DNA of 64,000 nucleotides from Microbacterium oleivorans. GTDB taxonomy: Bacteria; Actinomycetota; Actinomycetes; Actinomycetales; Microbacteriaceae. Shown here piece after piece: positions 1 through 64,000 of this stretch (its first letter is position 1; each line of letters begins with the position of its first letter). The stretch spans positions 248,001 to 312,000 of the forward strand of contig NZ_MAYO01000003.1 of NCBI RefSeq assembly GCF_001691565.1. The letters run 5' to 3'. The notes under the pieces were generated by a model. It did not search any database. It was not told the DNA's origin and saw nothing but the letters and a program-made list of their open reading frames with translations. A program made the translations under genes and the position numbers.

Positions 1-1
1 C

Positions 2-268
2 GAGCCCGCGGAGCCGCCCGCGCCGCAGCCGGACGCCGTCCTGCCCGCCGTGCCCGTCGTGAAGGACGAGCCCGTCGCGCTTCAGCCCCGTGATGACGAT
101 CGACCGGATGCCGCGGCCGCGGCGGTGGCTGCCGAGCCCGACACCGGCACCCGCGGCATCCCGATCACACCCGCGGACATCGACCTGGCGGACATCGACG
201 GCCTCGGTGCCGCGGACCGGCTGGGTCTTGGCCGCCGCGACGACGACGAAGTGGGGCCGACAGCATGA
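2..268 (+). CDS. ftsE: FtsE C-terminal tail (partial, start outside window)
   Basis: Open frame entering from the left edge and ending at the start of ftsX, so it should be the 3' end of ftsE, the ATPase of the FtsEX divisome ABC complex. Only a tail is visible, about 88 residues rich in Pro, Ala and Asp, with no ATPase motif. The family core is about 220-230 residues, so this looks like a lineage-specific C-terminal extension. Its TGA overlaps the ATG of ftsX (ATGA, 265-268), which implies translational coupling. The identity is inferred from position, not from motifs. Confidence 0.7.
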   Translation, partial: EPAEPPAPQPDAVLPAVPVVKDEPVALQPRDDDRPDAAAAAVAAEPDTGTRGIPITPADIDLADIDGLGAADRLGLGRRDDDEVGPTA

Positions 269-1179
269 GGGTCCGTCTCGTCCTCGGCGAGGCGTTCACC
301 GGCCTTCGCCGGAACGCCTCGATGGTGATCTCGGTCATCCTGGTCACGTTCGTCTCGCTCACCTTCGTCGGTGCGGCGATGCTCATGCAGATGCAGATCG
401 CGAAGATGCAGGGCTATTGGGCCGAACGCGCCCAGGTCGCGATCTTCATGTGTCGGGACGGTTCGACGCAGACGACCTGCAGCGATGGCGAGGCCACGAA
501 GGAGCAGTTGAAGGACGTCGCCGACAAGCTCGAGAGTCCCGCGCTGAAGGACATCGTCAGAAGCGTCCGCTTCGAGACGCGCGACGAGGCGTATCAGAAC
601 GTCCTCGACCTCATGGGTCAGGACTACAAGGACTTCATCACCCCCGCCCAGCTCAACGAGACGTACTGGGTGAACCTGGTCGACCCGACCCAGACGGACG
701 TCATCGACGAAGCCTTCAGCGGTATGGACGGCGTGGAGGAGGTGAAGGACCAGATGGAGTATCTGCAACCGCTCTTCTCCGCTCTGACGATCGCCACCTA
801 CATCGCGATCGCCATCGCCGGACTCATGCTCGTCGCCGCGGTCCTCCTCATCGCCACCACCATCCGTCTGTCCGCCTATGCGCGACGCAAGGAGCTCGGC
901 ATCATGCGACTCGTGGGCGCGTCGAACAGGTTCATCCAGACACCCTTCGTCCTCGAGGGCGTCTTCGCGGCGTTCATCGGGTCGACTCTGGCGAGTGTCG
1001 CCATCTGGCTGGGCGTCCAGTACGGCGTCCGCGGCTATCTCGTCGACGAGATCGACTTCGTGACGACGTGGATCGACGGACGCGATGCGCTCCTGGTGAT
1101 TCCCGTCATCGTGGGGTTGGGGCTCGTCCTCGCCGCGCTGTCGGCGAGCTTCGCGATCCGCAGATGGCTGCGCACCTGA
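265..1179 (+). CDS. ftsX: Cell division protein FtsX (permease-like subunit)
   Basis: 304 residues, normal for the family. FtsX is the membrane half of FtsEX, which controls peptidoglycan hydrolases at the septum. A short cytoplasmic N-terminus is followed by a transmembrane segment near residues 20-42, a large extracellular domain, and three further membrane segments near 175-200, 225-250 and 272-295. The C-terminal half carries the usual sequence around RRKELGIMRLVGAS. Cys63 and Cys72 in the extracellular domain could form a disulfide, as in actinobacterial FtsX. The start overlaps the ftsE stop by 4 nt, and smpB follows after 65 nt. Confidence 0.95.
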   Translation: MRVRLVLGEAFTGLRRNASMVISVILVTFVSLTFVGAAMLMQMQIAKMQGYWAERAQVAIFMCRDGSTQTTCSDGEATKEQLKDVADKLESPALKDIVRSVRFETRDEAYQNVLDLMGQDYKDFITPAQLNETYWVNLVDPTQTDVIDEAFSGMDGVEEVKDQMEYLQPLFSALTIATYIAIAIAGLMLVAAVLLIATTIRLSAYARRKELGIMRLVGASNRFIQTPFVLEGVFAAFIGSTLASVAIWLGVQYGVRGYLVDEIDFVTTWIDGRDALLVIPVIVGLGLVLAALSASFAIRRWLRT

Positions 1180-1193
1180 ACCGGCGCCTCCGT

Positions 1194-1199
1194 TAGACT
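1194..1199 (+). promoter_or_regulatory. Probable -10 element of smpB
   Basis: TAGACT lies 45 nt before the smpB ATG. It matches the TANNNT element seen before many genes in this window. A GAGGAG ribosome-binding site follows just before the start, so this transcript would have a leader. Confidence 0.5.
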
Positions 1200-1244
1200 G
1201 GCAGGCCGGTCGCGCGCGGAGCGCGGCCGCGTCGAGGAGTCATC

Positions 1245-1721
1245 ATGCCCAGGGAACGCGGAGAGCAGGTCATCGCGACCAACCGTCGCGCGCGCCACGA
1301 GTACGCCATCGAGAAGACGTACGAGGCGGGCCTCGTGCTCACCGGCACCGAGGTCAAGTCGCTCCGGCAGGGTCGCGCGAATCTCAGTGACGGCTACGCG
1401 TTCATCGACGGCGGGCAGGCGTGGCTCGATGCGGTGCACATCCCCGAGTACTCGCAGGGTCACTGGACCAATCACGCGACCAAGCGCACCCGCAAGCTGC
1501 TCCTGCACAAGGACGAGATCATCAAGCTCTCCCATGCCATTTCCGCCGGCGGCTACACGCTCGTCCCGTTGAAGCTCTACTTCTCGGACGGTCGGGCCAA
1601 GGTCGAGATCGCCGTGGCCAAGGGCAAGCGAGAGTTCGAGAAGCGTCAGACGATCCGCGAGCGCGAGGACAAGCGCGAAGCCGAGCGCGCGATGCGCGGT
1701 CGGAACCGGCTCGGCGACTGA
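1245..1721 (+). CDS. smpB: SsrA-binding protein SmpB
   Basis: 158 residues, the usual SmpB length. The protein binds tmRNA and delivers it to stalled ribosomes. The N-terminal third has the SmpB hallmark [17 protein letters not shown] and GTEVKSLR, and the C-terminus is the basic [18 protein letters not shown] tail that enters the mRNA channel. A GAGGAG site precedes the ATG. The tmRNA gene itself lies 2.2 kb downstream on the same strand, so both partners of trans-translation are in one neighbourhood. Confidence 0.97.
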
Positions 1722-1743
1722 GCCCCGGCTCGGCGACTGAGCC

Positions 1744-1956
1744 TCAGCCGCGTCGACGCGGTTCGGGCGGCGGGGGTACGGCCTTGGCCGCGATGATCGC
1801 GCCGCGCGGGATGCGTTCGATCCCGCGCTTGCCGTCGACGACCACCACGTCCGTCTCGGCGCTCACCAGCTCACCGAGCGCATCCGTCGCTCGACCGTCG
1901 GGGAGCAGGTAACGCACGACGACGCGCGTTCCCGGGGCAGGGAGCGAGGTCACCAC
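1744..1956 (-). CDS. Short SH3-like barrel protein, function unknown
   Basis: 70 residues. The sequence GTRVVVRYLLPDGRATDALGEL followed by a KRGIERIPRGAIIAAKAVPP end resembles the N-terminal SH3-like domain found on some actinobacterial Rv0428c-type GNAT acetyltransferases, but no acetyltransferase domain follows. It may be a stand-alone domain that acts as a partner or nucleic-acid or protein binder; this is inference. Two adjacent GTG codons (1956, 1953) are possible starts. The second overlaps the stop of the upstream SDR gene as GTGA, so the two genes are translationally coupled. Confidence 0.75.
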   Translation of the reverse strand: MVTSLPAPGTRVVVRYLLPDGRATDALGELVSAETDVVVVDGKRGIERIPRGAIIAAKAVPPPPEPRRRG

Positions 1957-3419
1957 CGGCTCGGTGCGTAGTCCTTGAGGAAGACACCGAAGACGTCGTC
2001 CCCGGCCTCGCCTCTCACGATCGGATCGTAGACGCGGGCCGCCCCGTCGACGAGGTCGAGCGGTGCGTGGAACCCTTCTTCTGCCAGACGCACTTTCGTC
2101 GGGTGCGGACGCTCGTCGGTGATCCAGCCGGTGTCGACGCTCGTCATCAGGATGCCGTCGGATTCGAACATCTCCCGGGCGCTCGTGCGGGTGAGCATGT
2201 TGACGGCGGCCTTCGCCATGTTGGTGTGCGGATGCCCCGGGCCTTTGTATCCGCGCTCGAAGACGCCCTCCATCGCGCTGACGTTCACGATGTACGTGCG
2301 CCGCGCCGGGCTGCCCGCGAGCGAGGGCCGCAGCTTCGACACGAGCAGGAACGGAGCCGTCGTGTTCGCGAGCTGAACCTCGAGCATCTCGAGCGGATCG
2401 ACCTCTTCGACCCGCTGAACCCAGGAGTTCGAGTGGTCCAGATCCGGGATGAGTCCGCCTGCATCGATCGCCGTGCCGTCCGCGAGGCGGTCGAGAGATG
2501 TGGACCCGGCGGACATCGCCTCGCGGGTGAGCATGTCGGCCCGGTCGGCTGCGGCGGCGAGGATCGGATGTGCGCTGACGGAGCGCTCGAGGGCTTCGGG
2601 ATGCCGGTCGTTCGTGTGCCCGAAGGTGACCAAGGCGGGGAGCGGACCGTCGGGCAGGGGAGCGAGCTCGGCATCGACGAGGGGCTGATAGGCGCCGGGG
2701 GATCGCCGCACGGTCTGCGTGGCGTTGTTGATGAGGATGTCGAGCGGGCCGGCCGCGGCGACGTCATCGGCGAGAGCGATGACCTGTGCGGGGTCGCGGA
2801 GGTCGATGCCGACGATCTTGAGGCGATCGATCCAGTCCGCCGAGTCGGGCAGTGCGCGGAATCGGCGCACCGCGTCGCGGGGGAACCGGGTGGTGATCGT
2901 CGTGTGCGCGCCGTCGCGCAGCAAGCGCAGCGCGATGTACATGCCGATTTTCGCGCGGCCGCCGGTAAGGAGGGCACGGCGGCCGGTCAGGTCCGTGCGT
3001 GCGTCGCGCTTCGCGTGGCTGAGGGCGGCGCAGTCGGGGCAGAGCTGGTGGTAGAAGGCGTCGACGACCGTGTACGGCTGCTTGCAGATGTAGCACCCGC
3101 GCGCTTTCTTCAGGACGCCCGCGATCGGTGCTGCGGTGCGCGCCGCGATCGGGATGCCGCGCGTCTCGTCGTCGATCCGGTCGGGGGCGCCGGTCGCCGT
3201 CGCGTGGACGACGTCGCGATCGGCGACGGCGATCGCCTGGCGGATCTCTCGGCGCCGCTCCTTCTTCGCCGCCTTGAACATGGCGGCGCTCGCCTGACGG
3301 ACCGTGACGAAGTCGGGATGCGTCTGGGGGAGGGACGGAAGCGCCGCGAGGACGCGGAGCGTCGTGGCGAGGTCGTCGGGATCGATCCCGGTTTCGTCGG
3401 GTGAGGCGTCGGGAAGCAC
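1950..3419 (-). CDS. SDR-family protein with N-terminal zinc-knuckle
   Basis: 489 residues, about twice the length of a classical short-chain dehydrogenase. Residues 1-105 are a helical extension. Cys109/Cys112 and Cys127/Cys130 form a CX2C-X14-CX2C zinc-binding pair. A Rossmann fold starts near 145 with TGGRAKIG at 152-159 and has an LDILINNA motif. The usual catalytic YxxxK is replaced by TNMAK (Thr399-Lys403), so the chemistry may be altered or lost. The substrate is unknown. The GTG start at 3419 sits 5 nt behind a TACAAT -10 element on this strand, which supports leaderless translation. It probably forms an operon with the SH3-like gene. Confidence 0.85.
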   Translation of the reverse strand: MLPDASPDETGIDPDDLATTLRVLAALPSLPQTHPDFVTVRQASAAMFKAAKKERRREIRQAIAVADRDVVHATATGAPDRIDDETRGIPIAARTAAPIAGVLKKARGCYICKQPYTVVDAFYHQLCPDCAALSHAKRDARTDLTGRRALLTGGRAKIGMYIALRLLRDGAHTTITTRFPRDAVRRFRALPDSADWIDRLKIVGIDLRDPAQVIALADDVAAAGPLDILINNATQTVRRSPGAYQPLVDAELAPLPDGPLPALVTFGHTNDRHPEALERSVSAHPILAAAADRADMLTREAMSAGSTSLDRLADGTAIDAGGLIPDLDHSNSWVQRVEEVDPLEMLEVQLANTTAPFLLVSKLRPSLAGSPARRTYIVNVSAMEGVFERGYKGPGHPHTNMAKAAVNMLTRTSAREMFESDGILMTSVDTGWITDERPHPTKVRLAEEGFHAPLDLVDGAARVYDPIVRGEAGDDVFGVFLKDYAPSRW

Positions 3420-3424
3420 ATGAG

Positions 3425-3451
3425 ATTGTACGTCGGCCCGCCTGTTAGCGT
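3425..3451. promoter_or_regulatory. Divergent leaderless promoters (SDR gene and Nudix gene)
   Basis: On the minus strand TACAAT (3430-3425) ends 5 nt before the GTG of the SDR gene. On the plus strand TAGCGT (3446-3451) ends 6 nt before the GTG of the Nudix gene. Neither start has a Shine-Dalgarno site. The two -10 elements are 15 bp apart. Confidence 0.6.
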
Positions 3452-3457
3452 TTTCGC

Positions 3458-3868
3458 GTGACGCCCTACGAAGATGCTTCCGCCCCGTCGATCCGCGTGT
3501 CGGCGGCCGTCATCCGTGATTCCGCCGAACGGCTGTTGCTCGTGCGCAAGCGGGGGACGAGTGCGTTCATGCAGCCCGGTGGCAAGCCTGAAGACGGCGA
3601 GACGCCGGCGGAGACTCTCGTACGCGAGCTGGGTGAAGAGCTCGGCGTCTCGGTTGGACTCGATGACCTGCGTGGCCTCGGCGTCTTCCGTGCGGATGCC
3701 GCTAACGAGCCCGGGCATGCCGTCATCGCCGACGTGTTCGAGGTGTCGCTTGCCGGGCAGGTGCCGGTCGCTGCCGCGGAGATCGCAGAACTCCGTTGGG
3801 TGTCGCGCGGTGAGGCCGGCGGTATCCCGATCGCTCCTCTCGCCGCCGAGTACTTCCTCGCCGGGTGA
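3458..3868 (+). CDS. Nudix hydrolase
   Basis: 136 residues, a single Nudix domain. It has a complete Nudix box near residues 43-66: GGKPEDGE, then RELGEELGV, matching GX5EX7REUXEEXGU. Such enzymes hydrolyse nucleoside diphosphates linked to another moiety; the substrate cannot be read from sequence. The GTG start is placed by the TAGCGT element 6 nt upstream. It is divergent from the SDR gene and precedes the tmRNA gene. A small hairpin with arms ACCGC/GCGGT follows the stop. Confidence 0.9.
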   Translation: MTPYEDASAPSIRVSAAVIRDSAERLLLVRKRGTSAFMQPGGKPEDGETPAETLVRELGEELGVSVGLDDLRGLGVFRADAANEPGHAVIADVFEVSLAGQVPVAAAEIAELRWVSRGEAGGIPIAPLAAEYFLAG

Positions 3869-3970
3869 CACCGCCACGAGCGGTGGTAGTCTGGGATGCT
3901 CGGACGCTCCGGCAGCCGAGACATGACAACTCCACAGTGTGACAACGGTCCACACGCCGTCAGGCGTCTC

Positions 3971-4341
3971 GGGGATGATCGGTTTCGACATCGCCTGTGA
4001 CTCTGCGGGAAGCGGGCCGAGGATGCAGGGTTATCTCGTAAACGATCTCTGCGAACCAATAACTGCCAATAAGAAGCAGTCCGACTTCGCCCTCGCTGCG
4101 TAAGCAGCCAGCTCGAGTCCGTCAGTCCGTGAGTGATCCCCTCATGGTTCCTGGCGTCATCTAAGGGATCTCGCTGCGTGGCGTCGCCTGAGCGTCACGC
4201 GGGACTTTTTCAGGCTGGGCTCGTCGACTTACATGTCTGTAGGAAGAGTCGGAGCCGAGTAGAACGCCTTTTACAGACTGCGCCCGGAGAAGACGCCGTC
4301 TCTCAGCGATGGACGGGGGTTCGATTCCCCCCATCTCCACG
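3971..4341 (+). ncRNA. ssrA: tmRNA (transfer-messenger RNA)
   Basis: The 5' end GGGGATG pairs with CATCTCC at 4332-4338 (one G-U), followed by discriminator A. The GGTTCGATTCCCCC T-arm lies just before this. The tag reading frame is 4065-4100 (A N K K Q S D F A L A A) with TAA at 4101-4103. The ALAA end is the standard protease-recognition signal. CCA is not encoded (the sequence reads ACGA) and must be added enzymatically. It rescues stalled ribosomes together with SmpB, encoded upstream. A TAGTCT element at 3887-3892 is a possible promoter. Confidence 0.97.
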
Positions 4342-4360
4342 AACCGTTGTCACGGAGTAC

Positions 4361-4393
4361 AAGCCCCCGGTCCGTTCGCGGATGCGGGGGCTT
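4361..4393. terminator. Hairpin terminator between tmRNA and lipoprotein gene
   Basis: Arms AAGCCCCCG (4361-4369) and CGGGGGCTT (4385-4393) with a 15-nt loop lie between the convergent tmRNA and lipoprotein genes, so the element could serve both strands. There is no long T-run. Confidence 0.6.
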
Positions 4394-4403
4394 CGTCGTC
4401 CCC

Positions 4404-4976
4404 TCAGCCGAGGTCGATCAGGTCGAGGCCCTGACGGGTGTCCGAGACCTCCACCCACCCGTTCCGGAACAGGTAGGTCATCCCATAGCCCTGGTCGTCC
4501 AGGCGCAGGGCGGCCGAGGGGTCCTCGGTGATCATGACGCCTCGGGGATCGTCCTTCCGGAGCCACCCCTCCGTCTCCAGGGCCTTCTCCGCAGCGGAGG
4601 CGTCAGCATCGCTGATGGGCGACCATCCGAAGAGGATGAGGTCGTCGTTCGTGGGGGAGCTGAAATCCCCCCACGTGCACGCGATCCCCTTCGGCAGTTC
4701 GAGATCGAGGATGACGAACGGATCCTCACGCACCGTCCACCCCGTCGAGTTGAACGTCTCGACGGTGTCGGGAGAGAGCATGTTCTCGCAGGTGACGTCG
4801 TCCGGGTCGATCTGCGTCGCCGCGGGTGCCGTCGTCGCCGGCGCCTGCGGCGTGCTGCCGGAGCCGCTGGCGCCGGGGGCCGTTCCGGGCGTGCAGGCGC
4901 TCAGCAGGACGACGGAGCCGACCACGACGAGGGCGGCGACCCCTGCCGCGCGCAGACGTGCAGGAACGGCCGTCAC
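4404..4976 (-). CDS. Putative lipoprotein, function unknown
   Basis: 190 residues from a GTG start that overlaps the stop of the upstream phosphatase gene (GTGA at 4973-4976). The N-terminus is a lipoprotein signal: a basic start, a hydrophobic run AALVVVGSVVLLSAC, and a lipobox cysteine. A Ser/Thr/Pro/Ala-rich linker leads to a globular domain of about 140 residues with two further cysteines (VTCENML, ACTWG). I do not recognise the family. The export and lipid anchor are well supported; the role is not. Confidence 0.8.
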   Translation of the reverse strand: MTAVPARLRAAGVAALVVVGSVVLLSACTPGTAPGASGSGSTPQAPATTAPAATQIDPDDVTCENMLSPDTVETFNSTGWTVREDPFVILDLELPKGIACTWGDFSSPTNDDLILFGWSPISDADASAAEKALETEGWLRKDDPRGVMITEDPSAALRLDDQGYGMTYLFRNGWVEVSDTRQGLDLIDLG

Positions 4977-5797
4977 GTCCGCAGCATCTCCAGGAACGCA
5001 TCGTGCAGGATGCCGTTGGTCGCCAGGGACGACCGGGCGTCGAGTCGCTCCTCGCCGTCGATGTCCGTGAAACGGCCGCCGGCCTCGATGATGATCGGGA
5101 CGTGAGCGGCGATGTCGTACTCCCGGACGTCGAACTCCGCGACGAACTCGAGGCGCCCCTCTGCGAGGAGCATGTACGGCCAGGCATCGCCGTAGCCGCG
5201 ATCGCGCCACACGGCGCGGGAGAGCCGCAGGAGGTCGTCGGTGCGACCCACGGCATCCCACTGTCCGATGCTCTGGAAGCTGACACTCGCCTCGGCGACG
5301 GTGGCGACCTCCGAGGTTCGGATCGCCCGGGTGCGACCGTCCGGGGTCCGTGTCCATGCGCCCGTGCCCGTTGCGCCCCACCAGCGGCGTGAGATGGCGG
5401 GTTGGCTGACGACGCCGACGCGCGGGACGCCGTCGATGACGAGGGCGATGAGGGTCGCCCACATGGGGATGCCCTTGAGGTAGTTCGCCGTTCCGTCGAT
5501 CGGATCGATGATCCACTGGCGGCGGGTGTCGCCGCTCGTGCCGTATTCCTCGCCGAGTATCCCGTCACCAGGGCGCTCCGCCGTCAGAAGGTCGCGGATG
5601 GCTCGCTCCGTGGCGAGGTCGGCCTCGGTGACGTGAGTGGCATCGGCTTTCGTCTTGATCTCGAGATCGGGTGCGTCGAAGCACTCCATCGAGACACGAT
5701 CCGCGGCATCCGCGAGGCGGAGGGCGAGAGCGAGGTCGTCGCCGAGGTCGTCGTCGAAGGGGGCTGTCCAGTCCGTCGAAGAAGGAGAGGGCGTCAC
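4973..5797 (-). CDS. hisN: Inositol-monophosphatase-family phosphatase (HisN-like)
   Basis: 274 residues. It has the IMPase signature: EEYG (metal ligands) followed by WIIDPIDGTANYLKG, and a C-terminal substrate motif around YDIAAHVPIIIEAGGRFTDIDGE. In actinobacteria this subgroup often acts as histidinol-phosphate phosphatase of histidine synthesis; inositol phosphatase activity is the alternative. I chose GTG 5797 because a TATCCT -10 element ends 7 nt before it; an in-frame GTG at 5836 would add 13 residues. It is coupled to the downstream lipoprotein gene. Confidence 0.85.
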   Translation of the reverse strand: MTPSPSSTDWTAPFDDDLGDDLALALRLADAADRVSMECFDAPDLEIKTKADATHVTEADLATERAIRDLLTAERPGDGILGEEYGTSGDTRRQWIIDPIDGTANYLKGIPMWATLIALVIDGVPRVGVVSQPAISRRWWGATGTGAWTRTPDGRTRAIRTSEVATVAEASVSFQSIGQWDAVGRTDDLLRLSRAVWRDRGYGDAWPYMLLAEGRLEFVAEFDVREYDIAAHVPIIIEAGGRFTDIDGEERLDARSSLATNGILHDAFLEMLRT

Positions 5798-5804
5798 GGG
5801 GTCC

Positions 5805-5810
5805 AGGATA
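5805..5810 (-). promoter_or_regulatory. -10 element for leaderless hisN-like gene
   Basis: TATCCT on the minus strand, 7 nt before the GTG at 5797. There is no Shine-Dalgarno site between it and the start, so the GTG would be at or next to the transcript 5' end. Confidence 0.5.
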
Positions 5811-5912
5811 CGGCGTGCACCTGAGTGCGATGACACGCGCAGGGTGCCTCGATTGGCGCGGGACGCGATCGTGATGCTAGTGTTGACCCTCGGTTCGAGT
5901 TCTTCGAATCAC

Positions 5913-5985
5913 GCACCTCTAGCTCAATCGGCAGAGCAACTGACTCTTAATCAGTGGGTTCCGGGTTCGAGTCCCGGGGGGTGCA
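5913..5985 (+). tRNA. tRNA-Lys (CTT anticodon)
   Basis: 73 nt. Acceptor GCACCTC pairs with GGGGTGC and the discriminator is A. The anticodon stem-loop CTGACTCTTAATCAG presents CTT, read as lysine AAG. The T-arm is CCGGGTTCGAGTCCCGG. CCA is not encoded. A TAGTGT element at 5878-5883 is the likely -10. Confidence 0.97.
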
Positions 5986-5990
5986 CGGAT

Positions 5991-6033
5991 GGCCCCGATC
6001 ACTCTCGCCAGTGATCGGGGCCTTCTGCTTTTT
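5991..6033 (+). terminator. Rho-independent terminator after tRNA-Lys
   Basis: A perfect 13-bp stem, GGCCCCGATCACT (5991-6003) with AGTGATCGGGGCC (6010-6022), is followed by TTCTGCTTTTT. It also lies just beyond the stop of the convergent corA gene and may work in both directions. Confidence 0.85.
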
Positions 6034-6039
6034 CGAGGT

Positions 6040-7038
6040 TCAGAGCCAGTGTTTGCGCTTGAACACGACATACAGCACCACCGAGCTGGCGACCATCATG
6101 CCGAGCGCCATCGGGTAGCCGTACGTCCAGTGGAGCTCCGGCATGTTCTCGAAGTTCATGCCGTAGACCGTCCCGACGAGGGACGGGCCGAAGAGGATCG
6201 CCGCCCAGCCGGAGATCTTCTTCACCTGGTCGTTCTGCTCGAGCGATGTATCGGTCTGGCGCTGCGTGACCAGTGTCGAATGCACCGTCAGCGCGTTGTC
6301 GAGTATCGACCGGAACGCCACGATCCGTTCGTTGAGACGGATGACGTGGTCCAGGACGTCGCGCAGCGATCGTTGGAGCTCGATGTCCACCCCGTACTTG
6401 TCGGAGCCCTGCAGCAGGCGCTGGAGCATGTCGTCGAGCGGCAGGGTCGACTTGTGGAGCGCGATCACCTCGCGTGCCAAGGCGTAGATGCGCTGAGACA
6501 GCCCGGAGTCGTCTCCGCTGAAGAGCTTCTCCTCGATCTCGTCGATGTCGTTCTCGACACCCGCGAGAACGGGAGCGTACTCGTCGACGACCTGGTCGAG
6601 GATCGCGTAGAGGATCGCCTCAGGACCCATGCGCAGCAGCTCGGGCTGCTTCTCCATCCTCGCTCGCACCTGACTGAGATCGGGCGAGTCAGCATGTCGG
6701 ATCGTGACGACGAAATCAGGACCGACGAAGACGTGGAGCTCGCCGAACGCGACGGATTCCGTCTGATCGTCGTAGCGCGCGGGCCTGAGCACGGCGAAGA
6801 GGACATCACCGTAGCGCTCGAGCTTCGCCCGCTGGTGGCCCGCCAACGCGTCCTCCACGGCGAGCGGGTGCAGCGAGAACTCCGAGGCGACGGCGGCGAC
6901 TTCGGCCTCGGTCGGGCGGTACAAACCGATCCACGCCATGCCGCTGTGGTCGCGCATGTGCTCGAACGTCTCGGTGAGGTTCGACGGGTCCTGGATGCGG
7001 TGGCCGTCCACGTACACGGCGTTGTCGACGATGGGCAT
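6040..7038 (-). CDS. corA: Magnesium/cobalt transport protein CorA
   Basis: 332 residues from ATG 7038; an earlier in-frame start would add 29 non-homologous residues. The large N-terminal cytoplasmic domain is followed by a long helix, and two C-terminal membrane segments carry the diagnostic YGMNFENMPEL (GMN) motif between them. The C-terminus ends in basic residues (FKRKHWL). It forms a pentameric Mg2+ (also Co2+ or Ni2+) channel. CAGAAT ends 6 nt before the ATG and fits the leaderless pattern loosely. It is convergent with tRNA-Lys. Confidence 0.95.
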   Translation of the reverse strand: MPIVDNAVYVDGHRIQDPSNLTETFEHMRDHSGMAWIGLYRPTEAEVAAVASEFSLHPLAVEDALAGHQRAKLERYGDVLFAVLRPARYDDQTESVAFGELHVFVGPDFVVTIRHADSPDLSQVRARMEKQPELLRMGPEAILYAILDQVVDEYAPVLAGVENDIDEIEEKLFSGDDSGLSQRIYALAREVIALHKSTLPLDDMLQRLLQGSDKYGVDIELQRSLRDVLDHVIRLNERIVAFRSILDNALTVHSTLVTQRQTDTSLEQNDQVKKISGWAAILFGPSLVGTVYGMNFENMPELHWTYGYPMALGMMVASSVVLYVVFKRKHWL

Positions 7039-7129
7039 GCGTAGATTCTGCGCCCTGCGGGATGAGCGGATGCCGCGCGCCGCGCCGAGGCTCCGTGAGA
7101 CGAACCGCAGCGGAACCCGCGGCATCCCT

Positions 7130-7342
7130 TCAGGATGACAGCTTGTTCAACGCCGAACCCTTGTGAGCGGCTTTGGCCCCGGTCTTCTCCGACTCGACGA
7201 TGAACGCAGGCTCATCCTTCGATGCGGTGAAGTCCTGCCCGTCGAACGTGAAGTCGCTCGTCTTGCGTTCCGTGATCTTGCCCTGGGTGCGTCCCTGGGA
7301 CGTCTTCCAGCTGACGCGGTCACCCTTCTTCAACTCCGCCAT
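7130..7342 (-). CDS. DUF2945/Tudor-like small protein
   Basis: 70 residues: MAELKKGDRVSWKTSQG, GKITERKTSDFTFDGQ, then KDEPAFIVESEKTGAKAAHKGSAL. This matches the small hypervirulence-associated Tudor-like (DUF2945) family by its KGDxVxWxxxxG start and the AxxDEPxxxVES-KTG-AxHK ending. Members are widespread, small and basic, with no proven function. The start overlaps the end of the upstream membrane-protein gene by 13 nt, so it is the last gene of the leftward transporter unit. Confidence 0.9.
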   Translation of the reverse strand: MAELKKGDRVSWKTSQGRTQGKITERKTSDFTFDGQDFTASKDEPAFIVESEKTGAKAAHKGSALNKLSS

Positions 7343-7932
7343 GATGCTTCCTTTCTGTTCGCCGCGACGAGCGCGGTCCTGTCGATGGGTATCCGGATGA
7401 TCAGGATGCCGGCGAGCAAGGAACCGAGCCCACCGACGGCCATGTCGCCGATGGTGTCCTGGTAGGTCACGAAGATGTCCGGTGCGAGGAAGGTCTTGCC
7501 GGCCCACTCGACCATCTCCCACAGCGCACTGATCGCCAGCCCGATCGTCGGGACGAGGACGACGGTCGACCGTCGGGCGTCGCTCGCCGGCACGACCGCG
7601 AAGCGCCGAAGGGCGAGGAACACGATGGTCGCGATCACACCGGTCGCGACGAAGTGGACGGCGATGTCCCACCACGCGATGGAGCGGTACAGCTCCAGGA
7701 CGTTGCTCCATGCCGCGACGACCACCGTGACGCCGTAGAACACGTCGAGACCGGGTCGCGCGCCGATCGCTCGGGGCACGAGGAGGGCGGGCAGAGCCAG
7801 CGCGAGAATCCCCGCGTCGGTCGGCGTCCACCAGAGGAATGCCGCTGCCACGCTCAGCAGACCGAGCACCCGGATGCCGTCGGCCGCCCACTCGGCGGCG
7901 GAACGCGGCGGACGAAGGAAGTCTGCTCTCAT
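7330..7932 (-). CDS. Multi-pass membrane protein, DUF2238-like
   Basis: 200 residues with about five or six membrane segments. Polar residues lie in or near the membrane (WSNVLELYRSIAWWDIAVHF, SALWEMVEWAGK, YQDTIGDMAVGGLGSLLAG). The conserved ExxxW and DTxxDM motifs resemble the YjdF/DUF2238 family of uncharacterised membrane proteins. Start ATG 7932 overlaps the upstream stop (ATGA). The role is unknown. Its place behind an osmolyte transporter and an EEP-fold enzyme suggests an envelope function, but this is inference only. Confidence 0.75.
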   Translation of the reverse strand: MRADFLRPPRSAAEWAADGIRVLGLLSVAAAFLWWTPTDAGILALALPALLVPRAIGARPGLDVFYGVTVVVAAWSNVLELYRSIAWWDIAVHFVATGVIATIVFLALRRFAVVPASDARRSTVVLVPTIGLAISALWEMVEWAGKTFLAPDIFVTYQDTIGDMAVGGLGSLLAGILIIRIPIDRTALVAANRKEASWRS

Positions 7933-8747
7933 CGGGGTACCTCGATGGCGGCATGGACCGGGAGATGATCCGACCCGGCCACCCCTTCCTCCAGCCGAGC
8001 GTCGACGCCGACGCGTTCCACGACGATGTCCGGGGTCGTCAGAATCCAGTCGATGCGCGCGCCCCCGCGGACCGGCGGGCGGTAACCGCTGTATGTGCCC
8101 CAGAGCGGCGTCACGCGTTCGGCTGCGGCAGTCCAGGCATCCGTCATCAGGTCGCCGCGAGTCATGGCCTCCAGCGCGGGCGAGCCCGCGGCTGCGTTCA
8201 TGTCGCCCACGACGACGGCGGGGAGCCCCCGCCGTCTCACCTCCCGTCGGATCTGCTCGGCGGCGCGGACGCGAGACCGAGCCGAGAACGGGTCCAGGTG
8301 AGTGTTGATGACGGTGAGAGAGGCTCGCGTGCGTCGGTCCCGGAAGACTCCGATCACCATCGCCCGAGGCAGGGGGTTGCCCCACGACCGGGAACCCGCG
8401 ACGTCGGGCGAGTCCGACAGGGCGAGTTGCTGCTGATCGATGAGTTCGAGCCGCGATCGATCGAAGAAGATCGGACACCCCTCGCCGCGGCCGCCGCGTC
8501 CGCGTCCCGCGCCGATGCGCGCGTACTCGGGACCCAACGCGGCGGCGATGTCCTGTGCCGGCCCCGGGAGGACCTCCTGCAGACCGACCACCGACGGCGA
8601 CTCCCGCGACAGCGTCGCCATGAGCGCGGAGCGGCGCCGGTCCCAGCGATCGGCACGGCGGGTGAGTACCCGCGGGAGCGGCCGACGCACGTTCATCGTC
8701 GCCACGTGCAGGAGGTCGCCGTCGACCTCACCGAGGACGCCGTTCAC
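7929..8747 (-). CDS. Endonuclease/exonuclease/phosphatase-fold protein
   Basis: 272 residues from GTG 8747, which overlaps the glycosyltransferase stop (GTGA) and has a GAAGG site 9 nt before it. A longer reading from 8807 is possible. EEP-fold motifs appear in order: ATMNVRRP, VVGLQEVLPG (metal-binding Glu), VINTHLDPFS, VVVGDMNAAAGSPAL, and a terminal GSDHLPVHAAIEV. The fold covers metal-dependent phosphodiesterases acting on DNA, lipids or phosphoinositides; the substrate is not clear. It sits in a tightly overlapped leftward gene set. Confidence 0.85.
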   Translation of the reverse strand: MNGVLGEVDGDLLHVATMNVRRPLPRVLTRRADRWDRRRSALMATLSRESPSVVGLQEVLPGPAQDIAAALGPEYARIGAGRGRGGRGEGCPIFFDRSRLELIDQQQLALSDSPDVAGSRSWGNPLPRAMVIGVFRDRRTRASLTVINTHLDPFSARSRVRAAEQIRREVRRRGLPAVVVGDMNAAAGSPALEAMTRGDLMTDAWTAAAERVTPLWGTYSGYRPPVRGGARIDWILTTPDIVVERVGVDARLEEGVAGSDHLPVHAAIEVPR

Positions 8748-9535
8748 GAGGACGCCTTCAGGGCTGACCTGCGGCGCACCGCGCGACGACGCGCGGACCG
8801 CGCCCATCGGATCGGTGCGAATTCTTCAGGCCAATGCCGGACGACGGTGCGGATGCCGCGGCGCACACGTCGGCGGAACGCCGACGCCGACGCGAAGGGC
8901 CGCATCGAGATACCCATCGCGGCAGAGGGGACGAACCGGATCCGATGCTCCTTCCCGAGATGGAAGGAGAGATCGAGGTCGTCGTGCATCTCGGGGTCGC
9001 CGCGGTGCACCGTTGCGCTCACGCGCCGCCACGCGGATCGACGCATCGCGAGGTTGGAGCCGAACAGGGGAAGGTGTCCGAGGGTCGGGGTGAGGACGGC
9101 GGCGTAGGCGCCCAGGTAGGCGACCGCCAAGGGCGACCGAAGGAATCGCGGGCCGTCGACGAATCGAGCAGCGCCCGCGAAGACGTCGACCTCGGGTCGG
9201 GCGCGGGCTTGCGTGCTCATGACCTCCACCCAGGTCGCCGCCGGTATGCAGTCCGCGTCGAGGCGGAGGATGAGGTCGCCCTTCGCGGAGTCGTACCCGG
9301 CTGCCGCTGCCGCGGGTATCCCGGGCTGGACGCACGAGATGACGCGCGTCCCGTTTTCACGCGCAACGTCGGCCGAAGCGTCTGACGAGGCGTTGTCGAC
9401 GACGACGATCTCGTCCGGACGCCGGGTCTGGAGAGCGAGGGCCCGCAGGCACCGCCTAAGTCCGTCAGCGTCATCTTTCACGGGAATGACGACGGTGACG
9501 GATCCGGCGGTGGGCTGCGGGCCCCGGGCTGTCAT
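8744..9535 (-). CDS. Family 2 glycosyltransferase
   Basis: 263 residues with a GT-A fold. It has VTVVIPVKDDADGLRRCL at the start, a VVVDNASSDASADVA nucleotide-sugar site, and LILRLDADCIP (DxD metal site). Further on lies a PLFGSNLAMRRSAW acceptor-side motif. A hydrophobic stretch near residues 130-155 may touch the membrane. It probably transfers a sugar to an envelope or lipid acceptor. The ATG lies 3 nt after the stop of the solute-binding protein gene, so it is co-transcribed with the osmolyte transporter. Confidence 0.88.
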   Translation of the reverse strand: MTARGPQPTAGSVTVVIPVKDDADGLRRCLRALALQTRRPDEIVVVDNASSDASADVARENGTRVISCVQPGIPAAAAAGYDSAKGDLILRLDADCIPAATWVEVMSTQARARPEVDVFAGAARFVDGPRFLRSPLAVAYLGAYAAVLTPTLGHLPLFGSNLAMRRSAWRRVSATVHRGDPEMHDDLDLSFHLGKEHRIRFVPSAAMGISMRPFASASAFRRRVRRGIRTVVRHWPEEFAPIRWARSARRRAVRRRSALKASS

Positions 9536-9538
9536 GTG

Positions 9539-10453
9539 TCAGCCGAGGTTGTCGGCGATCCACTTCTTGGCGATGTCAGCGCTCGAACGCTGGTCGACGG
9601 TGGACTCGACGTTCATCGCGACGAGCTCCTCGGGGCTCATCGCCGCGCTCACCTTGTTGATCGCATCCGCGATCTCGTCGGCCTTGTCGGCGTTCGCGAT
9701 GGGCACGACGTTCGCAGCGAGGAAGAGTCCCTTCGGGTCCTTCAGCGTGACGAGGTCCTCCGTCTCGATGCGCGGGTCCGCGCTGTAGACGTTGGCGACC
9801 TGGATGTTCCCCGCGACGAGCTCGTCGACGGTCGTGTCGGCCGTCGCTTCGAACTTGGCGTCGACACCGTAGACCTTCTTCAGGTCGGTGAAGTAGGGAC
9901 GCTGCTCCAGCTCGGGCGCGCCGCCGAACGTGAGGTCCTTGACGCCGGCCAGGTCGCCGATCTCGGTGACGTTGTTCTCCTTCGCGAAAGCGGCGGTCAC
10001 GTTGTAGGAGTCCTGGTCGGTCGCCGGCGAGTAGTCGAGGGCCTTCAGGTTGTCCGGGAGGACCTTCACCATGGCGTCGTAGACCTCGTCGGACGACCCC
10101 GCGGTGGCCGACTTGTCGTAGTACTGCAACAGGCTGCCGGTGTACTCGGGGAAGAGGTCGATCGAGCCGTCCTCGAGCGACGGCATGTAGGCGTCGCGCT
10201 GCCCGATGGCGAACTTCCGCTCGACGGTGAAGCCGTCCTTCTCGAGCACCTGGGAGTAGATCTCGGCGATGATCTCGTTCGACGGGTAGGACTGCGAGCC
10301 GACGACGATCGTCTTGGACTGGTCGTCGCCGCCCTGGTTGCCGCTCGAGCCGCCGCCCTGGAGGGAGTCGCTCGAGCCGCAGGCGGACAGCGCGAAGACG
10401 GCCGCGGCGGCGAGGCCGATGACGGGAATGATGCGGGTGCGTGTGATGGACAT
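9539..10453 (-). CDS. Compatible-solute ABC transporter, substrate-binding lipoprotein
   Basis: 304 residues. The signal peptide ends in a lipobox (LSACGSS), then a Gly/Ser linker, then the OpuAC/ProX-type domain: TIVVGSQSYPSNEIIAEIYSQVLE, FPEYTGSLLQYY, GAPELEQRPYFTDLKKVYG. These features place it with OsmF/OpuCC/EgtU-like binders of glycine betaine, choline or related quaternary amines. GGAGG precedes the ATG. It is the fourth gene of the ATPase-permease-permease-binding protein order. Confidence 0.92.
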   Translation of the reverse strand: MSITRTRIIPVIGLAAAAVFALSACGSSDSLQGGGSSGNQGGDDQSKTIVVGSQSYPSNEIIAEIYSQVLEKDGFTVERKFAIGQRDAYMPSLEDGSIDLFPEYTGSLLQYYDKSATAGSSDEVYDAMVKVLPDNLKALDYSPATDQDSYNVTAAFAKENNVTEIGDLAGVKDLTFGGAPELEQRPYFTDLKKVYGVDAKFEATADTTVDELVAGNIQVANVYSADPRIETEDLVTLKDPKGLFLAANVVPIANADKADEIADAINKVSAAMSPEELVAMNVESTVDQRSSADIAKKWIADNLG

Positions 10454-10492
10454 GGATGCCTCCGGATGGGGTGGTGGTCGGTATTTCCGGGC

Positions 10493-11215
10493 TCAGGTGG
10501 CCGGGACGGGGGCGCGCCGGGTGCGACGACGCGTGGGGGAAGAGTGTTGCACGGCGACACCGCGGGGCACGACGATGCGCTGGAACAGCGCGAACGCACC
10601 GTCCAGGACGAGGGCGAGGATGACGACGACGATCGAGGCGCCGAGGATCTGTGCGGCGTTGCGAGTCTGGATGCCCTGGATGAGGGCGAACCCCAGTCCG
10701 CCGAGTCCGACGTACGCGGCGATGGTGACCGTGGCCACGACCTGCAGGACGGCGGAGCGGATGCCGCCGATGAGCAGCGGCAGGCCGAGGGGGACCTCGA
10801 TCTTCCACAGGATCTGCATCGGCGTCATCCCGACGGCGCGGCCCGCCTCGACGGTGGAGCGGTTGATCGCCTCGATACCGGCGTACGCGCCGGCGAGGAT
10901 CGAGGGGATCGCGAGCAGGACGAAGGCGACGACCGCGGCCTGCTCCTTGAAGTTGACGCCGATCACGAGGTACAGGAGCACGACGAGACCGAGGGACGGC
11001 AGGGAGCGAGCGGCGCCCGAGAGGAACACCGCGATCTCGCGGCCTTTGCCGGTATGACCGATCGCCCATCCGGCCGGGATGGCGATGAGAGCGGCGATCG
11101 CGACAGACCCGAAAGTGAAACCCAGGTGCTGCAGGACCGCCTCCCACAGGGGGAGGTAACCCGTGGTGCGGTCGGGGGAGAAGATCCACGCGAACGCGTC
11201 GAGGAAGACGTTCAT
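10493..11215 (-). CDS. Compatible-solute ABC transporter, permease
   Basis: 240 residues from ATG 11215, overlapping the upstream permease stop (ATGA). It has five or six membrane segments. The binding-protein-dependent permease loop reads near EAGRAVGMTPMQILWKIEVPLGLP, the EAA motif that docks the ATPase. It pairs with the other permease to form the membrane channel of the OpuC/OsmF-type importer. The C-terminus is basic and may be cytoplasmic. Confidence 0.92.
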   Translation of the reverse strand: MNVFLDAFAWIFSPDRTTGYLPLWEAVLQHLGFTFGSVAIAALIAIPAGWAIGHTGKGREIAVFLSGAARSLPSLGLVVLLYLVIGVNFKEQAAVVAFVLLAIPSILAGAYAGIEAINRSTVEAGRAVGMTPMQILWKIEVPLGLPLLIGGIRSAVLQVVATVTIAAYVGLGGLGFALIQGIQTRNAAQILGASIVVVILALVLDGAFALFQRIVVPRGVAVQHSSPTRRRTRRAPVPAT

Positions 11216-11889
11216 GCCGTCACCTCCACGGCACGTGCTCGTTCCCGCGGCATGCGGGTCTGACGGGTCCACGGCATCAGTGCGCGCCCGGCGAGAACGA
11301 GCACCAGGTCGATCACCAGGGCGATGACGACGACGGCGAGGACGCCCGCCAGCACCTCGGGGATGATGCGTCGCTGCGACCCGTTCGTGAAGAGGTAGCC
11401 CAGGTTCTGCACACCGATCAGGGCGCCGACGGTGGCGAGGGAGATGGTCGACACCGCCGTCACTCGCAGGCCCGCCAGCATGACCGGCCCCGCCAGGGGT
11501 AAGTCGACCGTCCAGAAGCGCCTGAGCGGCCCGAATCCGACGGCCACCGCGGCGCTGCGGACCGCGGCATCCACCGACGCGAGACCGTCGGTCACGGAGC
11601 GCGTCATGATCGCGACGGCGTAGATCGTGAGCGCGACGACGAGGTTCGTCTCGGACAGGAGGCCGATGCCGGTCGTCGCACTGATGAGAGCGAACAGGCC
11701 GAACGAGGGGATCGTGTAGAGGATGCCCACCACGCCCAGAAGAGTCCCGCGCAGGCGAGTGAACCGGAACGCTGCCCAGCCGAGCGGAATCGCGAGGACG
11801 AAACCGAGCACGATCGCGACGGCGCTCTGCCGCAGGTGGGCGAGCGTGAGTTGCCCGATCAGGTCGAGGTTCTGGCCGACCCAGTTCAT
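11212..11889 (-). CDS. Compatible-solute ABC transporter, permease
   Basis: 225 residues, the second permease of the importer. Membrane segments alternate with an EAA-type loop (AVGFGPLRRFWTVDLPLAGPVMLAG). The N-terminal LTLAHLRQSAVAIVLGFVLAIPLG is typical of the OpuCB/YehW group. Start ATG 11889 is 7 nt from the ATPase stop. The substrate is inferred from the binding-protein type. Confidence 0.92.
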   Translation of the reverse strand: MNWVGQNLDLIGQLTLAHLRQSAVAIVLGFVLAIPLGWAAFRFTRLRGTLLGVVGILYTIPSFGLFALISATTGIGLLSETNLVVALTIYAVAIMTRSVTDGLASVDAAVRSAAVAVGFGPLRRFWTVDLPLAGPVMLAGLRVTAVSTISLATVGALIGVQNLGYLFTNGSQRRIIPEVLAGVLAVVVIALVIDLVLVLAGRALMPWTRQTRMPRERARAVEVTA

Positions 11890-11896
11890 CGGGCGA

Positions 11897-12733
11897 TCAC
11901 CCCTCGTCCCCGGGCGAGCCCGGAAGCAGGACGCCTTGGGTTCGACCCGATCCGTCGACGAGCACCGTCCCGCGGTCGGTCTGTTTCGCGTGGAAGGCGC
12001 GCGCGCCGCGATCAGCGCCGATGAAGCTCGCGACGAAGTCGTCGGCGGGGGCCTCGATGATCTCCGACGGGGTTCCGTGCTGAGCGATCCGCGCGCCCTT
12101 CTGCAGGATGACGACCTGGTCGCCCAGCAGGAAGGCTTCGTCGATGTCGTGGGTCACGAAGACGATCGTCTTGTCGAGTTCTCGCTGCAGTCGGATGACC
12201 TCGGCCTGCAGCTCCTTGCGGACGATGGGGTCGACGGCGCCGAACGGCTCGTCCATGAGCAGGATGTTCGGGTCCGCAGCGAGCGCGCGTGCGACGCCGA
12301 CGCGCTGCTGCTGACCGCCGGAGAGCTGAGCGGGGTAGCGATTGGCGAACGCGGTGTCGAGGCCGACGACCTCCATCAGCTCCAGCGCGCGGCGACGCGC
12401 GGTCGCGCGCGTCTGGCCGGTGAGCACGGGCACGGTCGCGATGTTGTCGGCCACCGTGTAGTGCGGAAGGAGGCCGGCGTTCTGCAGGACGTAACCGATG
12501 CTGCGGCGCAGCTGAACGGCGTCACGTGAGCGGATCGACTCGCCGTCGATCGTGATGTCACCGGACGTCGGTTCGATCAATCGGTTGATCATCCGCAGCA
12601 GCGTGGTCTTGCCGCAGCCCGAGGATCCGACCAGGACCGTCGTCTTGCGCGCGGGCATCTCGAGCGAGACGTCGTCGACGGCGGCAGGACCGTCGCCGAA
12701 GCGCTTGGTGACGGATCGGAATTCGATGGCCAT
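11897..12733 (-). CDS. Compatible-solute ABC transporter, ATP-binding protein
   Basis: 278 residues from ATG 12733 with a GAAAGGA site. Walker A is GSSGCGKTT, signature LSGGQQQR, Walker B ILLMDEPF, and a switch histidine lies in FVTHDIDEA. The C-terminus after residue 230 is short and has no clear CBS pair, so the CBS osmosensor known in OpuA and OpuCA appears to be missing or shortened. It is the first gene of a leftward run that continues for eight genes. Confidence 0.93.
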   Translation of the reverse strand: MAIEFRSVTKRFGDGPAAVDDVSLEMPARKTTVLVGSSGCGKTTLLRMINRLIEPTSGDITIDGESIRSRDAVQLRRSIGYVLQNAGLLPHYTVADNIATVPVLTGQTRATARRRALELMEVVGLDTAFANRYPAQLSGGQQQRVGVARALAADPNILLMDEPFGAVDPIVRKELQAEVIRLQRELDKTIVFVTHDIDEAFLLGDQVVILQKGARIAQHGTPSEIIEAPADDFVASFIGADRGARAFHAKQTDRGTVLVDGSGRTQGVLLPGSPGDEG

Positions 12734-12855
12734 GGGCGTCCTTTCGGCCGGTGTTTCAGCAAACCACAGACCCCCGACATCCCGGCAGTCTCCGGCGTCC
12801 ATTGACGTCTTTCCCCGGGTATGGCAAGGGCAGGACTTTCCGGTCGAGCGCTCGC

Positions 12856-12861
12856 TACGGT
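12856..12861 (+). promoter_or_regulatory. -10 element for leaderless disulfide-reductase gene
   Basis: TACGGT, 6 nt before ATG 12868, with no Shine-Dalgarno site between. This spacing predicts a transcript that begins at or next to the A of the ATG. Confidence 0.5.
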
Positions 12862-12867
12862 GTCGGC

Positions 12868-14283
12868 ATGAGCACACGCGAGTACGACCTCATCGTCATC
12901 GGAGCAGGCCCTGTCGGCGAGAACGTCGCGGATAGGGCCGTGCGCGGCGGGTTGACAGCCGCGATCGTCGAGAGCGAGCTGGTCGGCGGCGAATGCTCGT
13001 ACTGGGCCTGCATGCCGTCCAAGGCGCTGCTGCGCGCACCCGCCGCGCTGCGCGCGGCGCGGGACGTCGGAGGAGCGGCCGAGGCGGTGTCCGGCGGCGT
13101 CGACGTCGCAGCCGTCCTTGCGCGGCGTGATCGCATGGTGCACGACTACCAGGACACCTCCCAGGTCGAGTGGCTGCAGGGCGCGGGCATAGATCTCGTC
13201 CGGGGCCACGGGCGGTTGTCCGCGGAGAGGGAGGTCACCGTCGAGGCGGCCGACGGTTCCACGACGGTCCTGCGGGCACGGCACGCTGTCGCGGTGTGCA
13301 CCGGTTCGGCAGCGCTCCTGCCCGATATCCCGGGCCTGGAGGATGCCGCGCCGTGGACGAGCCGTGAGGCGACCGGCGTGAGGAACGTCCCGTCGTCCCT
13401 CGTCGTGCTCGGGGGCGGCGTCGTCGGTGTCGAGATGGCGACGGCGTTCGCCGCCTTCGGGTCGGAGGTCACGGTGATCGCACGGTCGTCGCTCCTCAGC
13501 GGGCTCGAGGACTTCGCCGGTGAAGCGGTGGGTAAGGCGCTCACCGCGGCCGGCGCGACCGTCCGTACCGGCGTCGGCGTGACCGGCGTCCAGCGCGCGG
13601 GCAACGAGGTGACCGTGTCGCTGGACGACGGCTCGACCGTCCGCGCCGAGGAGATCCTCGTCGCGACCGGTCGCGTGCCCCGGACCGAGGACGTCGGCCT
13701 GGAGGTCGTCGGGCAGAAGGCCGGAGCGTGGATCGAGGTCGACGACACGCTCCGCGTTCCCGGCAGCGACTGGCTCTACGCGGTGGGTGACGTCAACCAC
13801 CGCGCCCTGCTCACGCACCAGGGGAAGTATCAAGCGAGGGTCGCGGGTGACGTCATCGCCCGACGGGCCGGCTCCGGCGACGTCGACACTTCGGCCTGGC
13901 GTCCCCTCGCGGCGACCGCGGACCACACCGCCGTGCCGCAGGTCGTGTTCACCGACCCCGAGGTCGCCGCCGTCGGCCACACCGAGGCATCCGCCCGCGC
14001 GGCGGGCATCGAGGTGCAGGTCGTCGACTACGACCTGTCGTGGGTGGCCGGCGCCAGCACGCACTCCGACCGGTACGAGGGAATGTCGCGCGCCGTCATC
14101 GACACCGAGCGGCGCGTCCTCGTCGGAGCGACGTTCGTCGGACCGGACGTCGCGGAACTCCTGCACGCGGCGACGATCGCGATCGTCGGCGAGGTCCCGC
14201 TCGAGCGACTGTGGCACGCCGTGCCGGCGTACCCGACCGTCAGCGAGGTCTGGCTCCGGTGGTTGGAGTCCGCGGGGCTCTGA
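12868..14283 (+). CDS. FAD-dependent pyridine nucleotide-disulfide oxidoreductase
   Basis: 471 residues, class I flavoprotein. The FAD site is DLIVIGAGPVGEN. The redox pair is Cys43 and Cys48 (GGECSYWACMPSK). The NAD(P)H site is VVLGGGVVGVEMA, and a second FAD motif lies near WLYAVGDVN. The dimerisation domain ends with HAVPAYPTVSEVWLRWLE, where lipoamide dehydrogenase has its His-Glu pair. SYWAC in place of NVGC separates it from true Lpd; mercuric-reductase-like or mycothione/quinone reductase roles are possible. ATG 12868 is set by the TACGGT element. Confidence 0.88.
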   Translation: MSTREYDLIVIGAGPVGENVADRAVRGGLTAAIVESELVGGECSYWACMPSKALLRAPAALRAARDVGGAAEAVSGGVDVAAVLARRDRMVHDYQDTSQVEWLQGAGIDLVRGHGRLSAEREVTVEAADGSTTVLRARHAVAVCTGSAALLPDIPGLEDAAPWTSREATGVRNVPSSLVVLGGGVVGVEMATAFAAFGSEVTVIARSSLLSGLEDFAGEAVGKALTAAGATVRTGVGVTGVQRAGNEVTVSLDDGSTVRAEEILVATGRVPRTEDVGLEVVGQKAGAWIEVDDTLRVPGSDWLYAVGDVNHRALLTHQGKYQARVAGDVIARRAGSGDVDTSAWRPLAATADHTAVPQVVFTDPEVAAVGHTEASARAAGIEVQVVDYDLSWVAGASTHSDRYEGMSRAVIDTERRVLVGATFVGPDVAELLHAATIAIVGEVPLERLWHAVPAYPTVSEVWLRWLESAGL

Positions 14284-14289
14284 CTCCCG

Positions 14290-15081
14290 TCAGCTTCGCC
14301 GGGCCGACTGGACGCGCGTCGTCAACTGGTGCGCGTGGGCGAGGAGGAGCCTCCCCAGTTCAGGCAGTCGGTCCGGCCCGAAACGGAACTCCACCCCGGT
14401 GAGGCTCAGGGCCCACGCGGGCCGGCCGGCGGGATCGAAGACCGCCGCGCCGAGGCCCCAGGACCCGGGGACGATCAGGCCGGGATTGACGGCGTACCCG
14501 CGATCCCGGGTCTCCGCGATGCGTCGCGTGAGGGAGGCCGCATCGTGTTCGTCACCCCATCGGCTGACGAGTTCGGGATGCCGGGAGAGGTAGGCGTCCA
14601 CGTCGTGCGGCGGGAGGAACGAGAGGATTGCGAGTCCGGCCGACGCGACCCCGAGCGGGAACCGGACGCCCTCGCTGAGGACGAACGATCGGATAGGGAA
14701 GGACCCCTCCTCGCGCACCAGGCAGACGGTCTCGTCACCCCGTCGGACCGAGAGGAACGCGCTCTCCTCCGTCTTGACGGCCAGTGAGCGCACGATGTCG
14801 CCGGCGAGGTGGGTGACGTCGTACCGCGGAGCCGCCGCTGCGCCCATGAGGAACAGATCCGGGCCGGCGAGCCACCGCGCGCTCCGCTCGTCCTGATCGA
14901 CGAGTCCCTCCGCGCGGAGGGCGGAGAGCAAGCGGTGGGTCGTCGTGCGGGTCAGTCCGGCGTCGGCGGCCAGTTCCCGCACGCCCTTACCCGCTGTCCC
15001 CGCTGCACTGACGAGTCGCAGAAGGAGGGCGGCGCGCGCGATGGCCTGCGCGCCGGGGACGGATGCCGCGGGTCGTTCCAC
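14290..15081 (-). CDS. IclR-family transcriptional regulator
   Basis: 263 residues from GTG 15081, 7 nt behind a TACTGT element. A longer reading from 15138 is unlikely. The N-terminal winged helix reads GVRELAADAGLTRTTTHRLLSALRAEG in pieces, and the C-terminal effector domain contains the usual ESAFLSVRRGDE and AGLAILSF patches. It is divergent from the CoA-transferase/thiolase operon and probably controls it, as IclR proteins commonly do for beta-ketoadipate or ketone-body pathways. The 104-bp gap should hold the operator. Confidence 0.85.
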   Translation of the reverse strand: MERPAASVPGAQAIARAALLLRLVSAAGTAGKGVRELAADAGLTRTTTHRLLSALRAEGLVDQDERSARWLAGPDLFLMGAAAAPRYDVTHLAGDIVRSLAVKTEESAFLSVRRGDETVCLVREEGSFPIRSFVLSEGVRFPLGVASAGLAILSFLPPHDVDAYLSRHPELVSRWGDEHDAASLTRRIAETRDRGYAVNPGLIVPGSWGLGAAVFDPAGRPAWALSLTGVEFRFGPDRLPELGRLLLAHAHQLTTRVQSARRS

Positions 15082-15185
15082 ATCGTGGACAGTAGGCGGC
15101 GCGACGTCCACATGGCAACCGTTCGCTCTCACTTCCACCGGACGGGGACGGAGGCTGGAGGACAGACCATACGAAGGAGTGCGCA

Positions 15186-15959
15186 GTGATCGACAAGACG
15201 GTGGCGGGCGCGGCGAAGGCGGTCGCCGACATCCCCGACGGCGCGAGCATCGCCGTGGGCGGTTTCGGGCTCTCGGGCAATCCGATCGCCCTGATCGAGG
15301 CCCTGCTCGCGCAGGGCACCACGGACCTCTCGATCGTCTCCAACAACTGCGGGGTCGACGACTGGGGGTTGGGTGTCCTTCTGCATGCGCGCCGCATCCG
15401 GAAGATGACCTCGTCGTACGTCGGTGAGAACAAGGAGTTCGAGCGGCAGTTCCTCTCGGGTGAACTCGAACTCGAGCTGACGCCTCAGGGGACCCTCGCC
15501 GAGAAGTTGCGCGCCGGCGGCTCGGGTATCGCGGCGTTCTTCACGCAGACAGGCGTCGGGACGCAGGTCGCCGACGGCGGGTTGCCGCGGCGCTACGACG
15601 GCCGGGGCGGGGTGGCGCTGGCATCCCCGGCCAAGGACGTCCGGACGTTCGCGGTCGATGGCGTCGAGAAGGAGTACGTGCTCGAGGAGGCGATCACGAC
15701 CGACTTCGCTTTCGTGCACGCGCTCCGCGGCGATCGGCACGGGAACCTCGTCTTCGCGAAGTCAGCCCGAAACTTCAACCCGTTGGCCGGGATGGCGGGT
15801 CGCGTCTGCATCGCGCAGGTCGAGGAGCTGATCGAGCCGGGCGGGATCGATCCGGATGCCGTCCACCTGCCCGGCGTCTTCGTGCATCGTGTGGTGGAGG
15901 TCGGGACCGACATCGAGAAGCGCATCGAGCGACGTACGGTCGCTGCGGAGGGGGAGTGA
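15186..15959 (+). CDS. 3-oxoacid CoA-transferase, subunit A
   Basis: 257 residues, family I CoA-transferase alpha subunit. [16 protein letters not shown] is the CoA-binding glycine loop, and [15 protein letters not shown] with [15 protein letters not shown] match succinyl-CoA:3-ketoacid and 3-oxoadipate CoA-transferases. It activates a 3-ketoacid using succinyl-CoA. The GTG start has GAAGGAG upstream. The B subunit follows after 1 nt and a thiolase after that, giving the order transferase A, transferase B, thiolase. Acetoacetate and 3-oxoadipate are both plausible substrates. Confidence 0.88.
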
Positions 15960-15960
15960 G

Positions 15961-16611
15961 ATGGCGCTGACCAGGGATCAGATGGCGGCACGGGCGGCCG
16001 CGGAGCTGCAGGACGGCTCCTACGTGAACCTGGGGATCGGGCTCCCGACTCTGGTTCCCAACCACGTGCCCGAAGGGGTCGTGGTCGTACTGCAGTCCGA
16101 GAACGGCATCCTGGGGGTCGGGCCCTACCCCCGAGAGGCCGACGTCGATCCCGACCTCATCAACGCGGGAAAGGAGACGGTGACGACGCTCCCGGGGGCT
16201 GCGTTCTTCGACTCCGCACTCAGCTTCGGGATGATCCGCGGGGGGAAGATCGACGCCGCGATCCTCGGCGCGATGCAGGTCTCGGCGACCGGCGACCTCG
16301 CGAACTGGATGATCCCCGGGAAGATGGTCAAGGGTCCGGGCGGGGCGATGGACCTGGTCCATGGCGCAGCCCGCGTGATCGTCCTGATGGAGCACGTCGC
16401 CCGGGACGGCTCTCCGAAGATCGTCGACGCGTGTTCCCTGCCGCTGACCGGCCGCGGCGTGGTCGACCGCATCATCACGGACCTCGCCGTGATCGACGTC
16501 ACGGGCGAGGGTCTGGTGCTGGTGGAGACCGCCCCCGGCGTCAGCGTGCAGGATGTCCGCGACGCGACGGAGCCGGGCCTCATCGTGTCCGATGCGAAGG
16601 TGGAGTCATGA
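15961..16611 (+). CDS. 3-oxoacid CoA-transferase, subunit B
   Basis: 216 residues, beta subunit. The [12 protein letters not shown] segment holds the catalytic glutamate (ENG motif), and [16 protein letters not shown] and [19 protein letters not shown] are standard for the family. The start is 1 nt after the alpha stop, and its own stop overlaps the thiolase start (ATGA), so the three genes are coupled. Confidence 0.9.
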
Positions 16612-17789
16612 GCGAAGAGATCGTCATCGTCGGTGCGGCCCGCACCCCGCAGGGCAAGTTGAAGGGCGCGCTGTCGTCCTTCTCGGCGCCGCAGCTCGGG
16701 TCGTTCGCGATCCGCGGAGCCCTCGAACGCGGTGGGGTGGATCCCGCGGCGGTCGACGCGGTGATCATGGGGCAGGTCCTGCCTGCCGGTTCGGGTCAGA
16801 ATCCGGCGCGGCAGGCGGCTCTCGGGGCCGGCATCGGCTGGGGCGTCCCGGCATCCTCCGTCAACAAGGTCTGCCTGTCGGGTCTCACCGCGGTGATCGA
16901 CGCCAAGCGCATGATCGCGTCGGGGGATGCCGCGGTCGTCGTCGCCGGCGGGATGGAGTCGATGTCCCGTGCCCCGCACCTTCTGACGGGTTCGCGCGAC
17001 GGCTGGACGTACGGCTCGGTCGAGGTCCTCGACCACATGGCGCACGACGGACTCACCGACGCCGCGGAGGGGATCTCTATGGGGCTCTCGACCGAGCGGC
17101 GCAACCCGGGTCTCGGACTGACGAGGCGGGAGCAGGACTCCGTCGCGGCGCTCTCGCACCAGCGTGCGGCCGCCGCGGCCGAGGCGGGCGTGTTCGACGC
17201 GGAGATCGTGACGGTCGAGGTTCCCCAGCGCAAGGGTGAGCTGCGACGGATCAGCGCCGACGAGGGTGTCCGCCCCGATACGACGGTGGAGAGCCTGGCG
17301 GGGCTGCGACCGGCGTTCTCACCCGACGGCGACATCACCGCGGGGAACGCCTCGCCGATCTCGGACGGCGCGGCCGCGGTCGTCGTGACGACGCGATCCC
17401 GCGCCGAGGCAGAAAGATGGACTGTCCTCGGGGTGATCGGCGCCGCAGGGCAGGTGGCGGGACCCGACAGCTCGCTGCACTCCCAGCCGGCCCGCGCAAT
17501 CGCTCACGCCCTCGAGCGGCAGGGGCTGTCGGCATCCGACCTGGACGTCGTCGAGATCAACGAGGCCTTCGGCGCGGTCGTGGCCCAGTCTCAGCGGGAA
17601 CTCGGCATAGGCGATGACATCGTCAACATCCACGGCGGTGGGATCGCGATCGGCCACCCGATCGGCGCCTCCGGCGCGCGGCTGGTCGTCCACGCGGTGC
17701 ACGAGCTCGCGCGCCGGGGACGCGGAACCGCGGCGGTGGGCCTGTGCGGGGGAGGCGGTCAGGGTGAAGCGCTCATCCTGACGCGCTGA
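16608..17789 (+). CDS. Thiolase (acetyl-CoA/3-ketoacyl-CoA acyltransferase)
   Basis: 393 residues, the normal thiolase length. Nucleophile Cys89 lies in VNKVCLSGL, then [11 protein letters not shown], the [14 protein letters not shown] histidine loop, and the second catalytic cysteine in [10 protein letters not shown]. It cleaves or forms 3-ketoacyl-CoA; with the CoA-transferase it would complete breakdown of acetoacetate to acetyl-CoA, or of 3-oxoadipate to acetyl-CoA plus succinyl-CoA. The local sequence resembles the acetyl-CoA acetyltransferase group more closely, but this is not certain. Confidence 0.9.
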
Positions 17790-17801
17790 ATCCGCCCGTC
17801 G

Positions 17802-18056
17802 TCAGCGGGAGAGGCGGCGCTTCAGCAGCTTCTTCTTCTCGCCGTCGCGCGGAGAGTCCATCGGGATGAGCTTCCCCCGAGATGCACGCCGAGTGTCGAC
17901 GACGGAGCCGACCGCGAGCGCGAGGGTGATTCCCCAACTGAGCCACGCGAGGGCGGTACGCCAGGTGAAAGGTTCCGGGCTGCGCGCGGACCGCAGCAGC
18001 GTGACACCGCCGGTGAGGGCTGACAGCAGTCCGGTTCCGAACAGGTATTTGCGCAT
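17802..18056 (-). CDS. Small membrane protein, function unknown
   Basis: 84 residues with two probable membrane segments (residues 5-20 and 33-53) and a very basic C-terminus ending [12 protein letters not shown] do not recognise the family. ATG 18056 lies 7 nt behind a TACCGT element (18069-18064), which supports the start and a leaderless mRNA. It is convergent with the thiolase and divergent from otsA. Confidence 0.7.
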
Positions 18057-18063
18057 ACCACCC

Positions 18064-18069
18064 ACGGTA
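18064..18069 (-). promoter_or_regulatory. -10 element for leaderless 84-residue membrane protein gene
   Basis: TACCGT on the minus strand, 7 nt before ATG 18056, with no ribosome-binding site. Confidence 0.45.
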
Positions 18070-18129
18070 CTGCGCCGGACGCATGCCGCGGCGGTTGTTA
18101 GCCTGAAGTCATCCATCGAGAGGAACATC

Positions 18130-19542
18130 GTGACTCTGGCTTCCGACTTCGTCGTCGTGTCCAACCGCCTTCCCGTCGACCGGACCGATGATGAGAACGA
18201 ACCATGGCGACGCTCTCCCGGCGGGCTCGTCACGGCTCTCGATCCGGTCATGCGCACCAACAACGGCGCGTGGGTCGGGTGGCCGGGCCAGCCGGGCGTC
18301 GAGCTCGATCCCTTCGAGTTCGACGGCCTCCAGCTCGTGCCGGTCACGCTCTCGGCTGATGACATGCAGCTCTACTACGAGGGCTTCTCGAACGACACGA
18401 TCTGGCCGCTGTATCACGACGTGATCGCAGCCCCGACCTATCACCGGACATGGTGGGACGCCTACGTCAGGGTCAACAAGCGATTCGCGGAGGCGGCCTC
18501 TACCCACGCCGCCGAGGGCGCTACGGTCTGGGTCCACGACTACCAGCTCCAGCTCGTCCCGAAGCTCCTCCGCGAGCTCCGTCCCGATCTGACCATCGGA
18601 TACTTCCACCACATTCCGTTCCCCGCATACGGGCTGTACGCGCAACTGCCCTGGCGTCGTCAGGTCCTCGAGGGGTTGCTCGGGGCTGACGTCATCGGCT
18701 TCCAGCGGGTGGCGGATGCCGGCAACTTCGCCCGTGCGGTGCGTCGCCAGCTGGGGTTCGACACGAAAGCCGGCGCCATCTCCGTTCCGACGGAGGACGG
18801 GGGAGTGCGCACGGCCGTCGCCCGTGCCTACCCGATCTCGATCGACGCCGCGGAGTACGAGGAACTCGCGAAGCGGCCCGACATCAGAGCTCGCGCGGAG
18901 GAGATCCGCTCCAGCCTCGGCAACCCGAAGGCGATCCTTCTCGGTGTCGATCGACTCGATTACACGAAGGGGATCCGTCACCGTCTGAAGGCGTACGGCG
19001 AGCTGCTGGCCGACGGACGCCTCTCGGTGCACGACGTCATCCTGGTCCAGGTCGCGAGTCCCAGTCGGGAGCGCGTGCAGACGTACATGGAGCTCCGCGA
19101 CGAGATCGAACTGACGGTCGGCCGCATCAACGGCGACGCGGACGAGCTCGGTTACAGCGCGATCCAGTATCTGCATCACTCGTACCCGCGCGAGGAGATG
19201 GTCGCGCTCTTCCTCGCGGCGGACGTGATGCTGGTCACGGCCCTGCGAGACGGCATGAACCTGGTTGCCAAGGAGTACGTCGCGAGCCGCGTCGACGGTG
19301 GAGGGGCTCTCGTGCTCAGCGAGTTCACGGGCGCAGCGGACGAGCTGACTCAGGCCATCAAGGTCAATCCGCACGACATCTCAGGGCTGAAGGACGCCAT
19401 CATGCAGGCGATCGAGATGCCCGACAAAGAGAAGGAGCGCCGTATGCGCGCGCTTCGACGGCGGGTCCGCGAGAACGACGTCGCGAAATGGTCAGAGCGG
19501 TTCCTCTCGGAGCTGCGCACCGCCCGTGAGGCGCGCCCGTGA
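18130..19542 (+). CDS. otsA: Trehalose-6-phosphate synthase
   Basis: 470 residues, GT20 family. [11 protein letters not shown], then [11 protein letters not shown] (donor loop), [17 protein letters not shown], and [16 protein letters not shown] are all present. Also present are [16 protein letters not shown] and [13 protein letters not shown], which bind the sugar nucleotide. It makes trehalose-6-phosphate from UDP- or GDP-glucose and glucose-6-phosphate in the cytoplasm. The GTG start has GAGAGGAAC upstream; a TAGCCT element lies about 27 nt before it. Its stop overlaps the otsB start. Confidence 0.96.
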
Positions 19543-20306
19543 CCGACCTCGAGGCCGTGACGCGGACCGAGACGCTTCTCGTCGCGCTCGACTTCGACGG
19601 CACGCTCTCACCCCTCGTCGATGAACCGATGACAGCGCGAATGGCACCGGCCGCCCGAGCTGCCGTGACGGCGCTCGTGGCCGCCCCCGCGACGGTCGTC
19701 GCGTTCGTCTCCGGCCGCTCGTTGGGCGACCTCCGCATTATCGCGGAGCACACCGACGACTCGCCGATCCTCCTCGCGGGCTCGCACGGCGCGGAGTATC
19801 TCCTCCCTGGGTCGGGTTCCGCTCCCGCGCTCGACCCAGCCGATACCGCTCTGCGCGACCGGATGCGCGCGGAGGCGGAGGAACTGGCCCGGGACGTACC
19901 GGGAGCGTGGATCGAGCCGAAGACATTCGGGTTCGGCGTCCACCTGCGCACCGTCTCCGATGGGGCATCCGCCGAGCGGCTGCGATCCTCGACGGATGCC
20001 CTCGTCGCGGATCGCGCGCCCCACTGGCGTCGTCGTCAGGGGCACGGCATCGTCGAGTACGCGTTCACCGATGTGGGCAAGGATGCCGCGGTGGCCCACC
20101 TCCGCCAGGTCGTCGGTGCCACGGCGGTCATCTTCGCCGGTGACGACGTCACCGATGAGGACGCCCTCCGTTCCCTCGGACCGGAGGATCTCGGCATCCG
20201 AGTCGGCTCGGGGGAGACGGCGGCATCCGTTCGTGTGGGAGACATCGAAGAACTCGCCGCTTTGCTGTCGACTGTCGCACGCGAGCGCGTCGCCGCACAC
20301 CAATAG
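19539..20306 (+). CDS. otsB: Trehalose-6-phosphate phosphatase
   Basis: 255 residues, HAD superfamily. [10 protein letters not shown] holds the nucleophile Asp, and [11 protein letters not shown] is the motif III/IV Asp cluster. [14 protein letters not shown] and [10 protein letters not shown] are typical of OtsB. It removes phosphate from the OtsA product to give trehalose, an osmo- and thermoprotectant. The GTG start overlaps the otsA stop (GTGA), so the two are translated together. Confidence 0.95.
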
Positions 20307-20309
20307 ACT
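20304..20309 (+). promoter_or_regulatory. -10 element for leaderless ilvD
   Basis: TAGACT overlaps the otsB stop codon and ends 6 nt before the ilvD ATG. No Shine-Dalgarno site is visible, so ilvD probably has its own leaderless promoter despite following otsB closely. Confidence 0.55.
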
Positions 20310-20315
20310 TCGAGA

Positions 20316-22022
20316 ATGCCCTCAACCGACGAGAACATCGATATCAAGCCCCGCAGTCGCGCGGTGACCGACGGCATCGAAGCCACCACGTCACGCGGAA
20401 TGCTCCGTGCGGTCGGTATGGGCGATGAGGACTGGGACAAGCCCCAGATCGGCATCGCCTCGAGCTGGAACGAGATCACGCCGTGCAATCTGAGCCTCGA
20501 CCGGCTTGCGCAGGGTGCTAAAGAGGGCGTGCACGCCGGTGGCGGCTACCCGCTCCAGTTCGGCACCATCTCCGTCTCCGACGGTATCTCGATGGGCCAC
20601 GAGGGCATGCACTTCTCGCTCGTCAGTCGTGAGGTCATTGCGGACTCCGTCGAAACCGTCATGATGGCCGAGCGACTCGACGGCTCGGTCCTGCTCGCCG
20701 GTTGCGACAAGTCGATCCCCGGCATGCTGATGGCCTCGGCTCGCCTCGACCTCTCCAGCGTCTTCCTCTATGCCGGCTCGATCGCGCCGGGCTGGGTCAA
20801 ACTCAGCGACGGCACCGAGAAGGACGTCACGATCATCGACTCCTTCGAGGCGGTCGGAGCGTGCCTTGCCGGCAAGATGAGCGAAGCCGACCTCAAGCGC
20901 ATCGAGTGCGCGATCGCGCCCGGCGAAGGGGCGTGCGGCGGGATGTACACGGCGAACACGATGGCGTCGGTCGCCGAGGCTCTGGGCCTCAGCCTGCCCG
21001 GCTCCGCGGCCCCGCCCTCCGCCGACCGCCGCCGCGACTACTTCGCGCACCGCTCCGGCGAGGCCGTCGTGAACCTGCTCCGTCAGGGCATCACGACCCG
21101 AGACATCCTCACGAAGGAGTCGTTCGAGAACGCGATCGCGCTGGCGATGGCGCTCGGCGGATCGACGAACGTCGTCCTGCACCTGCTCGCCATCGCGCGT
21201 GAAGCCGAGGTCGACCTGACCCTCCACGACTTCAACCGCATCGGCGACAAGGTCCCGCACGTCGCCGACATGAAGCCGTTCGGGAAGTACGTCATGAACG
21301 ATGTCGACCGGCACGGCGGCATCCCGGTCATCATGAAGGCGATGCTCGATGAGGGCCTCCTGCACGGCGATGCGCTCACCGTCACCGGTAAGACCCTCGC
21401 CGAGAACCTAAGTGACCTCGACCCGGACCCGATCGACGGCACCGTCATCCACACATTCGACGACCCGATCCACGCGACCGGGGGGATCACGATCCTCCAC
21501 GGGTCGATGGCCCCCGAAGGCGCGGTCGTGAAGACCGCCGGGTTCGACGCCGCCGTCTTCGAGGGACCCGCCCGGGTCTTCGAGCGCGAGCGCGCCGCGA
21601 TGGACGCCCTCGAAGAGGGACGCATCGCCGCGGGCGACGTCGTCGTCATCCGCTACGAAGGCCCCAAGGGCGGTCCCGGCATGCGCGAGATGCTCGCCGT
21701 GACCGCCGCCATCAAGGGCGCTGGCCTCGGAAAAGATGTACTACTGTTGACGGACGGACGATTCTCAGGCGGCACAACCGGCCTGTGCATCGGCCACATA
21801 GCACCCGAAGCGGTGGACGCTGGTCCCATCGCCTTCGTGCGCGATGGTGATCTGATACGGGTCGATATCGCGGCTCGTTCTCTCGACCTACTCGTCGACG
21901 AAGCCGAGCTGAACTCCCGCCGTGAGGGCTGGGAGCCCCTTCCCCCGCGCTATACCCGTGGCGTGTTGGCCAAGTACTCGAAGCTCGTGCGCTCCGCTGC
22001 GGAGGGCGCGACGACGGGCTAG
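20316..22022 (+). CDS. ilvD: Dihydroxy-acid dehydratase
   Basis: 568 residues. Cluster and substrate motifs are present: [14 protein letters not shown] (a cysteine ligand of the Fe-S cluster), [13 protein letters not shown], and [21 protein letters not shown] near the end. It dehydrates 2,3-dihydroxy-3-methylbutanoate and the valeryl homologue to the 2-keto acids of valine and isoleucine synthesis. The leaderless promoter just upstream sets the start. ilvB follows after 41 nt, so ilvD-ilvB-ilvN-ilvC form one rightward block. Confidence 0.97.
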
Positions 22023-22063
22023 GCCCCACACACTCGTCATCCATCACCACAGAGGTCTCTCTC

Positions 22064-23857
22064 ATGTCTTCTGACACCGTCGCCGCTGTGCCCCGGCCAC
22101 CGGCCGGAGGCGCGTCCACGCCTCTGCTCACCGGAGCACAGGCCGTCGTCCGCTCGCTGGAGCTCCTGGGCGTCACCGACGTCTTCGGGCTCCCCGGCGG
22201 CGCCATCATCGAGGTCTACGACCCGCTGATGGACTCCACCGATCTGCGTCACATCCTGGTCCGCCACGAGCAGGGCGCCGGTCACGCCGCCGAGGGGTAC
22301 GCCGCGGCATCCGGTCGTGTCGGCGTCGCCATCGCGACGTCGGGCCCGGGAGCCACGAACCTCGTCACCGCGATCGCGGACGCGTACATGGACTCGATGC
22401 CCATCGTCTGCATCACCGGGCAGGTGTACTCGACCCTGATGGGGACGGATGCCTTCCAGGAGGCCGACATCGTGGGCATCACGATGCCGATCACGAAGCA
22501 CTCCTTCCTCGTGAAGGACCCTGCCGAGATCCCCGGTGCCATCGCGGCGGCGTTCGAGATCGCCTCGACCGGTCGCCCCGGTCCTGTCCTCGTCGACATC
22601 ACGAAAGATGCGCAGCAGGCCAAGGCGCCGTTCGTCTGGCCGCCGAAGGTCGACCTGCCCGGGTACCGCCCCGTCACCAAGGCGCACGGCAAGCAGATCC
22701 AGGCTGCCGCGCAGCTGATCGCGGAAGCGAAGAAGCCGGTGCTGTACGTCGGTGGCGGCGTGGTCCGTGCCGGAGCCGCCGCGGAGCTCCGTCGGTTCGC
22801 AGAGGCGACCGGTGCGCCGGTCGTGACGACGCTCATGGCCCGCGGCGCGTTCCCCGACTCCCACCCGCAGCAGCTGGGCATGCCGGGCATGCACGGCACG
22901 GTCCCCGCCGTCCTCGCCCTGCAGGAGTCCGACCTCCTCATCGCGCTCGGCGCGCGGTTCGACGACCGGGTCACCGGTAAGGCGGCACTGTTCGCCCCCG
23001 ACGCCAAGGTCATCCACGTCGACATCGACCCCGCCGAGATCTCGAAGATCCGCACGGCCGACGTACCGATCGTCGGCGACCTGAAGGATGTCCTCGTCGA
23101 CCTCGACGCAGCCTTCGCGGGCGTCGACGGGCCCGACATCTCGGAGTGGTGGTCCTACCTCGAGGGGCTCCGCACCGAGTTCCCGCTCGGGTACGCGCCG
23201 ACGACCGACGGCCTGATGTCACCGCAGCACGTCATCCAGCGCATCGGCGAACTCACCGGACCGGAAGGCGTCTTCGCCTCGGGCGTCGGTCAGCACCAGA
23301 TGTGGGCCGCGCAGTTCATCGGGTACGAGCGTCCCAACGCCTGGCTCAACTCCGGCGGCGCCGGGACGATGGGCTACGCGGTTCCCGCCGCGATGGGCGC
23401 GAAGGTCGCCCAGCCCGATCGCGCCGTGTGGGCGATCGACGGCGACGGCTGCTTCCAGATGACCAATCAGGAGCTCGCGACCTGCGCGATCAACAACATC
23501 CCGATCAAGGTCGCGATCATCAACAACTCGTCCCTCGGCATGGTGCGCCAGTGGCAGACCCTGTTCTACGACGGGCGCCACTCGAACACCGACCTCAACA
23601 CGGGCCACGACAGCATCCGCATTCCGGACTTCGTGAAGCTCGCCGAGGCGTACGGCTGCCTCGGCATCCGCGTCGAGAAAGCCGAGGACGTGGATGCCGC
23701 TATTCGGACCGCGCTCGAGACGAACGACCGTCCCGTCGTGATCGACTTCGTCGTGAGCGCCGATGCGATGGTGTGGCCGATGGTGCCGCAGGGCGTCAGC
23801 AACAGCTACATCCAGTACGCGCGAGAGCACGCGCCGGCGTTCGAGCAGGGGGACTGA
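22064..23857 (+). CDS. ilvB: Acetolactate synthase, large subunit
   Basis: 597 residues, thiamine-diphosphate enzyme. The N-terminal PYR domain has [15 protein letters not shown] and the catalytic Glu in [15 protein letters not shown]. The central domain follows, and the C-terminal PP domain has [18 protein letters not shown] (GDG-N motif). It condenses pyruvate with pyruvate or 2-ketobutyrate, the first step of branched-chain synthesis. An AGAGGTCTC site precedes the ATG. ilvN follows after 2 nt. Confidence 0.97.
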
Positions 23858-23859
23858 CG

Positions 23860-24369
23860 ATGAGCAAGCACGTCCTGAGCCTCCTCGTGGAGGACAAGCC
23901 CGGTCTGCTGACCCGCGTGGCGGGCCTGTTCGCCCGTCGCGGCTTCAACATCGACTCCCTCGCCGTGGGCGTCACCGAGGTGCCCGGGCTCTCCCGCATC
24001 ACGGTGGTCGTCGACGTCGAGGAGTTGCCGCTCGAGCAGGTGACGAAGCAGCTGAACAAGCTGGTGAACGTCATCAAGATCGTCGAGCTCGACTACTCGA
24101 CCTCGGTCCAGCGCGAGCACATGCTCGTGAAGGTCCGCGCCGACAACCAGACGCGCTCGAACGTCATCGAGGTCGTCAACCTCTTCCGCGCCTCGGTCGT
24201 GGACTACGCCACCGACGCGCTCGTGGTGGAGGTCACCGGTGACCGCGGCAAGGTCGACGCGTTCCTCAAGGCGCTCGAGCCCTTCGGTGTGAAGGAGCTC
24301 GCGCAGTCCGGCATGGTCGCCATCGGCCGCGGCGGCAAGAGCATCACCGAGCGCGTCCTGCGCGGCTGA
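23860..24369 (+). CDS. ilvN: Acetolactate synthase, small regulatory subunit
   Basis: 169 residues. The N-terminal ACT domain reads HVLSLLVEDKPGLLTRVAGL and RRGFNIDSLAVGVTE. The C-terminal domain ends with ALEPFGVKELAQSGMVAIGRG. It binds valine and gives feedback control of IlvB. The start is 2 nt after the ilvB stop. Confidence 0.97.
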   Translation: MSKHVLSLLVEDKPGLLTRVAGLFARRGFNIDSLAVGVTEVPGLSRITVVVDVEELPLEQVTKQLNKLVNVIKIVELDYSTSVQREHMLVKVRADNQTRSNVIEVVNLFRASVVDYATDALVVEVTGDRGKVDAFLKALEPFGVKELAQSGMVAIGRGGKSITERVLRG

Positions 24370-25440
<1,071 letters not shown>

Positions 25441-25497
25441 CCCTCGGCATCCCGCCCTCGGCGCATCCGCCGGGACCGGCTTGACATGAGCCACGGA

Positions 25498-25524
25498 GGC
25501 CCGACCCTTACAAGGGGTCGGGCC
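25498..25524 (+). terminator. Terminator after ilvC
   Basis: A 10-bp stem, GGCCCGACCC (25498-25507) with GGGTCGGGCC (25515-25524), 7-nt loop and a short TT tail. It closes the ilvD-B-N-C block. Confidence 0.7.
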
Positions 25525-25535
25525 TTCGGCGTCGG

Positions 25536-25541
25536 TAGACT
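25536..25541 (+). promoter_or_regulatory. -10 element for leaderless 160-residue membrane protein gene
   Basis: TAGACT, 6 nt before GTG 25548. GGGAG lies in the gap but is too close to the start to serve as a normal ribosome-binding site. Confidence 0.5.
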
Positions 25542-25547
25542 CGGGAG

Positions 25548-26030
25548 GTGCCTTCCGACCCCCGAGACGACGAGGACGCCTTCCGCTGGGAAGGCGACGA
25601 TTCCCCGACGCGACCGCCCCGTCCAGAGCGCGCCGACGCGGCTCTGCCGAGCGGATGGCGGACCGTCGGCAAGGGGAGTGAACCGGCCGCCACCGGGGCG
25701 GAGCCCGCGCAGGACGAGCCGGTCGGCGAGGCGGAGCCTCCAGCATCCCTCGGCAACGTCGCACTGGTCTCGCTCGGACTTCTGGGGGGCATCTACCTCC
25801 TCTACACGGTGGGTTGGATCCTCGGCGGGGCGAGAACTGCTCTCGTGCTCTCGCCGTTCCTCGCACCCAGCGCGGTCGTTCCTGCCCAGTGGCTTGCCGT
25901 CGCTGCTCCGGCGCTGTGGTTCGGCGGCACCATGCTCCTGACGCAAGCGTCGGCGAGCTGGGTGCGGTTCGTGTGGCTCGTGGCCGGCGTCTTTCTGCTG
26001 CTGCCCTGGCCCTTCGTGAGTGGAGTGTGA
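25548..26030 (+). CDS. Membrane protein, function unknown
   Basis: 160 residues. Residues 1-68 are acidic and proline-rich and probably cytoplasmic. Three membrane segments follow: LVSLGLLGGIYLLYTVGWIL, a segment around QWLAVAAPALWFGG, and VRFVWLVAGVFLLLPWPFV. I do not recognise a functional family. The GTG is set by the TAGACT element. It probably forms an operon with the next gene, whose GTG lies 4 nt after its stop. Confidence 0.78.
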   Translation: MPSDPRDDEDAFRWEGDDSPTRPPRPERADAALPSGWRTVGKGSEPAATGAEPAQDEPVGEAEPPASLGNVALVSLGLLGGIYLLYTVGWILGGARTALVLSPFLAPSAVVPAQWLAVAAPALWFGGTMLLTQASASWVRFVWLVAGVFLLLPWPFVSGV

Positions 26031-26034
26031 TCTC

Positions 26035-26376
26035 GTGACGACGACTTTTACAGGACGCCGATCTCCCTCGTGGCTGCGCTCCACCGTTGCCGGCCTCTTC
26101 GGTCTGTTCTACGCATACGCCGTGTGGACGGCTGTCGCCTTCCTCATCGCTCAGGCAGTTGCTGTGGAGGGGTTGACCGGCGCTGGCTGGGCGATCCTGC
26201 TATTCGCGGTCGTTTTTCCCATCATTGTTTTCATAGCGGGGGTCGTGATCGCGCGAGGTCGGCCGCTCTTGCACCTCGCCGTGGTTCTTCTTATCGGGCT
26301 TGGCCTGGCGGGCGTCTTCTGGCTGAACATTCTCACTTTCGCTGTTCGTAGCCAGAGCTCCTTGTTCGGGTCGTGA
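26035..26376 (+). CDS. Membrane protein, function unknown
   Basis: 113 residues from GTG 26035; GTG 26020 would overlap the upstream gene and add five residues. Three hydrophobic segments are visible (LFGLFYAYAVWTAVAFLIAQ, AILLFAVVFPIIVFIAGVVI, LAVVLLIGLGLAGVFWLNI). No known motif was found. The base composition is a little lower in GC than the neighbours. It is likely co-transcribed with the preceding membrane protein and precedes serA. Confidence 0.72.
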   Translation: MTTTFTGRRSPSWLRSTVAGLFGLFYAYAVWTAVAFLIAQAVAVEGLTGAGWAILLFAVVFPIIVFIAGVVIARGRPLLHLAVVLLIGLGLAGVFWLNILTFAVRSQSSLFGS

Positions 26377-26498
26377 TCGGCGTCACACGGTCGGGGCCGT
26401 CCTGTCCGATTCGCTAGGCTGGCCGTGCCGCGTACCGTCGTCGGTCCCAGCCCGACCGGACTCGTGGCGATCCACACTCGCGTACCCGAAGGTCTGCC

Positions 26499-28103
26499 GT
26501 GCCCAAGCCTGTCGTCCTGATCGCCGAAGAACTCTCTCCCGCCACGATCGAGGCCCTGGGCCCCGATTTCGACGTCCGATCCGTGGACGGCGCCGACCGT
26601 GCCGCGCTCCTGCCGGCCCTCGCCGATGCGGACGCCGTCCTCATCCGCTCCGCCACGAAGATGGATGCCGAGGCGATCGCCGCCGCTCCGTCGCTCAAGG
26701 TCATCGCGCGCGCCGGCGTCGGTCTCGACAACGTCGACATCAAGGCGGCTACGAGCGCCGGCGTCATGGTCGTCAATGCGCCGACCTCCAACATCATCTC
26801 GGCCGCCGAACTCACCGTCGGTCACATTCTGAGCCTCGCGCGTCACATCCCCGCCGCGCACGCCTCGCTCGCCACGGGAGCCTGGAAGCGCTCGTCCTTC
26901 ACGGGCACCGAGCTGTTCGAGAAGACGGTCGGCATCATCGGCCTCGGCCGCATCGGCGCCCTCATCGCCGCTCGACTGCAGGCGTTCGGGGTCTCGGTCG
27001 TCGCGTACGACCCCTACGTCACCCCGACACGCGCGCAGCAGTTGGGCGTGCAGCTGCTCGGGCTCGACGAGCTTCTGACGACCAGCGACTTCGTCACGAT
27101 CCACATGCCGAAGACGCCCGAGACGACCGGCATGATCGGTGCGGCGCAGTTCGAGATGATGAAGGACACCGCCTACGTCGTGAACGTCGCCCGCGGTGGT
27201 CTCATCGACGAAGAGGCGCTGCACACTGCGCTCACCACCGGCCAGATCGCCGGCGCAGGACTCGATGTCTTCACGAGCGAGCCGCCGAAGGAGGACGGCA
27301 CGGCGTTCCCCCTGCTGTCCCTGCCGAACGTCATCGTCACGCCCCACCTGGGCGCCTCGACCGAAGAGGCTCAGGAGAAGGCGGGTGTCTCGGTCGCGAA
27401 GTCGGTCAAGCTCGCGCTCGAAGGCGACCTGGTCCCGGATGCCGTGAACGTCGCCGGTGGCGTCATCGACCCGTTCGTGCGTCCCGGCATCGCGCTCGTC
27501 GAGCAGCTGGGCCAGATCTTCACGGGGCTCGCGCCCAGCGCCCTCACGAGCCTCGACATCGAGGTGCGCGGCGAGCTCGCCGATTACGACGTCAGCGTCT
27601 ACCGCCTGGCGGCGCTGAAGGGCATATTCACGAACATCGTGAGCGAGAACGTCTCCTACGTGAACGCGCCGCTGTTCGCCGAGCAGCGCGGCATCGAGAC
27701 CCGACTGATCGTCGAGTCCGAGAGCCCGCTGTACCGGAACATCACGATCCTCCGCGGCACGCTGTCCGACGGCACGGTGCTCACCGTGGAGGGCACCCTG
27801 GCGGGCACGCGCATGGTGCCGAAGGTCGTCGGCATCAACGGCTACGAGGTCGAGGTGCCGATCAACCGCTACCACGTCGTGATGCGCTACGCCGACCGGC
27901 CCGGCATCGTCGCGATCTACGGTCAGAAGCTCGGCGAAGCGGGCATCAACATCGCGGGGCTTCAGGTCGCGCGGCCCGACGCGAGCGGCCGCGCACTGTC
28001 GGTCCTGACCGTCGATTCGCCGATCCCCGAGCCGATGCTCGACGAGCTCCGCGCTTCGGTACAGGCCGACCTGTTCCGCCAGATCGAGCTCACCGAGGTC
28101 TGA
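26499..28103 (+). CDS. serA: D-3-phosphoglycerate dehydrogenase
   Basis: 534 residues, long actinobacterial type. Residues 1-315 hold the dehydrogenase (IARAGVGLDNVD, VGIIGLGRIGALIAARL, NVARGGLIDEEAL, PHLGASTEEAQEKAG). The middle is the allosteric-substrate-binding domain, and the last 75 residues are an ACT domain (RYADRPGIVAIYGQKLGEAGINIA) that binds serine. It carries out the first step of serine synthesis. GAAGG precedes the GTG start; the likely -10 is TAGGCT at 26415-26420. Confidence 0.97.
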   Translation: MPKPVVLIAEELSPATIEALGPDFDVRSVDGADRAALLPALADADAVLIRSATKMDAEAIAAAPSLKVIARAGVGLDNVDIKAATSAGVMVVNAPTSNIISAAELTVGHILSLARHIPAAHASLATGAWKRSSFTGTELFEKTVGIIGLGRIGALIAARLQAFGVSVVAYDPYVTPTRAQQLGVQLLGLDELLTTSDFVTIHMPKTPETTGMIGAAQFEMMKDTAYVVNVARGGLIDEEALHTALTTGQIAGAGLDVFTSEPPKEDGTAFPLLSLPNVIVTPHLGASTEEAQEKAGVSVAKSVKLALEGDLVPDAVNVAGGVIDPFVRPGIALVEQLGQIFTGLAPSALTSLDIEVRGELADYDVSVYRLAALKGIFTNIVSENVSYVNAPLFAEQRGIETRLIVESESPLYRNITILRGTLSDGTVLTVEGTLAGTRMVPKVVGINGYEVEVPINRYHVVMRYADRPGIVAIYGQKLGEAGINIAGLQVARPDASGRALSVLTVDSPIPEPMLDELRASVQADLFRQIELTEV

Positions 28104-28121
28104 CGCACCGGCATCCCTCGT

Positions 28122-28168
28122 TCCCCTGTCGCATCACGCCGCGTGCGGCGGTCGTTCGTGACAGGGGA
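28122..28168. terminator. Bidirectional hairpin between serA and tetR-like gene
   Basis: Outer arms TCCCCTGTC (28122-28130) and GACAGGGGA (28160-28168), with an inner stem CGCCGC/GCGGCG. It lies between convergent genes and has no T-run. Confidence 0.6.
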
Positions 28169-28173
28169 GTGCG

Positions 28174-28716
28174 TCAGCGCGCGGCGCGCTCGACGAGCGC
28201 GATGAGTGCGTCGAGGTCGTCGCCCTGCGGGATGGGTCCCGGGACGCCCTGGGTGGCGAGCGCGCTGTTGAAGTAGAGCCCGTCGCTCACGAGCAGGACG
28301 AGCTGCAGTGCGCTCTCGTCGCGGGTGTGAGGACGGAGCGCATCCTCCCAGACGCGTCGCGCGTCACGGAGGGCGACGGATGCCGCGTCGTGGCCCGTCT
28401 GCGCCAGGCGTGACGTGGCGACGATCGCGCGGTCGAGCGGGGTGTCGGACTGCACGGACGTGCGGACGAACACCGCCACGATCCCGTCGGGGGAGCGGAG
28501 CATCTCCTCCACGTCCAGGTCGACGAGGCGCCGCATCCGCTCGATGAGCGCCGACTCGAGCGCTTCCTTCGAAGCGTAGTGGTAGAGCAGACCGCCCTTC
28601 GAGACGCCCGCCGCTGCGGCGACGGCATCCATCGTCGCGCCGCGGGCACCGCCGTCGATCAAGGCGGCCTCGAACGCGTCCAGCACGCTCTCTCGCGCCC
28701 GTGGTGGTCTGCTCAC
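28174..28716 (-). CDS. TetR-family transcriptional regulator
   Basis: 180 residues from GTG 28716, preceded by GAGGGAAGAG. The N-terminal helix-turn-helix reads ATMDAVAAAAGVSKGGLLYHYASKEAL in pieces. The C-terminal ligand domain is typical of drug-responsive repressors. It is divergent from an MFS efflux pump; the shared 58-bp gap carries an inverted repeat over the promoters, so this is very likely the local repressor of the pump. Confidence 0.9.
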   Translation of the reverse strand: MSRPPRARESVLDAFEAALIDGGARGATMDAVAAAAGVSKGGLLYHYASKEALESALIERMRRLVDLDVEEMLRSPDGIVAVFVRTSVQSDTPLDRAIVATSRLAQTGHDAASVALRDARRVWEDALRPHTRDESALQLVLLVSDGLYFNSALATQGVPGPIPQGDDLDALIALVERAAR

Positions 28717-28745
28717 GACTCTTCCCTCTCGACGACCGACTCTGT

Positions 28746-28770
28746 TACTATACCGGCTGGACGGTGTATA
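28746..28770. promoter_or_regulatory. Putative TetR operator over divergent promoters
   Basis: An imperfect inverted repeat: TATACCG (28749-28755) faces CGGTGTATA (28762-28770), with outer arms TATAC and GTATA. It overlaps TACTAT on the plus strand and TATAGT on the minus strand, the best -10 elements for the MFS gene and the regulator. Binding here would block both, as in many autoregulated TetR/efflux pairs. Confidence 0.6.
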
Positions 28771-28774
28771 AATC

Positions 28775-30322
28775 ATGACCTTGACGGAAGAGATCCGCGT
28801 CGCCGACGCGGCAGGCGTGCGACAGGGATGGCGGGGCTGGGCAGCCCTTGCGGTGCTCATGCTGCCGGTGCTCCTGGTGTCCGTCGACAACACGGTGCTG
28901 AGCTTCGCCCTGCCCGAGATCGCCCGCGACCTCACTCCCACGAGCGCGCAGCAGCTGTGGATTATCGACGTGTATCCGCTCGTCCTGGCAGGACTCCTCG
29001 TCACGATGGGATCGCTCGGAGACCGGTTCGGACGCCGCCGGCTGCTCATGATCGGAGCGACCGGCTTCGCAGGTATCTCCGCCCTCGCGGCCTTCGCCCC
29101 GTCGGCCGAGCTCCTCATCGCCGCCCGTGCGGCGATGGGTCTGTTCGGTGCGATGCTCATGCCCTCGACGATGTCGCTCCTGCGCAGCATCTTCACCGAC
29201 CGCGACCAGCGCCGGCTCGCTATCGCAGTGTGGGCGTCGATGTTCTCGGCGGGTTCCGCGCTCGGACCCATCGTCGGAGGGCTCCTGCTGGAGCACTTCG
29301 CGTGGGGGTCGGTGTTCCTCCTCGCGGTGCCCGTCCTCATCCCGCTCCTCGTCCTCGCCCCGATCCTCGTCCCCGAGAGCCGTGACCCGAAGCCGGGCCG
29401 AGTCGACCCCGTCAGCATCGCCCTCAGCATGGCAACCATGGTGCCGATCGTCTACGCGATCAAGGAGTTCGCGGTCCACGGTCCCGGCGCCCTCCCGCTC
29501 GTCCTCGTCCTCGCGGGACTGGCCTTCGGCTGGGTGTTCGTCCGCCGTCAGCTGCGCTCGGAAGCCCCGATGCTCGACATGCGGCTGTTCGGAAAGGGGG
29601 CCTTCACGGGGGCTCTACTCGTCAACCTACTGAGCGTCGTCGCCCTCGTCGGCTTCCTCTACTTCGTCACGCAGCATCTGCAGCTGATCGTCGCCCTCAG
29701 CCCGCTCCAGGCGGGTCTCGCCCTCGTCCCGGGACTCGTGCTCATGATCATCTCGGGCCTCACTGTCGTCCCGATCTCGCGCCGGGTCTCGCCGCGGGTG
29801 GTCGTGCCCGTCGCACTCGCGCTGTCGGTCGCTGCGTACCTCGTCATCGCCGTGTCGACGGATGCGGCCGCCCTCGGCACGCTCATCGCGGCCTTCGGGC
29901 TGCTCGGCCTGGGCATCGGTGCGGCCGAGACCGTGTCGAACGAGCTGATCCTGGCGACGGCTCCGCCGGCCAAGGCAGGCGCGGCGAGTGCCGTGTCCGA
30001 GACGGCCTACGAACTCGGGGCCGTTCTCGGCACGGCGGTGCTCGGCGGCATCCTCACCGCGCTCTACCGTTCCGGGATTGTCCTGCCCGACGGGGTGCCG
30101 GCCGGTGCGGCGGACGCCGCCCGTGAGACGCTGGGCGGCGCGGTCACCGTGGCGGAGGAGCTTCCCGCAGGGCTCGGTCAGCGCGTCGTGGATGCCGCGG
30201 CGTCCGCCTTCGATGCCGGCGTCGGCGTGACCTCGATCATCGGAGCCGCACTGGTCGTCTGCGCCGCCGTGATCGCGGCCACTACGCTGAAGGGGACCCG
30301 CACCGCGCACGTCGAGCACTGA
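28775..30322 (+). CDS. MFS drug/proton antiporter, 14-TM (DHA2, EmrB/QacA type)
   Basis: 515 residues with about 14 membrane segments. [18 protein letters not shown] is the DHA2 motif D1, [13 protein letters not shown] is motif A, and [21 protein letters not shown] resembles antiporter motif C. Such proteins expel quaternary ammonium compounds, dyes or antibiotics; the substrate is unknown. No ribosome-binding site precedes the ATG. It is divergent from its probable TetR repressor. Confidence 0.9.
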
Positions 30323-30356
30323 CGGCGCGCGGTCCACCCCGACAACGAGGAGAGCG

Positions 30357-31409
30357 ATGTCGCGCGTCGTGAAGCTGGCCGTCATCCCCGGAGACGGCAT
30401 CGGTCCGGAGGTCGTCGCAGAAGCGGAGAAGGTGCTCGACGCCGTCACGGACGGTGCCGAGGTCGCTTTCGAGAAGACCCGGTTCTCGCTGGGCGCCGCG
30501 CGCTACCTCGAAACCGGCGACACCCTCACAGACGAAGACCTCGCCGCCATCGAATCGCACGATGCGATCCTTCTCGGCGCCGTCGGCGGGATGCCGGGGG
30601 ACCCGCGTCTGAAGGACGCGAACATCGAGCGGGGCCTTCTCCTGAAGCTGCGCTTCGCACTCGATCATTACGTCAACCTGCGGCCGTCGGTGCTGTACCC
30701 GGGAGCATCCGGACCGCTCGCGAACCCCGGGGACATCGATTTCGTCGTCGTCCGCGAGGGCACCGAGGGCCCGTACGTCGGCAACGGCGGCTCCATCCGC
30801 ACGGGGACCCCGTACGAGATCGCGAACGAGACGTCGGTCAACACGGCCTTCGGGATCGAACGGGTCGTCCGGTTCGCGTTCGCGCAGGCCGAGAAGCGTC
30901 GCAGCAAGCTCACCCTCGTCCACAAGACGAACGTGCTGGTCCACGCGGGCGGGATGTGGAAGCGGATCGTCGACGAGGTCGCGCAGGAGCATCCCGGCGT
31001 CGCCGTAGACTACCTGCACGTCGACGCGGCGACGATCTTCCTGGTCACGAACCCGGGCCGCTTCGATGTGATCGTCACCGACAACCTCTTCGGCGACATC
31101 CTGACCGACTTGGCCGGCGCCGTCACCGGAGGCATCGGCCTCGCCGCTTCGGGGAACATCAACCCCGACGGCGCGTTCCCGTCGATGTTCGAGCCCGTGC
31201 ATGGTTCCGCGCCCGACATCGCCGGACAGCAGATCGCCGATCCCACCGCCGCGATCCTCTCCGTCGCCCTCCTGCTCGAGCACCTCGGGCTGAGCGACGA
31301 GGCCCAGCGCGTCACCCGCGCGGCCCGAGAGGACATCGAGGCGAGGGACGGCTCCACCCGCACGACCGCGCAGGTCGGCGACGCCATCACCGCACGCCTC
31401 CGGGCGTAA
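30357..31409 (+). CDS. leuB: 3-isopropylmalate dehydrogenase
   Basis: 350 residues. [15 protein letters not shown], then [39 protein letters not shown] (metal-binding Asp residues) and [18 protein letters not shown] are family signatures. It oxidises and decarboxylates 3-isopropylmalate in leucine synthesis. The start has GAGGAGAG upstream. ilvE follows 49 nt after its stop. Confidence 0.96.
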
Positions 31410-31412
31410 TCT
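31407..31412 (+). promoter_or_regulatory. Possible -10 element upstream of ilvE
   Basis: TAATCT overlaps the leuB stop codon. It lies 6 nt before an ATG (31419) that opens a 12-codon ORF ending with TGA at 31455-31457, one base before the ilvE ATG. It is either the ilvE promoter with a short leader or a leaderless mini-ORF. Confidence 0.35.
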
Positions 31413-31458
31413 GACTGGATGCGCGTCGCGCAGACACCGCGCGAGGAACAGGAATGAC

Positions 31459-32553
31459 ATGACCCTCACCGACTCGACCGCCGCCCCGCTCACCTTCTCG
31501 GTGACGAAGAATCTGGCTGCGGCATCGCCGTCCGCCCGCGAGGAGATCCTCGCGAACCCCGGGTTCGGCACGAACTTCACCGACCACATGGTCGACATCT
31601 GCTGGTCGTCGAAGGGCGGCTGGCACCGCCCGCGCGTCTCGCCCTACGGACCCATCTCGCTGTCGCCGGCCGCCGCGGTGCTGCATTACGGCCAGGAGAT
31701 CTTCGAGGGCATCAAGGCGTACCGCCACGCGGACGGCTCCATCCACACGTTCCGGCCCGACGAGAACGCCGCCCGCCTGCAGCGGTCGGCGCGACGGATG
31801 GCTCTGCCCGAACTCCCCGCCGAGTATTTCCTGCAGTCGCTCCGCGAGCTGATCGCCGTCGACGGCGCCTGGGTTCCGTCCGGTGACGACCAGAGCCTGT
31901 ACCTGCGTCCGTTCATGTTCGCCAAGGAGGCCTTCCTCGGGGTTCGCCCGGCCGAGAAGGTCGCCTACTACGTGATCGCCAGCCCCGCGGGCGCCTACTT
32001 CAAGGGCGGTGTCACCCCCGTCAAGATCTGGCTGAGCGAGGACTACGCGCGTGCCGGCAAGGGCGGCACGGGAGCGGCGAAGACCGGCGGCAACTACGCC
32101 GCGAGCCTCCTGCCTCAGGCCGAGGCCTACGAGAAGGGCTGCGACCAGGTCGTGTTCCTGGACGAGGACGGCAACGTCGAAGAACTCGGCGGCATGAACG
32201 TCGTGTTCGTCATGAAGGACGGGACGCTCGTGACGCCCGAGTCGGAGTCGATCCTCGCCGGCATCACCCGCAACTCGATCCTGCAGCTCGCGGAGGACCG
32301 CGGGCACCGCGTCGAGCGCCGTCCCGTCTCGCTGACCGATTGGCGCGAGGGCGTTGCCTCGGGTGACATCGTCGAGGTGTTCGCGTGCGGAACCGCCGCC
32401 GTCGTCACCCCGATCGGAGCGCTGAAGGCGTCCGGATTCGAGGATGTGCAGCCCACGGGCACTCTCGCGCTCGAGCTCCGTCAGCACCTCACCGACATCC
32501 AGTACGGTCGCGCCGAAGACGTGCACGGCTGGCTGACGCGGCTGGACGGCTGA
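31459..32553 (+). CDS. ilvE: Branched-chain amino-acid aminotransferase
   Basis: 364 residues, PLP fold type IV. The catalytic lysine lies in [13 protein letters not shown], and [22 protein letters not shown] and [11 protein letters not shown] are standard IlvE sequence. It transfers amino groups between glutamate and the keto acids of Leu, Ile and Val. GAGGAACAGGA precedes the ATG. A GTG-started FAH gene follows 3 nt after its stop. Confidence 0.96.
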
Positions 32554-32556
32554 GCC

Positions 32557-33324
32557 GTGCGCATCGTCCGTTACCGCCGCAACGAGGCCATCCGTTACGG
32601 GATCATCGACGAGAAGGAGGTCGTCGAGCTCGCCGGTGACCCGATGTTCGCCGGGTTCGAGACGACGGGGGAGCGGATCCCCCTCGCCGAGATCACCCTC
32701 CTCGCCCCGTCCATCCCACGCTCCAAGGTGGTCTGCGTCGGCAAGAACTACCGGGACCACGCCGCCGAGATGGGCGGCGAGGCCCCCGGCGAACCGCTGC
32801 TGTTCCTGAAGCCGAACACGTCGGTCATCGGTCCCGATGACGCCGTCGTCCGCCCGCCGCAGTCCGAGCGCACCGATTACGAGGGCGAGCTCGCGGTGGT
32901 CATCGGCCGCGTCGCCAAGAACGTCCCCGCTGAGAAGGCCCTCGACTACGTCTTCGGCTACACGATCGGCAACGACATCACGGCGCGCGACCTGCAGCGC
33001 TCCGACGGTCAATGGTCGCGTGCCAAGGGCTTCGACACCTTCTGCCCGCTGGGTCCGATCATCGAGACCGAGTTCGACCTCGACGGCGGCGCGCGCATCG
33101 TCTCCCGGGTGAACGGCGAGGTCCGTCAGGACGGTCCGATCTCCGACATGGTGCACTCCGTGCCCGACATCATCGCCTACGCGTCGGCGGCCTTCACGCT
33201 CCTCCCGGGCGATGTGATCCTCACGGGCACGCCGGCGGGGATCGGCGAGTTCCACGCCGGTGACGTGCTCGAGGTCGAGATCACGGGTCTCGGCATCCTG
33301 CGCAACACGGCGCGGAATGCCTGA
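32557..33324 (+). CDS. Fumarylacetoacetate-hydrolase-family protein
   Basis: 255 residues. [16 protein letters not shown], then [12 protein letters not shown], the metal ligands in [25 protein letters not shown], and [15 protein letters not shown] are the FAH signatures. Family members hydrolyse or decarboxylate acylpyruvates or dicarbonyl acids with Mg2+; the exact substrate is not clear. It is coupled to ilvE upstream and overlaps the next MFS gene by 8 nt, so all three are one transcript. Confidence 0.9.
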
Positions 33325-34552
33325 CGGGGCAGATCTCACCCTCTCGACGCCCGACGTCGCCCTCATCCAGCGGCGGACGGTCGGCGTCCTCGCCGCAGGC
33401 CAGGTACTCGGCGGCGTCGCCTTCGGCTCGACGGTCTCACTGGGGGCGCTGCTGGCGGCCGACCTGTCGGGTGAGGAGTCGCTGTCGGGGTTCGCGACGG
33501 CATCCGTCACCCTCGGTGCCGCCCTGTGCGCGATCCCGCTCGCACGACTCGCCTCGGCGCAGGGGCGACGGCGTGCGCTGACCCTCGGCAACCTGCTGGC
33601 CCTCGTCGGGATCGCGGTCGTCATCACCGCGGCGGCGCTCCGCCTCTTCCCGTTGCTCCTCGTCGGCGTCATCCTCATCGGTGCCGGCAATGCGGGCAAC
33701 CTGCAGTCGCGGTTCGCGGCGACCGACCTCTCGGGTCAGGCGCGTCGCGGACGCGACCTCGGCACCGTGGTGTGGGCGACGACCGTGGGCGGAGTCGTCG
33801 GCCCGCTCATGCTGACGCCCGGCGAGGCGGTCGGTCAGTGGCTCGGGATGCCGCCCCTCACCGGCTCGTACGCGTTCTCGATCGTCGCGCAGACGCTCGC
33901 CCTCATCCTCTACCTCGTCGCCCTCCGGCCCGACCCCCTGAAGGTCGCGCAGCAGCTCGCTCGCACGAGGGATGCCGGTGCGACCCGCGTCGTGGAAGTG
34001 GACCGACCGATCGTGGCCCGCTACGCGGTGTTCGCCGTGGCCGGCTCGCACGTGACGATGGCGTCGGTCATGGCCATGACCCCCGTCCACCTGGCGCACC
34101 TCGACCCCCGGAACGTGACCACGATCGTCGGCGTCACCATCGCGCTGCACGTGTTCGGGATGTACGGCCTGTCGCCGGTCTTCGGCATCCTCGCGGATCG
34201 CTGGGGTCGGCTGCAGACGATCCTCCTCGGACAGGCGATCCTCGCCGCGTCGCTCGTCACCGCGGCGATCGCTCCGAACTCGCCCACCGCGGTGCTCATC
34301 GCTCTGCTGCTCCTCGGGCTCGGGTGGAGCGCCGCGACAGTGGGCGGCGCGGCTCTGCTGACCGAGGCCACGCCCACCGAGCTCCGGCCCCGCCGGCAGG
34401 GGCGCAGCGACACGGCGATGACGCTGTCGGCGGCCGTCGGGTCCGTGCTGGCCGGCGGCATCCTCAGTCTCATCGGGTACGGCGGGCTCGCGCTCGTCGC
34501 TCTCGCGGTCGTCATCGCGATCACCGTGCTCTCTCCCTACGCGCGTCGCTGA
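33317..34552 (+). CDS. MFS transporter
   Basis: 411 residues from ATG 33317, which overlaps the FAH stop by 8 nt. About 12 hydrophobic segments are visible, with the [17 protein letters not shown] basic loop (motif A) and a second one at [15 protein letters not shown]. It is probably an efflux or metabolite transporter; no substrate can be assigned. It continues the ilvE-FAH transcript. Confidence 0.88.
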
Positions 34553-34580
34553 CCGAGCGGGGCGGTCGAGGGCGCGGCCG

Positions 34581-34586
34581 TAGACT
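34581..34586 (+). promoter_or_regulatory. -10 element for near-leaderless gltX
   Basis: TAGACT ends 5 nt before GTG 34592 and 8 nt before ATG 34595. No Shine-Dalgarno site is present. Confidence 0.45.
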
Positions 34587-34594
34587 GGACGGTG

Positions 34595-36109
34595 ATGTCG
34601 ACTGCACCGCACCCCCTCACCACGACCGCTTCCGGCTCGGACGTCCGCGTCCGCTTCTGCCCCTCGCCGACCGGCCTCCCGCACGTCGGGATGGTCCGCA
34701 CCGCCCTGTTCAACTGGGCCTACGCGCGGCACACCGGAGGCAAGATGATCTTCCGCGTCGAGGACACCGACGCGGCACGCGACAGCGAGGAGAGCTACCG
34801 TCAGCTCGTCGACGCGCTCACCTGGCTCGAGATCGACTGGGACGAGGGCGTGGAGAAGGGCGGACCGCACGAGCCGTACCGCCAGTCGCAGCGTCACGAG
34901 ATCTACCGCGAGGTGCTCGACAAGCTGATCGCCAGCGGCGCCGTCTACGAGTCGTACTCGACCGCTGAGGAGATCGACGCTCGCAACGCTGCGGCGGGGC
35001 GAGCGAAGCAGCTCGGCTACGACAACTACGACCGCACCCTCACCGACGAGCAGAAGGCCGCCTTCCGCGCCGAGGGACGCGAGCCGGCGTGGCGCCTGCG
35101 CGTGCCCGAGGAGGACGTGACCTACGTCGACCTCATCCGCGGCGAGGTCACCTTCCCCGCCGGGTCGTTCCCCGACTTCGTGGTAGTCCGCGCCGGTGGC
35201 ATCCCGCTCTACACGTTCACCAACCCGGTCGACGATGCGCTCATGGGGATCACCCATGTCCTCCGGGGCGAGGATCTCATGCCCTCCACGGCGCGCCAGC
35301 TCGCCCTCTACGGCGCACTGATCGACGCCGGCGTGACGGGCTTCGTGCCGCGCTTCGCGCACATGCCACTCGTGCTGGGGGAGGAGGGCACCAAGAAACT
35401 CTCCAAGCGCGACCCCAAGGCCGACCTCTTCCTGCAGCGCGAGAAGGGCTTCATCCACGAGGGGCTGCTCAACTACCTCTCGCTCCTCGGCTGGTCCATC
35501 GCCTCCGACCGTGACGTGTTCACGCGGCAGGAGCTGATCGAGGCGTTCGACATCGTGAACGTCAATCCCAACCCGGCCCGCTTCGACCAGAAGAAGGCCG
35601 AGTCGATCAACGGCGACCACATCCGGATGCTGGAGCCCGACGACTTCGCGTCGCGTCTGGTCCCGTACCTGGTCGGTGCCGGCGTCGTCAGCACACCCCC
35701 CACCGACGTGCAGCGCGAGATGCTCGCCAAGGCCGCACCGCTCGTCCAGGAGCGTATGCAGATGCTCGGCGAGGCGCCTGGGCTGCTCGGCTTCCTCTTC
35801 CGTGACGTCGAGACCTACGACGAGGACGCTCTGAAGGGGCTGCCCGCCAACGCTGCCGAGGTCCTCGCCGCGTCGATCGAGGCTCTCGAGGGCGTGTCCG
35901 CCGACGCGTTCCACGCTGAGGCGATCCAGGCAGCTCTGGCGGGCTCGCTCATCGACGGGATGGGCCTGAAGCCCCGTGTGGCGTACGGGCCTGCCCGTGT
36001 CGCGCTCAGCGGCCGTCGTGTGTCGCCGCCGCTGTTCGAGTCGATGGAGCTCCTGGGCAAGGACGTGTCGATCGCGCGTCTCGAGAAGCTGCGGGCGACA
36101 CGCGGCTGA
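34595..36109 (+). CDS. gltX: Glutamyl-tRNA synthetase
   Basis: 504 residues, class Ib synthetase. The HIGH motif appears as [11 protein letters not shown] and the KMSKS motif as [13 protein letters not shown]. It charges tRNA-Glu (and tRNA-Gln in organisms that use GatCAB). I prefer ATG 34595 over the adjacent GTG 34592. A tRNA-Gln gene follows, and tRNA-Glu lies 8.7 kb further on. Confidence 0.96.
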
Positions 36110-36178
36110 TGCCCCGGTTTGGCCGGGACCGCGCCGTGGGCTAAGCTTGACCCTCGGAACGGTTCCGGCCGGATCCAG

Positions 36179-36250
36179 TGGGGTATGGTGTAATTGGCAA
36201 CACGGCGGTTTCTGGTTCCGTTGTTCTTGGTTCGAGTCCAGGTACCCCAG
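36179..36250 (+). tRNA. tRNA-Gln (CTG anticodon)
   Basis: 72 nt. Acceptor TGGGGTA pairs with TACCCCA and the discriminator is G. The anticodon loop TTCTGGT presents CTG. The T-arm is CTTGGTTCGAGTCCAGG. CCA is not encoded. TAAGCT at 36142-36147 is the likely -10. Confidence 0.96.
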
Positions 36251-36258
36251 CAAGATGA

Positions 36259-36284
36259 AAAACCCCCGCTCCGGCGGGGGTTTT
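36259..36284 (+). terminator. Rho-independent terminator after tRNA-Gln
   Basis: Stem CCCCCGC (36263-36269) with GCGGGGG (36274-36280), flanked by AAAA and TTTTGCTTTT. It ends the tRNA-Gln transcript. Confidence 0.85.
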
Positions 36285-36336
36285 GCTTTTCCTGCGAGAG
36301 CTGTCGCGGCTCGCCGCGCAGGCGCACAATGGTCCC

Positions 36337-36558
36337 ATGGGACTCTTCACGCAGCGACCCGAAGAACCGTCGGAATGGGGCGGACTCCCGTCCGAGCCGC
36401 TGGAGCCGACGAACCCGATCGACCGTCTCGGCGAGGGTCCGGTGGTCGCCGGTTGGACGCCGGACCTCTCGTCCATGACGCCCACGACGGCGACCTGGAT
36501 CGAGATCCCCGTCGACCCCGCCGCCCCCGAGGGGGACGGCGGAGCCGACGGCGACTGA
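36337..36558 (+). CDS. Small acidic hypothetical protein
   Basis: 73 residues, rich in Pro, Glu and Asp. It has an LTPxDPxGL-like ordered core (WGGLPSEPLEP, IDRLGEGPVVAGWTPDL) and an acidic Gly-rich end. No family is recognised and it has no membrane segment. CACAAT ends 6 nt before the ATG and fits the leaderless spacing. It is probably real because composition and third-position GC match the neighbours, but confidence is moderate. Confidence 0.65.
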   Translation: MGLFTQRPEEPSEWGGLPSEPLEPTNPIDRLGEGPVVAGWTPDLSSMTPTTATWIEIPVDPAAPEGDGGADGD

Positions 36559-36583
36559 TCCTCAGCGCATCAGGTGCGCGGGC

Positions 36584-36763
36584 TCACTCGATGCCCGTGC
36601 AGACCCACTGCTGCATGCGCCAGAGGATGTTGTAGAGGTTCCAGGGTTCCTCGCCGACGGGCCGCCAGGGGCGCCCGACGTGCGCGGTCCATTCAGGGAG
36701 ATGACAGCAGACGCGATGTCCGAAGAGCCGGAACAGCAGCCTGCACAGGGGTGAGCGCATCAT
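36584..36763 (-). CDS. Small Cys/Trp-rich hypothetical protein
   Basis: 59 residues from ATG 36763 (or ATG 36760), with GAGAAAGG on the minus strand 11 nt before. The sequence has four cysteines and two histidines (HRVCCHLPEW, QQWVC) and five tryptophans, so it might bind a metal. No family is recognised. It is preceded by the DUF262 gene on the same strand, 93 nt away, and could be read from that transcript. Confidence 0.5.
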   Translation of the reverse strand: MMRSPLCRLLFRLFGHRVCCHLPEWTAHVGRPWRPVGEEPWNLYNILWRMQQWVCTGIE

Positions 36764-36856
36764 GGATGCGAGCCTTTCTCTCGATCGCCGCCCCGGGTCG
36801 GGGCTGGCGTTGGCTCGCATGCATGGCCCCAACCTATCGCGCCATGGCGATGCGGA

Positions 36857-38869
36857 TCAGCGCATCGCGTCGCCGATGTAGGAGTACTTGACGAAGACCT
36901 CCGACGCCCAGCCGGCTTCTTCGAGCACTCCCTGCACAGCGGAGAGCATGTACTTCGAGTCCCACCCGAGGTAGAGGTACTGACCGTCGCCCAGCCGGTC
37001 CCACTGGCCGTTCCACGCCATCGCGGGGTACACCGGACCGCCCTGGCGCTCGCTGTAGTCGACGACGCTCTGGCGCGAGTCCGCCCACAACCGTGCGAAG
37101 ACGCGATTGAAGAGGTATCGGACGTCCCGGACGTCCCAGTGCTCGCCGCGGTACTCGACGTAGTCGAACTCCCGCTGCCAGCCGCGAGGCCATCCGCGAC
37201 GCTTCTTGGCGTCGAGGATCGGCGTCAGGTTGTCGTCGTCGATGCCCACGACAGCGGGTCGACGCCAGGCATCCATGAATCGTGCGGTCAGTCGCTCGGT
37301 GCGAGCCGCGATCTGCGGCGTCGACCACGTCTCGGCATCGGCGATCTCCCGGGTGAGGGCGACCGAGCTGGTGGCGTACGCCCTGCGCTTCTGAGCGAAC
37401 GACGCGTCGAAGACCCGATCAGCCAGGTCCACCTCGAGGAGCGTCGCATTGCCGAGGGTGTGAACCAGCGCCCGGTGGGCGTTCTGCTCATCGTCGCTGA
37501 GATCCGCCCATCGACGCGACCCATCACCGGTCCAGTCGTCCGACGGTGCGGCGGGCAGGACGTGATCGACGACGAGGTCCTCGTCTGCGTCGACACCCGC
37601 CAAACGCGCGAGCACGAACCCCGCGTGAGGCAGTTCTCCGTATCGGAGTCCGACCCGGGTCCGCTCATCGGAGGGCGTGATGCGAGCGATGGCCAGTGTC
37701 AGGGCGTCCATGCCGTCGTCCGCCGCGCGGCAGAACCGAGCGACGAGGCGGTCGATCGGCAGGCCGACCACCGTCCGGCGCAGCAGCAGCGATTCGACGT
37801 GGGTCAGGGCGAGCGAGAGATCGGATGCCGAGAGCTCGGCGTGCAGGTGGTCGCGGTACAGCCGCATCGCGATCGGGTACATGCCGCGACCGAGGACGTT
37901 GATGGCGGCGAAGTGACGGGCGATGACGGGGTCGGTCGCCGTCGCCGGTTCCAGAAGAAGACGGTAGATCTCCGACAGCTCCCGCCACTGCGTCGCGTTC
38001 GCGAGGAGGGTCTCGCGGTCGAGGCGGGGGAACTCGTGCCGGAACGCGTCGTAGACACCGCGCTCGCCTTCGACGAGCACTTCGCGGCCGGTCAGCATCA
38101 CGAGATAGTCCCGCCAGAAGGCCCCGATCTGCTCACCGGTGTTCGCTTCGAGCGGGAGCCAGTATTCGTTCTCGATCTCGCTCTGCTCGGAGTGCGAGAG
38201 TCCCATGAGGACGTAGTTGTGGATGAGTTCGTGGTCGCGGAGAGGCTCACCGGTCGAGTTGAGGCTCTCGAAGATCTGCTGCGCGTTGGCGTCCGCGCCC
38301 AGGGTGATCGATACATGCTCGAGCTTGCGCAGACCGCGCCAGATCGCCGCGGCTTCATCGGGGCGGATCTGGCTCCGGAAGAACGCGTAATTGTCGTCGA
38401 ACCGCGACGCGCGGCCCGCGTCGGCGGGAGAGCGACGATCGAGGACCACGCTCTCGAAGACGTCCGCCCACGCCCGGTGCGGACGGAGCTTCGTCCGGAG
38501 GGGGTCGTCACGACGCACGAGGACGGCTTCGAGCTCGGTCGCGAGCTCCGGATCGTCCTCGCGGAGGGTGTGGTGGAGAGCGGCGATCAGCAGCATCAGA
38601 GTCGTCACGCGCTGCTGTCCGTCGATCAGGACGAGGTGCGCGTCTTCGTCGGCCGAGGTGCTCGCGGTGGAGAGAATCGACCCGATGAAGTGCGTCTGTC
38701 CATCGTCGCTGGCGGCGACGGCGCGGATGTCGCCGAGCAGCTGCTCGCACCCTCCGATGTCCCACCGGTACTGCCGCTGGTACACCGGAACGACGATCGT
38801 GGTGTCCGAGGCGGAGAGCCAATCGATCGTGTTGACGGCGGTTGCATCGACGTTCGTGGCGCTGCTCAT
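36857..38869 (-). CDS. DUF262/DUF1524 protein (GmrSD-like nuclease, likely phage defence)
   Basis: 670 residues. The N-terminal DUF262 domain carries the nucleotide-handling motif DGQQR (83-87). The central part is helical. The DUF1524 HNH-type nuclease domain has DHVLPA (His436), HTLGNATLLE and SFAQKRRAYATS, as in the GmrS-GmrD fusion enzymes that cut modified DNA. About 120 C-terminal residues (WDVRDVRYLFNRVF, YLGWDSKYMLSAV) are not typical and may be a target-binding domain. Start ATG has GAGGAAC upstream, within a duplicated TTCGAGGA. No other restriction gene is adjacent, so it appears to act alone. Confidence 0.88.
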   Translation of the reverse strand: MSSATNVDATAVNTIDWLSASDTTIVVPVYQRQYRWDIGGCEQLLGDIRAVAASDDGQTHFIGSILSTASTSADEDAHLVLIDGQQRVTTLMLLIAALHHTLREDDPELATELEAVLVRRDDPLRTKLRPHRAWADVFESVVLDRRSPADAGRASRFDDNYAFFRSQIRPDEAAAIWRGLRKLEHVSITLGADANAQQIFESLNSTGEPLRDHELIHNYVLMGLSHSEQSEIENEYWLPLEANTGEQIGAFWRDYLVMLTGREVLVEGERGVYDAFRHEFPRLDRETLLANATQWRELSEIYRLLLEPATATDPVIARHFAAINVLGRGMYPIAMRLYRDHLHAELSASDLSLALTHVESLLLRRTVVGLPIDRLVARFCRAADDGMDALTLAIARITPSDERTRVGLRYGELPHAGFVLARLAGVDADEDLVVDHVLPAAPSDDWTGDGSRRWADLSDDEQNAHRALVHTLGNATLLEVDLADRVFDASFAQKRRAYATSSVALTREIADAETWSTPQIAARTERLTARFMDAWRRPAVVGIDDDNLTPILDAKKRRGWPRGWQREFDYVEYRGEHWDVRDVRYLFNRVFARLWADSRQSVVDYSERQGGPVYPAMAWNGQWDRLGDGQYLYLGWDSKYMLSAVQGVLEEAGWASEVFVKYSYIGDAMR

Positions 38870-38928
38870 GTTCCTCGAATCGCTCCTCGAATTTTCCCGG
38901 TCGAGTCTACTGACGGTCTCAGAGCCGC

Positions 38929-38944
38929 TAGGTAGGCTGACCTA
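38929..38944. promoter_or_regulatory. Palindrome overlapping -10, DtxR/IdeR-box-like
   Basis: Arms TAGGT and ACCTA flank 6 nt that contain part of a TAGGCT -10 element (38933-38938). The word resembles the DtxR/IdeR consensus (TTAGGTTAGGCTAACCTAA) but is one base shorter in the centre, so the arms are out of normal register. It lies in the gap between the DUF262 gene and the oxygenase-like gene. Confidence 0.35.
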
Positions 38945-38992
38945 AGTCGGGCCTGTAAAAACTTCGCTCGCCCGACAGAAAGGTTGATCCGC

Positions 38993-39766
38993 ATGGGTTA
39001 CATCAAGAGTGCTCTGCTCGAGGAGACCGGCTACGTCGTCCTCGACATGTACGGCAAGGAAATCGATCCCAAGGAATGGCTCGACATCGAGTACGTCGAC
39101 TGGAAGTCCTCCGGCGACACCCGGTTCGCGCCGCTCGCGTCGGCGAAGGGTGAGATCGAGTGCAACGGGTTCTGGAACCACCAGCCGCCGCGCACCGACA
39201 AGGACGGCGTCTGGATCCCGTCTCAGACCGAGAAGGCTCCCACTCTCACCGAGCGCGCCCTCGAGCCCGGCTCGAACGTCGGTCGCTGCCGCATCATCGA
39301 GCTGCAGCCGAACACCTACGCCGATGCGCTGTACAACCTGCACCAGGACGACAACAACCGTCTGAACCCCGACGGAACCGGGTGGGTCGTCCGCAGCTTC
39401 TTCAACCTCACCGACGACAAGGACAGCTTCTTCGTCCTGCGCGACAACCGCACCGACCCGAACGGCGAGACGCGCATCGCGTTGCCGGCGGGCGCGCAGC
39501 TCGTCATCGACACGCAGCGCCTCTGGCACGCCGCGTACCACCCGGGTGACGCTCCCCGGTACTGCCTCATCACCTCGTGGGAGTCGGGCCCCGAGCTCGA
39601 CGCCTACATGGAGAAGTACAACGGCGTGAACACCGTCGAGAGCGTTCCGCTCGACCAGGAGACCATCGACGCCGGTCAGGCTGAGCAGGAGCGTCGCATC
39701 GCCGCTCGTGCCGCCGCGCTCGCGGCCCGTGGTCAGCGGGAAGTCCTCGCCATGAGTGAGGCCTGA
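38993..39766 (+). CDS. Uncharacterised protein, possible Fe(II)/2-oxoglutarate oxygenase fold
   Basis: 257 residues; GAAAGG precedes ATG 38993. I do not recognise the family. His117-Gln118-Asp119 (LHQDDNN), then His179/His183 (LWHAAYHPGD) followed by an Arg, fit the HxD...H...R pattern of Fe(II)/2-oxoglutarate oxygenases; the FNLTDDKDSFFVLRDN stretch between them looks like the double-stranded beta-helix core. The last 45 residues are a charged helix. Codon use is strongly biased, hinting at high expression. A strong hairpin terminator follows. Confidence 0.8.
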   Translation: MGYIKSALLEETGYVVLDMYGKEIDPKEWLDIEYVDWKSSGDTRFAPLASAKGEIECNGFWNHQPPRTDKDGVWIPSQTEKAPTLTERALEPGSNVGRCRIIELQPNTYADALYNLHQDDNNRLNPDGTGWVVRSFFNLTDDKDSFFVLRDNRTDPNGETRIALPAGAQLVIDTQRLWHAAYHPGDAPRYCLITSWESGPELDAYMEKYNGVNTVESVPLDQETIDAGQAEQERRIAARAAALAARGQREVLAMSEA

Positions 39767-39782
39767 GCCACCGAGTAGCGAA

Positions 39783-39813
39783 CGACGCCCCCGGTTTTAG
39801 GCCGGGGGCGTCG
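39783..39813 (+). terminator. Hairpin terminator after oxygenase-like gene
   Basis: A perfect 12-bp stem, CGACGCCCCCGG (39783-39794) with CCGGGGGCGTCG (39802-39813), 7-nt loop. There is only a weak T-tract. It separates this gene from the fructose operon. Confidence 0.75.
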
Positions 39814-39828
39814 GTCTATATCCCGTTC

Positions 39829-39857
39829 TTGTTTCGTGTTGGTTTCTGTTGTAACGT
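39829..39857 (+). promoter_or_regulatory. Fructose operon promoter with repeated operator-like words
   Basis: TTGTTT (39829-39834) and TAACGT (39852-39857) are separated by 17 nt. Between them lie two similar words, TTTCGTGTTG and TTTCTGTTGT, 11 bp apart. They are good candidates for binding by the DeoR-type regulator encoded next. Confidence 0.55.
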
Positions 39858-39881
39858 GTGGACTTGTTCGAGGAGGACCAC

Positions 39882-40664
39882 ATGTACGCAACGGAGCGCC
39901 AGCAGCAGATCGAGCGGCTGATCGCGAGCGACGGCCGCGTCGCCGTCATGGACCTCGCCGACCGCTTCAGCGTCACGAGCGAAACCGTGCGTCGCGATCT
40001 CGCCGCCCTCGAACGGGCGGGGGTCGTTCGGCGCGTCCACGGGGGAGCGGTGCACCGTGCTCGCGCCAGCACCGCGGAAGCCTCCGTCGCCGAGCGTGCC
40101 TCGCAGCGCAGCGGCTCCAAGCAGTCCATCGCCCGCGCTGCGGTCGATCTTCTCGGCTCGGACCTCGACGGCGCCCTGTATCTGGACGCCGGGACCACGA
40201 CCGGTGCGATCGCGCAGCTCCTCGCCACGGGTCCGCATCCCGCCGGTGACCTCGAGGTCGTCACGCACTCGATGTCGGTCGCGCACATCCTGGCGGGAGC
40301 GCAGGGGATCGGCTTGACGGCGATCGGGGGGCGCGTCCGCGGGCTCACCGCCGCGGCCGTCGGCGCGCAGACGGTGGAGGCCATCACCCGCCTACGCCCG
40401 GACATCGCTTTCATCGGCACCAACGGCGTCGCTGCCGGGTTCGGACTCAGCACGCCGGACCCCGACGAGGCGGCCGTCAAGCGCGCGATCGTCGCATCCG
40501 CGCGGCGGATCGTCGTGGTCGCCGATGGCGACAAGTTCGATGCGGAACTCCTCGTCTCGTTCGCGTCGCTCTCGGACGTGGATGTGCTCCTGACCGATGC
40601 GACGCCCGACGGTGTTCTCGCTGACGCGCTCCGCGAGGCCGACGTGGAGGTGCTCGTCGCATGA
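39882..40664 (+). CDS. DeoR/GlpR-family regulator of fructose operon
   Basis: 260 residues from ATG 39882 with GAGGAGG upstream; a GTG 24 nt earlier is less likely. The N-terminal helix-turn-helix has ERQQQIERLIASDGRVAV and VTSETVRRDLAALE. The C-terminal sugar-phosphate sensing domain has LDAGTTTGAIAQLL and ADGDKFD. Its effector is probably fructose-1-phosphate, by analogy with FruR of other actinobacteria. Its stop overlaps the fruK start (ATGA). Confidence 0.9.
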   Translation: MYATERQQQIERLIASDGRVAVMDLADRFSVTSETVRRDLAALERAGVVRRVHGGAVHRARASTAEASVAERASQRSGSKQSIARAAVDLLGSDLDGALYLDAGTTTGAIAQLLATGPHPAGDLEVVTHSMSVAHILAGAQGIGLTAIGGRVRGLTAAAVGAQTVEAITRLRPDIAFIGTNGVAAGFGLSTPDPDEAAVKRAIVASARRIVVVADGDKFDAELLVSFASLSDVDVLLTDATPDGVLADALREADVEVLVA

Positions 40665-41644
40665 TCGTCACGCTGACCACGAATCCGTCGCTCGACCGCA
40701 CCGTCTCCCTGGGGGCGCCCCTGCGCATCGGCGACGTCCAAGCCGCCCTCGGAGCGCGCGAGGACGCCGGCGGAAAGGGAATCAATGTCGCCCGCGTCGT
40801 TGCGGCCGCCGGCCGTCCGACTCTCGCGGTCCTTCCGCTGGATCCGACGGATCCCTTCGCCGGAGCCCTGAACGCGACCGGCATCCCGGTGCAGACCGTG
40901 CCGCATGACGGCGCCACCCGCGCCAACATCACGATCGCCGACGACGTCGGCACCACCACGAAACTCAACCTTCCGGGCGCGATGCTCACCGAAGCGGATG
41001 CCGCGGCCCTCACCGCCGCCGTGGTCGCCGCATCCGAGGGGGCGGAATGGCTGGTGCTCGCGGGCTCCCTCGCCCCGGGACTTCGCGAGGATTACTACGT
41101 CACCGTCATCGAGTCCGTCAGGTCCGCATGGGGTGCGTCCGCGCCGCGGATCGCCGTCGACACGTCCGGTCCCGCTCTGGCGGCGGCTGTCGCTTCGGGG
41201 CGTCCCGATCTCATCAAGCCGAACGACGAGGAGCTCGCGGAACTGGCCGGACGCGACCTGGATGCCGCGCTCAGCCTCCCCGAGGCCGTCGCCGCGATCG
41301 CGGGGGACCTCGTCCCGGGCGCGGTCGGCGCAGCGCTCGTCACCCTCGGCGGCGACGGAGCCGTACTCGTGACCGCTGACGGGTGCTGGCACGGGACGCC
41401 ACCGCCCACGCGGGTCCGAAGCACCGTCGGTGCAGGCGACAGTTCGCTCGCCGGATACCTCCTCGCCGAAACCGCCGGTGCTGCACCCGAGGATCGGTTG
41501 CGCTCCGGCATCCGATACGGATCCGCCGCTGCGTCGCTCCCCGGCACGCAACCCCCGACCCCGAACGACCTGTCGACCGGTGACGTGCCGGTGCGACGAC
41601 TCCTGCAGCAGGACAACCCGACCACTGGAGGTCACCGTGACTGA
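40661..41644 (+). CDS. fruK: 1-phosphofructokinase
   Basis: 327 residues, PfkB/ribokinase family. TTNPSLDRTVSLG at the N-terminus, EDAGGKGINVARVV (substrate-binding GG), and TVGAGDSSLAGYL (catalytic Asp, anion hole) are present. It phosphorylates fructose-1-phosphate to fructose-1,6-bisphosphate with ATP. It overlaps its neighbours: 4 nt with the regulator and 8 nt with the EIIABC gene. Confidence 0.93.
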   Translation: MIVTLTTNPSLDRTVSLGAPLRIGDVQAALGAREDAGGKGINVARVVAAAGRPTLAVLPLDPTDPFAGALNATGIPVQTVPHDGATRANITIADDVGTTTKLNLPGAMLTEADAAALTAAVVAASEGAEWLVLAGSLAPGLREDYYVTVIESVRSAWGASAPRIAVDTSGPALAAAVASGRPDLIKPNDEELAELAGRDLDAALSLPEAVAAIAGDLVPGAVGAALVTLGGDGAVLVTADGCWHGTPPPTRVRSTVGAGDSSLAGYLLAETAGAAPEDRLRSGIRYGSAAASLPGTQPPTPNDLSTGDVPVRRLLQQDNPTTGGHRD

Positions 41645-43712
41645 GATCATCACCGCGGAACTCGTCAGTATCGACGAGCCGCTCGGCGCCGACAAGCGCG
41701 CCGTCATCGACGCGCTCGCGCATCGCGTCGCGGCGCAGGGGAGGGCCACCGACGGTGCCCGCCTGGCCGACGACGCCTGGGCCCGGGAGGAGAAGGACGA
41801 GACCGGCCTTCCCGGCGGCATCGCCATCCCGCATGCGAAGAGTGCTGCGGTCACTCAGGCGTCGCTCGCCTTCGCGCGGCTGAACCCGGGAGTCGACTTC
41901 GGCGCCGAGGACGGCGGGGCCGACCTCGTCTTCCTCATCGCGGCTCCCGACACCGCGGCCGAGGAACACCTCGCCGTGTTGTCGAAGCTCGCGCGCAGCC
42001 TCATGCGCGACGACTTCACCGCTGGTCTTCGCGCTGCCACGACAGCCGACGAGGTGGTCGCCATCGTGCGCGATGCGATCTCGGACGCCCCGGCCCCCGC
42101 GGCAGCCGATGCACCGGCACCCGCGTCCCGCGCCGAGGCCCGCGGGGCGGCGCCGTCCGCGTCGGCCACGGACGACGCCCTCATGATCGACGGCCGCCCG
42201 GCACGCATCGTCGCCGTCACCGCCTGCGCCACAGGCATCGCGCACACCTTCATGGCGGCGGACGCCCTCACCGCGACCGGTCAGAAGGAGGGCGTCGACC
42301 TCACCGTCGAGCCGCAGGGCTCGAGCGGCTACAAGGCCCTCGACCAGCGGATCATCGACGAGGCGGACGCCGTCATCTTCGCCGTCGATGTCGACGTCCG
42401 TGAGCAGGCGCGGTTCGCCGGCAAGCCCGTGGTCCGCTCCGGTGTGAAGCGCGGCATCGAGCAGCCCGCCCAGATGGTCCGTGAAGCCGTCGCCGCGGCG
42501 AAGAATCCGAACGCGCCGCGCGTTCCCGCAGCCTCCGGTGCCGCGGTGGCGAGCGAAGCCACGCCGACCTCGCTCGGTGGCGCGATCCGCCGTGCCCTGC
42601 TCACCGGGGTGAGCTACATGATCCCGTTCGTGGCCGGCGGCGGTCTGCTGATCGCGCTTGGTTTCGCTCTCGCCGGGTACAAGATCGCGAACACCGCAGA
42701 CGGGAACACTGTCAACAACGCGATCTTCACGCTGCAGAACTTCACCCTGTGGAACCTGCCGCCCGAAGGTCTCGACTACTACCTCGGTGCGGCGGCATTC
42801 CAGATCGGTCAGCTGTCCTTCGGCTTCCTCGTGCCGGCGCTGGCCGGCTACATCGCGTACGGGCTCGCGGACCGCCCGGGCATCGCCCCCGGTTTCGTCG
42901 CCGGTGCCGCGGCCACCTTCATGGGTGCGGGCTTCATCGGCGCCATCGTCGGCGGCCTGCTCGCCGGTCTCGCGGCGTGGTGGCTCAACCGACTGTCGGT
43001 CCCGCGCTGGCTGCGCGGCCTCATGCCGGTCGTCATCATCCCGCTGCTCGGCTCGATCTTCGCGTCGGGGCTGCTGCTGTTCGTGTTCGGCGGCCCGATC
43101 GCCGCGCTCACGAAGCTCCTCAACGACTGGTTGTCCGGACTCTCGGGCGCCGGTGTGATCCTGCTCGGCGTCATCCTCGGGCTCATGATGTGCTTCGACC
43201 TCGGCGGGCCGCTCAACAAGGTCGCGTACGGCTTCGCCACGGCGAACCTCGCGCAGGGCATCGCCGGAGACGAGCGCTACCTGCAGATCATGGCGGCCGT
43301 CATGGCGGCCGGAATGGTCCCGCCCCTCGCCATGGCGCTCGCCTCGACCGTCCTCGGGCGCAAGCTCTTCACGGCTCCCGAGCGTGAGAACGGCAAGGCG
43401 GCGTGGCTGCTCGGCGCCGCGTTCATCTCGGAGGGTGCCATCCCGTTCGCCGCGGCCGACGTCTTCCGCGTCATCCCCTCGGCGATGCTCGGTGGCGCGG
43501 TGACCGGCGCGCTGTCGATGTTCTTCGGAATCACTTCGCGCGCTCCGCACGGCGGTGTCTTCGTCTTCTTCGCCATCGACAACTTCTGGCTGTGGCTGCT
43601 GTCGATCGCTGTCGGCACCGTCGTGAGCGCCGTCTCGGTCGTTCTGCTCAAGCGCTACGTGCGCCGTCGCCCCATCGAGGCCGACGTGCCCGCCGTCGCC
43701 GTCACGGCATAG
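41637..43712 (+). CDS. fruA: PTS fructose-specific enzyme IIABC
   Basis: 691 residues from GTG 41637, preceded by GGAGG. EIIA occupies residues 1-150 with phosphorylated His66 (GIAIPHAKS). A Pro/Ala linker leads to EIIB with phosphocysteine Cys197 (VTACATGIAHTFMAADAL). From about residue 310 EIIC has eight to ten membrane segments. It imports fructose and makes fructose-1-phosphate for FruK. The A-B-C fusion is common in actinobacteria. Confidence 0.95.
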   Translation: MTEIITAELVSIDEPLGADKRAVIDALAHRVAAQGRATDGARLADDAWAREEKDETGLPGGIAIPHAKSAAVTQASLAFARLNPGVDFGAEDGGADLVFLIAAPDTAAEEHLAVLSKLARSLMRDDFTAGLRAATTADEVVAIVRDAISDAPAPAAADAPAPASRAEARGAAPSASATDDALMIDGRPARIVAVTACATGIAHTFMAADALTATGQKEGVDLTVEPQGSSGYKALDQRIIDEADAVIFAVDVDVREQARFAGKPVVRSGVKRGIEQPAQMVREAVAAAKNPNAPRVPAASGAAVASEATPTSLGGAIRRALLTGVSYMIPFVAGGGLLIALGFALAGYKIANTADGNTVNNAIFTLQNFTLWNLPPEGLDYYLGAAAFQIGQLSFGFLVPALAGYIAYGLADRPGIAPGFVAGAAATFMGAGFIGAIVGGLLAGLAAWWLNRLSVPRWLRGLMPVVIIPLLGSIFASGLLLFVFGGPIAALTKLLNDWLSGLSGAGVILLGVILGLMMCFDLGGPLNKVAYGFATANLAQGIAGDERYLQIMAAVMAAGMVPPLAMALASTVLGRKLFTAPERENGKAAWLLGAAFISEGAIPFAAADVFRVIPSAMLGGAVTGALSMFFGITSRAPHGGVFVFFAIDNFWLWLLSIAVGTVVSAVSVVLLKRYVRRRPIEADVPAVAVTA

Positions 43713-43744
43713 TCTCGTCATACCGACTCAAGGAGGAACCCCAG

Positions 43745-44014
43745 ATGGCCGAACGGACCGCAACCGTCGCGAGCAGCTCCGGACTGCACGCCCGCCCCGC
43801 CAAGCTCTTCGTGCAGGCGGTCAAGGAGACGGGAGTGCCCGTCACGATCGCCGTTCCCGGTGGTCCCGATCAGAACGCCGGCAGCATCCTCACCCTCATG
43901 GGGCTGGGCGCGACGCAGGGCACGGTCGTGACGCTCAAGGCCGAGGGCGAGGGCGCCGACGAGGCGCTCGACAAGCTCGTCGCCTTCATCGAGACGGATC
44001 ACGACGCCGAGTGA
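43745..44014 (+). CDS. ptsH: Phosphocarrier protein HPr
   Basis: 89 residues. His15 lies in SGLHARPAKLFVQA, and the regulatory-serine region is NAGSILTLMGLGA. It passes phosphate from enzyme I to EIIA. AAGGAGGAA lies before the ATG. It is the last gene of the fructose operon; no enzyme I gene lies in the window. Confidence 0.95.
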   Translation: MAERTATVASSSGLHARPAKLFVQAVKETGVPVTIAVPGGPDQNAGSILTLMGLGATQGTVVTLKAEGEGADEALDKLVAFIETDHDAE

Positions 44015-44030
44015 GTCTCGATCCCCCTGA

Positions 44031-44072
44031 ATGACGGATGCCGCGGAGTGAGAGCCCCGCGGCATCCGTCAT
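44031..44072 (+). terminator. Strong hairpin after ptsH
   Basis: A perfect 16-bp inverted repeat: ATGACGGATGCCGCGG (44031-44046) with CCGCGGCATCCGTCAT (44057-44072). A short TT follows. It lies between convergent ptsH and the metallo-hydrolase gene and can act in both directions. Confidence 0.8.
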
Positions 44073-44086
44073 TTCCGCCGGTGCGA

Positions 44087-44725
44087 TCAGAGGTCGGTGG
44101 ACTGACCGGGCTCGAGCTCGACGAATTCGCCGCCGTTCTGCTCGGTCGCCCACCTGAGGCGGTCGCGATGCATCGCGAGGCCCGCGCGCGACAGGGTCAT
44201 GTCGTGGGTGCCGAACGCACGACGGGGTTTCACCGCGAGCACGTAGTCGATCGCCTCGCCGATCTTCAACCAGGGAGCCCCGACGGGGGCCGCGAGAAGG
44301 CCGACCTCGACGCCTTCGGGCACGGCGTACGAATCGCCGGGGTAGTAGAACTCGTCGTTGACGAGCACGCCCAGGTTGTCGATGACCGGGATCGACTCGT
44401 GGATCACGGCGTGCGTGCCGCCGAAGAACCGCATCCGGAACGGGCCGAGGTCGGGTTCGTCCCCGACGCTCACGGTCGTGACGTCGTAATCGGATGCCGC
44501 AGCAGCGACCCCGGCAGGCCCGAACACCGGCACCGCCGGCGCCTGTGACCGGATGGCGTCGAGTTGCGCGGGTGTCCAGTGGTCGGGGTGCTCATGAGTG
44601 ATCACGAGGCCGACGAGGTTACCGAGATCGTCGAGGGGGAGGGTGAACGACCCCGGGTCGATGAGGAGGGTTTTACCCTCGCTGTCGAGGCGGAGGCAGG
44701 CATGTTCGTGCTTCGTAACGCGCAT
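44087..44725 (-). CDS. Metallo-beta-lactamase-fold hydrolase (UlaG-like)
   Basis: 212 residues from ATG 44725. The metal site THEHPDHWTPAQL (HxHxDH), FFGGTHAVIH, and YYPGDSYAVPE (bridging Asp) with AFGTHDM follow in order. The short, N-terminally KHEHACLRLDSEGKTLLIDPG form matches UlaG-like or YcjI-like hydrolases, which often act on lactone or sugar-phosphate substrates. It is divergent from tRNA-Glu, with a long palindrome in the gap. Confidence 0.9.
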   Translation of the reverse strand: MRVTKHEHACLRLDSEGKTLLIDPGSFTLPLDDLGNLVGLVITHEHPDHWTPAQLDAIRSQAPAVPVFGPAGVAAAASDYDVTTVSVGDEPDLGPFRMRFFGGTHAVIHESIPVIDNLGVLVNDEFYYPGDSYAVPEGVEVGLLAAPVGAPWLKIGEAIDYVLAVKPRRAFGTHDMTLSRAGLAMHRDRLRWATEQNGGEFVELEPGQSTDL

Positions 44726-44771
44726 GCATCCAATCAACTCAGGACGCGCAGGCGTTGGCAAGGGCGCACCG

Positions 44772-44802
44772 ATTTTGCACGACTGTGAACGTCGTGCATA
44801 AT
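44772..44802. promoter_or_regulatory. Long palindrome over tRNA-Glu promoter
   Basis: Arms ATTTTGCACGAC (44772-44783) and GTCGTGCATAAT (44791-44802) are inverted with one mismatch around 7 nt; the inner 8 bp are perfect. TTTGCA (44774-44779) and CATAAT (44797-44802) with 17-nt spacing form the likely tRNA-Glu promoter, so a protein bound here would sit on the promoter. It is also 47 bp upstream of the metallo-hydrolase start. Confidence 0.6.
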
Positions 44803-44839
44803 TGAACGGTTGCCTCCGCAGGGAGGGAACGAAAAGTAC

Positions 44840-44912
44840 GGCCCCATCGTATAGCGGCCTAGTACGCCGCCCTCTCACGGCGGTAACGCGGGTTCGAATC
44901 CCGCTGGGGTCA
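44840..44912 (+). tRNA. tRNA-Glu (CTC anticodon)
   Basis: 73 nt. Acceptor GGCCCCA pairs with TGGGGTC (one G-U) and the discriminator is A. The anticodon stem-loop CCGCCCTCTCACGGCGG presents CTC. The T-arm is GCGGGTTCGAATCCCGC. CCA is not encoded. Confidence 0.96.
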
Positions 44913-44922
44913 CACAGATGAT

Positions 44923-44952
44923 GAAACCCCCGACCATCAGGTCGGGGGTTTC
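44923..44952 (+). terminator. Terminator after tRNA-Glu
   Basis: A 12-bp stem, GAAACCCCCGAC (44923-44934) with GTCGGGGGTTTC (44941-44952) and a 6-nt loop. It also lies beyond the stop of the convergent DUF4349 gene. Confidence 0.8.
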
Positions 44953-44969
44953 GTCGTTGCGGCGGCCCC

Positions 44970-46013
44970 TCAGTCCGCCTCGGTCGCGACCCTCGCGCGT
45001 CGGTTCCGTCGTCCGCGCCGCACCGCACGGACGACGACGATGACGACGGCGACGATGGCGAGCCAGGGGAGAAGGAAGCCCAGCCCGATCACGACGCCGT
45101 TGAGGGTCACGAGGAGCGCATTCCACCCGGTGGCGAGTCCGTCGCCGAAACCCTCCGGTTCCGCGGACACCTTCTGACCGGGGCGAGAGAGCGTGATCGT
45201 CGCACTCGAGAGCGCCACGTCGTCCGAGAGGGCCTTCTCCTGCGCCCGCAGCGAATCGAGGTCCGCCTGTCGCTGGGCGAGGGCATCCTCGGCCGCGAGC
45301 ACGTCCGCTGTGGTCGCGGCATCCGCGATCAACCCCCTGAGCCGCTCGACGGATGTCTCGAGTGCGGTGGCCCGGGCACGTAGATCCGTCGTCTCGGCCG
45401 TGACGTCCTCCCGTGAGATGTCCGTCGCCCGGACGGTACCGAGGTCATCGAGGTCCCGCAGGAAGTCCGCGAGGCCCGACGCGGGGACGCGAACCGTGAG
45501 GCGGGCGTCCGCCGATTCCGCCGTCTCTCCCGTCGCCGCATCGTTGACGTTCAGGGACTCGACGTAGCCTCCGGATGCCTGGGCCCTGGCGGCGATCTCA
45601 TCGGCAGCGCCCGAAGGATCATCGACTTCGAGGCGCGACTCGGCGCGAGCCGCAACGGCTCGCTCGCCGACGCGTGTCACTGCGGCGTCGGAGTCCTCGA
45701 GGTCGTGGAGCCCGCCGCTCATCTCGCTGCCGCCCCCATCCGGACGTGTCATCGACTCCTCGGAGGCGGCACCGCCCGCCAGCGAGCCGGCACCATCGGT
45801 TCCCACACCACCGACGACGGCCGGCCCGATGAATCCGGCGACCACGATGACGGCCGCCGCCGCCCCGGCATACGCCCAAGCGCGTCGACGGCCACCCCCC
45901 GGGGTCTCGCGAGGAGGGCGTCCGGCCTCGGCGATCTCATCGAACAACGCCCGTTCGATCTCGTCCTGCCGTGTCCGGGTCAGGGTGGGCAGGACAATGT
46001 CGTCCCTGGTCAT
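44970..46013 (-). CDS. DUF4349 membrane protein, possible anti-sigma partner
   Basis: 347 residues. A cytoplasmic N-terminus (1-45) is followed by a membrane segment (about 48-68), an extracellular region with the DUF4349 pattern (ARAESRLEVDDPSGAADEI, GGYVESLNV, RLTVRVPASGLADFL), and a coiled coil near 200-250. The membrane-associated end is GLGFLLPWLAIVAVVIVVV with a very basic tail. The start overlaps the stop of the sigma-factor gene, so it may act as the cognate anti-sigma factor through its N-terminus. No canonical zinc anti-sigma motif is visible. Confidence 0.85.
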   Translation of the reverse strand: MTRDDIVLPTLTRTRQDEIERALFDEIAEAGRPPRETPGGGRRRAWAYAGAAAAVIVVAGFIGPAVVGGVGTDGAGSLAGGAASEESMTRPDGGGSEMSGGLHDLEDSDAAVTRVGERAVAARAESRLEVDDPSGAADEIAARAQASGGYVESLNVNDAATGETAESADARLTVRVPASGLADFLRDLDDLGTVRATDISREDVTAETTDLRARATALETSVERLRGLIADAATTADVLAAEDALAQRQADLDSLRAQEKALSDDVALSSATITLSRPGQKVSAEPEGFGDGLATGWNALLVTLNGVVIGLGFLLPWLAIVAVVIVVVRAVRRGRRNRRARVATEAD

Positions 46014-46570
46014 GATCCCTCCGTCCCCAGGGCGGTCCGCAGTCGTGTGCGGACGCGCGAGAGTCGGTTGCGGACCACGGCGTGAGAGATGCCCAGCTCC
46101 TCCGCGGCCGCGGCGTAGGCATATCCCTCCGTCGCGCAGAGGCGGAAGATCTGCTGGTCCAACGGTGAGAGCGTCCCGAGTTCGGCGACGACGCGTTCGG
46201 CGAGCGCCGACCCGATGACCTGGTCCTCCACGTCGACCGTGGCGGGGATCATCTCATCCGCTGCGGCCGCCGTATTCAGGCGGTCGCGGCGCTGCCGCCG
46301 CATCCGGTTCGCGCTCTGGAACCGGCAGATCGTGACGAGCCAGGGCAGAAGCGAATCACTGATGAGGTCGAGTGTCGGCAGACGCCGCCACGCGACCAGG
46401 AAGGTCTCCTGCATGACGTCCTCCGCATCGGATGTGTCTCCGAGGAGCCCGTGGGCGAGCCAGTAGACCGGACGCGCGTACGCGCGATAGAGCTCCCGGA
46501 AGGCCTGCTGGTCGCCGCGCGCGGCGGCTGCCACCAGGTCCGCATCACTCCTCGCGGGCGCGTCGGCCAT
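46010..46570 (-). CDS. ECF-type RNA polymerase sigma factor
   Basis: 186 residues. Region 2 has ELYRAYARPVYWLAHGLLGD and SDAEDVMQETFLVAWRR. Region 4 has LSPLDQQIFRLCATEGYAYAAAAEELGISHAVVRNRLSRVR in pieces. It directs RNA polymerase to a small regulon, probably envelope-related given its membrane partner. It overlaps the DUF4349 gene (ATGA) and is divergent from terC across 104 bp. Confidence 0.93.
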   Translation of the reverse strand: MADAPARSDADLVAAAARGDQQAFRELYRAYARPVYWLAHGLLGDTSDAEDVMQETFLVAWRRLPTLDLISDSLLPWLVTICRFQSANRMRRQRRDRLNTAAAADEMIPATVDVEDQVIGSALAERVVAELGTLSPLDQQIFRLCATEGYAYAAAAEELGISHAVVRNRLSRVRTRLRTALGTEGS

Positions 46571-46674
46571 GGCATCCTCGTTCGTTCTGTCGATGGGGGA
46601 GTGTCGCCACTGCCGGGATCGTCTCAGACACCTCGAAAGGTACTCTTAGGGTCGCCCCCGCACGAAAGGCCCCC

Positions 46675-47769
46675 ATGGAGCTCCCCCTCTGGTTCGAGGT
46701 CGGCTCGCTCGTCGGTCTGACGCTCATCCTCGTCGCCGACCTGCTGCTGATCATCAAGCGCCCGCACGTTCCATCGACGAAGGAATCGACTCTCTGGGTC
46801 GTCTTCTACGTCGGGCTCGCGTTGCTCTTCGCGCTGCTGATGCTGGTCGTCACGAACGGCGAGTACGCGGGTCAGTTCGTGGCCGGCTGGCTCACCGAGT
46901 ACAGCCTGTCCATCGACAACCTGTTCGTCTTCGTCTTGATCATGAGTCAGTTCTCGGTGCCCCGCGCGGCGCAGCAGAAGGTGCTCATGGTCGGCATCAT
47001 CATCGCCCTGATCCTCCGCGGCATCTTCATCCTTCTCGGCGCCGCCATCATCGAGCAGTTCAGCTGGGTCTTCTACCTCTTCGGTGCTTTCCTCATCTAC
47101 ACCGCCTGGAAGCAGGCCTTCGACGGTGACGACGACGAGGACGAGGAGAAGAAGGAGAGTTTCCTCGTCCGGCTCCTGCGACGCCGGATGAAGGTCAGCG
47201 AGGAGTACGACGGTGCGAAGGTGCGCACCGTCATCGACGGCAAGAAGATCTTCACACCGATGATCATCGTGTTCGCGGCTCTCGGCATGACCGACCTCTT
47301 GTTCGCGATCGACTCGATCCCGGCGATCTTCGGCATCACGCAGAGCGCCTTCATCGTCTTCACCGCGAACATCTTCGCGCTCATGGGTCTCCGCCAGCTG
47401 TACTTCCTCCTCGGCGGGCTGCTGGACCGTCTGAAGTACCTGCACTTCGGGATCGCGTTCATCCTCGCCTTCATCGGCGTGAAGCTCGTCCTGCACGCGA
47501 TGCACGAGAACGAGCTCCCGTTCATCAACGGCGGCGAGCACGTCGAGTGGGCACCCGAGATCTCGACGTGGGTGTCACTGGGCGTGATCGTCGGCTCGAT
47601 GGCGGTCGCGACGATCGCCAGCCTGGTGGCCGCGCGCCGGGAGGGATTGCGGGAGCCGGTACCGGCGACGGGACCGACGCCGGTACGTCATGCGGAGGAC
47701 GTCGCCGAGGAACAGGGCACGCCTCGCACCGTCGACCCGCACCCGTCGGACGGGGAAGCGCCTCGTTGA
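46675..47769 (+). CDS. TerC-family membrane protein
   Basis: 364 residues from ATG 46675 with GAAAGG upstream. About nine membrane segments are visible. Acidic membrane motifs SLSIDNLFVFVLI and TDLLFAIDSIPAIFG are the TerC hallmarks, and an acidic loop (GDDDEDEEKKE) lies between. Family members such as Alx and MeeF export Mn2+, while others are linked to tellurite resistance. The last 45 residues are a polar tail. A TACTCT element lies at about 46641. No manganese riboswitch is evident in the 104-bp gap. Confidence 0.9.
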   Translation: MELPLWFEVGSLVGLTLILVADLLLIIKRPHVPSTKESTLWVVFYVGLALLFALLMLVVTNGEYAGQFVAGWLTEYSLSIDNLFVFVLIMSQFSVPRAAQQKVLMVGIIIALILRGIFILLGAAIIEQFSWVFYLFGAFLIYTAWKQAFDGDDDEDEEKKESFLVRLLRRRMKVSEEYDGAKVRTVIDGKKIFTPMIIVFAALGMTDLLFAIDSIPAIFGITQSAFIVFTANIFALMGLRQLYFLLGGLLDRLKYLHFGIAFILAFIGVKLVLHAMHENELPFINGGEHVEWAPEISTWVSLGVIVGSMAVATIASLVAARREGLREPVPATGPTPVRHAEDVAEEQGTPRTVDPHPSDGEAPR

Positions 47770-47813
47770 GACCACGGCGGGTCGCCCTCGCGCTGGCGTC
47801 GCCGCCCCGGTGG

Positions 47814-47819
47814 TAGTCT
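47814..47819 (+). promoter_or_regulatory. -10 element for leuC leader transcript
   Basis: TAGTCT, 6 nt before the GTG of the leader peptide. The spacing predicts that transcription begins at or beside that GTG. Confidence 0.55.
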
Positions 47820-47825
47820 GACGCC

Positions 47826-47873
47826 GTGCGGACCGCTCGACTCCTTATCGGCCGCGACGAGACCTCCTTCTGA
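47826..47873 (+). CDS. Putative leucine-rich leader peptide of leuCD
   Basis: 15 residues, M R T A R L L I G R D E T S F, from a GTG just behind a -10 element, with no ribosome-binding site. Leu-Leu-Ile codons (CTC CTT ATC) stand together at positions 6-8. The 3' part of the ORF overlaps the left arm of a hairpin upstream of leuC. The arrangement matches ribosome-mediated attenuation, in which stalling at leucine codons alters the downstream RNA fold. It is too short to call from coding statistics alone. Confidence 0.5.
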   Translation: MRTARLLIGRDETSF

Positions 47874-47890
47874 GCCCCCTCTCGTCGCGG
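47852..47890 (+). promoter_or_regulatory. Attenuator-like hairpin upstream of leuC
   Basis: A perfect 10-bp stem, CCGCGACGAG (47852-47861) with CTCGTCGCGG (47881-47890) and a 19-nt loop. The left arm lies inside the leader-peptide ORF, just after its Leu/Ile codons. There is no T-run, so it may act by Rho or by masking ribosome access rather than as an intrinsic terminator. Confidence 0.5.
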
Positions 47891-47927
47891 AGGCTGTCGC
47901 GGGCGCCATCCGACATCAGGAGACATC

Positions 47928-49370
47928 ATGAGCACGATTCCCGACCGTCCCCGGACCCTCGCCGAGAAGGTGTGGGACGACCACCTCGTCGTGAAGGGTG
48001 AGGACGGCAGCCCCGACCTCATCTACATCGACCTCCACCTCGTGCACGAGGTGACGAGTCCGCAGGCCTTCGACGGCCTCCGCGCTGAGGGGCGGCCGGT
48101 CCGCCGTCTCGACCTCACGATCGCGACGGAGGACCACAACACGCCGACGCTCGAGATCGACAAGCCGATCGCCGACCTCACGAGCCGCACCCAGATCGAG
48201 ACCCTTCGGCGCAACGCCGAGGAGTTCGGCGTCCGCCTGCACTCGCTGGGCGACAAGGAGCAGGGCATCGTCCACGTCGTGGGACCGCAGCTGGGTCTGA
48301 CGATGCCGGGCATCACGGTCGTCTGCGGCGACTCGCACACCTCCACCCACGGCGCGTTCGGCGCGATGGCGTTCGGTATCGGGACGAGCGAGGTCGAGCA
48401 CGTCCTCGCGACGCAGACCCTGCCCCTCAAGCCCTTCAAGACGATGGCGATCACCGTCGAGGGCACACTGAAGCCCGGCGTGAGCGCGAAAGACATCATC
48501 CTGGCGATCATCGCCAAGATCGGCGCCAACGGCGGGCAGGGTTACGTGCTCGAGTTCCGCGGCTCCGCCATCCGCTCCCTGTCGATGGAGGGGCGCATGA
48601 CGATCTGCAACATGTCGATCGAGGCGGGTGCCCGAGCCGGCATGATCGCGCCGGACGAGACGACGTTCGCCTACGTCAAGGACAAGCCGCACGCCCCCCG
48701 GGGAGCCGATTGGGACGAAGCAGTCGCCTACTGGCGGACGCTGCCCTCCGACGAGGGGGCCGTCTACGACGCCGAGGTGTTCCTCGACGCCGACGAGCTC
48801 GAGCCTTTCGTCACGTGGGGCACGAATCCCGGCCAAGGCGTCTCGCTGAGCGGCGTCATCCCGGACCCTGCGCAGATGACCGATCCCAACGAACGTGCAG
48901 CGGCCGAGCGGGCGCTCGAGTACATGGACCTCGCGCCGGGCACGGCGTTGAAGGACGTGGCGGTGGATGCCGTCTTCATGGGCTCGTGCACGAACAGCCG
49001 CATCGAGGACCTCCGTCAGTTCGCGTCGATCGTGCAGGGCCGGGCGAAGGCCCCGGGCGTTCGGGTGATGGTGGTCCCGGGCTCCGCCCGGGTGCGCCTC
49101 GAGGCCGAGGCCGAAGGGCTCGACAAGGTCTTCACCGACTTCGGAGCGGAGTGGCGCTTCGCCGGTTGTTCAATGTGCCTCGGAATGAACCCCGACCAGC
49201 TCGCCCCGGGCGAGCGGTGCGCCTCGACCAGCAACCGTAACTTCGAGGGCCGCCAAGGAAAGGGCGGTCGTACCCACCTCGTGTCACCGCTGGTGGCTGC
49301 CGCGACGGCCGTCCTCGGTCGCCTCGCGAGCCCCAGCGATCTCGATGCCCTGACCCTGACGGAGGCCTGA
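47928..49370 (+). CDS. leuC: 3-isopropylmalate dehydratase, large subunit
   Basis: 480 residues, aconitase family. [21 protein letters not shown], then the Fe-S ligands in [13 protein letters not shown] and [14 protein letters not shown], followed by [22 protein letters not shown]. It isomerises 2- to 3-isopropylmalate. The ATG follows CAGGAGACATC. leuD starts one base after its stop. Confidence 0.97.
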
Positions 49371-49371
49371 C

Positions 49372-49968
49372 ATGGAGAAGTTCACCCGCCACACCGGCGT
49401 CGGCGTGCCCCTGAAGCGCTCGGCGGTCGACACGGACCAGATCATCCCCGCCGTCTACCTCAAGCGCGTCACGAAGACGGGGTTCGAGGATGCGCTCTTC
49501 GCGAACTGGCGCCAGGACCCCGGATTCGTCCTCAACCAGGATGCTTACCGCGATGGGTCCGTCCTCGTCGCCGGCCCGGATTTCGGGACGGGGTCGAGTC
49601 GTGAGCACGCCGTCTGGGCTCTTCGCGACTACGGATTCCGTGTCGTCCTCAGCACGAAGTTCGCCGACATCTTCCGTGGCAACTCCGGCAAGCAGGGCCT
49701 CGTGACCGGGGTCGTCACCGAGGAGGTGCTGGAGGCCATCTGGGCGGCTCTCGAGGCCGACCCGGGCCGCGACATCACCGTGGACCTCGAGACACGCACG
49801 GTGGCGGTCGGCGACCTCCAGGCCTCGTTCGACATCGACGATTACACTAGGTGGCGGCTTCTCGAAGGGCTCGACGACATCGGGCTCACGCTGCGCAGCG
49901 AAGAACAGATCGCGCAGTTCGAGGCGCGCCGCGAGGCGTGGCGGCCGCGGACGCTCCCCGTCCGCTGA
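49372..49968 (+). CDS. leuD: 3-isopropylmalate dehydratase, small subunit
   Basis: 198 residues. The start [21 protein letters not shown] and the [17 protein letters not shown] swivel-domain motif are typical of LeuD. It forms the active enzyme with LeuC. With leuB and ilvE elsewhere in the window, only leuA of the leucine branch is missing here. Confidence 0.96.
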
Positions 49969-50034
49969 TCGGCCAGCGCCCCGCACGACGGGGCCGGACC
50001 ACGCTTCCTCGACACCAGTAATGAGGTCCCACCC

Positions 50035-51399
50035 ATGAACACACTTCTCAGCGACTCCGCGTCGACCCCCGCCAGCGGCGGTAGTGCCGGTCAGACGCTC
50101 CGGATCCGCGGCGGGCGACCGCTGCGAGGCCGGGTCGAGGTGAAGGGGGCGAAGAACCTCGCCACGAAGGCGATGGTCGCCGCCCTTCTGGGTGAGACCG
50201 CGAGCATCCTCCGGGATGTGCCGGACATCAGCGACGTCCACGTCGTCCGATCACTCCTCGAGGTCCACGGCGTCCGCGTCGAGGACCTCGAGGACGGCGT
50301 GCTGCGGCTCGATCCGAGCGGCGCCGTCTCAGCGCACATGGAGGAGATCGATGCGCACGCAGGTGCCTCCCGCATCCCGATCCTCTTCTGCGGACCCCTG
50401 CTGCACCTGCTCGGCCAGGCGTTCATCCCCGATCTCGGCGGATGCCGCATCGGTGACCGGCCCATCGACTTCCACCTCGACGCCCTCCGGTCGTTCGGAG
50501 CCATCGTCGACAAGCTGCCCAGCGGCATCCGGCTGTCGGCGCCCGGCGGCCTTCACGGGGCCAACATCGAGCTTCCCTACCCGAGCGTCGGCGCGACCGA
50601 GCAAGTGCTGCTGACGGCCGTCCGCGCTAAGGGGACGACGGAGCTGCGAAACGCGGCGATAGAACCCGAGATCATGGACCTGATCGCGGTTCTCCAGAAG
50701 ATGGGCGCGATCATCTCCTACGAGCCCAACCGGGTGATCTTCATCGAAGGTGTCGAGTCGCTCCGCGGCTACGACCACCGCGCCATCTTCGACCGCAACG
50801 AGGCCGCCTCGTGGGCTGCCGCTGCGCTGGCCACCGACGGCGACATCTTCGTCGGGGGAGCGAAGCAGCAGGAGATGCTGACCTTCCTCAACGTCTTCCG
50901 CAAAGTCGGCGGCGACTTCGACATCGCCGAGGACGGCATCCGCTTCCGTCGCGGCGGGCCGCTCAAGCCCGTCATGGTCGAGACCGACGTGCACCCCGGG
51001 TTCATGACCGACTGGCAGCAGCCGCTGATCGTCGCTCTCACGCAGGCGGAGGGCGAGTCGGTCGTCCACGAAACCGTGTACGAGAATCGTCTCGGCTTCA
51101 CCCGTGCGCTGGTCCAGATGGGCGCCGACATCATCGTGCACCCCGACGGCATCGCGAGCTCCGACCGCCGTGTCCCCCGCCGCGCCCTCGAGCAGGCCGC
51201 TGTCATCAACGGCCCGACTCCCCTCCATGGCGCCGACGTCGTCGTTCCGGACCTGCGGGGCGGGTACTCGTACGTGATCGCGGCCCTGGCGGCTGAGGGC
51301 GAGTCGACCGTCCGCAACATCGGGATCATCCGCCGGGGCTACGAGAAGTTCCTCGAGAAGCTCACGGATCTCGGCGCCGACTTCGACGTCACGGAGTGA
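50035..51399 (+). CDS. murA: UDP-N-acetylglucosamine 1-carboxyvinyltransferase
   Basis: 454 residues. The N-terminal VKGAKNLATKAMVAALL, catalytic Cys137 (GGCRIGDRPIDFH), and GVETDVHPGFMTDWQQP-type region are present. It starts peptidoglycan synthesis by adding enolpyruvate to UDP-GlcNAc. Keeping the cysteine predicts fosfomycin sensitivity at the target. GAGGT precedes the ATG. The stop overlaps the plsC start (GTGA). Confidence 0.96.
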   Translation: MNTLLSDSASTPASGGSAGQTLRIRGGRPLRGRVEVKGAKNLATKAMVAALLGETASILRDVPDISDVHVVRSLLEVHGVRVEDLEDGVLRLDPSGAVSAHMEEIDAHAGASRIPILFCGPLLHLLGQAFIPDLGGCRIGDRPIDFHLDALRSFGAIVDKLPSGIRLSAPGGLHGANIELPYPSVGATEQVLLTAVRAKGTTELRNAAIEPEIMDLIAVLQKMGAIISYEPNRVIFIEGVESLRGYDHRAIFDRNEAASWAAAALATDGDIFVGGAKQQEMLTFLNVFRKVGGDFDIAEDGIRFRRGGPLKPVMVETDVHPGFMTDWQQPLIVALTQAEGESVVHETVYENRLGFTRALVQMGADIIVHPDGIASSDRRVPRRALEQAAVINGPTPLHGADVVVPDLRGGYSYVIAALAAEGESTVRNIGIIRRGYEKFLEKLTDLGADFDVTE

Positions 51400-52166
51400 C
51401 TTCGGTGAGTCCTCGTCGCCGCGCGTCGGCCGAGAAGACGCGTCCCAGCGTGTTCTGGCCCGCCGCCATGATCGTCGTCCCGGTCACGGGGTGGTTCGCG
51501 AAGATCGAGATAGAAGGCGCCGAGAACCTCCCTCTCGAGGGACCCTACGTCCTGGCGCCGAATCATTACAGCGAGTTCGACCCCGTGATCATCGCGGTCG
51601 CGACCTGGCGCATGGGGCGGGCTCCCCGGTTCATGGCGAAGGAGAGCCTGTTCAAGGTCCCGGTCCTGGGAGCCCTCCTGCGCGCGACCGGGATGATTCC
51701 CGTCGCGAGAGCATCGAACTCTGCGGCGGCGACGCAGACGCTTGCACAGTCGAACGCGCTGGTCGCCGCGCAGCGCGGGGTCATCGTCTACCCGGAGGGC
51801 TCGCTCACCCGCGATCCCGACATATGGCCGATGCGCGGCAAGACGGGCGCGGTCCGCCTCGCCCTCGCCGCAGACCAGACGCTGCCGGTCATTCCGGTGG
51901 CGACCTGGGGCGTGCAGGAGATCCTGCCGCGGTACGGCCGGCTGCGGCTCTGGCCGCCCCGCCGTCGCGTGCGCGTCCTCGTCGGTCCTCCGGTCGATCT
52001 GACGGGATTCACGGACACCACACCCGCCACCCTCACCGCCGCGACGGATGCCGTCATGCGCGACATCTCGGTCCTCCTCGGTCGCCTTCGCGGCGAGGAG
52101 CCTCCTGCGGAGCGGTGGAACCCCGCCAAGCACGGCCAGAACGAGACGGGCCGTCTTGACTCCTAG
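51396..52166 (+). CDS. plsC: 1-acyl-sn-glycerol-3-phosphate acyltransferase
   Basis: 256 residues. Acyltransferase block I appears as NHYSEFD (an NHX4D form), with block III as YPEGSLTRD and block IV near VIPVATWG. A hydrophobic stretch near residues 17-30 may touch the membrane. It acylates lysophosphatidic acid in phospholipid synthesis. The GTG overlaps the murA stop, and gpsA follows with overlap, linking wall and lipid synthesis in one transcript. Confidence 0.92.
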   Translation: MTSVSPRRRASAEKTRPSVFWPAAMIVVPVTGWFAKIEIEGAENLPLEGPYVLAPNHYSEFDPVIIAVATWRMGRAPRFMAKESLFKVPVLGALLRATGMIPVARASNSAAATQTLAQSNALVAAQRGVIVYPEGSLTRDPDIWPMRGKTGAVRLALAADQTLPVIPVATWGVQEILPRYGRLRLWPPRRRVRVLVGPPVDLTGFTDTTPATLTAATDAVMRDISVLLGRLRGEEPPAERWNPAKHGQNETGRLDS

Positions 52167-53304
52167 GGAATCGCCGCGCCGCGACGTCGCCGCCCCCCGC
52201 GTCGCGGTGCTCGGGTCCGGAAGTTGGGGAACGACCTTCGGCAAGGTCCTCGCGGATGGCGGCGCAGACGTCATGATGTGGGCTCGTCGCGCGGAGCTCG
52301 CGCACGAGATCCGAGAGGGCAAGCGCAACACGCAGTACCTCCCGGGCATCAACCTGCCCCGCGGGCTGTCGGCCACCCACCATCTCGCGGAGGCACTGGA
52401 CGGGGCCACCCAGGTCTACATCGCGATCTCCAGCCAGGCCCTGCGGCAGAACCTCAAGGGCGTCCGCCCGTTGCTCGGGAACAGCGATGTGCCGATCGTC
52501 TCCCTCATGAAGGGTGTGGAGAAGAAAACCGGGCTCCGCATGAGTCAGGTCCTCGAAGAGGAACTGCGCTGCGACCCTGCACGCATCGCCGTGGCCTCGG
52601 GCCCCAACCTCGCTCTGGAGATCGCGCGGCAGCAGCCCACAGCAGCCGTCATCTCGTCATCCAGCCAGGAGACCGCCGAAGCCGTCGCCCGCATCGCGCG
52701 GAACGGGTACTTCCGCACGTTCGTCAACACCGACGTCATCGGCACCGAGTTCGGCGGCGTGCTGAAGAACCTCATCGCCGTCGCGATCGGGATCGTCGAC
52801 GGCGTGGGGTACGGCGAGAACACGAAGGCGTCCATCATCACGCGCGGGCTCGTGGAGATGACGGACTTCGCGGTCGCCCAGGGCGCGCAGCCAGAGACGT
52901 TGCAGGGGCTCGCCGGTCTCGGCGACCTGATCGCGACGTGCCAATCCCCCCTCAGCCGCAACAACACCGCCGGCCGCCTGTTGGGACAGGGCTACAGCTT
53001 CACCGAGGTCGTGAAGCAGATGGACCAGACGGCCGAAGGTCTCGCCTCGGTCGCCCCCGTTCTCCAGTTGGCGAGGGCAGCCGGCATCCAGATGCCCATC
53101 GTCGAGCAGGTCAAGATGGTGCTCGACGGCACAATGAATCCCCGTGACATCGCTCCGCACCTGACGACGGATGACGATGAGCCCACGGAGGAGAGGACTC
53201 AGAATGGTTCAGGCGGTAGTGGTTCTGCTCTTCGGCGGGCGTTCCAGCGAGCACTCGATCAGTTCCGCCACGGCGGGCGGGGTGCTTCGCGCGATCGATC
53301 GTGA
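52156..53304 (+). CDS. gpsA: Glycerol-3-phosphate dehydrogenase [NAD(P)+]
   Basis: 382 residues from TTG 52156; the start is uncertain. RVAVLGSGSWGTTFGKVLADGG is the nucleotide site, with VSLMKGVEKKTG, ASGPNLALEIA, EFGGVLKNLIAVAIGIVDG (catalytic Lys) and GLGDLIATC. It makes glycerol-3-phosphate for phospholipids. The family usually ends near residue 335, but here the frame continues about 45 more polar, basic residues and overlaps ddl by 101 nt. No Shine-Dalgarno site is strong here; the gene overlaps plsC by 11 nt. Confidence 0.93.
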   Translation: MTPRESPRRDVAAPRVAVLGSGSWGTTFGKVLADGGADVMMWARRAELAHEIREGKRNTQYLPGINLPRGLSATHHLAEALDGATQVYIAISSQALRQNLKGVRPLLGNSDVPIVSLMKGVEKKTGLRMSQVLEEELRCDPARIAVASGPNLALEIARQQPTAAVISSSSQETAEAVARIARNGYFRTFVNTDVIGTEFGGVLKNLIAVAIGIVDGVGYGENTKASIITRGLVEMTDFAVAQGAQPETLQGLAGLGDLIATCQSPLSRNNTAGRLLGQGYSFTEVVKQMDQTAEGLASVAPVLQLARAAGIQMPIVEQVKMVLDGTMNPRDIAPHLTTDDDEPTEERTQNGSGGSGSALRRAFQRALDQFRHGGRGASRDRS

Positions 53305-54283
53305 GCGCTACCGGGTCATCCCCGTCGGCATCACCCGAGAGGGCGCTTTCGTCCTCGAGGAGGACGACCCCGACAAGTTCGCGCTGAACCCCGAGCGGCT
53401 TCCCGAGGTCGTCGACAACGGCACGCGCATCGTCTGGCCGGACTCCACCGCAACGCGCGCCATCTCGGTTCGTCATCCGGACGGAACCGTCGAGACCCTC
53501 GGCGACATCGATGTGGTCTTCCCCATCCTCCACGGTCGTTTCGGCGAGGACGGCACCGTCCAGGGGTTCCTCGAACTGCTCGATCTCCCGTACGTCGGGG
53601 CGGGACTGCTCATGTCCGCGATCGGCATGGACAAGCACACCACCAAGAGCGTCCTCCGTGCCGCCGGCGTGCCGGTGGTCCCGTGGGTGACGGTCACCCG
53701 CGGTGCCCTCGAGCGCGATGACGACCTGTGGCGTCGCCGCATCCACGCCCTCGGTCTGCCCGTCTTCGTGAAGCCCGCCCGCGCGGGCTCCAGCGTCGGC
53801 GTGTCGAAGGTCTCGGAGTGGGGCGAGTTGGATGCCGCTCTCGACACCGCTTTCCACGAAGACGCGAGCGTCCTCGTCGAGCAGGCCGTCTCGGGTCGCG
53901 AGGTGGAGTGCGGTGTCCTGCAGGGCCGCGACGGCGCGGACCCCCGCGTCAGCGTCGCGGGCGAGATCGTCGTCAGCGGTCGCGACTTCTACGACTTCGA
54001 GGCCAAGTATCTCGGAGCCCCGGGCATCGACCTCGTCTGCCCGGCGCACCTGCACGACGGCGAACTCCGCGAGATGCAGCGCATCGCCGCACGAGCGTTC
54101 GAGGCGGTCGGAGGTCAGGGACTCTCGCGTGTCGACTTCTTCTACACGGGGTCGGAGTTCTTCGTGAACGAGGTGAACACGATGCCGGGCTTCACGCCCA
54201 TCTCGATGTTCCCGACGTGCTGGATCCAGAGCGGCCTCAGCTACCCGGACCTCATCACGGAACTCATCGAGCTCGCGCGCTGA
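53204..54283 (+). CDS. ddl: D-alanine--D-alanine ligase
   Basis: 359 residues, ATP-grasp. VVLLFGGRSSEHSISSATA at the start, HGRFGEDGTVQGFLE, KHTTKSVLRAAGVP, FVKPARAGSSVGVSKV, and the metal-binding FFVNEVNTMPGFTPISMFP end are all present. It makes the D-Ala-D-Ala dipeptide for peptidoglycan. GGAGGAGAGG precedes the ATG. The start lies inside the gpsA frame. Confidence 0.96.
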   Translation: MVQAVVVLLFGGRSSEHSISSATAGGVLRAIDRERYRVIPVGITREGAFVLEEDDPDKFALNPERLPEVVDNGTRIVWPDSTATRAISVRHPDGTVETLGDIDVVFPILHGRFGEDGTVQGFLELLDLPYVGAGLLMSAIGMDKHTTKSVLRAAGVPVVPWVTVTRGALERDDDLWRRRIHALGLPVFVKPARAGSSVGVSKVSEWGELDAALDTAFHEDASVLVEQAVSGREVECGVLQGRDGADPRVSVAGEIVVSGRDFYDFEAKYLGAPGIDLVCPAHLHDGELREMQRIAARAFEAVGGQGLSRVDFFYTGSEFFVNEVNTMPGFTPISMFPTCWIQSGLSYPDLITELIELAR

Positions 54284-54289
54284 TCCCGG

Positions 54290-54766
54290 TCAGGGCTGCG
54301 TCTCGGTCGGCGCCACGCACTTAGCCGTCGTGTCGAACCGCTTCGTGATGAGTCGGCTGAGTGCGGAAACGGGACCGCTCGACGAGACCGCGTCGTAGTC
54401 CAGGATGAGCTGCGCTGCGGGTTCCCGGCCGTAGGTCGTGATCCGGTAGATCGGCGCCTCCGAGTCGTCCACGACCCAGTCGACGCCGTCGACCGTGAAG
54501 CACGGGAGCGTCGTCGGCCCGAGCGGCTGCACCCCGCAGGCGAATTGGACCTTGGTCGGCTCACCCCACGCGGCCGTCGACTGTGCGTCCGTCCAGCGCC
54601 GCTGCTGATCCTCGAAAGTGTCGGGGAGGCGCACCATGACCTGCGCGCAGCGCGGATCGTCGGCCTGCGGAGGGGTGTCCGTCGCGACGGTTCCCGAGCA
54701 CCCGGTCAAGACCGCGACCCCCGCCACGAGCAGAGCGAGCGCGGCGGACGAGCGGGTTCGGGGCAT
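54290..54766 (-). CDS. DUF3515 lipoprotein
   Basis: 158 residues. A lipobox follows a hydrophobic signal (LVAGVAVLTGCSG), then the DUF3515 pattern: DDPRCAQVMVRLPDTF, RRWTDAQSTAAWGEP, FACGVQPL, PCFTVDGVDWVVDDSE. Function unknown; the family is actinobacterial and usually lies beside ddl and thiL, as here. ATG 54766 lies 6 nt behind a TAGCCT element, supporting a leaderless mRNA. Confidence 0.9.
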   Translation of the reverse strand: MPRTRSSAALALLVAGVAVLTGCSGTVATDTPPQADDPRCAQVMVRLPDTFEDQQRRWTDAQSTAAWGEPTKVQFACGVQPLGPTTLPCFTVDGVDWVVDDSEAPIYRITTYGREPAAQLILDYDAVSSSGPVSALSRLITKRFDTTAKCVAPTETQP

Positions 54767-54772
54767 CGCTCC

Positions 54773-54782
54773 AGGCTACCGT
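54773..54782. promoter_or_regulatory. Overlapping divergent -10 elements (DUF3515 gene and thiL)
   Basis: On the minus strand TAGCCT (54778-54773) ends 6 nt before the DUF3515 ATG. On the plus strand TACCGT (54777-54782) ends 6 nt before the thiL ATG. The two elements share 2 bp, so only one polymerase can occupy the site at a time. Confidence 0.55.
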
Positions 54783-54788
54783 GGACGC

Positions 54789-55760
54789 ATGGGTGAGCTC
54801 CGTGTGTGCGACGTGTCCGAGGCGGACCTCCTGGCCCGGATCCTCCGTGTGCTCGGTTCAGCATCGCGTGCCGAGATCGGCCCCGGCGATGATGCGGCTG
54901 TTCTGGCGGTCCCCGGAGGGCGGGTCGTCGCCACGACCGACACGCTGGTTCACGGGCCGGACTTCCGACTGGCCTGGACGTCCCCCTACGACCTCGGGTT
55001 CAAATCCGCCGCGGTGAACGTCGCCGACGTCGCCGCGATGGGCGCGCGGCCCACGGCCCTCCTCGTCGCCTTGGCGCTGCCGGAATCGCTGCCGGCGGCG
55101 TTCGTCGACGCTCTGGCAACCGGATTCCGGGACGCCCTCGCCCAACTCGCGCCGGGCTGCGCTGTCGAAGGGGGCGATCTCACCGTGTCCGACACGCTCA
55201 CCGTCGCGGTGACCGCGCTGGGCGTGCTCGACGGGGTCGAACCTGTCCGCCGATCCGGCGCGCGTGTTGGTGACGACGTCGCGGTCGCGGGCCGGTTGGG
55301 CGGGGCGGCTCGGGGCTTGCGCATCCTCTTGGAGCGGTTCCGGGATGCCGAGGGCATTCCGGTGCCGGTCGACGATGAGGAGCTGTCTGCCGCCGAACGG
55401 GACGATGTCGACGCGCAGTTGCGCCCTCGCCCGCCGGTGGAACTCGGCGTGGTCGCCGCTCGGGCGGGCGCGACGGCGCTCATGGACGTCTCCGACGGTC
55501 TCCTTCTCGACGCCTCCAGGATGGCTGACGCGTCGGGCGTGACGATCTCGATCGACGCCGATCTCGACGCCTACGCGCTCTCTGGCGGCGAGGACCATGC
55601 GTTGCTCGCGTGCTTCCCGGCGGGAGCCGCCCCGCCGGGGTTCGACGTCATCGGTCGGGTGACCGAGCAGGGAGGAGCCGCCGTGCTCGTCAGGGGCGCC
55701 GTCCCGGCCGTCCGCGGCGGGTGGGATCCCTACACCGACTGGGACTCGGCGCTCGGCTGA
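54789..55760 (+). CDS. thiL: Thiamine-monophosphate kinase
   Basis: 323 residues from ATG 54789, set by the TACCGT element. GPGDDAAVL, then TTDTLVHGPDF, KSAAVNVADVAAMGARP, GGDLTVSD, DVSDGLLLDASRMA and LSGGEDHALLACF are the PurM-like motifs of ThiL. It makes thiamine diphosphate from the monophosphate. The end overlaps the convergent rsmD gene by 31 nt. Confidence 0.95.
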   Translation: MGELRVCDVSEADLLARILRVLGSASRAEIGPGDDAAVLAVPGGRVVATTDTLVHGPDFRLAWTSPYDLGFKSAAVNVADVAAMGARPTALLVALALPESLPAAFVDALATGFRDALAQLAPGCAVEGGDLTVSDTLTVAVTALGVLDGVEPVRRSGARVGDDVAVAGRLGGAARGLRILLERFRDAEGIPVPVDDEELSAAERDDVDAQLRPRPPVELGVVAARAGATALMDVSDGLLLDASRMADASGVTISIDADLDAYALSGGEDHALLACFPAGAAPPGFDVIGRVTEQGGAAVLVRGAVPAVRGGWDPYTDWDSALG

Positions 55761-56332
55761 GCCGGGTTCCCGATGTCCCGCAGGCGCACCCACCAGAGTG
55801 TGGTGTCGCCGTACTTCTTCGCACGGTCGACCTCGAGCCCTGTCGGCAGATCCGGCTCACCCGATCGGGTGGCTCGTTCGACGATGACCACTGCTCCGGC
55901 GCTCAGCCGCGGCGTGAGGAGGGCGAGCGTCGTCGAGACGTCGGCATCCGTCATGTCATACGGCGGGTCCACGAACGCGAGGTCGAACGATGGACCACCG
56001 GCGCGGAGGAACGCATCCGCGGCGGAACGGTGAACCGTCAGGCGTCGACCCGGGAGGCTCCGTGCGACGGCACGGACGTTCCGTTCGATGACGGATGCCG
56101 CCTGCGGCGCCCGCTCGACGAGGTCGGCCGACGCCGCGCCGCGACTCACGGCCTCCAGGCCGAGCGCGCCCGATCCCGCGAAGAGGTCCAGGACGGCCGC
56201 GCCCCCGATCAGATCGGCGGATTCCAGCGCGCCGAACAGCGACTCGCGCACGCGTTCGCTCGTCGGGCGCGTGCCTGCGTTCGGCACGGCCAGCGGCAGG
56301 GATCCGGCGTCGCCGGCGATGATCCTCGTCAC
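55730..56332 (-). CDS. rsmD: 16S rRNA (guanine(966)-N(2))-methyltransferase RsmD
   Basis: 200 residues from GTG 56332. The RIIAGDAGSLPLAVP start, TRPTSERVRESLFGAL, AVLDLFAGSGALGLEAVSRGA (SAM site) and FDLAFVDPPYDM (catalytic D/NPPY) define the family. It methylates guanine 966 of 16S rRNA. A TATCGT element (minus strand, 56344-56339) lies 6 nt before the GTG. It is convergent with thiL and divergent from recG. Confidence 0.94.
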   Translation of the reverse strand: MTRIIAGDAGSLPLAVPNAGTRPTSERVRESLFGALESADLIGGAAVLDLFAGSGALGLEAVSRGAASADLVERAPQAASVIERNVRAVARSLPGRRLTVHRSAADAFLRAGGPSFDLAFVDPPYDMTDADVSTTLALLTPRLSAGAVVIVERATRSGEPDLPTGLEVDRAKKYGDTTLWWVRLRDIGNPAQPSAESQSV

Positions 56333-56338
56333 CCCCAC

Positions 56339-56370
56339 ACGATATCGGCGTCGGCGGTCGCTCGTAGACT
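56339..56370. promoter_or_regulatory. Divergent leaderless promoters (rsmD and recG)
   Basis: TATCGT on the minus strand (56344-56339) ends 6 nt before the rsmD GTG. TAGACT on the plus strand (56365-56370) ends 6 nt before the recG ATG. No ribosome-binding site is seen on either side. Confidence 0.55.
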
Positions 56371-56376
56371 CGTCGC

Positions 56377-58524
56377 ATGCCCTCGTTTGCACTCGACACG
56401 CCCCTGCACGAGGCGGTCGGCGAGAGTCTGTCCAAGGGGCTGAAGCGCGCCTTCCACATGGCGACCGTGGGAGAGCTCTTGGGGCACTACCCCCGTCGGT
56501 ACGCCAATCGCGGGGAGCTGACACCGATCGCCGCGCTGCCGGTCGGTGAACTCGTGACGATCGTGGCCGAGGTCCGCTCAGCGTCGACGAGGCCGATGCG
56601 TGGCCGCCGCGGAGAGCTCCTCGAGGTCGTCATCGGCGATGGCGAAGGCAGCATGTCGCTCACGTTCTTCGGTCAGGGGTGGCGAGTGAAGGAGCTCACC
56701 GCCGGCAGGCAGGGCATCTTCTCGGGCAAGGTGGGGGAGTACCGGGGCCAGAAGCAGCTCACTCATCCCGATTACCAGCTCTTCGACGACGAGGGGACAG
56801 CCCGGCTCACCGCGGAGGCGTGGCGAAATCGCCCGATCCCGATCTACCCGGCAACGAGCACCTTCTCGAGCTGGCAGGTCAAGAAGTGCGTGGATCTGGT
56901 CCTCCCGGCCGTTACCGGTGTCCCGGAGCCCCTGCCGGACGATTTCCGCGCCGCCCAAGGCCTCCTCGACGCCCGAACCGCGCTCACCCTCATCCATGAT
57001 CCGGAGTCCTTCGACCAGATCGGCCCGGCGCGGGAGACGCTCCGGATGCACGAGGCGTTCGTCCTGCAGGCGGCGCTCCTGCAGCAGCGGCAGTTCGTCC
57101 GGATGATGTCGGCGACCGCACGGCCGCCCGGTGATCTCCTGGCCCGCTTCGACGCGGCTCTGCCGTTCGAGCGCACCCCCGACCAGGTGAGCGTGGGCGA
57201 GCGCATCGCCGCCGACCTCGTGGCGGCGTGGCCGATGAACCGGCTCGTGCAGGGTGAGGTCGGTTCGGGTAAGACTCTCGTCGCGCTGCGAGCGATGCTG
57301 CAGGTCGCTCAGTCCGGCGGCCAGTCCGCGCTCATCGCGCCCACCGAGGTCCTCGCGGCGCAGCACGTCAGGTCCATGGCTCGGATGCTGGGCCCCGAGC
57401 TCGCGCCGGAGCTGATGCCCACGCTTCTCACCGGGCAACTGGGCGCGGCTGAGCGCCGCCGCGCGGCTCTGCGAGTGGCATCCGGACAATCTCGCATCGT
57501 CGTGGGAACGCACGCGTTGCTGAGCGAATCCACGACGTTCGCCGACCTGGGACTCGTCGTCGTCGACGAGCAGCATCGCTTCGGCGTCGATCAGCGCGAG
57601 ACCCTCCGTGCGAAGGGCAGCTCGCCGCACGTTCTCGTCCTCACTGCCACCCCGATCCCGCGGACCGTGGCCATGACGGTGTTCGGCGACCTCGACGTGT
57701 CGACCATCCGCACGATGCCGGGCGGTCGGGCCGGGATATCGAGCTTCGTCGCCCCGGTGGGTGAGAAACCCGCCTGGTTCGCTCGCGTGTGGGAGCGGGT
57801 CGCGGAGGAGGTGCGACTCGGCAGGCAGGCATTCGTGGTGTGTCCGGCGATCGACGCCGCCACCGATACCGCGGACGAGGAATCGCTCGAGACCGAGGAA
57901 CCGGGCCGCACCCGGTGGGGCGTCGTCCAGGCGGCGGCGCTGTTGGCGGGGCACCCGGACTTCCGTGACATCCGGGTCGAGATCCTCCACGGGAAGATGC
58001 CCGGTGACGAGAAGGATGCCGTCATGCAGGCGTTCGCCCGCGGAGACATCGATGTCCTCGTGGCGACGACGGTGGTCGAAGTCGGCGTCGACGTCCCCAA
58101 CGCCTCGACGATGGTGATCCTCGAAGCCGACCGGTTCGGTGTGTCCCAGCTGCATCAGCTCCGCGGCCGCGTCGGCCGCGGCTCCGTGCCCGGGCTCTGT
58201 CTGCTCGTGACAGAGGCCGACCCGTTCACGCCGGCGCGGCAGCGCGTCGAGGCCGTGGCAGCGACGACCGACGGCTTCGAACTGGCGGAGGTCGATCTCG
58301 ATCTGCGCGGGGAGGGGGACGTGCTCGGTGATGCGCAGTCCGGCGTGCGCTCCTCTTTGCGGCTCCTGCGAGTCGTGGCGGATGCGGACCTCATCGCCAC
58401 TGCTCGCGCGGAGGCGGAGCGTCTGCTCGCCGAAGACCCGGCTCTCGACGGGGCTCCGGGGCTCGCCGCCGCGATCGCCGGGCGCGTCAGTCAGCGTGAA
58501 CGCGCCGCGCTAGGGAAGAACTGA
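56377..58524 (+). CDS. recG: ATP-dependent DNA helicase RecG
   Basis: 715 residues. The N-terminal wedge/OB domain has LGHYPRRYANRGELTPI. Helicase motifs follow: I (QGEVGSGKTLVALRAM), II (VVDEQHRFGVDQRETL), III (VLTATPIPRTVAM), and V-VI (VATTVVEVGVDVPNAS, HQLRGRVGRG). The C-terminal TRG-like part is present. It reverses stalled replication forks. The start is fixed by the leaderless TAGACT element. In place of DEAH the motif reads DEQH, normal for RecG. Confidence 0.96.
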   Translation: MPSFALDTPLHEAVGESLSKGLKRAFHMATVGELLGHYPRRYANRGELTPIAALPVGELVTIVAEVRSASTRPMRGRRGELLEVVIGDGEGSMSLTFFGQGWRVKELTAGRQGIFSGKVGEYRGQKQLTHPDYQLFDDEGTARLTAEAWRNRPIPIYPATSTFSSWQVKKCVDLVLPAVTGVPEPLPDDFRAAQGLLDARTALTLIHDPESFDQIGPARETLRMHEAFVLQAALLQQRQFVRMMSATARPPGDLLARFDAALPFERTPDQVSVGERIAADLVAAWPMNRLVQGEVGSGKTLVALRAMLQVAQSGGQSALIAPTEVLAAQHVRSMARMLGPELAPELMPTLLTGQLGAAERRRAALRVASGQSRIVVGTHALLSESTTFADLGLVVVDEQHRFGVDQRETLRAKGSSPHVLVLTATPIPRTVAMTVFGDLDVSTIRTMPGGRAGISSFVAPVGEKPAWFARVWERVAEEVRLGRQAFVVCPAIDAATDTADEESLETEEPGRTRWGVVQAAALLAGHPDFRDIRVEILHGKMPGDEKDAVMQAFARGDIDVLVATTVVEVGVDVPNASTMVILEADRFGVSQLHQLRGRVGRGSVPGLCLLVTEADPFTPARQRVEAVAATTDGFELAEVDLDLRGEGDVLGDAQSGVRSSLRLLRVVADADLIATARAEAERLLAEDPALDGAPGLAAAIAGRVSQRERAALGKN

Positions 58525-58550
58525 CGCGGGTGCGGCGGGCTCGGTGTCGT

Positions 58551-58556
58551 TAGGCT
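58551..58556 (+). promoter_or_regulatory. -10 element for leaderless coaD
   Basis: TAGGCT, 7 nt before the coaD ATG, with no Shine-Dalgarno site. Confidence 0.5.
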
Positions 58557-58563
58557 CGACGGC

Positions 58564-59055
58564 ATGAACAACCGGATCGCCGTTGTCCCGGGCTCCTTCG
58601 ACCCGCCGACGCTCGGGCATCTCGATGTGATCCGGCGAGCCGCGGCCCTGTACGACCAGCTGCACGTCCTCGTCGTTCACAATCCCGGCAAGGAGGCGAT
58701 GCTGCCGATCGCGCAGCGCCTCGCGCTCCTGGAGCAGTCGGTCGAGGAGAGCGGCATCCAGGGTGATGTCGTCGTCGCCTCGTGGAGTGTCGGACTCCTC
58801 GTCGATTACGCGACCGATGTCGGCGCCGGCGTGCTCGTGAAGGGGATCCGATCGCAGGTGGACGTCGCATATGAAACGCCGATGGCCATCGTGAACCGTC
58901 ATCTCGCTCACATCGAGACGGTCTTCCTCCTGCCGGATCCGGCGCATGCGCTGGTGTCCAGTTCGCTCGTGCGTCAAGTCTCCTCGCTCGGCGGCGACGT
59001 GTCGCCCTTCGTGCCGGGTCCGGTCGCTCGTTTCCTCGAGGGCGGCCCGCGCTGA
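58564..59055 (+). CDS. coaD: Phosphopantetheine adenylyltransferase
   Basis: 163 residues. [18 protein letters not shown] carries the TxGH nucleotidyltransferase site, with [13 protein letters not shown] and the [21 protein letters not shown]-terminal motif. It adds AMP to 4'-phosphopantetheine in coenzyme A synthesis. It follows recG by 39 nt but has its own leaderless promoter. Confidence 0.96.
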
Positions 59056-59086
59056 CTGATGCGGCCCGCGCGGTCTCCGTCACGCG

Positions 59087-59092
59087 TACGAT
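59087..59092 (+). promoter_or_regulatory. -10 element for DUF177 gene
   Basis: TACGAT, 8 nt before GTG 59101. Slightly longer spacing than the other leaderless candidates. Confidence 0.4.
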
Positions 59093-59100
59093 GGACGACC

Positions 59101-59673
59101 GTGGTCAGAAAGCGTGTGAGTGGTCCCTTCGTCCTCCCCGTCCGGGACATCGTCCGGGCACCGGGGGAGATGCGGGAATTCGAGTTGACGGTCCCGGCGC
59201 CCGAGAAGTGGGGCGAGGGGCTGGCATGGATCGATGCCGGCAGCGACGTCGACGTCGACGTCCGTCTCGAATCGGTTCATGAGGGGATCCTCGTCAGCGC
59301 GGACATCGCCGCGACGTACGACGGTCAGTGCAGCCGGTGCCTCATGGACCTGACACGCCCCCTCGAAGTCGAGTTTCAAGAGCTCTTCGGGTATTCTGGG
59401 GACGAAGCGACTGATTTCCAGGTTCAAGACGACCACGTGGATCTTGAAACGGCAATCAGGGATGCGATCGTCCTGTCGCTTCCGTTCCAGCCGGTGTGTC
59501 AGCCGGATTGCCCCGGGCTTGATCCGTCCACCGGGGAGAAGCTGACCGAAGCACCGGTCTCGGAGACTCAGATCGACCCGCGCTGGACTGCGCTGGCCGC
59601 ATTGTCGGCCTCGACCACAGACCACGACGACGAGGCAGCACGCCCCGCCGCCGACGACACAGAGAAGAGCTGA
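59101..59673 (+). CDS. DUF177/YceD-family protein
   Basis: 190 residues from GTG 59101; an upstream in-frame ATG (59059) lies before the -10 and is unlikely. The DUF177 core has [24 protein letters not shown] and the second CX3C-type pair [16 protein letters not shown]. The family is nearly always beside rpmF and is linked to 23S rRNA processing or ribosome assembly. rpmF follows after 2 nt. Confidence 0.92.
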
Positions 59674-59675
59674 CC

Positions 59676-59885
59676 ATGGCAGGTAACCCCCCGAAGCGGA
59701 AGGTCTCCCGCTCCAACACCCGTTCGCGTCGCGCGCAGTGGAAGGCCGAGGCCCCCACGCTCGTCAAGACCATCGAGAACGGCAAGGTCGTCTACAGCCG
59801 TCCCCACCAGGCGAAGGTCGTCACCGACTCGCAGGGCACGGAGCTGTTCCTCGAGTACAAGGGCCGCAAGGTCGCCGACATCTGA
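59676..59885 (+). CDS. rpmF: 50S ribosomal protein L32 (cysteine-free form)
   Basis: 69 residues. [21 protein letters not shown] is the L32 start. The usual two CXXC zinc pairs of the C-terminal half are absent: the protein has no cysteine, so it is the zinc-independent type. It is the second gene of the DUF177-rpmF-rnc unit. Confidence 0.95.
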
Positions 59886-59895
59886 TCGCCGCGTC

Positions 59896-60588
59896 GTGAC
59901 AGACGCAGTGACCGATCACTCGGTTCTCACACACAAGCTCGGGGTCGTCATCGACCCCGAGCTTGTGTCGCTTGCGCTCACCCATCGGTCGTACGCCTAC
60001 GAGCACGGCGGGATCGCTCACAACGAGCGGCTCGAGTTCCTCGGGGATTCGATCCTCGGTATGGCCGTGACGGTTCACCTCTACCGTTCTCACCCGGAGC
60101 TCGACGAGGGGTCGCTGGCCAAACGTCGTGCGAGCGTCGTCTCCACCGTCGCCCTCGCAGAGGTCGCTCGCGGTATGGATCTCGGTGCGCATCTGCGATT
60201 GGGTCGAGGCGAGGATCAGACCGGCGGCCGCGACAAGGATTCGATCCTCGCGGACACCACGGAGGCACTGATAGGTGCCGCCTATCTCTCTGCCGGAATC
60301 GACGAAGCGACCGCGCTCGTACTCCGCCTGGTGTCGCCGTTGATGGCCGACCCGGAGCGTTACGGCGCGGCGATGGATCCGAAGACCGCGCTGCAGGAAC
60401 TTGCGGCGCGACGCGGGATGTCCGCTCCGACCTACAGCGTGGACGCCGAAGGCCCGGACCATCATCGGGTCTTCACGGCGACGGTAGCCGTCGGAGACGT
60501 CTCCCGCACCGGGGGCGGCTCCAGCAAGAAGCAGGCGGAGATGGCAGCGGCTCTCGCCGTCTGGCGCGAGCTGTCGTCCCGAGCGTGA
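59896..60588 (+). CDS. rnc: Ribonuclease III
   Basis: 230 residues from GTG 59896. LTHRSYAYEHGGIAHNERLEFLGDSILG holds the RNase III signature, DTTEALIGAAYLS the second acidic site, and the last 70 residues form a double-stranded RNA-binding domain (PKTALQELAARRGM, GGGSSKKQAEMAAA). It processes rRNA precursors and cleaves dsRNA. mutM starts 6 nt after its stop. Confidence 0.96.
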   Translation: MTDAVTDHSVLTHKLGVVIDPELVSLALTHRSYAYEHGGIAHNERLEFLGDSILGMAVTVHLYRSHPELDEGSLAKRRASVVSTVALAEVARGMDLGAHLRLGRGEDQTGGRDKDSILADTTEALIGAAYLSAGIDEATALVLRLVSPLMADPERYGAAMDPKTALQELAARRGMSAPTYSVDAEGPDHHRVFTATVAVGDVSRTGGGSSKKQAEMAAALAVWRELSSRA

Positions 60589-60594
60589 TCCGTC

Positions 60595-61512
60595 GTGCCC
60601 GAACTGCCTGAGGTCGAGGTCGTCCGCGCCGGGCTCGAACCTGCCCTGGCGGGCTCGCGTATCGAGGCGGTGACCGTGTCGGACGCGCGAGCCCTCACAC
60701 GGCATGCCGGCGACGCCGCCGACTTCGAAGCGCGTGTGACGGGCCGAGTCGTGCGCGGCGTCGTTCGTCGTGGCAAGTTCCTGTGGATGCCGCTGGCAGC
60801 CGCACCGGCGGCAACGAACTCCCCGGACGACGAAGCGATCGTCGGCCATCTGGGCATGAGCGGACAGATGCTCCTCCGCGAATCCGGGACTCCGACGCTC
60901 CGACATGAGCGCGTGCGCCTCGACGTGCGGCATCCCGATCACGGGGAGCTCGCCGTCGTGTTCGTCGATCAGCGTACGTTCGGTTCTCTGGCCGTCGATC
61001 GTCTGGACCCCACACCCGACGGGGCGCCCGGCGGGCGGGGGAGCGAGACCGCTCTGGTGCCGAGTCAGGTCGCGCACATCGCGCGTGATCCGCTCGACCC
61101 GGCGTTCGACGAGGACGCCTTCCGCCAGTCGGTTCGCCGCACCCGCTCCGCGATCAAACGCGTCCTCCTCGATCAGACCGTGGTGAGCGGAATCGGCAAC
61201 ATCTACGCCGACGAAGCGCTTTGGGCGTCGCGGCTGCATCCCGAACGTCTCGGTCAGGATCTTCCGAGCCGCGCTCTCGGACGACTCCTCGGCGAGGTCC
61301 GGGCAGTTCTGCACCGGGCCCTCGCCGAGGGCGGAACGAGTTTCGACGCGCAGTACGTCAACGTCAACGGCCAGGCGGGCTACTTCGCCCACTCCCTGAA
61401 CGCCTATGGCCGCACCGGCGAGCCCTGTCCTCGATGCGGTACGCCCATCGTCAGGGTGAGCTTCACCAACCGATCGAGCCACTACTGCCCGAGGTGTCAG
61501 CGCCGGGCCTAG
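60595..61512 (+). CDS. mutM: Formamidopyrimidine-DNA glycosylase
   Basis: 305 residues. The catalytic N-terminal PELPEVE follows the GTG initiator, then LGMSGQML, the H2TH region with VVSGIGNIYADEALW, and a zinc finger CPRCGTPIVRVSFTNRSSHY ending in CPRCQRR. It removes 8-oxoguanine and ring-opened purines. The end shares a 4-bp CTAG with the stop of the convergent GNAT gene. Confidence 0.96.
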   Translation: MPELPEVEVVRAGLEPALAGSRIEAVTVSDARALTRHAGDAADFEARVTGRVVRGVVRRGKFLWMPLAAAPAATNSPDDEAIVGHLGMSGQMLLRESGTPTLRHERVRLDVRHPDHGELAVVFVDQRTFGSLAVDRLDPTPDGAPGGRGSETALVPSQVAHIARDPLDPAFDEDAFRQSVRRTRSAIKRVLLDQTVVSGIGNIYADEALWASRLHPERLGQDLPSRALGRLLGEVRAVLHRALAEGGTSFDAQYVNVNGQAGYFAHSLNAYGRTGEPCPRCGTPIVRVSFTNRSSHYCPRCQRRA

Positions 61513-62603
61513 GCGAGCACCTTCTTCCACGCGCCGATGTATGCGGCCGGGACGAAACCGATCGCTTCGTTGATGCTGAGCATCGGTCGGTTCTCCTCGG
61601 CGTTCCAGGTGATGATGCGGCGTGACTCCGGGGCGATCTCCCGCCACCGCAGGATCCCCGCGCACTTGATGAGCTGACCCAGGCGATGTCCACGGTGCTC
61701 GCGGAGCACCAGAGTGTCCATCTGCTGAGTGGTCGAGGTCGGTTCGGCTCCGGAGCAGAGTTCGTTGAAGGCGACGACATCCCCCGTGGCCTCGTGGATC
61801 GCCGCAGTCACCAGGACCGTCTGACCGGCGTCCAGATATCGTGCCTCGTGTCGGTCGAGGCGATCGAGATCCCACTTCTCTTCATCGACCACGAGGCCAG
61901 CCGCGGGGGCGTCGGTGGACATTCGCGACTTCGCCCAGGCGAAGCTCTCCCGGTACGGGGCGGGGATGGGGAGAAGCCACTGCTCGACGCGGTAGCCGGC
62001 GGAGTGGGATTCGGCATCCGCCAACAGCGCGCGGACGTTTCCGAGGGAGGCGTCCAGGTCGAGGACGCTCTTGCGATCGACCTGCTCGAGTGTGTGCCCG
62101 TGGCGGAGGTAGAACCGTGCCGGGCGATCCTGTGGGATGGTGCCGAAACCGGTGGGAGCGGGAAGCCGTGCGACAGTGACGCCTTCCGCCGGCTCGGGGT
62201 GCTCCGCCCACGATTCCAGAATGGTCCGGCCCGCGTGGCGCGCCGTGTCTTCGACGAGCTCGAGGAGGCGTGTGCCGATCCCTCGTCCTTGGACGCGTTC
62301 GAGGAGCTCGATCGTCCAGAACGCGACCTGCGACTCTTCCTCTGCCGGGATGTCGAGGATGACCCGTCCGACCACGGCGTCGTCGACCAGGACGATCCAG
62401 CTGCGCTTGTCGTTGTCGGGGTTCTCCTGGAAATGGGGGAGCAGTTGTCCCGGGGTGGCGGCTTCGTCGTCGTTCGCACTGATCTCCCGGTAGATCTCGT
62501 TGCGGACGTCGACCATCGCGATGAAGTCGGCCGCCTCCGGGTCGTCGAGGGAGACGGGCACGATCAGCGGTCGGATGTCGTATGCGGTGGTGCTGGTAGT
62601 CAT
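61509..62603 (-). CDS. Double-GNAT acetyltransferase
   Basis: 364 residues from ATG 62603. Two tandem GNAT domains are present: residues 1-170 with the acetyl-CoA loop VQGRGIGTRLLELVEDTA, and 180-364 with LREHRGHRLGQLIKCAGI and NAEENRPMLSINEAIGFVP. The layout resembles mycothiol-synthase-like and Eis-like tandem proteins. The substrate is unknown. It is downstream of two small genes on the same strand and shares its stop palindrome with mutM. Confidence 0.88.
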   Translation of the reverse strand: MTTSTTAYDIRPLIVPVSLDDPEAADFIAMVDVRNEIYREISANDDEAATPGQLLPHFQENPDNDKRSWIVLVDDAVVGRVILDIPAEEESQVAFWTIELLERVQGRGIGTRLLELVEDTARHAGRTILESWAEHPEPAEGVTVARLPAPTGFGTIPQDRPARFYLRHGHTLEQVDRKSVLDLDASLGNVRALLADAESHSAGYRVEQWLLPIPAPYRESFAWAKSRMSTDAPAAGLVVDEEKWDLDRLDRHEARYLDAGQTVLVTAAIHEATGDVVAFNELCSGAEPTSTTQQMDTLVLREHRGHRLGQLIKCAGILRWREIAPESRRIITWNAEENRPMLSINEAIGFVPAAYIGAWKKVLA

Positions 62604-62664
62604 GATCTCGTTCCTGGAGTGAGTCGGTTCGGGGGCCGCGACGGTGTCGCGGCCCCCGACGGGA

Positions 62665-62934
62665 TCAGAGACGCGGGCCGAGGAGTGCACGGCGACGGTC
62701 CCATTCGGCCTCCCGCGCGCGTCGGGCGATGCCCTCGCGGTGTCGGGCCTCGATCTCCTCACGGTTCGCGCCGGGGCGGGTACTCCACAGGAGCAGCGCC
62801 AACGCGATCCGCAGGGCGAGTCGGTCGATGAACGTCTGACGGGGTGTGATGCCCGTCGGGGTCGGATGCTGCAGCGCGGCGAGGACCGCCGTTGTGCGCT
62901 GCGGCGCGGTGAGAGTGCGCATGAGTGATCTCAT
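62665..62934 (-). CDS. Small basic hypothetical protein
   Basis: 89 residues from ATG 62934, or 85 from ATG 62922. It contains a hydrophobic helix ([17 protein letters not shown]) flanked by charged, arginine-rich ends ([27 protein letters not shown]). No family is recognised. It lies between a 36-codon ORF and the double-GNAT gene, all on the same strand, so the three may be one transcript. Confidence 0.6.
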
Positions 62935-63107
62935 TTCGATCGTTGCAGTGGAGGTGCCGCGGGCGCGGCGGGGGATCGTGCCGCAGCACGAGAGAGCACG
63001 ACCGTGGGCGGGCCTCTGAAGGCCGCCGAGCACGGCGGGGAAGGACGGTGAGTCCGAGCGGGGTCACGCAGGCGACCGTCAGAAGACGGACCTCACGTGC
63101 GCGCCGG

Positions 63108-63218
63108 TCAGTGACCGATGTGAGTGCGGGTCGCCGCTACGGCGCCGAAGGAGAGGGTCCCCCCTGCGGACGGGAACGCGGTGAACGCTTCTCCGGTGGG
63201 CATCATGCGAGTAATCAT
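63108..63218 (-). CDS. 36-residue ORF with strong expression signals
   Basis: The ORF runs ATG 63218 to TGA 63108, giving 36 residues, starting [12 protein letters not shown] and ending [12 protein letters not shown]. The ribosome-binding site AAAGGAGGT lies 7 nt before the ATG, and the promoter is TTGACG-N18-TAGTGT on the same strand. The peptide is Gly/Ala/Thr-rich without a membrane segment. It could be a leader peptide for the GNAT gene, a small regulator or a peptide precursor. Translation is likely; the role is unknown. Confidence 0.6.
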
Positions 63219-63225
63219 GTCGGGG

Positions 63226-63288
63226 ACCTCCTTTCTCAGACTTCTGACGCGAGCCCTGACACTAGCGTCGCCTCGGGCGCGCCGTCAA
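63226..63288 (-). promoter_or_regulatory. Promoter and ribosome-binding site of 36-residue ORF
   Basis: Minus strand: -35 TTGACG (63288-63283), 18-nt spacer, -10 TAGTGT (63264-63259), then AAAGGAGGT (63234-63226). It is the closest match to the housekeeping consensus in the window. Confidence 0.65.
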
Positions 63289-63310
63289 GTGGCGTTCCCG
63301 ATTCGTCCGC

Positions 63311-63339
63311 TAGCGTGGACGCGACGACGACCCCGGAGG
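63311..63339 (+). promoter_or_regulatory. smc promoter and ribosome-binding site
   Basis: TAGCGT (63311-63316) is the probable -10, and GGAGG (63335-63339) lies 5 nt before the smc ATG. The transcript would have a leader of about 22 nt. It is divergent from the 36-residue ORF promoter. Confidence 0.5.
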
Positions 63340-63344
63340 CCCCC

Positions 63345-64000
63345 ATGCACCTGAAGAGCGTGACGCTCAAGGGGTTCAAATCCTTCGCCCAGCCGACGAC
63401 ATTCGCCCTCGAGCCGGGGGTGACCTGCATCGTCGGGCCCAACGGTTCGGGGAAGTCCAACGTCGTCGACGCTCTCGCCTGGGTCATGGGAGAGCAAGGC
63501 GCGAAGACCCTTCGCGGCGGCAAGATGGAGGACGTCATCTTCGCGGGCACCGCAACGCGGGGGCCGCTCGGCCGAGCCGAAGTGCAGCTGACGATCGACA
63601 ACTCGGATGGCGCCCTGCCCATCGAGTACAGCGAGGTCACGATCAGCCGGACATTGTTCCGAAACGGCTCCAGCGAGTACGCGATCAACGGGGAGACCTG
63701 CCGACTGCTGGACGTTCAAGAGCTCCTCAGCGATTCCGGTCTCGGCCGTGAGATGCACGTCATCGTCGGACAGGGCCGGCTCGACACCGTCCTGCAGGCG
63801 AGTCCCGAAGATCGTCGCGGGTTCATCGAGGAAGCTGCCGGCATCCTCAAGCATCGTCGCCGCAAGGAGAAGACGCTCCGCAAGCTCGAGGCGATGGAAG
63901 CGAACCTGACACGGCTGAGCGATCTCGCCGGGGAGCTGCGCCGCCAGCTCAAACCGCTCGGCAAGCAGGCGGAGATCGCGCGCGAGGCGGCGTCGATCGC
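63345..64000 (+). CDS. smc: Chromosome segregation protein SMC (partial, N-terminus)
   Basis: The first 218 residues; the gene runs off the right edge. [18 protein letters not shown] and the Walker A site [22 protein letters not shown] are typical of SMC, and the R-loop region ([24 protein letters not shown]) is followed by the start of the coiled coil. SMC with ScpAB compacts and separates chromosomes. It completes the rnc-mutM-smc order common in this group. Confidence 0.95.

Follow-up and report, generated by a model that had tools for sequence, protein, structure and literature searches.

Upstream region of leuCD in Microbacterium oleivorans

Does the short leucine-containing reading frame in front of leuCD in Microbacterium oleivorans belong to a genuine regulatory leader, and at which step of gene expression would such a leader act? 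The locus was analyzed within a window of 64,000 nt (NZ_MAYO01000003.1, positions 248,001-312,000, forward strand), and all coordinates are positions in this window. The original prediction placed a leaderless leucine leader peptide and a hairpin in front of leuCD and read them as ribosome-mediated attenuation, with control on leuCD rather than on leuA. The region comprises the following features:

47811..47819, + strand: extended -10 promoter element TGGTAGTCT, from the sequence; TG-N-TANNNT also precedes 83 of 90 placed leaders of relatives
47826..47873, + strand: leader ORF VRTARLLIGRDETSF, GTG start, TGA stop, presumed leaderless; a single frame in all placed leaders
47841..47849, + strand: putative control codons CTC CTT ATC (Leu-Leu-Ile), from sequence, CTT bias and pairing test
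47841-47845, + strand: CUCCU, presumed anti-Shine-Dalgarno strand, complementary to AGGAG at 47918..47922
47852..47862, + strand: hairpin 5' arm, within the leader ORF, from sequence and alignment of relatives
47874..47877, + strand: putative pseudoknot strand 1, GCCC, in the hairpin loop, from covariation in relatives
47880..47890, + strand: hairpin 3' arm, from sequence and alignment of relatives
47901..47904, + strand: putative pseudoknot strand 2, GGGC, from covariation in relatives
47918..47922, + strand: leuC Shine-Dalgarno sequence AGGAG, complementary to 47841-47845
47928..49370, + strand: leuC, 3-isopropylmalate dehydratase large subunit (TIGR00170, NCBIfam, above cut-off), ATG start codon at 47928
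49372..49968, + strand: leuD, 3-isopropylmalate dehydratase small subunit (TIGR00171, NCBIfam, above cut-off)

The hexamer TAGTCT (47814-47819), the GTG at 47826 located 6 nt further on, the ORF of 15 codons ending with TGA (47871-47873) and the adjacent CTC CTT ATC codons were all found as predicted; the complete leader reads GTG CGG ACC GCT CGA CTC CTT ATC GGC CGC GAC GAG ACC TCC TTC, followed by TGA. A TG at 47811-47812 extends the -10 element. The predicted hairpin with its left arm inside the ORF was likewise confirmed: the arms 47852-47861 and 47881-47890 are fully complementary, and an additional A-U pair (47862 with 47880) extends the stem from 10 to 11 bp. The absence of a T-run also held, as a search of 47700-48000 gave no terminator-like site. 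Directly upstream of the leader lies a gene for a membrane protein of the TerC/Alx family (46633-47769, TIGR03718), near which Rfam indicated no riboswitch.

Taken by itself, the M. oleivorans copy is weak, with a Leu-Leu-Ile run, a pseudoknot of 4 bp and a base stem between Leu codons and Shine-Dalgarno sequence of 5 bp (-7.0 kcal/mol versus a family mean of -11.8). Upstream of the extended -10 element no recognizable -35 is present, and a sigma-70 scan, which requires a -35, found no promoter for the leader. The fold energy of the leader RNA is ordinary (z -0.55; 54 of 200 shuffled sequences fold equally well or better), as would be expected from an ORF and a hairpin that arose by chance in GC-rich DNA. 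Because of the ordinary fold energy and the negative promoter scan, the case for a real element rests on conservation, and a chance origin is contradicted, and rendered extremely improbable, by the finding of the element in 97 of 150 family leuC regions and by a homolog at leuA. No Rfam 15 family matched at the gathering score anywhere in the window, and permissive Rfam searches with the leuC and leuA leaders returned merely unrelated low scores.

Homologous elements upstream of leuA and leuB

A DNA search of the M. oleivorans genome with the leuC leader revealed a second site with 81% identity over 53 bases. It is located upstream of leuA, the gene for 2-isopropylmalate synthase, and contains the leader MRFCGLLLRRRDESSI and the same hairpin. 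A covariance model made solely from leuC elements detects the leuA leaders of M. oleivorans and its relatives; in the M. oleivorans genome only two hits are credible, those at leuA (E 4e-13) and leuC (E 4e-10). A third hit (E 0.0056) was rejected as false since it overlaps a long ORF which by eye resembles a sensor kinase, and so was an extra hit in another genome (G021, E 1e-3) which overlaps an ORF that looks SDR-like by eye. Within the family, leuA was present in 57 of 60 genomes searched, and the element preceded leuA in 30/30 cases among the 30 best-matching leuA loci. The element thus stands before leuCD as well as before leuA of the same genome, and attenuation of leuCD instead of leuA, the arrangement that had been predicted, was rejected.

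Forty further model hits, chosen by hand, included 36 in front of leuA-type genes (one gene twice), two in front of leuB and two weak false ones. The leuB cases (3-isopropylmalate dehydrogenase, NF002898 above cut-off; L269 in G331, 1720-1818, minus strand, and L281 in G156, 42-138, plus strand) belong to genomes of families other than the Microbacteriaceae and place the element at a third leucine gene. Several genomes (L271-L279, L283) possess two leuA-type genes, the second being approximately 50-58% identical to the query; each has an element of its own.

Conservation upstream of leuC in the Microbacteriaceae

leuC was present in 145 of 150 Microbacteriaceae genomes searched, and the set of upstream regions comprised 150 sequences, five of them second copies. 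The covariance model, built from 79 non-redundant leuC elements, detected the element in 97 of the 150 regions (>=52 bits), the 79 training sequences matching by construction. With one genome per genus, the element precedes leuC in 54 of 82 Microbacteriaceae genera. An independent pattern search located it in 95 of the 150 regions; four regions were found by the model only (L044, L085, L134, L137) and two by the pattern only (L035, L071), the latter being left out of the 97. On the evidence of sequence comparison, the element before leuC is a real, conserved leucine-leader RNA at an operon that is new for it.

In 90 of the 95 pattern-found elements, an ATG or GTG with a TANNNT box 6-7 nt upstream is located in the expected stretch, against a background of 21 boxes for 1764 ATG/GTG elsewhere in the same leuC regions. 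All 90 starts share a single frame relative to the hairpin. A TG stands ahead of the box in 83 of the 90, and only two have an SD-like motif in the space separating box and start. Given the box 6-7 nt before the start, the TG before the box and the rarity of SD-like motifs, the ORFs before leuC look leaderless. Frame, Leu codons and stem are thus kept in relatives, the stem with compensatory changes, and the predicted coupling of a leaderless-looking leucine leader ORF to an RNA structure before leuCD has stood the comparison suggested with it.

A few of the regions deviate. In L035 (G017), hairpin arms similar to those of the element occur upstream of leuC without a start codon or a Leu run, and they probably represent a decayed copy. 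In four regions lacking the element (L010 in G128, L011 in G059, L045 in G117 and L105 in G099), a TANNNT box is located 6 nt before the likely leuC start, as if leuC itself had turned leaderless after loss of the leader.

Codon bias and RNA pairing

An ORF was found in 92 of the 95 leaders (three were dropped), and pairing tests were performed on 89 of the 92, three being without a placed gene start. Codon counts covered 87 of these 89 leuC leaders and 29 of 30 leuA leaders. The codon CTT accounts for 172 of 339 Leu codons in the leuC leaders and 55 of 118 in the leuA leaders, versus 25 of 1095 (~2%) in 30 leuC genes. The resulting runs resemble CUCCUU, the complement of Shine-Dalgarno sequences of the AAGGAG type.

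Pairing between the Leu run and the Shine-Dalgarno sequence, the base stem, is supported by duplex energies. In the leuC set (n = 89) the true partners gave -11.84 versus -10.68 (sd 0.23) for swapped partners, and the loop with its downstream pseudoknot strand gave -8.95 versus -7.92 (sd 0.19). In a scan of 64 sub-window pairs over 80 of the 89 sequences (the rest have a distance to leuC outside 35-64 nt), the base stem and the pseudoknot had the most extreme z-scores, also among the 55 sequences left after thinning; the base-stem z went from -6.5 to -3.7 and that of the pseudoknot from -5.1 to -5.4. In the leuA set (n = 30), the base stem gave -13.05 for true versus -12.10 (sd 0.39) for swapped partners, with some swaps lower, and the pseudoknot -7.31 versus -7.01 (sd 0.23); these effects are small and not decisive. 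The swap controls, like the shuffle controls described below, leave shared ancestry in place.

The hairpin is 99.6% paired in the alignment of the 79 leuC elements, and two of its pairs show compensated changes. The covariation score of 0.151 exceeded that of 500/500 shuffles (0.095, sd 0.007) and of all slides (maximum 0.097); 5 pairs with changes on both sides and 12 pair types are within the usual range, since 93/500 and 188/500 shuffles reach these numbers. The pseudoknot is 81.5% paired, each pair being broken in 10 to 23 of the 79 sequences in the alignment register used. Column counts undercount this pairing owing to a mixed register in the MAFFT alignment, and the duplex energies were therefore used alongside.

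Eight of the 10 hairpin pairs are invariant across the 79 sequences. Such an almost fixed arm sequence would suit an RNA element bound by a protein, for instance a helicase-domain protein of the ML1624 type, with the leader peptide in a secondary role, which is the idea preferred by the authors who described the related element before leuA (Seliverstov et al. 2005, PMC1262725). The conserved xRDE portion of the peptide is encoded by the same arm, however, and a role of leader translation in the process is indicated by the single frame, the start at -10 distance and the bias in Leu codons among relatives, so that we regard recognition by a protein as improbable.

Relation to known leader systems

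The LEU element was described before actinobacterial leuA in 2005; its mechanism was left open, with protein binding preferred, and it was also named within one transposase gene. According to the text description, it consists of a leader ORF with a Leu run, a pseudoknot, a base stem between the Leu codons and the Shine-Dalgarno sequence of the gene, and an alternative hairpin on the base stem (PMC1262725). The copy before leuC shares the upstream ORF with a Leu run (in M. oleivorans two Leu and an Ile only), the base stem, which is supported across the leuC set and amounts to 5 bp in M. oleivorans, a pseudoknot between the base-stem strands, likened on the basis of the 2005 wording, and homology to the leuA elements. 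It differs in position, as the 2005 copies precede leuA and the passages available from that paper name neither leuC nor leuCD. Since its authors used the name LEU for the transposase-gene copy as well, a position before leuA was not counted as defining. A second difference concerns the mode of action: in contrast to the protein binding preferred then, the frame, the codon bias and the covariation observed here favor translation of the leader.

Leaderless leaders of this kind have precedents. In Streptomyces lividans, leuL1 at leuA is a Leu-rich leader of 15 residues which is leaderless by RNA-seq and has no typical terminator; in the part of the report available, the leaders of that organism are listed at leuA and leuS, not at leuC (PMC8079986). 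The ilvBNC leader of Corynebacterium contains codons for branched-chain amino acids, and its start codon coincides with or adjoins the transcript start, but it has its own terminator and antiterminator and acts on transcription (PMC11857589, PMC10272879), whereas no terminator is found at leuCD. A classical transcription attenuator differs in the same respect, because the leuCD leader lacks an intrinsic terminator with a U-run (0 found). At the level of proteins, the IclR-type regulators NdgR, LtbR and AreB are reported to regulate the same operon, leuCD, in other actinobacteria (PMC4340878, PMC8222616); unlike the leader they bind DNA, and they have no orthologue-level match in 85 Microbacteriaceae genomes. 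Among the titles, abstract openings and text passages covered by the literature search, no leuC or leuCD leader was reported for actinobacteria, and Lopatovskaya 2010 could contain leuC cases.

With a second LEU copy at a different operon, many more sequences become available for an element whose mechanism was open in 2005, and the covariance model permits annotation of the leader across the class, the LEU element being without a family match in Rfam 15.

Proposed mechanism of leuCD control

The leader of leuCD is, in our estimation, rather probably a second copy of the LEU element known from leuA that acts as a leaderless translational attenuator. Transcription would start at or adjoining the leader GTG, so that the leader would be translated without a Shine-Dalgarno sequence. 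The stop codon lies 25 nt past the last Leu codon in M. oleivorans. With leucine plentiful, the ribosome would reach this stop in the hairpin loop and depart; the freed run of Leu codons could then pair with the leuC Shine-Dalgarno sequence while hairpin and pseudoknot fold in between, leading to poor translation of leuC. When charged leucyl-tRNA is scarce, the ribosome would stall at the Leu codons, mask the anti-Shine-Dalgarno strand and melt the hairpin, and leuC translation would be switched on. Judged from the layout, the leader probably switches in this manner; the position of the transcript start, the response to leucine, translation as the controlled step and the direction of control are all read from the arrangement of the sequence.

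The Leu codons, if this is true, both read the leucine supply and block the Shine-Dalgarno sequence. Two functions in one codon run would account for the CUU bias, and also for the behavior of Leu-codon mutants of Streptomyces coelicolor leuA, which reportedly did not fit classical attenuation (Craster 1999, as cited in PMC1262725).

Transcription attenuation offers a different reading, in which translation of the leader sets the stop of RNA polymerase before leuC, probably through Rho, and hairpin and pseudoknot serve in pausing or as anti-Rho structures. Control of transcription by a leader ORF is established for ilvBNC of C. glutamicum (PMC11857589), and Rho has been suggested for cys leaders devoid of a terminator (PMC1262725). 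The terminator-dependent form was rejected because no terminator-like site was found, and the conserved pairing partner is the Shine-Dalgarno region of leuC, a partner not required by a terminator model; we therefore consider transcription attenuation unlikely. Of the original prediction, the leader ORF and its RNA structure are supported; with no terminator found, and with a Leu run predicted to pair with the leuC Shine-Dalgarno region, control of translation initiation fits better than attenuation of transcription.

Distribution across the class and the NdgR-type regulator

Across the class, 272 of 296 genomes (14 of them Microbacteriaceae) gave a model match (E 0.01 or better); as two weak hits were false, a few of these 272 may be false at this cut-off. 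At E 0.001, 81 of 85 Microbacteriaceae genomes had a match, and 54 of these had at least two. Upstream of leuC, by contrast, the element was found in 0/20 regions from outside the family (8 order-level and 12 class-level genomes). In 19 of these 20 regions a divergent IclR-type gene stands beside leuC, versus 0 of the 150 family regions (within ~450 bases). With the IclR-type protein of G151 as a query, 71 of the 78 other genomes in a class sample gave matches with E 1.5e-60 or better; the 85 Microbacteriaceae genomes gave no orthologue-level match, and four weak matches of 80 to 101 bits were the only ones there. NCBIfam assigned to this protein related IclR models alone, all below cut-off; we call it NdgR/LtbR/AreB-like on account of its place beside leuCD and of the description, in PMC4340878, that NdgR and its orthologues adjoin leuCD and regulate it.

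A set of 80 named leuC loci gave the same picture. Eight of them contain the element, each with a Leu run: five from Microbacterium and one each from Cryobacterium, Glaciibacter and Terrimesophilobacter. The last two genera were confirmed as Microbacteriaceae; Microbacterium and Cryobacterium are likewise members of this family. Over leuC residues 4-124, the M. oleivorans protein is 95% identical to that of M. testaceum, in keeping with a genome in or close to Microbacterium. The NdgR-type gene adjoins leuC in 63 of the 80 loci and never co-occurs with the element; among the loci from outside the Microbacteriaceae, the element is found in 0/68 and the NdgR-type gene in 63/68. Neither was found in four more family loci (one uncultured, Salinibacterium and two Agrococcus) and in L376, L380, L383, L384 and L397, L384 offering just 26 bases of upstream sequence. 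As the 28 of 82 Microbacteriaceae genera without a leuC element are also without NdgR, neither element nor regulator is indispensable.

The patchy occurrence within the family bears on whether the M. oleivorans copy still responds to leucine. It might be an inherited leader in decay, serving mainly as promoter and 5' UTR: its run is Leu-Leu-Ile rather than three or four Leu, its base stem is weak, the element is missing before leuC in the 28 genera, and the arms in G017 (L035) have outlived start codon and Leu run. On the other hand, the copy keeps the arms, the frame, the pseudoknot and the complementarity to the Shine-Dalgarno sequence, and the element with its Leu run occurs in eight named relatives, of which five are Microbacterium, so that loss of the leucine response in M. 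oleivorans appears improbable.

The leuC element in the Microbacteriaceae occupies the place of the divergent NdgR/LtbR-type gene of their relatives. From this distribution, a regulatory swap can be proposed, which we hold to be about as likely to be right as wrong: an ancestor of the Microbacteriaceae would have lost the divergent NdgR/LtbR gene and put leuCD under a copy of the leaderless attenuator of leuA, with the Leu codons as both sensor and anti-Shine-Dalgarno strand. The copying from leuA to leuCD, the link between loss of the regulator and gain of the element, and the order of these events are suggested by the distribution. If true, leuCD would be an operon at which RNA control takes over the position of a DNA-binding regulator. 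Outside the family (L249-L268 except L260), the stretch separating leuC from the divergent IclR gene contains a conserved imperfect palindrome of about TTGTCCAT...GATATTGCCGTCTCA...TGAGACGCAA, perhaps the operator and promoter belonging to the NdgR-type regulator.
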